DNA of 24,069 nucleotides, from the IMG/VR virus record IMGVR_UViG_3300020450_002071, positions 1 through 24,069 of that record. One strand, given 5' to 3'. Below are positions 1-24,069 of this stretch, piece after piece. A program made the translations under genes and the position numbers. Source of the stretch: a virus. The notes beneath the pieces were generated by a model. It had not been told where the DNA came from. It saw only the letters and a program-made list of their open reading frames with translations, and did not search any database. How positions within the stretch are numbered: position 1 is the first letter of the stretch; every line of letters starts with the position of its first letter.

Positions 1-339
1 GGCATAGGAACAGAAATATTTTATTCTGGATTTCCCTCAAGCCATAAATTAATGTCATTCAATGGTAGAGTTGCAGGTTATGAAAATTCTGGCAGAATAG
101 GAGACAAGCATATCATACTTCAAACTTATGGATGGTTTGGCTGTTCGGGCTCAGTGATTTATAATTTAAAAGGTCAGATTGTTGGTATATTATACGGTGT
201 TGATGTTGAGTACGCGCCAAATGTTCAAGTTCAAGAAAATATGATCTGGGTTGTGCCAATTGAGCAATTAAATATAGAAAAAGCCATAAAGCCATTCTGT
301 AATGGTTTTAAAGGAAAAATACCAAGAGCCTGCAAATGA
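1..339 (+). CDS. Trypsin-like serine protease, C-terminal part (5' end outside window)
   Basis: The reading frame is open from base 1, so the gene begins upstream of the window; the ATG at 52 is internal. The visible 112 residues contain GWFGCSGSVI, which matches the GDSGG-type loop carrying the nucleophilic serine of chymotrypsin-fold (S1-like) proteases, followed by a strand IVGILYGV as expected for that fold. The catalytic His and Asp would lie in the missing part. Trypsin-like proteins of this kind occur in marine phages, but their role is unknown; virion protein processing or host attack are both possible. The stop overlaps the start of the NUDIX gene (ATGA), implying translational coupling. 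The Asp normally found before Gly-Ser-Gly is Cys here, so activity is not certain. Confidence 0.72.
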   Translation, partial: GIGTEIFYSGFPSSHKLMSFNGRVAGYENSGRIGDKHIILQTYGWFGCSGSVIYNLKGQIVGILYGVDVEYAPNVQVQENMIWVVPIEQLNIEKAIKPFCNGFKGKIPRACK

Positions 340-794
340 AACATTCATGGAATAAATTTCTTCATGAAGGTGAAAATAAAGCTGCTGGAATTGTTGTTTG
401 TCTCAATGATAAGCAACAATTTCTTGTTATTAGAAGATCTAAGTCAGATCATAGAGCTGGCCAATGGACTATTCCCGGTGGACACATTGATGATGATGAT
501 AACTCAATTGAAGATGGCGCACTAAGAGAATTAGAAGAAGAAACTGGCTTAAAATGTAATAAAACTGATTTAATTTATCTTGGAGAGCCAAAAAATAAAA
601 AATATTATTTTCTTACTAGAAAGTGGACTGGCGAAGTTGATGTATTGATACCAAATCCAGAAAGTGGCATTATAGAGCACGATGACTTTAAGTGGCTTAC
701 AATTAATGAAGTAAAAGACTTAGAAAATAGCGAGATTCCGATCTATTTATTGGAGAAAGCTTTAAAATTTACAGGATTTGACAAAAATGCGTGA
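336..794 (+). CDS. NUDIX hydrolase
   Basis: This 152-residue protein has a NUDIX box: GGH at residues 48-50 and RELEEETGL at 64-72, matching the REUxEExGU core. These enzymes cleave nucleoside diphosphates linked to another group, such as dNTP, ADP-ribose, NAD or RNA caps, and the substrate cannot be read from the sequence. The first glutamate expected in the box is replaced by a DDDDNSIED stretch, so metal binding may be arranged slightly differently. The start ATG overlaps the previous stop as ATGA. The N-terminus MKHSWNKFLHEGE resembles the T4 capsid-targeting peptide and contains LHE|G, a possible prohead-protease site, so the enzyme may be packaged in the virion (inference). Confidence 0.92.
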   Translation: MKHSWNKFLHEGENKAAGIVVCLNDKQQFLVIRRSKSDHRAGQWTIPGGHIDDDDNSIEDGALRELEEETGLKCNKTDLIYLGEPKNKKYYFLTRKWTGEVDVLIPNPESGIIEHDDFKWLTINEVKDLENSEIPIYLLEKALKFTGFDKNA

Positions 795-2511
795 TTTATA
801 CGAAGATTTAGATGAGAAAAAAAGCAAACGTAAGAAAGCTGGCAGTGAATCTAGCAAAGAATCTTCTTTGAGAGACTGGTTTGGAAGAAAAGGCGCTAAA
901 GGTAAGAAGAAGGGTTGGGTTGATTGCAATGCTCCAGACGGAAAAGGTGGTTATAAGTCTTGTGGTCGTTCAGGAAAAGAAAAACGCAAGAAGTATCCAG
1001 CTTGTAGGCCCACACCCGGTGCTTGCAAAGAACGCGGAAAAGGAAAATCTTGGGGTAAAAAAGCTAAAAAAAGAAAAAATGAGGAAATTTCTATGAATTT
1101 AGAACAAATTGTTCGCGAAGAACTTGAAAGTGTATTGGATGAAAGTTTTATTGACGCAATTGTAAACAGAAAAACGCACAAAATAGGTAAAGAGGCTATA
1201 TCGCAATTGCAAGACTATGCATCAGATCCTATCGGAAATATTGACACTATTAACTCAATGTATGATGAATTAACACAAATTGAAAAAGAAAATTCGCCGG
1301 CCGCTAACAGTTTATATGACGCACTAGATCTAGCTAGAGAGCTTATATCAAAACAATATTCCAACAGGTCGTCTGACACAGCAAACACTAAATCCTACGA
1401 TGGATATGATATAGATTCTCCCGAAGCTGTAAAGGCGCGCGGCGATAAACGTAGAAGACTTGCACAATATAAGCAAGATCAAGAAGATGAAAGACGCAAA
1501 CGGAAACAAAGAGCAAAAGATAACGTAAGAAGAGGTTACGATGCTGGATTAGTAGACTATGCAGATACTTTGAGAGAAATGGTCAAAGAAGAACTTGAAG
1601 CTGTCATGAATGAGAAGGAAGGCAAGAAAGATGCTTGCTATCACAAAGTAAAATCACGCTATAAAGTATGGCCCAGTGCATATGCTTCAGGCGCATTAGT
1701 CAAGTGTCGCAAGGTTGGTGCTAAAAATTGGGGTAATTCCAAGAAAGAAGAACATGATATTACAATTGAAAACGAAATTATCGAAGTTTTAGGCGAGTCT
1801 CACACAGCAGCAGACGAAAAAACTCTCAAAAGAATGTCTAAAAAGCTCAGAGCATCATCCGAATTACATGCTGGACAAGCAAAAGAGCTTGAAGATATCA
1901 TAGATCGTTCTCCAAATGATGAATTAGAAGAATCACACTCTAAAAAAGACGAAAAAACCCTTGAAGATATAGCAGATCAATTGAAAATGGCCTCCAAAAT
2001 GCATGCAGGGCAGGCTGATAAAATTGATAAAATTGTTTCTGAATCAAATAATAGTAAATCAAGCAATGAAAAGTCTGTTTCTGAGGCCATGAACTGTGGC
2101 TGCGGACAAGATCCTTGTAAAACTTATGGTAAAGACAACGTTAAAATAATTCAATTTACAAATGAAGAAACTGAAAAATATCTTGAAGAATCTTTGTATT
2201 ACGGATTAATTGATGAAGACGAAGAATTAGAAGAAGCTAAGAAAAAGAAAGCATGTAAACCATCAAAAGGCAAAAAGTTTGCTCGTAGAGTAAAAGGAAA
2301 GTGTGTTTCTTATGGTCAAGCTGGTAAAGCGAAGGGTGGTGGCGCCAGAATTAAGCCCGGTACTGGAAAAGGCAATGCATACTGTGCCAGATCTTATGGC
2401 GATATGAAATCACATGGAAAAGATTGCTCAGGTAAAGATAGAGGAACCCCTCTGTGTCTTTCGCGTCAAAAATGGAAATGTTCAGGCAAATATTCACGTA
2501 AAGGCAAGTAA
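787..2511 (+). CDS. Lys/Cys-rich modular phage protein with three basic Cys modules and an internal repeat
   Basis: I chose ATG 787, which overlaps the NUDIX stop by 8 bases; an upstream in-frame TTG at 778 is also possible. The 574-residue protein is a chain of modules. Near the N-terminus is a basic Cys module (GWVDCNAPDGKGGYKSCGR, then KKYPACRPTPGACKE), a type I recall from phages and large DNA viruses under a domain of unknown function. Next come two amphipathic helices (MNLEQIVREELESVLDE and LREMVKEELEAVMNE), then ACYHKVKSRYKVWPSAYAS...VKCRK, two copies of a 45-residue repeat, a CGCGQDPCK motif, and a C-terminal KKKACKPSKGKKF...CSGKYSRKGK module. An LEE|A site precedes the last module. 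Paired Cys suggest metal binding and the basic charge suggests nucleic-acid contact, but the function is unknown. It probably belongs to the head or is packaged. Confidence 0.82.
   Translation: MRDLYEDLDEKKSKRKKAGSESSKESSLRDWFGRKGAKGKKKGWVDCNAPDGKGGYKSCGRSGKEKRKKYPACRPTPGACKERGKGKSWGKKAKKRKNEEISMNLEQIVREELESVLDESFIDAIVNRKTHKIGKEAISQLQDYASDPIGNIDTINSMYDELTQIEKENSPAANSLYDALDLARELISKQYSNRSSDTANTKSYDGYDIDSPEAVKARGDKRRRLAQYKQDQEDERRKRKQRAKDNVRRGYDAGLVDYADTLREMVKEELEAVMNEKEGKKDACYHKVKSRYKVWPSAYASGALVKCRKVGAKNWGNSKKEEHDITIENEIIEVLGESHTAADEKTLKRMSKKLRASSELHAGQAKELEDIIDRSPNDELEESHSKKDEKTLEDIADQLKMASKMHAGQADKIDKIVSESNNSKSSNEKSVSEAMNCGCGQDPCKTYGKDNVKIIQFTNEETEKYLEESLYYGLIDEDEELEEAKKKKACKPSKGKKFARRVKGKCVSYGQAGKAKGGGARIKPGTGKGNAYCARSYGDMKSHGKDCSGKDRGTPLCLSRQKWKCSGKYSRKGK
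1795..2043 (+). repeat. Tandem 45-residue protein repeat (two copies, 135-base period)
   Basis: Within the Lys/Cys-rich protein, ESHTAADEKTLKRMSKKLRA (from base 1795) and ESHSKKDEKTLEDIADQLKM (from base 1930) are two copies of one unit, each continuing into an ELHAGQAKELEDIID or KMHAGQADKIDKIVS segment. The units differ at many third positions, so the duplication is not recent. Each copy is probably a short helical hairpin. Confidence 0.85.
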
Positions 2512-2514
2512 AAT

Positions 2515-4938
2515 ATGGCCACAGATGAACAAATTCTTAATAAAACTATTGAATTATTGGATATTTTGCAAGAAAAATGTTGGGACGGTTATAAGCAGGC
2601 CGGCCTAAAGAAAAAAGGCAACCGAATGGTGCCAAATTGTGTCCCTGTTAACGAAAAAGTGCTTCGAGAAGTCACCGAAGACGAGATGCGAGTGCTTGAA
2701 GACGTCTTGGATGACTTAGACCCAGCAAATTTGCCTTTAAATGACCTTTTTAGCGGTAAAATGCGTGTTGTTATACCATTTCCGACCATTGATCTGTCAA
2801 CAGAACTTGGAAATTTCACAGAATTCTTCAGATCTCAAGAATATGAAGTAGATTGGGATAAAGGTATGGTGTATGCCGAGCGTGATCTGCGCACATCAGA
2901 CGATTTTCTTGATACTTTAATGGGTGGACCTGAACCAAAGAAGAAAACTAAGAAGTTTCAGATGAAAATCGGCAAGCTTTTCTCCAAATTGGCTGATTTA
3001 AGCCGAAGAAAAGACGAAATATACCAAAAAGTCTACAAACACATGGCGAATATTAACTATAAATTAGCAGATGGCGAACCAGTTAGGACACCAAACCGAG
3101 TTACCGGAAAAATGCTAAAAGCAGCGCTCGATGAGAAAGAATATGAGAATTTTAAGAGAATTAACAATCAAATTTACTTATATGTTGTAAATCCCGGTGT
3201 TGCAGGTCCTGCGGGCTATAATATGACTGATTTAGCGACGGAATACGGCGAATATTGGAAAAAGAACGCGGGATTTATCAAAAAAGAGATAAATAACATC
3301 GATAATGACAAATTTTCAATTATTATCACCCGACATCCGATAGATGTGCTCAGAATGAGCGATTTTGACGAGATTACTTCTTGTCACACCCCACCTAGTC
3401 GCCAAGGTGCCTATCAATCGTACTATAAATGCGCTGTAGCCGAGGCTCAGGGCCACGGAGCCGTAGCATACGTGGTTGAGACTGAAGACCTTCTGAGCGC
3501 CACTAATACGGGCAATATAGACAGCGCAGAACAAGAAATTCAAGAAGGCGAGGTATTTTTAGACGATAAGCGTCCATTTAGCGGCGATATTGAGCCAGTT
3601 TCTAGAATTCGTGTCCGCCATGTTAGATATTATGAAGGTGATGAGCCTCCAAAACGTTATGATGATGGACAAGATGTTGGAATGCCTGAAAAACGCGTCT
3701 ATGGCGCTGATATCCCCGGTTTAGCCAACCAAGTTACTAAATGGGCGAGATCAAGTCAAGAAGAAGTCATCGCAAATATGCCAAAACAAGATGGCAAAAT
3801 TGATTTAAGCAAATTTATGATTTTTGGTGGTTCTTACGAAGATACTGCGAACGCATCGGGTCGTGCTTTATTAATGAGGCAGCTAGTAGGTCAGCGCGTT
3901 AGCGGTAATATGAAACAAAACACAGATACCGAAGATGCCCTTGATGCTGATTTAATTGGTGATGTAATCCGTTCCTATGATGGACAATGTGAAAATATAC
4001 AGCGTGAATACAATGATCGTATGGCCCAGACATATGTAGATTTTGAAGTAGGCGATGATGGTGCTGATGGTGCTTATATTAAGCCTTATGCGGCATTTAT
4101 TGCAAAATGGCCAATTGATGAGTGGAAAAGATTGCCGAGCAATGCAGAAGAGGTTGTATGGAATTCTGTAGATGAATTAAATGAAAGATTTGGAACCATA
4201 TTTGTTCCCTCAAAAGACGATACTCCTGTAATTCGTAGGATTCGAGAAGAAATTCATTTAACCATTCAAATCAATTTTGAACATCCTGAAATTGCTGGCG
4301 ATTCATACTTTTCTTTCCCTGAGCAATTCGAAGAAGCGTGTCAGAAAATTGATAATGTAATAGATGATAGAAGAGATGCTTTCGAAGAAGTTCTTACTGA
4401 ATATTTTAAACGCGAAGGACAAATGGAAGGCGGAAAGTATATGAGACTAGCCGTAGCAATTGAAGATAGAGAGCTTACTTCTTATGAGTGGGACTTAGAA
4501 ACTGATGGAGATTATTACGATTCTTACGAGTCCACAGCACGATACACACATTACTATGATCCAGAAGATTTAGGATTGGGAATTGATGTATTAAAACAGA
4601 TTGTTGATTCTCGCGACTTTAGAATTGAGTTGAGAAAACAACTATTAGAAGCACCAAGAAAAGAAGAGAATACGCAATATTACTTATCTATGAATGCTGT
4701 AACAGTCGAAAAGGGTGGGGAGATTGCATTTACCGCTATATTCTCGATTAATGCTGATGAGCCCGATATTATGGCTGGATTGTTTCAGGAGCTTGTAGAG
4801 GGTGAGATGGACGATGAAGATAACCTTACGGTAGTGTTCAACAGAGTTTTAGCTCAGTTTGTTAATTCTCGCCAGCCATCGTTTATGCAAACAAATGAAA
4901 ACCTCGTAAAAACGTGGAAAGGATTTTTAAACTCATGA
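2515..4938 (+). CDS. Large phage protein of unknown function with KCWxGY...PNCV motif
   Basis: This 807-residue protein starts at an ATG three bases after the previous stop. Residues 19-46 hold EKCWDGYKQAGLKKKG...MVPNCVPV, a Cys-containing module also present in the protein at 6123. The middle contains a segment around ITRHPIDVLRMSDFDEITSCH, which resembles uncharacterised phage proteins carrying an 'RMS...TSC' signature. The C-terminal half is acidic and mixed alpha/beta, with no catalytic motif I recognise. I see no signal peptide or membrane segment. Its size and its place among head-type genes suggest a virion or assembly role, but it could equally be an injected effector. The gene overlaps the next one by four bases (ATGA). 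Confidence 0.8.
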   Translation: MATDEQILNKTIELLDILQEKCWDGYKQAGLKKKGNRMVPNCVPVNEKVLREVTEDEMRVLEDVLDDLDPANLPLNDLFSGKMRVVIPFPTIDLSTELGNFTEFFRSQEYEVDWDKGMVYAERDLRTSDDFLDTLMGGPEPKKKTKKFQMKIGKLFSKLADLSRRKDEIYQKVYKHMANINYKLADGEPVRTPNRVTGKMLKAALDEKEYENFKRINNQIYLYVVNPGVAGPAGYNMTDLATEYGEYWKKNAGFIKKEINNIDNDKFSIIITRHPIDVLRMSDFDEITSCHTPPSRQGAYQSYYKCAVAEAQGHGAVAYVVETEDLLSATNTGNIDSAEQEIQEGEVFLDDKRPFSGDIEPVSRIRVRHVRYYEGDEPPKRYDDGQDVGMPEKRVYGADIPGLANQVTKWARSSQEEVIANMPKQDGKIDLSKFMIFGGSYEDTANASGRALLMRQLVGQRVSGNMKQNTDTEDALDADLIGDVIRSYDGQCENIQREYNDRMAQTYVDFEVGDDGADGAYIKPYAAFIAKWPIDEWKRLPSNAEEVVWNSVDELNERFGTIFVPSKDDTPVIRRIREEIHLTIQINFEHPEIAGDSYFSFPEQFEEACQKIDNVIDDRRDAFEEVLTEYFKREGQMEGGKYMRLAVAIEDRELTSYEWDLETDGDYYDSYESTARYTHYYDPEDLGLGIDVLKQIVDSRDFRIELRKQLLEAPRKEENTQYYLSMNAVTVEKGGEIAFTAIFSINADEPDIMAGLFQELVEGEMDDEDNLTVVFNRVLAQFVNSRQPSFMQTNENLVKTWKGFLNS

Positions 4939-5177
4939 GTAAATATTTGCAAGATCCAGAGTATCTTTTTAGTTTATTAACAATTTTGGTTAAGAAAAAT
5001 GGTGGTAAGATTGTTATTTCCGAAGAAGAGCAAAAAAATATATCCAAAGGTGACTTAATAGGAATGTATTATGAGCCGAAAACAAAAAACCTTATAATAA
5101 AAGAAGTTGATACCGAAGATATGTTGAAAGCCACAAATATGATTTCTGACAAAATTGACCAACAATATGACAATTAA
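4935..5177 (+). CDS. Small hypothetical protein
   Basis: I place the start at ATG 4935, overlapping the preceding stop as ATGA, rather than at the in-frame GTG at 4914, because the overlap fits the spacing seen throughout this block. The product has 80 residues: a hydrophobic N-terminal helix (YLFSLLTILVKKNGG), a short acidic stretch, and a C-terminal strand-strand-helix. I recognise no family. The first helix is too short and too charged at its ends to call a membrane span with confidence. Confidence 0.65.
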   Translation: MSKYLQDPEYLFSLLTILVKKNGGKIVISEEEQKNISKGDLIGMYYEPKTKNLIIKEVDTEDMLKATNMISDKIDQQYDN

Positions 5178-5188
5178 GGATTGTTACT

Positions 5189-5722
5189 TTGATACAAAAA
5201 TTACTATATCTTTATCTGTTGGCAGGAAATCCAGAAGGGCCAGTATTGGTTAATGATTATTATGAGATTGCTAGTCAACATTTAAAACAAGAAAGAGAGT
5301 GGGCTTCGCCACCACATATTATAGTCTGTAATTCTAGTCGAATAACTAAATCCAGATTGAATACAGCACTAGATTTTTGGAAAAAACTAGGCTACAGTTT
5401 TGGCAATGTATATTATGCTGACAAACAAGATTACCAGTGCGCCATGGGAAAACCTTTATTTGGTCAAATAATGATTGATATTCCAAGTAACAATTTTAAA
5501 TTCAGCGATCACGTAGGCAATACAAAAACATGGTTTTCTGAAGAAGATAAAAGAATCTTAAAAGTTAAAATAGAAATTTTAGAAGGCTGGAATGATTCTT
5601 CTAGAATTCTTGAACATGAGTTAGGTCATGCGTTAGGCTGGAATGACGTTAATATTACAGGCCACATTATGAACGGGGTTTGGTCCCGTAGTGGAAATAA
5701 TGTAAAAGGTTTACAAAAGTAA
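5189..5722 (+). CDS. Matrixin-like zinc metalloprotease
   Basis: The 177-residue protein carries HELGHALGWND at residues 143-153 followed by GHIMNG (Met-turn, M161). This is a metzincin-type site of the form HExxHxxGxxD, where the usual third His is Asp, as in snapalysin-type enzymes; H159 could also take part. The first codon is TTG at 5189, preceded eight bases upstream by AAGGA, the best ribosome site available; no ATG lies near the expected N-terminus. The first dozen residues (LLYLYLLAG) are hydrophobic but do not form a clear signal peptide. Small matrixin-like proteins are seen in marine T4-type phages; possible roles are virion maturation or cell-envelope protein cleavage. Confidence 0.82.
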   Translation: MIQKLLYLYLLAGNPEGPVLVNDYYEIASQHLKQEREWASPPHIIVCNSSRITKSRLNTALDFWKKLGYSFGNVYYADKQDYQCAMGKPLFGQIMIDIPSNNFKFSDHVGNTKTWFSEEDKRILKVKIEILEGWNDSSRILEHELGHALGWNDVNITGHIMNGVWSRSGNNVKGLQK

Positions 5723-5769
5723 TTTTAATATACTATTTATAAAAGACTTTAGTGTGGATGGGTCTTAAT

Positions 5770-6126
5770 ATGAAATTGCCTTTAATGTTTGAGAATAGTA
5801 AACTTCCAATTTGGCTTTCTTACATCGCTCCAATTGATGTAGGTGCATTTAGCTTTTTTATCATTGTTGCCTCTAGAGGCGAAATGTCAGATCGAACTAA
5901 GCGACACGAAACAATTCATTACAAACAACAATTAGAAATGTTGTTCATTTTTCAATGGATAATGTACGGTTATTTTCATATAAAAGGCTTACTATCTGGA
6001 CTAAGTGGCAATGAAGCTTATTATTTGAATCCTTTTGAATTAGAAGCCTATGAAAATGATGAAGATGAAAACTACTTAGAAGAAAGAAAGCCCTATGCAT
6101 GGGTAAAATACTGGTTGAAAAAATGA
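5770..6126 (+). CDS. Small HExxH putative metallopeptidase with hydrophobic core
   Basis: From ATG 5770 the product is 118 residues; an in-frame GTG at 5752 and ATG at 5758 are alternatives, and none has a clear ribosome site. RHETIHYKQQLEML holds an HExxH motif (H46, E47, H50), and NPFELEAYEND about 40 residues later supplies a possible third glutamate ligand, the arrangement of gluzincin-type peptidases. Hydrophobic stretches occur before the motif (residues 12-35) and after it (57-70), so it may be membrane-associated. Similar short proteins are common in phages without a known role. The stop overlaps the next start as ATGA. Confidence 0.75.
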   Translation: MKLPLMFENSKLPIWLSYIAPIDVGAFSFFIIVASRGEMSDRTKRHETIHYKQQLEMLFIFQWIMYGYFHIKGLLSGLSGNEAYYLNPFELEAYENDEDENYLEERKPYAWVKYWLKK

Positions 6127-6635
6127 ATATAACTGAAGAAAAACTTAAACAAATGATTATGGAAGAATTGGATAATATTCTTTTAGAAAAATGTTGGCCC
6201 GGATATGAAAAAAAAGGCATGAAAAAAATGTTTGGTAAGATGTATCCAAATTGTGTCAAGAAAAAGAAGAAAAAGAAAAAAAATGAAGAAGTAGAACTAG
6301 ATGAGGCTGACCCAAAGAAGGGTACCGGAAAAAAGCCTAAAGGTTCTGGTCGAAGATTATACACCGACGAGAACCCAAGTGATACCGTATCCGTTAAATT
6401 TTCAACTGTTCAGGATATTAAAGATACTCTTTCGAAAGAATCATTTAAATCAAAATCTCATAAACGACAGTCACAAATAATAAATTTGATTCATCAACGT
6501 GCCAGAGCAGCATATAAAAATGCTAAAGACCCTGAAGTCAAAGCACGATTGAAAAAGTCTTTTGATTATGCTAAACAAAGAAAAGAAGCATCAAAACGTA
6601 AAACACAAAGAATGAATAAATCAAAGAAAAAGTAA
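6123..6635 (+). CDS. Lys-rich protein with amphipathic helix and KCWxGY...PNCV motif
   Basis: ATG 6123 overlaps the previous stop (ATGA); an upstream in-frame ATG at 6099 would overlap 28 bases and adds no conserved residues. The 170-residue product opens with the helix MNITEEKLKQMIMEELDNIL, followed by EKCWPGYEKKGMKKMFGKMY and PNCV, the same Cys module as in the 2515 gene. Then come a run of eight lysines, an LDE|A candidate prohead-protease site (VELDEADPKK), a basic GTGKKPKGSGRR stretch, and a C-terminal helical basic domain (HKRQSQIINLIHQRARAAYK). The composition suggests DNA binding or packaging inside the capsid. No enzyme motif is visible. Confidence 0.78.
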   Translation: MNITEEKLKQMIMEELDNILLEKCWPGYEKKGMKKMFGKMYPNCVKKKKKKKKNEEVELDEADPKKGTGKKPKGSGRRLYTDENPSDTVSVKFSTVQDIKDTLSKESFKSKSHKRQSQIINLIHQRARAAYKNAKDPEVKARLKKSFDYAKQRKEASKRKTQRMNKSKKK

Positions 6636-7208
6636 ATGAATGTTCTTTCTATTGATATAGACTATGCTTATAGCCCTAGTATTTCAAACTATGATGAATT
6701 TATCGAAGGCGTTAGAATTTCTGATGAAGAACAATCATCAATTTTAAAAAACAACGCAATTTTTAAACCTGAGTGTAACCCAGAAAAACTAAATATATTA
6801 AAATCAGTTGTCAAAAATAATATTAAAAAGCATGCTCCTGTCATTATTATCGAAAACCATGATGAAATATTAAATTTTCTACCTGATAATATTCGAATGT
6901 CAATTTATAATTTTGATCATCATCATGATATTTATTATCCCGGCTGGCATTCGCTTGATAAATTAGACGAAGGAAATTGGGTTTACTTTTTAAAAGATAA
7001 AAATGTCACAGAGTACACTTGGTTTAGAAATAGTGATTCGGAAGATATGTTATTTGATTTACCTGAACTTAAATTTAATATTAAACAGGTGTATAATATT
7101 AGTAATACTTTGCCTATGTTTGATATAACGTTTTTTTGCATATCATCTAGGTGGTCTGGAATCACAGGTAAAGAAAATGTGATGGAGTTAGTAAAACTAA
7201 TATTATGA
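6636..7208 (+). CDS. UPF0489/arginase-like protein, putative metal-dependent hydrolase
   Basis: The 190-residue protein starts directly after the preceding stop. It has three acidic/His clusters: SIDIDYAYSP at residues 5-14, IIIENHDEIL near 72-81, and NFDHHHDIYYP near 91-101. The ENHDE...(N)FDHHHD pair resembles UPF0489 proteins, which have an arginase-like fold with a DxHxD-type metal site. True arginases and agmatinases have GGDHS and SxDxDxxDP in a set order; here the IDID segment comes first, so orthology to agmatinase cannot be claimed. It overlaps the deoxyhypusine-synthase-like gene by four bases, which makes a shared pathway plausible (inference). Confidence 0.62.
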   Translation: MNVLSIDIDYAYSPSISNYDEFIEGVRISDEEQSSILKNNAIFKPECNPEKLNILKSVVKNNIKKHAPVIIIENHDEILNFLPDNIRMSIYNFDHHHDIYYPGWHSLDKLDEGNWVYFLKDKNVTEYTWFRNSDSEDMLFDLPELKFNIKQVYNISNTLPMFDITFFCISSRWSGITGKENVMELVKLIL

Positions 7209-8191
7209 GTATAAAAAAATTTATTAAAGAAAATTATCTACATTTTAATGCTGGAGAGCTAAATCGAGCGGTAGAAACACTAGAAAAACAATTAAAGTTT
7301 AAAAATAAAATATTTTTAACTTTGTCGGGTGCTATGAGTACAGCCAGAATAGGAAGATTACTAGCCCCAGCTATTGAAAAAGGATTAATTGGCGCCATAT
7401 GTTGCACTGGGGCAAATTTAGAAGAAGATGTATTTAATGCTATCGAAGGCCACAGATATAAGCAAGTTCATTGGAGAAGTTTATCCGATGGAGATGAAGA
7501 ATTTCTTGTTAAGTCGGGCTGGAATCGTGTCACTGATACATGTATACCGGAAGATGTAATGCGTCATGTATGGAAAATCTTATTAGAATCTTGGAATTCA
7601 GAATTTAAACTCTCTCCCTACGAACACATGCGAAGAGCTTTGAACAAAATTGTAGAAAGCGAAACAGTGACTCCAAGGCTGAACGAATCTTGGGTATGGG
7701 CCGCACACAAAGCAGATATTCCCGTGTTTGTACCCGGATGGAGTGACAGCACTACTGGAAATATGTTTACAGCTAGCGTAAAAAAGGGAGAAGTAAAGCA
7801 CGGATATCATTCAGTAATAAGTGATGCAGAACAGTTTGAGTTGTTAGCAAACTGGTACGAAAATAATACTAGTAATGTATCTAATGGTCCAGCTTTTTTA
7901 CAAGTTGGAGGTGGAATTGCTGGCGATTGGCCGATTTGTGTTGTGCCATCGCTACGACAAGATGAGAATAAAGATGTGCCACATTGGGGCTACTTTTGTC
8001 AAATTGGTGATGCGCCGGCATCATATGGTGGATATTCTGGTGCACCACCGAATGAAAAAATTACATGGGATAAGATTTCTAGTCAAACGCCTAGATTTGC
8101 AATACAATCTGATGCTACAATAGTATTACCGCTTATACTGTCCTACTTATTAGAAACCAAGAATAACAACTTAAATGAAACTCCTACTTGA
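7205..8191 (+). CDS. Deoxyhypusine synthase-like enzyme
   Basis: The 328-residue protein matches the deoxyhypusine synthase family along its length. It has LTLSGAMSTARIGRLLAP (38-55), CCTGANLEEDVF (66-78), DIPVFVPGWSDSTTGNM (171-187), FLQVGGGIAGDWPIC (231-245), the NAD/spermidine-site region GDAPASYGGYSGAPPNEK (268-285), and TWDK with Lys290 where the eukaryotic enzyme has its catalytic lysine (SWGK). Eukaryotic and archaeal enzymes transfer aminobutyl from spermidine to eIF5A; bacteria lack eIF5A, and bacterial relatives act on polyamines such as putrescine, giving homospermidine. The product here is therefore open. The N-terminus MSIKKFIKEN resembles a T4-type head-targeting peptide. It is coupled by ATGA to the arginase-like gene upstream. 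Confidence 0.9.
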   Translation: MSIKKFIKENYLHFNAGELNRAVETLEKQLKFKNKIFLTLSGAMSTARIGRLLAPAIEKGLIGAICCTGANLEEDVFNAIEGHRYKQVHWRSLSDGDEEFLVKSGWNRVTDTCIPEDVMRHVWKILLESWNSEFKLSPYEHMRRALNKIVESETVTPRLNESWVWAAHKADIPVFVPGWSDSTTGNMFTASVKKGEVKHGYHSVISDAEQFELLANWYENNTSNVSNGPAFLQVGGGIAGDWPICVVPSLRQDENKDVPHWGYFCQIGDAPASYGGYSGAPPNEKITWDKISSQTPRFAIQSDATIVLPLILSYLLETKNNNLNETPT

Positions 8192-8558
8192 AAATTGGCG
8201 ACAGTATGTAACAGAAGATTGGCGTGATACATCATGGGAAAACGATGATAAAAAAGTTACAATCGGAGATGTGCTTGATTATTTAGAAGATGCGGTTGTT
8301 GATATTGATGTTTTAGAACTCTCGCAACAATTACCACCTTTGCCAACACAGGGAGCCGAAAGAGTTGCTGCAGCAAATTTAGAGTTTCCAATCATCGTTG
8401 TCAAGAGCGGTGGTCAATACCGATATGTTTTGGATGGGAACCATCGTCTTCAAAAAGCGATTAATCAAAAGGCTGAGAGCATAAAAGCAAAAATCTTGGA
8501 TTTAGATAACCCAGAGACACCTGATGTGTTTAAGAAAATGTTTGGAGGCGCAGAATGA
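8175..8558 (+). CDS. ParB/sulfiredoxin-like domain protein
   Basis: The 127-residue product contains YRYVLDGNHRLQKAIN (residues 82-97); DGNHR is the signature loop of the ParB/sulfiredoxin fold, used for nucleotide binding or hydrolysis or as a nuclease. Upstream strands (LEFPIIVVKSGG) fit that fold. Activity cannot be assigned. The first residues MKLLLENWRQYV are nearly identical to those of the next gene although the remaining domains are unrelated, which points to a shared targeting peptide. The gene overlaps the previous one by 17 bases and the next one by four. Confidence 0.8.
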   Translation: MKLLLENWRQYVTEDWRDTSWENDDKKVTIGDVLDYLEDAVVDIDVLELSQQLPPLPTQGAERVAAANLEFPIIVVKSGGQYRYVLDGNHRLQKAINQKAESIKAKILDLDNPETPDVFKKMFGGAE

Positions 8559-9163
8559 AACTTTTACTTGAAAATTGGAAAAATTATGTTTTATTAGAAA
8601 ATATTGAAACGGCAACTCGATTATCAATTTTTGATTTCGATGAAACGATTGCTTTTTCTGAGGGATATATTATTGTTATTAATAAACAAACTGGAGAACA
8701 ATTTAAAATTTCTTCTCAAGAAGAATACGATAAGCTTAAAAATGATGGAGGGTACGAGTTTGATTTTTCTCCACTTGATCAAGTTAACAATGCTGTAGAA
8801 AATCCAAATATTACTTCTATACTGAGGGATAGATTGTCAGACCCCAACACTCAAGTTATGGTTTTGACGGCAAGGGCTCCCATTTCTATAGATGATATTC
8901 ACCGAGTTTTACAAACTTTCGACAAACCAATCGAAACTAGAGATATAATAATGATTGGAAATGAAGGTGGCAATAAAGGTGAATACATTAGAGATGTCAT
9001 TCTTTCAAAATATGATAATATTAAAGAAATAGAGTTTTTTGATGATTCAGACAACAATATTGTTGACGTGAAAGCAGTAAAAAATGAAACATCTGAAAAC
9101 GGCACCATAGAAAAGTTTGACATTTATAAAGTGTCCGAAGGAATTCCTAAATTAGAAAATTGA
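8555..9163 (+). CDS. HAD-family phosphatase/hydrolase
   Basis: The 202-residue protein has HAD motif I as SIFDFDETIAF (D27, D29), motif II in VMVLTARAP, and the acidic motif IV in EFFDDSDNN. The C1 cap region is small. The family removes phosphate from small molecules or nucleic-acid 3' ends (as in the phosphatase half of phage polynucleotide kinase); no kinase domain is fused here. The N-terminus MKLLLENWKNYVLLE copies that of the ParB-like neighbour. The start overlaps the preceding stop as ATGA. Confidence 0.85.
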   Translation: MKLLLENWKNYVLLENIETATRLSIFDFDETIAFSEGYIIVINKQTGEQFKISSQEEYDKLKNDGGYEFDFSPLDQVNNAVENPNITSILRDRLSDPNTQVMVLTARAPISIDDIHRVLQTFDKPIETRDIIMIGNEGGNKGEYIRDVILSKYDNIKEIEFFDDSDNNIVDVKAVKNETSENGTIEKFDIYKVSEGIPKLEN

Positions 9164-9193
9164 ATAAACTAGTTACATTGTGGAGGATGAGGC

Positions 9194-9514
9194 ATGCCTG
9201 ATAACAATGGATGGGATACGTATTCCAAATTAGTTTTACAACAATTAGAAACTTTGTCAGCTGGTATTGAAGCTTTGCGTACTGAATTGCAAGACGTAAA
9301 GGGTCAGTTAACAGAATTAAAAGCTAAAGAGGATAAAGTTCAAGAATTAAAAGTTTGGAAAGATAAGATGGATGATGTTGCATCTCCGCCACAAATAAAA
9401 TCTGCTTTGGAGGATATTGAAAACCTTAAAATTTACAAAACAAAAGCGATGACTGCTTTTATGGTTGTGCAAGGTATTATGGCCATGGCTTTAGCTTGGT
9501 CTAAATTAGGTTGA
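9194..9514 (+). CDS. Coiled-coil protein with C-terminal membrane segment
   Basis: The 106-residue product has a long heptad-like coiled coil (residues 12-60) and a C-terminal hydrophobic segment AMTAFMVVQGIMAMALAW ending at a single Lys. This is the layout of XhlA/hemolysin-type phage membrane proteins and of several marine phage proteins of unknown role. It could assist lysis or anchor another phage product in the inner membrane. A strong ribosome site (GGAGG) lies upstream, and a 30-base gap separates it from the HAD gene, so it may start a new translational unit. Confidence 0.78.
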   Translation: MPDNNGWDTYSKLVLQQLETLSAGIEALRTELQDVKGQLTELKAKEDKVQELKVWKDKMDDVASPPQIKSALEDIENLKIYKTKAMTAFMVVQGIMAMALAWSKLG

Positions 9515-9523
9515 GGTTTTCAT

Positions 9524-9820
9524 ATGGCAAAGAAAAAATATAGCACTGATAGAATAAAGCAAATTATAAGACAAATAAATGGTAAGTTCGAAGATGAAGA
9601 AGGTGCTACAAATGAACTTATAACCTGTGCTATGATTAATGGGCAAGGTGATATATGGTGTTGGTCTCCAGAAAAAAGAGAATTTATTAAAGTGAATCGT
9701 GGCACTAAAGTTTATATTTTAGATTTTCAAAAAGATGAAAAAAACAGATATATGGTTTATGATGGATTTAATATTTTTTCAATTGAAGACAAGGAAATAA
9801 CTGAAATAGGATTTAATTAA
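9524..9820 (+). CDS. Small hypothetical protein
   Basis: A 98-residue protein with TGAGG upstream of ATG 9524. It begins with a basic helix (KKKYSTDRIKQIIRQINGKF) and continues with beta-rich sequence containing IWCWSPEKREFI and GTKVYILDF. No family is recognised and there is no membrane span. The stop shares a base with the start of the next small gene (TAATG). Confidence 0.65.
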   Translation: MAKKKYSTDRIKQIIRQINGKFEDEEGATNELITCAMINGQGDIWCWSPEKREFIKVNRGTKVYILDFQKDEKNRYMVYDGFNIFSIEDKEITEIGFN

Positions 9821-9954
9821 TGCTTTTTACATTTAGTAAATTTTGGCAAGTGATTCTTGCCAATACTGCTGCTTTATTATTTTTGAATCTAGCAGGTTTT
9901 GAAATAACTTTAGTTTTGCTACTTTGCACTATGCTTGTAATCTTAGCTGATTAA
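9820..9954 (+). CDS. Small membrane protein, 44 residues
   Basis: ATG 9820 overlaps the preceding stop as TAATG. The product, MLFTFSKFWQVILANTAALL followed by FLNLAGFEITLVLLLCTMLV and ILAD, is almost wholly hydrophobic and could form one long or two short membrane segments. The stop-start overlap and the absence of any other reading frame in this gap support it as a real gene. A holin-like or membrane-modulating role is possible but unproven. It follows the coiled-coil/membrane protein with one small gene between. Confidence 0.6.
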   Translation: MLFTFSKFWQVILANTAALLFLNLAGFEITLVLLLCTMLVILAD

Positions 9955-9975
9955 TAATAAATTACTATTTATTTG

Positions 9976-10248
9976 ATGCTAATGAAAGAAAAAATCAAGT
10001 TTGGTGAACTTAAAGCCAAAGAACTAAAAATTGGTGATATTGTATCTTGGTCCAAATGGAATGTAGAAACTGAAAATTGGGACGAGTTTATGGGTGTCTT
10101 ATTAGATACTCGCAATGAACTTGTAGGCAATCGTCTTGTTTCTGTTTCTAAAGTTATGCCATTAAATAATAACATGACTTCTGGCGAATTAGAGTTTTTT
10201 ACTCTTTCGCTTAAATTGGTTTCACATTCTGATGACAAAAATAAATAA
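9976..10248 (+). CDS. Small SH3-like/KOW-like beta-barrel protein (predicted)
   Basis: The start is uncertain: ATG 9976 or ATG 9982, with no good ribosome site before either. The product of about 90 residues contains KELKIGDIVSWSKWNVE, then FMGVLLDTRN and RLVSVSKVMPL, the strand pattern of small SH3-like barrels in which a conserved 'xxGDIVxW' opens the domain. The same layout appears in the proteins at 17587 and 17843. Function unknown. Confidence 0.6.
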   Translation: MLMKEKIKFGELKAKELKIGDIVSWSKWNVETENWDEFMGVLLDTRNELVGNRLVSVSKVMPLNNNMTSGELEFFTLSLKLVSHSDDKNK

Positions 10249-10288
10249 AGAACAAATAATTAACTACTTATCATGAGGCAATCACAAT

Positions 10289-11296
10289 ATGCTTGAAATT
10301 ATAAAACCATTAGTTTCAGAATTTTTACCTTTTGCACAAAAAAGAATGGGTTTTAAAAAGCCACCTAGAATTTTTTTGAAAAATGATTCAGCGAACGCGA
10401 GTAACCCATTAGGTAAAACTGCATACTATGATCCAACAGAAAAATCTGTTACACTTTATGTTACTAATAGACACCCAAAAGACGTGATGCGGTCCCTATC
10501 ACATGAATTAGTACATCATACTCAAAATTGTAATGGTGAGTTTGACAAGCCTCATTCTATGGGTGATGGATACGCTCAAAATGATGCGCATTTAAGAGAA
10601 ATGGAAAGACAAGCATATGAAATAGGAAATTTATGCTTTAGAGATTGGGAAGACGGGATAAAAAATACTACTTATTATGAATCTTTAAACAAAGGAGCGA
10701 ATTTAAAAATGTCTACTAAAGATTGGAAAAACGGAGAACTTACCCAGCTTTTGTCCGAAGCTTGGGGGTTTAAATTTAATACTCTTCAAGAATTTGAAGA
10801 ATTTAATGAAGCTGGAGAGGTGCAAACCGAAGGTGACGAAGAAATTGAAGAAGTTGCCGGTGTATCACCTAGAAAGCAAGATAGAAGGTCACCAAAGCTT
10901 CAAAAGGACCGCCGTGCTGACTCTGACAGAGATGATGACGATAAGGTTGATGAAGGCGATGATCATGACGATGAAGAAAAGATGGAAGAAGGCGGTGCAG
11001 CTGCACGTACTGGAAATGAAGACAAAGATGTTGGAAGAGATAGAATGTCTGCAGACCGCGTACACGAAGGCGAAGAAGAAGATTTAGACGAAAGCGTTGA
11101 TGAAGATCTTGAAGAAGCAGCCAAGCCTGATTACATTGATCTCGACAAGGATGGCGATAAAGAAGAGTCTATGAAAAAGGCTGCAGCCGATGCAAAGAAG
11201 AAAAAGAATGAAAATCGCATTAGTGAAGCTAAGGTTCGTGAAATTCTTCAAAAAGCAATTCAACTAGCAAAAACCAGAAAAGAATCTAAGGAATAA
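10289..11296 (+). CDS. Putative zinc metalloprotease with long acidic C-terminal region
   Basis: In this 335-residue protein, the first 150 residues form a peptidase-like domain with SLSHELVHHTQN (H72, E73, H76) and a downstream helix HLREMERQAYEIGN carrying the likely third glutamate ligand. Residues 170-335 are acidic, charged and repetitive (EEIEEVAG, DDDDKVDEGDD, EEEDLDESV) with a basic end. Three candidate gp21-type sites are visible: LLSE|AWG, LEE|AAKPD and ISE|AKVR. An acidic tail with protease sites is typical of prohead core or scaffold material, so this may be a core protein, the maturation protease itself, or a packaged protease. GAGG lies 11 bases before the start. Confidence 0.78.
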   Translation: MLEIIKPLVSEFLPFAQKRMGFKKPPRIFLKNDSANASNPLGKTAYYDPTEKSVTLYVTNRHPKDVMRSLSHELVHHTQNCNGEFDKPHSMGDGYAQNDAHLREMERQAYEIGNLCFRDWEDGIKNTTYYESLNKGANLKMSTKDWKNGELTQLLSEAWGFKFNTLQEFEEFNEAGEVQTEGDEEIEEVAGVSPRKQDRRSPKLQKDRRADSDRDDDDKVDEGDDHDDEEKMEEGGAAARTGNEDKDVGRDRMSADRVHEGEEEDLDESVDEDLEEAAKPDYIDLDKDGDKEESMKKAAADAKKKKNENRISEAKVREILQKAIQLAKTRKESKE

Positions 11297-11301
11297 TACA
11301 A

Positions 11302-11562
11302 ATGTCCGACGCACTCAATAGACAGTGGCGGGAATTTGTTATTGAAGAAGCCTTGGCTGACAAGGACATCTTTAGCTATATTCAGGCTCTGGAAGAATAC
11401 ATTAAATATTCAAAGCCTAGAACTTTGACTGAAAAACGCAGATTGTCTGTAGCCAAACAAAATCTTAAGGAAGTTAAGCGTTTTGCTAGAAGAATGGAAA
11501 ATCAAATTGGAATCCTCCAAGAAAAACTTAATATTTTAGAAGAGTCGATAGGAGACAAGTAA
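11302..11562 (+). CDS. Coiled-coil protein, probable head-associated
   Basis: The 86-residue protein is predicted to be almost all helix, with a heptad-rich C-terminal half (MENQIGILQEKLNILEESIG). The N-terminus ALNRQWREFVIEEALAD contains W-x-x-F-V-x-E, matching the shared N-terminal peptide of other genes here, and IEE|A, a possible prohead-protease site. AAGGA precedes the ATG. The stop overlaps the next start (TAATG), tying it to the ligase-like fusion protein. Role unknown. Confidence 0.7.
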   Translation: MSDALNRQWREFVIEEALADKDIFSYIQALEEYIKYSKPRTLTEKRRLSVAKQNLKEVKRFARRMENQIGILQEKLNILEESIGDK

Positions 11563-13532
11563 TGGGTGGTGCAGCTGGACACATGGATCACCCATTTGAT
11601 TTGGGTTCTGTTAATACTGGTTCTGATTTACTAGATTTCTTTTTAAAAGCTGAGAAATTTTTAGAAAAGAAGGGCGCCGGTTCAGTCAAAATAGATGGCG
11701 TTAATGTATCTTTCAAAGTTGTAGAAATTGAAGGCGTACATCAATTTGCTGTTGACCGTGGTTCCATGAAAGAAATAGATATAAGTGGAATTACTGTGGG
11801 TCGAGTAGATCAGCGTTTTCCCGAAGGTCACGGTATGCGGCCAGCAATACGAACATTGCTAATGATTCTTAATAAATCTATATCAGATGTAAAAAAAGAA
11901 TTAGTTGAATTAGGAATGTGGGATGATCCTTCTATGTTTTTAAATACTGAATACGTTGCAGGCACAACTAATGTTACTAAGTATGATGAAAATTTTCTAG
12001 CCATTCATGGACTAAATCAATTTTATGAAAGAACTGCTAAATCAGGTGCAAGTAAAGGAAATACGAGACCGGGCGCTGAAAGACCACCGGACGTAAAGGC
12101 CCCAAGTAAAGAAATATCATATAATCCAAAAGTCATGCAAAATTTAGTTAAAAAACTAAATGAAGTGGCAACTAAATATGGATTTCAAGTTTATGGTTCA
12201 GTGCCTACTGAGAAAGCTAACGACATAGATTATTCCGAAACATTAAAAAGGCCTTTCACAGTAAAAATTTCTGATGACAGAGAAATAACAAAATCATTAG
12301 AGGACTGGCTTTCCGAAGCAAATAATCCACGCTACAAGATTATAAAACTTAAGAACGGTAAAACTACTCACCCACTGCATAAAGAGCTTTATAAGGCAAT
12401 ATTGGACGCTAAAACACCAATAGTAGACTTAATTGAAGATAATGATGCCGAAGCTGCGATATATGGTGCCATATTTATGCATGCTACTAGATTACTAGGA
12501 AATGACATATTAAATGGTTTAACTAGCCCAATGGGTGATGTTATAAACCATGAAGGGGTTGTTTTAAGGGACGACAAGTTATTTGGTACCAAGCCGGTCA
12601 AAATTACAGGCGAATTCATTCTTGGAGGTATGGGTTCGGCATTTCAAGCTGACACCTCTATAAACGAAGAAGACGAAGACGAGGATCCAGTAGTTGACAG
12701 TGATTTTTCCAATGAAGGCAAAACGTATGCAATTGTACCCGGAGCTTTTAAGCCGCCACACATGGGTCATCTAAAGATGGTGCAACAATATATTCAAAAA
12801 CCTAATGTAGATGAAGTAATTGTTTTAATTTCATCTCCAATGAGAAATCAAAGAAAACTAGAAGACGGTACAATAATTACCCCTGAACACTCTGCCAAAG
12901 CTTGGAAGCTTATGTTAGATGAAGCTGGATTAGGGTCGCCAGAAGTTAGAGTTGTAAAGTCAAAACAGCCCTCTCCAATATCTGCTACATATGATTTTAT
13001 AGGAAATGATGGTCCCTTAGAAAAAGGAGATAGCATAATTCTAGGAGCTAGTGATAAACCTGATGATAATGGAGTACCTGATTGGCACCGGTGGCTCTCT
13101 GTAGATCCCACTAAGCATGTTAAACCCGGGGCTAAACTTTTAGATATTCAGAAAAATGCCGTTAAAGCATTCGACAGGGCTAATGGTGAGCCTTTTCGTG
13201 CACGCGACATGAGAAAACTAATTACAATGGCACGAACATCTGGTAAAGCAGTGGAAACACTTGAAGAATTTATTGGAGAAGACAACGTATTTGATCTGTT
13301 GGCCATATTTGGTATGGGTCCACAAAAAAGAGTACAAGAGATGTCTTCTATGGGCGGTGGCAGTGTCCAAGGGGCGCCGGCACTTGGGGGAGGTCCATTC
13401 CGTAGAAAAGACGTCGAGAAAGAAAATGAGAAGCAGAAAAAAGCCAGCAAACTTAAAAAAGAAAATATTGATTTAAGTATTGTTGAAGAAGTTATGGGAC
13501 TATTTACTGAAAGAGGAATATTTGTAAAATGA
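11562..13532 (+). CDS. Ligase-like nucleotidyltransferase fused to HxGH cytidylyltransferase-like domain
   Basis: This is a 656-residue protein. Residues 1-360 have the motif order of ATP-dependent DNA/RNA ligases: motif I KIDG (K43), MFLNTEYVAG (motif III-like, E130), EGVVLRD (motif IV, 331-337) and KPVKITG (motif V, 344-350). Residues 388-560 form a nucleotidylyltransferase domain with VPGAFKPPHMGH (HxGH at 400-403), SSPMRNQRK, and FRARDMR in the place of the ISSTxxR motif. An acidic linker joins them, and LSE|A at 250-253 is a possible protease site. The Gly/Met-rich tail (MSSMGGGSVQGAPALGGG) looks flexible. Marine phages carry related proteins of unknown function. Lys43 could be adenylated; the partner substrate is unknown. 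AGGAGA precedes the start. Confidence 0.82.
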   Translation: MGGAAGHMDHPFDLGSVNTGSDLLDFFLKAEKFLEKKGAGSVKIDGVNVSFKVVEIEGVHQFAVDRGSMKEIDISGITVGRVDQRFPEGHGMRPAIRTLLMILNKSISDVKKELVELGMWDDPSMFLNTEYVAGTTNVTKYDENFLAIHGLNQFYERTAKSGASKGNTRPGAERPPDVKAPSKEISYNPKVMQNLVKKLNEVATKYGFQVYGSVPTEKANDIDYSETLKRPFTVKISDDREITKSLEDWLSEANNPRYKIIKLKNGKTTHPLHKELYKAILDAKTPIVDLIEDNDAEAAIYGAIFMHATRLLGNDILNGLTSPMGDVINHEGVVLRDDKLFGTKPVKITGEFILGGMGSAFQADTSINEEDEDEDPVVDSDFSNEGKTYAIVPGAFKPPHMGHLKMVQQYIQKPNVDEVIVLISSPMRNQRKLEDGTIITPEHSAKAWKLMLDEAGLGSPEVRVVKSKQPSPISATYDFIGNDGPLEKGDSIILGASDKPDDNGVPDWHRWLSVDPTKHVKPGAKLLDIQKNAVKAFDRANGEPFRARDMRKLITMARTSGKAVETLEEFIGEDNVFDLLAIFGMGPQKRVQEMSSMGGGSVQGAPALGGGPFRRKDVEKENEKQKKASKLKKENIDLSIVEEVMGLFTERGIFVK

Positions 13533-14284
13533 ATTCTGATCAAGAGAAAATCCTTAAAGAAAGTATAAAACAAGCAATTCAGGTTGTCAAGAAGAAAAAG
13601 AGTCTGCAAGAAAATAAATTGCGTTCGATTATACGACAGTTTTTAAAGGTTGAACTAAAAAATTTGCAAGAGGCTGCAACACCCGATAATGATCCGGCGC
13701 CTCATAAGTCAACTGGAATTAATGTGTTAGAAGATTTGTTAAAGAAAATAGTTCCAATTCTGGAAGACGATTACAAGCTTTTGACAACTAACGATGACCA
13801 AAGAAAATCATTTAGGTCACACATCATCAATGCCGTAATTGGCTCACTAACTCCTGTTGAAGCCAACAACGATGCTCCAAATATCGATGAAGATATTGAA
13901 GAAGACATTAATATTGATGTTGGTCAAGGTGATGATGATAAATTTATCGATATTAGAACTGATGCTGAAAAATCAGCCGATGAAGAAGATCCTAAAGACG
14001 ATCCTGTGAGTTCTTTTGGAATTGAAGGTGAAGATGAGACCGGTAGAAATATGGCGTATTCTAGCTATAAGAAAATTGAAAGTTCTGTAGTAGATGCATA
14101 TGATTTGCTTTCTAACACTGAGGATCAAGAAATATTTTATGAGTATCTGATAGCTAATTTGAAATTGTATTTTGATAAATTCGAAGGCGAACTAGCTACA
14201 TCACCAAGCGAGCCTACTAACAAAGCCTACGATTCTGCAGCAAAAGATCAAGGCACTGAAGATACTATAGACTTTGAAATTTAA
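13529..14284 (+). CDS. Acidic phage protein, probable head/core protein
   Basis: The 251-residue protein starts with basic amphipathic helices (KILKESIKQAIQVVKKKK, then LRSIIRQFLKVELKNL) followed by LQE|A, a candidate gp21 site, and a conserved-looking block GINVLEDLLKKIVPILEDDY. The middle is highly acidic (EDIEEDINIDVGQGDDDKF) and the end is helical with a Ser/Thr-rich tail. This layout resembles scaffold or core proteins of T4-type phages, but no homology to a named one is visible. ATG overlaps the previous stop (ATGA) and the stop overlaps the next start (TAATG). Confidence 0.72.
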   Translation: MNSDQEKILKESIKQAIQVVKKKKSLQENKLRSIIRQFLKVELKNLQEAATPDNDPAPHKSTGINVLEDLLKKIVPILEDDYKLLTTNDDQRKSFRSHIINAVIGSLTPVEANNDAPNIDEDIEEDINIDVGQGDDDKFIDIRTDAEKSADEEDPKDDPVSSFGIEGEDETGRNMAYSSYKKIESSVVDAYDLLSNTEDQEIFYEYLIANLKLYFDKFEGELATSPSEPTNKAYDSAAKDQGTEDTIDFEI

Positions 14285-14604
14285 TGACTACTAAAAATAA
14301 AAGTATTGCTAGTAAATTAATTAATGATGGTATTGCTAGTGAAGATTTGTTAGTATTAGTTAATAGTATATCATTAGAAGATATTATAGCACTTAAATTA
14401 GAGTTGTCAAGTAAAATTTTACAAAATAGATTTTACGGATTTGACATATGGCGAAATACGAATTATATAGTTAAAGACGCTTTATTGAAATTTGCAATTG
14501 CTAACACTAACAGTAAAAAAGATGCTGCTAGATTCTTAAATTTAAATTATTCAGCTTTTTCAAGGCTAATTAAAAAGTTTGAGGTTGACAAGTATTACGA
14601 ATGA
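14284..14604 (+). CDS. Small helix-turn-helix protein (Fis-type)
   Basis: In the 106-residue product, residues 64-101 (KDALLKFAIANTNSKKDAAR...LIKKFEV) fit the C-terminal helix-turn-helix of Fis-family proteins, where a helix, a turn around LNLNYSAF and a basic recognition helix follow each other. The N-terminal half is helical and could be a dimerisation part. It sits at the boundary between the head-type block and the promoter-rich block, so it might regulate that switch (inference). Its last codons contain the -35 box of the next promoter. Confidence 0.75.
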   Translation: MTTKNKSIASKLINDGIASEDLLVLVNSISLEDIIALKLELSSKILQNRFYGFDIWRNTNYIVKDALLKFAIANTNSKKDAARFLNLNYSAFSRLIKKFEVDKYYE

Positions 14605-14613
14605 TGTTACAAT
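14585..14613 (+). promoter_or_regulatory. Sigma70-like promoter
   Basis: TTGACA (14585-14590), a 17-base spacer and TACAAT (14608-14613), five of six in the -10 box. The -35 box lies inside the end of the HTH gene. The predicted start near 14620 gives a leader of about 140 bases before the thioredoxin lipoprotein. A second -10-like element with extended TG (TGATATAAT, 14621-14629) lies just downstream. Confidence 0.75.
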
Positions 14614-14626
14614 TAATTAATGATAT

Positions 14627-14744
14627 AATATCCGGCTATACTACTAAAGGTAGCTCCATGTCTATCAAGAGCTTCCAAAACAGGGGGTTTGAAAAAAATA
14701 AACTGAGATTAGCTGTGGTGAGCAAGAGATCCACACCGGGTATT
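14627..14744 (+). other. Structured leader or small RNA with 9-bp closing stem
   Basis: AATATCCGG (14627-14635) pairs with CCGGGTATT (14736-14744) through nine base pairs, one of them G-U, and a run of T follows. Inside are at least two hairpins: AGCTC/GAGCT around 14652-14672 (extended by GG/CC across a T/T mismatch) and TGTGG/CCACA around 14715-14735. A weaker GTTT/AAAC pairing lies between. The predicted promoter start falls just before the closing stem. It could be a cis-regulatory leader, a small RNA, or chance structure around the tiny ORF that overlaps it. I recognise no known riboswitch class. Confidence 0.45.
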
Positions 14745-14750
14745 TTTTAA
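14658..14750 (+). CDS. Possible 30-residue leader peptide/small protein
   Basis: ATG 14658 opens a frame of 30 residues (MSIKSFQNRGFEKNKLRLAV, then VSKRSTPGIF) ending in TAA at 14748-14750. AAAGG lies seven bases upstream. The stop is 11 bases before the lipoprotein ATG, and the ribosome site of that gene (AGGAG) begins right at the stop, so translation of the peptide could control the next gene. The peptide is basic and has no membrane segment. It overlaps the RNA structure, and either reading may be the correct one. Confidence 0.45.
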   Translation: MSIKSFQNRGFEKNKLRLAVVSKRSTPGIF

Positions 14751-14761
14751 AGGAGTGCAAA

Positions 14762-15358
14762 ATGTTAAAATTTATTATACCAATGTTAATAGCTTCTTGT
14801 GGACCAGCAGAACTAAAATCAAATTTAAAAAGTGCTGACACAAATAATAATATTGTAGATACAGAGCCGCCAGAGCTTGGAGTTAATGAGCGTGATGATT
14901 GTGACCAAAAAGCTTTGGGTTCAAGTGTTTGTAATTTTGTTCTTTTAGATCAAAATGGAGACTATTGGAATCTCTATGATCATCACGGTAAAGTTATAAT
15001 TTTAGATTTTTCTACAGCATGGTGTTATCCATGTCAAATGGCTGCAGCACATACCCAGTCAGTTCAAGATGATTATGCATCGGACGTTATATTTGTCACT
15101 CTTTTAATTCAAGGTGAAACAGGCTTGCCAGCCACTGCAGAAGATGTAGCTACTTGGGTAGAATCTCATGGCATTACTACGGCGCCAGTACTACAAGCTT
15201 CCAGAGAGTATATAATGGATTCTGCCGGTATTACTGGCTATCTTGTTGGTGGATATCCAACATATGTTTATCTAGATCGCGATTTAACAATTGCATATGC
15301 ACATGTAGGTTATTCTGAAGAACACATGAAAAACATTTTAGATGGCTTGATTCAATAA
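14762..15358 (+). CDS. TlpA-like thioredoxin-fold lipoprotein
   Basis: The 198-residue protein starts with a short lipoprotein signal (MLKFIIPMLIASC; lipobox IASC, acylated Cys13) followed by a flexible linker and a TlpA/AhpC-type thioredoxin domain. The active site is W87-C88-Y89-P90-C91, the cis-proline is in GGYPTYVYLD (P166), and the central strand is VIILDFSTAWC. It should sit in the outer or inner membrane facing the periplasm and reduce or rearrange disulfides. Two more cysteines (C47, C57) precede the domain. A lipoprotein thioredoxin is unusual in a phage and probably came from a host. AAAGGAG precedes the ATG. The stop overlaps the next start (TAATG). Confidence 0.85.
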   Translation: MLKFIIPMLIASCGPAELKSNLKSADTNNNIVDTEPPELGVNERDDCDQKALGSSVCNFVLLDQNGDYWNLYDHHGKVIILDFSTAWCYPCQMAAAHTQSVQDDYASDVIFVTLLIQGETGLPATAEDVATWVESHGITTAPVLQASREYIMDSAGITGYLVGGYPTYVYLDRDLTIAYAHVGYSEEHMKNILDGLIQ

Positions 15359-15559
15359 TGTGGAAAGTATATAAATGGGATGGTCACTATATTATGGGTG
15401 ATTTAGTAAGCAAGCATTCATCTGAAACTGCAGCATTAAAAGCGGCTAAGAAAAAAATTGATTTCACTCACAAAGAAAAAATTAAAAGAAACAAAGAAGT
15501 AATAATTTGGTTAGATGACTTGAAACATGAACCAATCGGTGTTATAATTAAAAAGATTC

Positions 15560-15567
<8 letters not shown>
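15358..15567 (+). CDS. Small hypothetical protein upstream of and overlapping tmRNA 5' end
   Basis: A 69-residue basic protein (MWKVYKWDGHYIMGDLVSKH...) with a strand-helix-strand pattern. ATG overlaps the lipoprotein stop as TAATG. Its last codons (CGG GGG TGA) are also the first bases of the tmRNA acceptor stem, an eight-base overlap. No family is recognised. Confidence 0.62.
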
Positions 15568-15901
<334 letters not shown>

Positions 15902-15909
15902 ATAAAATT

Positions 15910-16857
15910 ATGAAAAATAAAACTAAAATTATAAAACAAAAATGGGCCTACAATGTTACTACGTCGCCTATTGATCCGCTTGATGAACTCAGCCTCTGGT
16001 GCAGAAGGAATGTAAAAAGAAAAGAAAACAAACATTTTCCTCGGTCTGAAATTAATGTTCTTAAAAGTGTATTAACTTGTTTGTGCGGGAATCACCCATG
16101 GACCGATGATCCGTTTTTTGCGAAAAAAGACTATGATGATGAAACCGGCAGAAACACGGCTATAACAATCGCAGGCCCTCCAAGAACTGGCAGTACACTA
16201 GTAACATTAGCAATTAATGAAATTTTGTTGTCAGTGGATGATAAGGAACACAAAGTTTTCAAAACACATGAATTGTTTGATAGTCGATGCCCGTTACTTT
16301 TTGACCAGAAAACTTTATATTGCATAAGAAATCCTTATGATAGTTTTTATTCGTATCTCAGATATTTAGAGATTGATTATAAAGATGTGCTTGATAAGTC
16401 TGGACAAATAAAAAAAGAAATAATTAAGAATATTTTTGAAGATGTTCATTTAGCTGCGGCCTATATCACTTTACAAAAAGACCCATTCACAAAAAATATA
16501 TTTATGAAATATAATAATAATTCTATTATTCTAATACCATATGAAAATTACTACAATAATGAAATGCAATTAATTGATGACATTTCTAAATATTTCAATG
16601 CTGATTTGATAGATGAACAAAAGAAATTAATTTATTCTAAAATATGCAACAAAAGCATCAAAAAGATATCTGATAATTTAGATGAGGGAACAAAAGATAA
16701 AAAATTAGGATATATTCACAAAAATCATATAGGTGATAAAAAAGGTGCACCCGGCCAAGGAAGTCAATTACCAGATTTTATTAAAGAACAAATATTTCAA
16801 AACTTAGGTGGTATTTATCAAGTTTTCGGATATGATTTAAAAAATTACAATAAATAA
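15910..16857 (+). CDS. Sulfotransferase-family protein
   Basis: I start this 315-residue protein at ATG 15910, nine bases after the tmRNA, because the longer frame would begin inside the tmRNA T arm. TIAGPPRTGSTLV (85-98) is the 5'-phosphosulfate-binding loop of PAPS-dependent sulfotransferases, FKTHELF (117-123) holds the KTH segment seen near their active site, and RNPYDSFYSYLRY (140-152) is the 3'-phosphate motif. It would transfer sulfate from PAPS to a sugar, lipid or protein acceptor that the sequence does not reveal. Possible uses are change of host surface glycans or of phage structures. No ribosome site is clear upstream. Confidence 0.85.
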   Translation: MKNKTKIIKQKWAYNVTTSPIDPLDELSLWCRRNVKRKENKHFPRSEINVLKSVLTCLCGNHPWTDDPFFAKKDYDDETGRNTAITIAGPPRTGSTLVTLAINEILLSVDDKEHKVFKTHELFDSRCPLLFDQKTLYCIRNPYDSFYSYLRYLEIDYKDVLDKSGQIKKEIIKNIFEDVHLAAAYITLQKDPFTKNIFMKYNNNSIILIPYENYYNNEMQLIDDISKYFNADLIDEQKKLIYSKICNKSIKKISDNLDEGTKDKKLGYIHKNHIGDKKGAPGQGSQLPDFIKEQIFQNLGGIYQVFGYDLKNYNK

Positions 16858-16914
16858 TTTGAAATAGGTTATACTTAACTAAACAAAATATTTCTATTTA
16901 CAACAGGAGAAAAA

Positions 16915-17367
16915 ATGGAAAACGAAGAAAAAGATATAGTAACTGTGCAAGAAGGCCAATTTGTAAAAGTTCACTATGTCGGTACATTGGATGACGGCAC
17001 CGAATTTGATAATTCGTATGTTCGTCAAGAAACATTGGATTTTCAAGTAGGAAATCCACAATTATTGGCAGCATTTAATAATGCATTGGTAGGAATGGAA
17101 GCGGGCGAAAAGAAGAATTTTCAAGTGTCTCCCGGTGAAGCTTATGGGGAACATGACCCAGAAGCTACAGTTACTGTGGGTCGTGATGCATTTCCAGAAA
17201 ATTTTGAGTTTAATCCCGGTGACACTGTTGAGGGAACAACAGCTGAAGGCACACCAGTTTTAGCTAAAATTATTTCAGCTATTGAAAACGATGTTACTCT
17301 TGATTTGAATCACCCACTAGCGGGAGAAAATTTGAATTTTGAAGTCGAATTGGTTGAGATTCAATAA
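16915..17367 (+). CDS. FKBP-type peptidyl-prolyl isomerase, SlyD-like
   Basis: The 150-residue protein has the FKBP start (KVHYVGTLDDGTEFDNSY), an insert-in-flap region (residues about 66-115), and the SlyD-type ending LDLNHPLAGENLNFEVELVE. It catalyses cis-trans isomerisation of prolyl bonds and acts as a chaperone in the cytoplasm; the His/Cys-rich metal tail of E. coli SlyD is absent. In a phage it could help fold virion proteins. A good ribosome site (CAGGAG) precedes the ATG. A weak TATACT box at 16870-16875 could be a promoter, but no clear -35 is present. The stop overlaps the next start (TAATG). Confidence 0.93.
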   Translation: MENEEKDIVTVQEGQFVKVHYVGTLDDGTEFDNSYVRQETLDFQVGNPQLLAAFNNALVGMEAGEKKNFQVSPGEAYGEHDPEATVTVGRDAFPENFEFNPGDTVEGTTAEGTPVLAKIISAIENDVTLDLNHPLAGENLNFEVELVEIQ

Positions 17368-17576
17368 TGTTTTTTGATTGGTTTTTTAAAAAAGATAAAA
17401 CAGAAAATAAAAAAACTAGTTTTATTGATGCTTTCTTTGAAAAACCAAAAGACGATTTAGAAACGGCGTTGTGGGAAATAAAAGAAATTTATGATTTACC
17501 AACTGAGGAAGTTGCCGATGTTGTCTATTCAAAAAGAAAAAATTTTGATTATATAAGAGAGAAGAATAAGAAATAA
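17367..17576 (+). CDS. Small hypothetical protein
   Basis: A 69-residue product beginning MFFDWFFKKDKTENKKTSFI, with an aromatic N-terminus, a central acidic helix and a C-terminal basic helix (YSKRKNFDYIREKNKK). It is coupled to the FKBP gene by TAATG. No family or membrane span is recognised. Confidence 0.6.
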   Translation: MFFDWFFKKDKTENKKTSFIDAFFEKPKDDLETALWEIKEIYDLPTEEVADVVYSKRKNFDYIREKNKK

Positions 17577-17586
17577 ATAATTATTT

Positions 17587-17865
17587 GTGTCAAAAGATTT
17601 ATTCAAAAGAAAATATGTCAGTTTTTCTGTAGGCGATATCGTGCAGGAAAACTGGCATTTTACTTATTTTGAAAATGAAGTAATGACGGGAATAGTTCTT
17701 TCGGTGATAAGCAATTTTTATCACTATGGTTTTGATAAAGACACCATAGCAGTACATGATAAAATAAAAGTTTATTGGATTTCTCATGGGTTTACAGAAG
17801 AATTGTCAGGTGATATGGTACATATATTATCGAGGGTTGATGATGAGAAAATTCAAAGTGGATGA
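17587..17865 (+). CDS. Small SH3-like/KOW-like beta-barrel protein (predicted)
   Basis: A 92-residue product from GTG 17587; no ATG fits the conserved N-terminus, and no strong ribosome site is visible. The sequence VSFSVGDIVQENWHFTYFEN followed by VMTGIVLSVISNF and KIKVYWISHGF gives the strand pattern of small SH3-like barrels shared with the proteins at 9976 and 17843. It overlaps the next gene by 23 bases. Confidence 0.6.
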   Translation: MSKDLFKRKYVSFSVGDIVQENWHFTYFENEVMTGIVLSVISNFYHYGFDKDTIAVHDKIKVYWISHGFTEELSGDMVHILSRVDDEKIQSG

Positions 17866-18037
17866 ATGGGTAAATTACTGCGCTCTACCAGACGTTGAAT
17901 ATTTTAAAGATGATTTGAAGCGCGCCTTAATATTATCAGTTCTTGATAATGATTTGTTTTATGATTATAGAATTTATATAGAGAAAACAGGAAAAATAAA
18001 AAAAGTTAGAGAGTCCCACCTTTTTTCAATCGAATAA
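17843..18037 (+). CDS. Small SH3-like/KOW-like beta-barrel protein (predicted)
   Basis: I place the start at ATG 17843 because GAGGG lies six bases upstream; ATG 17840 directly before it is the alternative. The 64-residue product (MRKFKVDEWVNYCALPDVEY, ALILSVLDN, YRIYIEKTGKIKKVRESHLF) follows the same plan as the protein encoded just upstream: a short opening strand, a central 'LSV' strand and a closing strand. I infer a local duplication with strong divergence. Confidence 0.58.
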   Translation: MRKFKVDEWVNYCALPDVEYFKDDLKRALILSVLDNDLFYDYRIYIEKTGKIKKVRESHLFSIE

Positions 18038-18065
18038 CCTAAGTATTAATAGGGTGGCGATTGAT

Positions 18066-19076
18066 ATGATTAAAAAGTTTTTGCTTTTGATGTCGGCTTT
18101 TGCGCTTAGCTGTAGTCAAGATTATGCCATAGTAAATCCAGAAAAAGAAGTAATTGTAATTACAGAAACAATCACTGAAACTGAAACAGTTGAAGTAGAA
18201 ATCGAAGTTCCAGTTTATGTGGAAGTCGAAGTTCCAGTTAACGAGGGAATAATTTGGGTTGACTCATTTACTCAACATATGTCAATCGATGGTATTGATA
18301 TTTTATGGGTAATCGATCGTTCTGGTTCAATGAGTAGATATAATGGAGAATTATTAGCAGGAGTAGAAGCCATGCTTAATGCTCTCCCCGTATCTGATTG
18401 GAGATTGGTAATGATAAGTGCAGATCCTACAAAATCAGTTTTAAGTAATGAGTTTCCTCTAGTACCGGGTGACGATATTGATGACGCTGCAGCCATGTTG
18501 GGTACTATGGTGGGCGCCCACCCTTGGGAAGAGGGTTTCAATTCTGTATATGAATATATTAATCATAACCCATATTCTACAACTTGGATGAGACCTGATG
18601 CTGGACTGTTGGTTGTTTTTGTATCTGACGAGGATGAGCAAAGTGATTGGGAATACCCAGCACCTTCGGATTTTTTAAGTTGGTATACTGGACTCAGAAT
18701 GGGTTCTGTTTTTATGGCTAGCGTAATCAATTTGGATGAGACTGAATCTATTTGTACTCATTCGGTTAACCCAAGAGATGTTGGAAATAGATATATAGAA
18801 GCAACAAATACACTTGGTGGAATTATTGTAGATATCTGTTCCAATGATTGGGCGCCCGGAGTTACAGATGCCACCAATTCAATAGAGCCTTATGAAAACT
18901 TAACATTAACACATAAGGCCGAGCCTGATTCAATTAGAGTTTTTATTGATGGTATACTCAACAGTGATTGGCACTATCAAGAATCAGATAATACAGTTTA
19001 TTTTACTATTATTCCATCTGCTGGTCAACTAGTTGAAGTTGGATATAGATACATTGAAATTGATACCGGCCCATAA
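18066..19076 (+). CDS. von Willebrand factor A lipoprotein
   Basis: From ATG 18066 (GGGTGG upstream) the product is 336 residues; GTG 18054 is an in-frame alternative. The N-terminus MIKKFLLLMSAFALSC is a lipoprotein signal with lipobox ALSC (Cys16). Then come a Glu/Val/Thr-rich repeat (residues 28-60), a VWA domain with the metal-binding DxSxS motif as DRSGS (84-88), a later VVFVSDEDEQSDW, and a C-terminal beta-rich part (LTLTHKAEPDSIRVFIDG). VWA domains bind protein partners through a metal ion. A surface-anchored VWA protein on an infected cell, or one acquired from a host, is unusual for a phage. The function may be adhesion or modification of the host envelope. Confidence 0.83.
   Translation: MIKKFLLLMSAFALSCSQDYAIVNPEKEVIVITETITETETVEVEIEVPVYVEVEVPVNEGIIWVDSFTQHMSIDGIDILWVIDRSGSMSRYNGELLAGVEAMLNALPVSDWRLVMISADPTKSVLSNEFPLVPGDDIDDAAAMLGTMVGAHPWEEGFNSVYEYINHNPYSTTWMRPDAGLLVVFVSDEDEQSDWEYPAPSDFLSWYTGLRMGSVFMASVINLDETESICTHSVNPRDVGNRYIEATNTLGGIIVDICSNDWAPGVTDATNSIEPYENLTLTHKAEPDSIRVFIDGILNSDWHYQESDNTVYFTIIPSAGQLVEVGYRYIEIDTGP
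18198..18245 (+). repeat. 24-base tandem duplication in the VWA lipoprotein
   Basis: Bases 18198-18221 and 18222-18245 are near copies, both containing TCGAAGTTCCAGTT, and encode EIEVPVYV and EVEVPVNE. The repeat lies in the linker between the lipid anchor and the VWA domain and could vary in copy number between related genomes. Confidence 0.85.
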
Positions 19077-19083
19077 AAAATAT

Positions 19084-19112
19084 TTGACATTGGTTGTATT
19101 TTAAGATATAAT
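19084..19112 (+). promoter_or_regulatory. Perfect sigma70-like promoter, near-leaderless start
   Basis: TTGACA (19084-19089), exactly 17 bases, TATAAT (19107-19112). The predicted transcript start near 19119-19120 lies two or three bases before ATG 19122, and no ribosome-binding sequence precedes the gene, so the mRNA would be nearly leaderless. Confidence 0.88.
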
Positions 19113-19121
19113 ACGAATATT

Positions 19122-19949
19122 ATGAATATTGAAACTTATGATCAAAACCCAATTGTTTTATTTGACATAGATGGGACAATTACAGAAGCAAGAAAGTTAG
19201 TCTCTAAAAAAATGATTGAGACTCTAAGAGAGCTATCCTATATAACTGAAATAGGTTTTGTTACCGGTAGCGGCCTTGAGTATGTAAAAGAGCAATTGTG
19301 GCCGTTACTTAATAGCAAAGAAATAAGAATTAACTGTCATATACTGCCATGTAATGGCACAGAATATTATATACCAGACCCAGATAACTTAGGTTCTTTT
19401 CTCACAATTTATCAAGCGTCGATGGAAAATCACGTAGGATTTGAAAATTTTCAAAAATTAATGAAGATACTTATAAAGCTTCAGGCAGAATTAGTTGATT
19501 GCGATTACGACATTCCATATAGTGGTCATTTTATTCAAAATAGAGGCTCTACAGTCAATTGGTGTCCAATTGGTAGAGATGCTAATTCTGGTTCTAGAAG
19601 TCAATTCAAAGCCATGGATAAAATTTATGGCATTAGAAAAGATTTCTTAGAAAAATTAAAAATTGAAATGTATAAAAATGAATTAGAAGAGATTACTGTA
19701 AAATTAGGCGGCAATACTTCTTTTGATATTTATCCAGATGGGTGGGACAAAACATTTGCATTAAAACATTTTCCTCATGATTTGTGGAAGCATTATTTTG
19801 TTGGTGATAGGTGTTATCCTGATGGAAACGATTTTGAATTATTCAATTTTTTGAATCCAGAAGGTCGAGCATGGGAAACTTCTGGTCCAGATGAGACTAT
19901 AGAAATAATTGATATCAATATATTAAACCAATTAGAAAAAGGATTTTAA
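19122..19949 (+). CDS. Eukaryotic-type phosphomannomutase-like HAD protein
   Basis: The 275-residue protein has HAD motif I FDIDGTITEAR (D15, D17), LPCNGTEYY (76-83), NWCPIGRDA (146-154), GGNTSFDIYPDGWDK (196-210) and GDRCYPDGND (228-237). These match the eukaryotic phosphomannomutase family (NxSPIGR, GGxxSFDxFPxGWDK, GDxTxxGGND), which interconverts mannose-6- and mannose-1-phosphate. Cys sits where Ser is usual in NxSPIGR, so substrate preference may differ. It lies one base before the cytidylyltransferase-like gene, under one promoter, suggesting a sugar-nucleotide route. Confidence 0.87.
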   Translation: MNIETYDQNPIVLFDIDGTITEARKLVSKKMIETLRELSYITEIGFVTGSGLEYVKEQLWPLLNSKEIRINCHILPCNGTEYYIPDPDNLGSFLTIYQASMENHVGFENFQKLMKILIKLQAELVDCDYDIPYSGHFIQNRGSTVNWCPIGRDANSGSRSQFKAMDKIYGIRKDFLEKLKIEMYKNELEEITVKLGGNTSFDIYPDGWDKTFALKHFPHDLWKHYFVGDRCYPDGNDFELFNFLNPEGRAWETSGPDETIEIIDINILNQLEKGF

Positions 19950-19950
19950 A

Positions 19951-20457
19951 ATGGTAATACATAAAAATATGTTTGACGAAACAAGTGAAGAAAAACCAAC
20001 AGTTATGGTTTCTGGAGGCTTTGACCCTGTGCACGTGGGTCATATTCGGATGATTACACATGCTGCACAATATGGTGATGTGATAGTTATTGCTAATTCT
20101 GATGAATGGCTTTATAAAAAGAAAGGCTTTATATTCATGGAGTTTGCAAAACGCTCCGAGATATTAAATTCTATCAAAGGAGTGATTCTTGTAGATTCGG
20201 TTGATGATTCAGATGGAACTGTTTGTGAAGCAATTAGGAGACATAGGCCTACATATTTCGCAAACGGAGGCGATAGAGGAAAAACTAATACTCCTGAACA
20301 AGATGTTTGTGAAGAATTGGGTGTTGAATTATTATGGGCAGTCGGCGGCGATTATAAAGCTGATGCTTCCTCCGATCTTGTAAATCGCTTTAGAAAAAAC
20401 AAGAAATCTAACAAACCCGCCCCAAAAAGACACCCTAACAAACACTCGGGAAGATAA
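19951..20457 (+). CDS. Cytidylyltransferase-like protein (nucleotidyltransferase, HxGH)
   Basis: The 168-residue protein carries SGGFDPVHVGHIRMI (HxGH at 28-31), VIVIANSDEWLYKKKG, and FANGGDRG, as in the HldE/GCT-type cytidylyltransferase family that makes CDP- or ADP-linked sugars or alcohols. The region after residue 125 ends in SSDLVNRFRKNKK, resembling the ISSTxxR region in position, then a Lys/Pro-rich basic tail. Together with the phosphomannomutase-like enzyme upstream it may activate a sugar phosphate for glycan or LPS modification; the sugar is unknown. GGA within the preceding codons may serve as a weak ribosome site, and coupling to the upstream gene is likely. Confidence 0.86.
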   Translation: MVIHKNMFDETSEEKPTVMVSGGFDPVHVGHIRMITHAAQYGDVIVIANSDEWLYKKKGFIFMEFAKRSEILNSIKGVILVDSVDDSDGTVCEAIRRHRPTYFANGGDRGKTNTPEQDVCEELGVELLWAVGGDYKADASSDLVNRFRKNKKSNKPAPKRHPNKHSGR

Positions 20458-20465
20458 AAAAACAT

Positions 20466-20494
20466 TTGACATTCTTGTAAAAACTAGTTATTGT
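20466..20494 (+). promoter_or_regulatory. Sigma70-like promoter with weak -10
   Basis: TTGACA (20466-20471), 17-base spacer, TATTGT (20489-20494). The flank AAAAAA..ATTTGACATT.TTGTA is shared with the 19084 promoter. The expected start lies at or just past ATG 20497, so if active it would give a leaderless message or serve a later start. Confidence 0.5.
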
Positions 20495-20496
20495 AT

Positions 20497-21033
20497 ATGA
20501 ACAAGATAACAAAAAAAAATGTTAATTTTGTCGGAACTAACTTGAAGACTTTAAAGCTTGATTTAACATATCGTCCAATTGAAGTTATTGATTCGATCGA
20601 AGCTCTTGTTCTTTGCTTGGTGGGAAAGGCTATAGCAGTTGAGGAATATGAAAATACTATTCGTTCACCCTCGTCGATATTCCAATTACCTTCTGTAATT
20701 GTACTCAAAAACTTAGTTAAATATAGAATTACAACCATTCATTGCACTAGAGAAAATGTAATGGTTAGAGATAAATATACCTGTCAATATTGTGGCGTCA
20801 AGCCGCTAAAAAAAGAACTTACACTTGACCATGTATTACCAAAATCAAGAGGTGGTCAAAATACTTGGCAAAACTTAGTTTCTGCTTGCAAAAAATGTAA
20901 TCAAAAAAAAGGCAACAAAACTCCTAAAGAAGCAAGAATGTTTCCGATGAATAAACCATGTAAGCCAAAATATGATTTCTTGGGCAATGTAAATTTTGTA
21001 CAAGATGTTTGGTTAAATTATCTTTGGACTTAA
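20497..21033 (+). CDS. HNH endonuclease
   Basis: From ATG 20497 the product is 178 residues; TTG 20491 is a less likely start. It has C96xxC99, DHVLPKSRGG (D111, H112), N126 and C131xxC134-N135, a zinc-ribbon HNH nuclease core. The upstream half (YRPIEVIDSIEALVLCLVGK and IRSPSSIFQLPSVIVL) matches a family of standalone bacterial HNH proteins found in many genomes and phages. It probably nicks or cuts DNA; whether it acts as a homing, packaging or host-attack enzyme is not shown. Confidence 0.9.
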   Translation: MNKITKKNVNFVGTNLKTLKLDLTYRPIEVIDSIEALVLCLVGKAIAVEEYENTIRSPSSIFQLPSVIVLKNLVKYRITTIHCTRENVMVRDKYTCQYCGVKPLKKELTLDHVLPKSRGGQNTWQNLVSACKKCNQKKGNKTPKEARMFPMNKPCKPKYDFLGNVNFVQDVWLNYLWT

Positions 21034-21048
21034 TTAAAAGGAGAAAAA

Positions 21049-21525
21049 ATGTCCACAATTCGTGATAAATTACAAAATTTAAATGTTTCAGATGATACTA
21101 TGGTATCTCTGAGTTATTCGGAAGGAACTGAATGCTTTATGCACACAGAAGATCAGGTTGAAACTGCCATGGCAGAAACTGATGTAGTGCAAAGATTTTC
21201 AGAATTAGTTACAACACCCGGTCTAGAAGTTCAAACAAGGTGGGGTAATAATGTTTTGGAAGAAATTAGATATCAGGGTCTGCTAGAAGAATATGAAAGA
21301 GATGAAACTTTTACAGAGTTTGTTGATGATGTAATTCGCTCTAACTACTATGATTTAGATTTATTAGAACATCAAACTGAAGCATATGATTATAAGAGAG
21401 GTTTTTGCACCTTGACAGCCGATGTGATTGTTAGCGCCAAAGATTTAAAAACAAATTTTGTAGACCTGTCAGGATGGACTATTTCTGTAGAAACAGAGAA
21501 TGGGACATTGTCATTTGACGCTTAG
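21049..21525 (+). CDS. Hypothetical protein
   Basis: The 158-residue acidic protein is preceded by AAAGGAG with ideal spacing. It has a helical middle (FSELVTTPGLEVQTRWGNNV, LEEIRYQGLLEEYER) and beta-rich end (GFCTLTADVIVSAKDL, GWTISVETENGTLSF). I recognise no family, signal peptide or membrane span. It lies between the HNH and PhoH genes and was probably transcribed with them. Confidence 0.7.
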   Translation: MSTIRDKLQNLNVSDDTMVSLSYSEGTECFMHTEDQVETAMAETDVVQRFSELVTTPGLEVQTRWGNNVLEEIRYQGLLEEYERDETFTEFVDDVIRSNYYDLDLLEHQTEAYDYKRGFCTLTADVIVSAKDLKTNFVDLSGWTISVETENGTLSFDA

Positions 21526-21578
21526 TTTACTGAGAAATTAATTTTGTTAATACTACTTAATAATACACAAGAGACATC

Positions 21579-22913
21579 ATGAGTAAAATAAATTATGTGT
21601 TAGATACTAGTGTATATTTAACTGACGCTGATTCAATATTCAATTTTGGAGATCACGACATTTATATACCTTTGAAGGTATTAGAAGAGATTGACAAGCA
21701 CAAAAAGCGTCAGGATTCACCGGGTGTAAATGCAAGAAAAATTATACGTTGTTTAGATGACCTTAGAAAAAAGGGAAGTCTTCATACAGGCGTTAAATTA
21801 GCAGAAAATAAAGGTACTGTTAGGGTAATGTCGTATGAAGTCTTGAAAGACGTCATCTTTCCAGCAGATTTGAATTTGCAAGTCCCAGATCATATAATTA
21901 TCGCGACTGCTCTAGCTGTGAGAAGCCAACATATAAATAAAAAAACTTGTTTGGTTTCTCGCGATATTAATATGAGAGTTATTTGTGACTCCGTTGGTTT
22001 AGATACGGCTGATTATGCAACTGAAAAAGTTATAACTTCTTCAGAGCAATTGTATCCCGGATTTGTTGTCCATGCTGTTGATGATCAAGTAATCGATAGA
22101 TTTTATAATGAAGAAAATATCATAATTGATGAAGATGATGTAGAAGAAAAATGGTATCCAAATCAATACCTTCTCTTGGTGTCAAACTCAAATGATAAAA
22201 AAAGTGCACTAGCTAGGTTTAAAAGCCATTTTGAGCCTTTAGCTAGAATTAATAATGATAAAGTTGTAGATTGGAAAATAAACTCAAGAAACAAAGAACA
22301 GGCTTTTGCGATTGATTTGCTGCTAGACCCAACAGTTAATATTGTTTCATTAGTTGGTCAAGCCGGCTCAGGAAAAACATTATGTGCTATTGCTGCTGGT
22401 TTACAGCAAACAATTGGTTTGCGAGGCACAAATATATACGATAGATTGATAGTATCGCGCCCTGTAGAGCCTTTGGGCAAAGATATAGGGTATCTACCCG
22501 GTACGATGGAAGAGAAGATGCTACCGTGGCTTAAGCCCATTCAAGATAACTTACAATTTTTATTGGGTGGCGACAAAAATGCACTTTCTATGTATATTGA
22601 TAAAGGAAAAATAGAAATTGAAGCTTTGACTTACATTCGAGGCCGCTCAATATCAAATGCATTCGTTATCATTGATGAATCACAGAACTTAACTGCACAT
22701 GAAATTAAAACAATTATTACTAGAGTGGGTGAGAACACAAAAATTGTTTTAACTGGCGACATTGAACAAATTGATAACGTATATATTAATGAAACAACTA
22801 ACGGCTTATCTCATGCTGTTGAAAAATTTAAAGAGTTCCCAATTGCTGGACATGTCACGTTTAAGAAAGGCGAAAGATCCGAAGTTGCAACTCTTGCCGC
22901 TAAAGTGTTATAA
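21579..22913 (+). CDS. PIN-PhoH ATPase (PhoH2-type)
   Basis: This 444-residue protein has two domains. Residues 1-135 form a PIN nuclease domain with the acidic residues D9, E37, D104 and D129. Residues 235-444 form a PhoH ATPase with Walker A GQAGSGKT (260-267), Walker B FVIIDES (362-368) and TGDIEQID (392-399). PIN-PhoH proteins in bacteria act as RNA helicases and ribonucleases (PhoH2); phage PhoH genes are widespread in marine viruses and their role is not settled. The PIN half suggests RNA processing. GAG lies upstream with short spacing. It is a full-length family member. Confidence 0.93.
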   Translation: MSKINYVLDTSVYLTDADSIFNFGDHDIYIPLKVLEEIDKHKKRQDSPGVNARKIIRCLDDLRKKGSLHTGVKLAENKGTVRVMSYEVLKDVIFPADLNLQVPDHIIIATALAVRSQHINKKTCLVSRDINMRVICDSVGLDTADYATEKVITSSEQLYPGFVVHAVDDQVIDRFYNEENIIIDEDDVEEKWYPNQYLLLVSNSNDKKSALARFKSHFEPLARINNDKVVDWKINSRNKEQAFAIDLLLDPTVNIVSLVGQAGSGKTLCAIAAGLQQTIGLRGTNIYDRLIVSRPVEPLGKDIGYLPGTMEEKMLPWLKPIQDNLQFLLGGDKNALSMYIDKGKIEIEALTYIRGRSISNAFVIIDESQNLTAHEIKTIITRVGENTKIVLTGDIEQIDNVYINETTNGLSHAVEKFKEFPIAGHVTFKKGERSEVATLAAKVL

Positions 22914-22918
22914 TTAAC

Positions 22919-22947
22919 TTGACAAATAAATTATTATAGGAGATAAT
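22919..22947 (+). promoter_or_regulatory. Possible sigma70-like promoter abutting the next start
   Basis: TTGACA (22919-22924), 17-base spacer, GATAAT (22942-22947), directly before ATG 22948. A transcript starting about 22954 would miss that ATG and the ribosome site AGGAG (22938-22942); it could instead use ATG 22966. The two signals therefore conflict, and the match may be partly chance. Confidence 0.4.
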
Positions 22948-23238
22948 ATGATTGAATCAGATACCATGGAAAGCCCATTGACAAATAAAATTGTTGAAAC
23001 AGACAACTCACTAAAGCAAATGCTTGTTGACTATGTTGGCAAACAATTTGCTACCGAAGAAGACGAAGGAACTTTTGATGTTACAGTAAAAATGATTACT
23101 GATACATTGGCTAACGAGTTTCCTGAATTTGTTTTGTTAATGGCTGAAGAAAATTGGTTGAGAGGTTATCAACAAGGTTTAAACGATGCTGGATTATATG
23201 AAAAACAGCCAGAACAAGATTCTGGAACAAGTGAGTAA
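22948..23238 (+). CDS. Conserved-looking small phage protein
   Basis: The 96-residue acidic protein starts after ATAGGAG. It contains LKQMLVDYVGKQF, VTVKMITDTLANEFPEFVLL and AEENWLRGYQQGLNDA, a helical pattern I recall from marine T4-type phages without a function. It lies between PhoH and a putative metallopeptidase, and its stop overlaps the next start by eight bases. Confidence 0.75.
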   Translation: MIESDTMESPLTNKIVETDNSLKQMLVDYVGKQFATEEDEGTFDVTVKMITDTLANEFPEFVLLMAEENWLRGYQQGLNDAGLYEKQPEQDSGTSE

Positions 23239-23887
23239 TTTTTATACCCCTTACGGTATACAGGTTTATTTCAAAGATCAATTAATGAATCCTGAATTGG
23301 ACGTCGAAAGAGTTGTGTCCAAGTTAGAAAGATTAATACCAAAGCACTTACTTTCTGAAATTGAAATGATCATTATAGGTTATTTTGAGGAATTTGAAGA
23401 AAAAGAAATAAGTGCTTTTTATAAAGATGGAACACTTAACATTTCTAATTTTATTCAAGATGAAGAAGAATTATTAGAACACATGATTCATGAAACCTCT
23501 CACTCGGTTGAAGAAGCTTATGGATCACAAATTTATTTTGACCAAAAAATTAAAAGAGAATTTTTAAGTAAAAGAATGGTTTTACATGATTTATTATGGA
23601 AAATGGGTTATAAAGCACCAAAGGCTTTATTTTTAAATTCTGAATACGACAAAGAATTTGATATGTTTTTGTTTAAAGATGTTGGTTATGATAAATTATC
23701 TGAAATTATTATGGGCTTGTTTATCAATCCATATGCTGCGACATGCTTAAGAGAATATTTTGCAACTGGATTCACAGAATTTTTTGTTAACAGCAATGAA
23801 AGAGGTTATCTCAAAAAAATTGGTCCAAAGCTTTTCGATAAACTGGAAATTATTAATAATGAAGAAAAACTTGACAGTCATTATTAA
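23231..23887 (+). CDS. Putative zinc metallopeptidase
   Basis: I choose GTG 23231, which overlaps the preceding stop and puts the recognisable sequence (MSNFYTPYGIQVYF) at the N-terminus; ATG 23186 and ATG 23198 are alternatives with larger overlaps. The 218-residue protein has HMIHETSHSVEEAYG with HExxH (H87, E88, H91), and a later helix LREYFATGFTEFFV with a candidate third glutamate ligand, a layout like phage proteins of the anthrax lethal-factor-like (ATLF) peptidase group. No signal peptide is seen, so it would act in the host cytoplasm or virion. The target is unknown. Confidence 0.72.
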   Translation: MSNFYTPYGIQVYFKDQLMNPELDVERVVSKLERLIPKHLLSEIEMIIIGYFEEFEEKEISAFYKDGTLNISNFIQDEEELLEHMIHETSHSVEEAYGSQIYFDQKIKREFLSKRMVLHDLLWKMGYKAPKALFLNSEYDKEFDMFLFKDVGYDKLSEIIMGLFINPYAATCLREYFATGFTEFFVNSNERGYLKKIGPKLFDKLEIINNEEKLDSHY

Positions 23888-23899
23888 ATAAGTTATAAT
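23871..23899 (+). promoter_or_regulatory. Perfect sigma70-like promoter
   Basis: TTGACA (23871-23876), 17 bases, TATAAT (23894-23899). The -35 box lies in the last codons of the metallopeptidase gene. The predicted start near 23906 gives a leader of about ten bases to ATG 23916 that includes GGAG. Confidence 0.88.
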
Positions 23900-23915
23900 A
23901 TATGTTGGAGCGATA

Positions 23916-24069
23916 ATGTCACATATATCATATTCAGAATTGAAAGATTGGGCTCATTGCCCTTATTATCATAAGCTTACTCGGGTCGATGGCATTGATG
24001 GGTTTACGGGTAATCAATATACAGCTTTTGGTTCAGCAATCCACTCTGTTTGTGAAAAAAAGTTACTTC
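23916..24069 (+). CDS. RecB-like PD-(D/E)XK nuclease, N-terminal part (runs off the end)
   Basis: The frame from ATG 23916 is open to the window end (51 complete codons). MSHISYSELKDWAHCPYYHK followed by GNQYTAFGSAIHSVCEKKLL matches the start of RecB/Cas4-like exonucleases of marine phages, where the S-x-S-x-LxxWxxCP opening and the AFGxAxH helix are characteristic. In these phages it may process DNA ends or host DNA. The catalytic acidic residues lie beyond the window. GGAG is present upstream. Confidence 0.8.
   Translation, partial: MSHISYSELKDWAHCPYYHKLTRVDGIDGFTGNQYTAFGSAIHSVCEKKLL

Follow-up and report, generated by a model that had tools for sequence, protein, structure and literature searches.

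The window, by which we mean the whole 24,069-base IMG/VR virus record analysed here, from a marine phage, carries at 7205-8191 a real and intact gene of the deoxyhypusine synthase (DHS) superfamily. Judged from its sequence, this gene is translationally coupled to the one directly upstream, and the pair probably constitutes a phage polyamine module: an NAD-dependent 4-aminobutyl transferase would make homospermidine, and the upstream metallohydrolase would supply the putrescine. The two genes and their main motifs are the following.

7205-8191, plus strand: DHS-family (SpeY-like) enzyme of 328 aa, from PF01916, the AlphaFold2 (AF2) model and invariant active-site residues
6636-7208, plus strand: predicted ureohydrolase-type metallohydrolase (agmatinase/arginase-like) of 190 aa, from the AF2 model, structural matches and conserved ligands
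7205-7208, plus strand: ATGA start-stop overlap between the upstream gene and the enzyme gene, read from the sequence
6654-6662, plus strand: DID (D7, D9) in SIDIDYAYSP, which fits the ureohydrolase S-x-D-x-D-x-x-x-P motif, here N-terminal
6915-6929, plus strand: DHHHD (D94-D98), which fits the ureohydrolase D-x-H-x-D metal motif
7907-7927, plus strand: GGGIAGD, the NAD-site glycine motif and D241, which replaces human His288, from alignments
8072-8074, plus strand: codon (AAG) of K290, which corresponds to the catalytic human Lys329, in the motif NEKITWDK, from alignments

The initial annotation had described a phage DHS-like enzyme with an intact catalytic lysine, and this description stands: the reading frame is real, the profile match runs the full length, the fold is that of DHS and the lysine of TWDK is K290. 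Pfam DS (PF01916) covers residues 13-314 (E 5.1e-42, 144.6 bits against a curated cut-off of 27), which places the product in the DHS superfamily; no PHROG family matched it. A single-chain AF2 model, built from 14 relatives, reached a mean pLDDT of 86.4 and a pTM of 0.87, with residues 271-282 poorly placed. It aligns over the full length with solved DHS structures (Z 25.8 for the Brugia enzyme, 25.4 for the human one), and the best alignment spans 287 residues at an rmsd of 3.1 and 20% identity.

A copy of the enzyme at 76% identity occurs on nine IMG/VR contigs, in nearly the same gene order. The gene is under purifying selection: dN/dS is 0.028 for the sister pair L008/L003 (dN 0.0040, dS 0.141) and 0.05-0.07 between the window and its sisters, where dS is saturated. 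A chance match or a pseudogene is ruled out by the full-length match, the strong purifying selection and the nine sister contigs. Contamination with host DNA was likewise rejected for this lineage, since a sister contig of 97 kb encodes terminase, portal, endolysin and PhoH; it also has a primase. A scan for promoters and terminators around the enzyme gene gave nothing clear above shuffled sequences.

Several features of the rest of the window deserve a record. A tmRNA gene at 15560-15900, with the tag ANNNLHFDEAARLAA, suggests a bacterial host. Two consecutive ORFs, at 8175-8221 and 8555-8600, open with one and the same peptide, MKLLLENW. Sister phages differ here in how many ORFs they have and of which kind, perhaps pointing to a leader-peptide cassette. 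A short Cys-Trp lysine-rich motif is common to two ORFs at 2515-2660 and 6150-6280 (CWDGYKQAGLKKKGNRMVPNCV and CWPGYEKKGMKKMFGKMYPNCV), and several PHROGs match it too. Finally, inspection by eye suggests two lipoprotein-like ORFs at 14762-15358 and 18054-19076, one thioredoxin/TlpA-like and one with a stretch resembling VWA.

Residue equivalences were drawn from a profile alignment with human DHS and from a 132-row alignment, in which the row of the window includes upstream codons and its residue numbers run 4 higher. K290, E284, W288, D303 and D181 correspond to human Lys329, Glu323, Trp327, Asp342 and Asp238, while T68, E73/E74 and G236/G237 correspond to Thr131, Glu136/137 and Gly283/284. 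All of them are invariant in the other viral sequences (41/41) and in the cellular ones (80/80); which of them touch NAD we assume partly by analogy with human DHS. We also looked for a degenerate active site, against which the initial annotation had cautioned, and found none, the catalytic lysine and the NAD-site residues being unchanged in all 41 other phage sequences compared. The enzyme looks catalytically competent and belongs to a distinct sub-branch.

The claim that the family motifs are preserved has to be narrowed to the form that they take in a bacterial DHS-like branch. Three positions depart from true DHS: Asp241 stands in place of His288, and Asn186 and Tyr277 in place of the spermidine-binding Asp243 and Asp316. 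In human DHS, His288 is a proton carrier in the active site (PMC7226451). The same D/N/Y combination at human positions 288/243/316 is found in 80/80 cellular relatives, which assigns the phage enzyme to a bacterial "SpeY-like" branch and excludes true DHS. The human and archaeal enzymes thus share with it the fold and the equivalents of Lys329, Thr131, Glu137, Asp238, Glu323, Trp327 and Asp342, but differ in these three positions and in having an eIF5A partner, of which we found none here. The D/N/Y sub-branch is common in bacteria and some archaea; in the literature searched, we found no tested activity for any of its enzymes.

Among the closest known systems is SpeY of the Anabaena type (PRK00770/NF001980): it belongs to the DHS family, keeps the catalytic lysine and the equivalents of Glu323 and Trp327, and stands in a polyamine gene context. 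All NCBIfam equivalog models score the phage enzyme far below their cut-offs, the best being PRK00805 (117 bits) and PRK00770, "homospermidine biosynthesis" (115 bits); the SpeY model, the best or second-best match, gives 115.4 bits against a cut-off of 450. The nearest cellular relatives also fall below the equivalog cut-offs. The two nevertheless occupy separate branches of the tree, the phage enzyme is phage-borne, and cyanobacterial SpeY has N/M/L where the phage enzyme has D/N/Y. Most likely the enzyme works like SpeY, but since the substrate-anchoring residues differ from those of both human DHS and cyanobacterial SpeY, its product may differ.

The upstream protein has no Pfam match, and no arginase (PF00491) was found in the window or in the 97-kb sister. 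The closest structural matches of its AF2 model (pLDDT 78.5) were OspR, a peptide arginase (Z 6.8), the agmatinase of E. coli (5.6) and guanidinopropionase (5.5), values that are moderate and within the range about which the comparison tool warns. The sequence fits the six-ligand pattern of ureohydrolases (H, DxHxD, DxD), and D7, D9, H75, D94, H96 and D98 are kept in 70-71 of 71 phage homologs. Whereas ureohydrolases have the DxD motif near the C terminus, here it is N-terminal. An hhalign comparison with arginases gave a weak local match (E 0.013); a circular permutation is unproven, as rotated and unrotated arginases gave the same match. We infer that the product is an agmatinase-like metallohydrolase. 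The 4-base overlap with the enzyme gene is kept in eight sisters (L002-L009).

The family of this upstream gene (L229-L308) is large in phages, with 71 distinct members that carry the six ureohydrolase-type ligands and are without a Pfam match, and most of its members are not near polyamine genes. In two loci (L097:5818-6384, L098:767-1958), a relative follows a gene resembling 2-oxoglutarate oxygenases (by eye in L098) and precedes a glycosyltransferase-looking gene.

A profile search with the upstream protein returned 117 relatives; we kept the best 80 loci. A DHS-like gene adjoins the relative in 8 of these 80. Among the 80, the nearest homologs outside the lineage are L237 (52%; a 138-kb contig with terminase) and L238 (44%), and both have SpeD (PF02675, E 7e-19 and 2e-19) and SpeE (PF01564, E 2e-34 and 8e-41) directly downstream. 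One upstream gene thus has two alternative partners, the spermidine pair or the DHS-like enzyme. Either partner requires putrescine, the compound that an agmatinase would supply. It is through these speD-speE partners that the window's own link to polyamines runs; around most other members of the family among the best 80, the flanks examined contain neither SpeD nor SpeE nor a DHS-like gene. The phage speD-speE pair occupies the same slot, but represents an AdoMet-based route to spermidine, whereas a DHS-type enzyme needs NAD only.

Cellular and other phage relatives of the enzyme also cluster with genes for polyamine precursors, as expected of SpeY in the broad sense. The nearest bacterial enzyme (L017) has an ornithine/arginine decarboxylase directly upstream (PF02784, E 8e-35), and those of marine group II (MGII) archaea (L021, L022) have SpeD there. 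This is close to the speDA-speB-speY clusters reported from marine group II, in which speY is termed a homospermidine gene (PMC10407285). Among 82 immediate neighbours of cellular homologs, ornithine/arginine decarboxylase is tied for first place with 4 occurrences, followed by arginase (2), AdoMet decarboxylase (AdoMet_dc; 2) and carbon-nitrogen hydrolase (1). SpeD occurs in 9/27 phage records bearing the DHS-like enzyme, within a few kb of its gene in six loci (L141, L154, L157, L158, L160, L167); in the reverse control, a search with that SpeD gave 23 phage SpeD loci, and the 6 with a DHS-like gene in the flank are those just named.

SpeE and ornithine/arginine decarboxylase were each found in 0/29 enzyme-bearing phage records, absences that carry little weight because most of the records are fragments. 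SpeD without SpeE acts elsewhere as an arginine or ornithine decarboxylase (PMC10407285). The window and the 97-kb sister, both incomplete, showed no decarboxylase, so that putrescine or agmatine would need to be supplied by the host. Arginase-family genes lie near the enzyme gene in L136 and L151; the phage origin of both contigs is not firm, and we therefore leave them out of the case.

An intact enzyme placed like a polyamine-making gene probably makes homospermidine during infection. The analysis shows the fold, the family, the intact lysine and NAD-site residues, the purifying selection and the gene order; from these we infer NAD use, substrates and product, the part played by the upstream gene and a benefit to the phage. 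By analogy with the DHS mechanism (PMC7226451) and from the conserved residues, the enzyme would oxidise putrescine with NAD, hold the butyl imine on Lys290 and pass the butyl group to a second putrescine or another amine; reduction by NADH would then yield a product that the gene context suggests to be homospermidine. The predicted upstream metallohydrolase would give putrescine from agmatine, and the two genes together would fill the place that speD-speE hold in related phages.

A predicted ureohydrolase beside a DHS homolog also brings to mind CdmS, the caldomycin synthase of Thermus thermophilus. This DHS homolog couples two agmatines, free amines, with a ureohydrolase-family partner and lacks Asp243 and Asp316 (PMC10981699). 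The window enzyme, with Asn and Tyr at these places and a ureohydrolase-like partner, might similarly be a polyamine synthase of other specificity that couples agmatine or mixed amines, the upstream hydrolase then stripping the guanidino groups. We regard this as unlikely: the CdmS-type model NF002699 ranks with the weaker of the equivalog models, at 91.9 bits against a cut-off of 500, and the relatives adjoin ornithine/arginine decarboxylase or SpeD rather than following a single fixed agmatine route. The replacement residues differ from those of CdmS.

The initial annotation had left two activities open, synthesis of a polyamine such as homospermidine or aminobutylation of a lysine in a protein; the gene context in phages and cells argues for the first. 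For the second, the enzyme would transfer 4-aminobutyl onto a lysine of a phage or host protein, or onto ornithine produced by the upstream, peptide-arginase-like enzyme. True DHS modifies a protein, the upstream model comes closest in structure to the peptide arginase OspR, and several other phages carry the DHS gene within a block of virion genes. However, eIF5A (PF01287) was found in 0/29 enzyme-bearing phage records, which are mostly incomplete, the same upstream gene precedes speD-speE, makers of a free polyamine, and the genomes of MGII and Micrarchaeota encode a canonical DHS separately from the SpeY-like copy. The lysine-rich neighbours invoked as candidate substrates fall into phage families of wide occurrence (phrog_727, 9737 and others), one of them being similar to a protein from a Pelagibacter phage; they make a weak case as substrates, being common in phages while a collection of 50,697 phage records is without this enzyme. 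Protein modification therefore seems quite improbable to us.

DHS cleaves spermidine in vitro without an acceptor protein (PMC7226451), and some phages encode spermidine-sequestering enzymes (PMC9992855), so that the enzyme could act in reverse or wastefully on host polyamines, breaking spermidine down and depleting it, and thereby disturb the host or block competing phages. The gene context is biosynthetic and no oxidase or acetyltransferase partner was noticed among the genes looked over, which makes such a role very improbable. Homospermidine synthesis remains our preferred reading. Several phages need spermidine (PMC9992855).

By profile search, the enzyme family is present at 55 IMG/VR loci in several kinds of phage. 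No match was obtained in the 50,697 annotated phage records, searched with two divergent phage versions (the window protein and a podophage-like one), and a search of BFVD by fold turned up nothing among its viral proteins at E <= 0.001. Phylogenetically, the window lineage groups with L136 and a Gemmatimonadetes enzyme, apart from other phage copies; marine alphaproteobacterial and MGII archaeal enzymes join it less firmly. A single clade of all viral copies was rejected (AU p 0.019, for a group chosen after the first tree), which makes at least two transfers likely, with the caution that long branches urge.

Some phage copies are placed quite differently from that of the window. In podophage-like contigs (L011-L016, L152, L161, L163, L164), the enzyme gene stands between conserved genes of unassigned family and one for a 1000-1400-aa protein, which in L014 (8939-12436) has a DarB-like stretch. 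It follows tail proteins in L170, lies between virion structural genes in L155 and is the second gene after the terminase in L162. In L140 it adjoins a gene for a 2677-aa methylase/helicase protein (8917-16947), and in L170 a polyvalent protein (11429-16945) is encoded shortly downstream. In several phage lineages (L014, L140, L170), then, the gene next or almost next downstream of the enzyme gene encodes a large DarB-like or polyvalent protein.

The virion-block copies have N-terminal extensions, many reading M-L/M/I-P-R-E/D. Tags of the MLPRE/MMPRD type occur at L011:7953, L014:7941, L016:7950, L152:7953, L156:7929 and L174:6994 and are absent from the other phage copies; in a scan of about 3,800 viral ORFs, an N-terminal tag of the MLPRE type was found essentially only in podophage-like copies of the enzyme. 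Position and extension together raise the possibility that the enzyme is packaged or injected. More speculatively, unrelated phages may use the DHS-branch enzyme as an AdoMet-free, NAD-only replacement of the spermidine pathway, with the MLPRE-tagged virion-block copies of podophage-like phages perhaps packaged and injected, or aminobutylating a virion protein; we advance this wider scheme tentatively.

Phage-borne polyamine genes are of a known kind; what appears to be new is that phages carry this branch of the enzyme family and that it is exchanged with speD-speE. Viral homospermidine synthase (HSS), found in phage phiRSL1 and chlorovirus PBCV-1, makes the product that we propose here, but belongs to a different, non-homologous enzyme family (PMC9992855). 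In a systematic survey of viral polyamine genes from 2023, SpeY and DHS homologs were undetected in viruses and phages (PMC9992855), and no other report of them was found in the literature searched. This gap is filled by a gene that is conserved and under selection in several lineages of uncultured phages and that directs attention to a sub-branch of the DHS family for which our literature search turned up no assayed member. Polyamines neutralise the packaged DNA of T4. The enzyme would give phages an NAD-only route to a triamine, in the operon slot where their relatives hold speD-speE, and makes it possible to test why phages need triamines.
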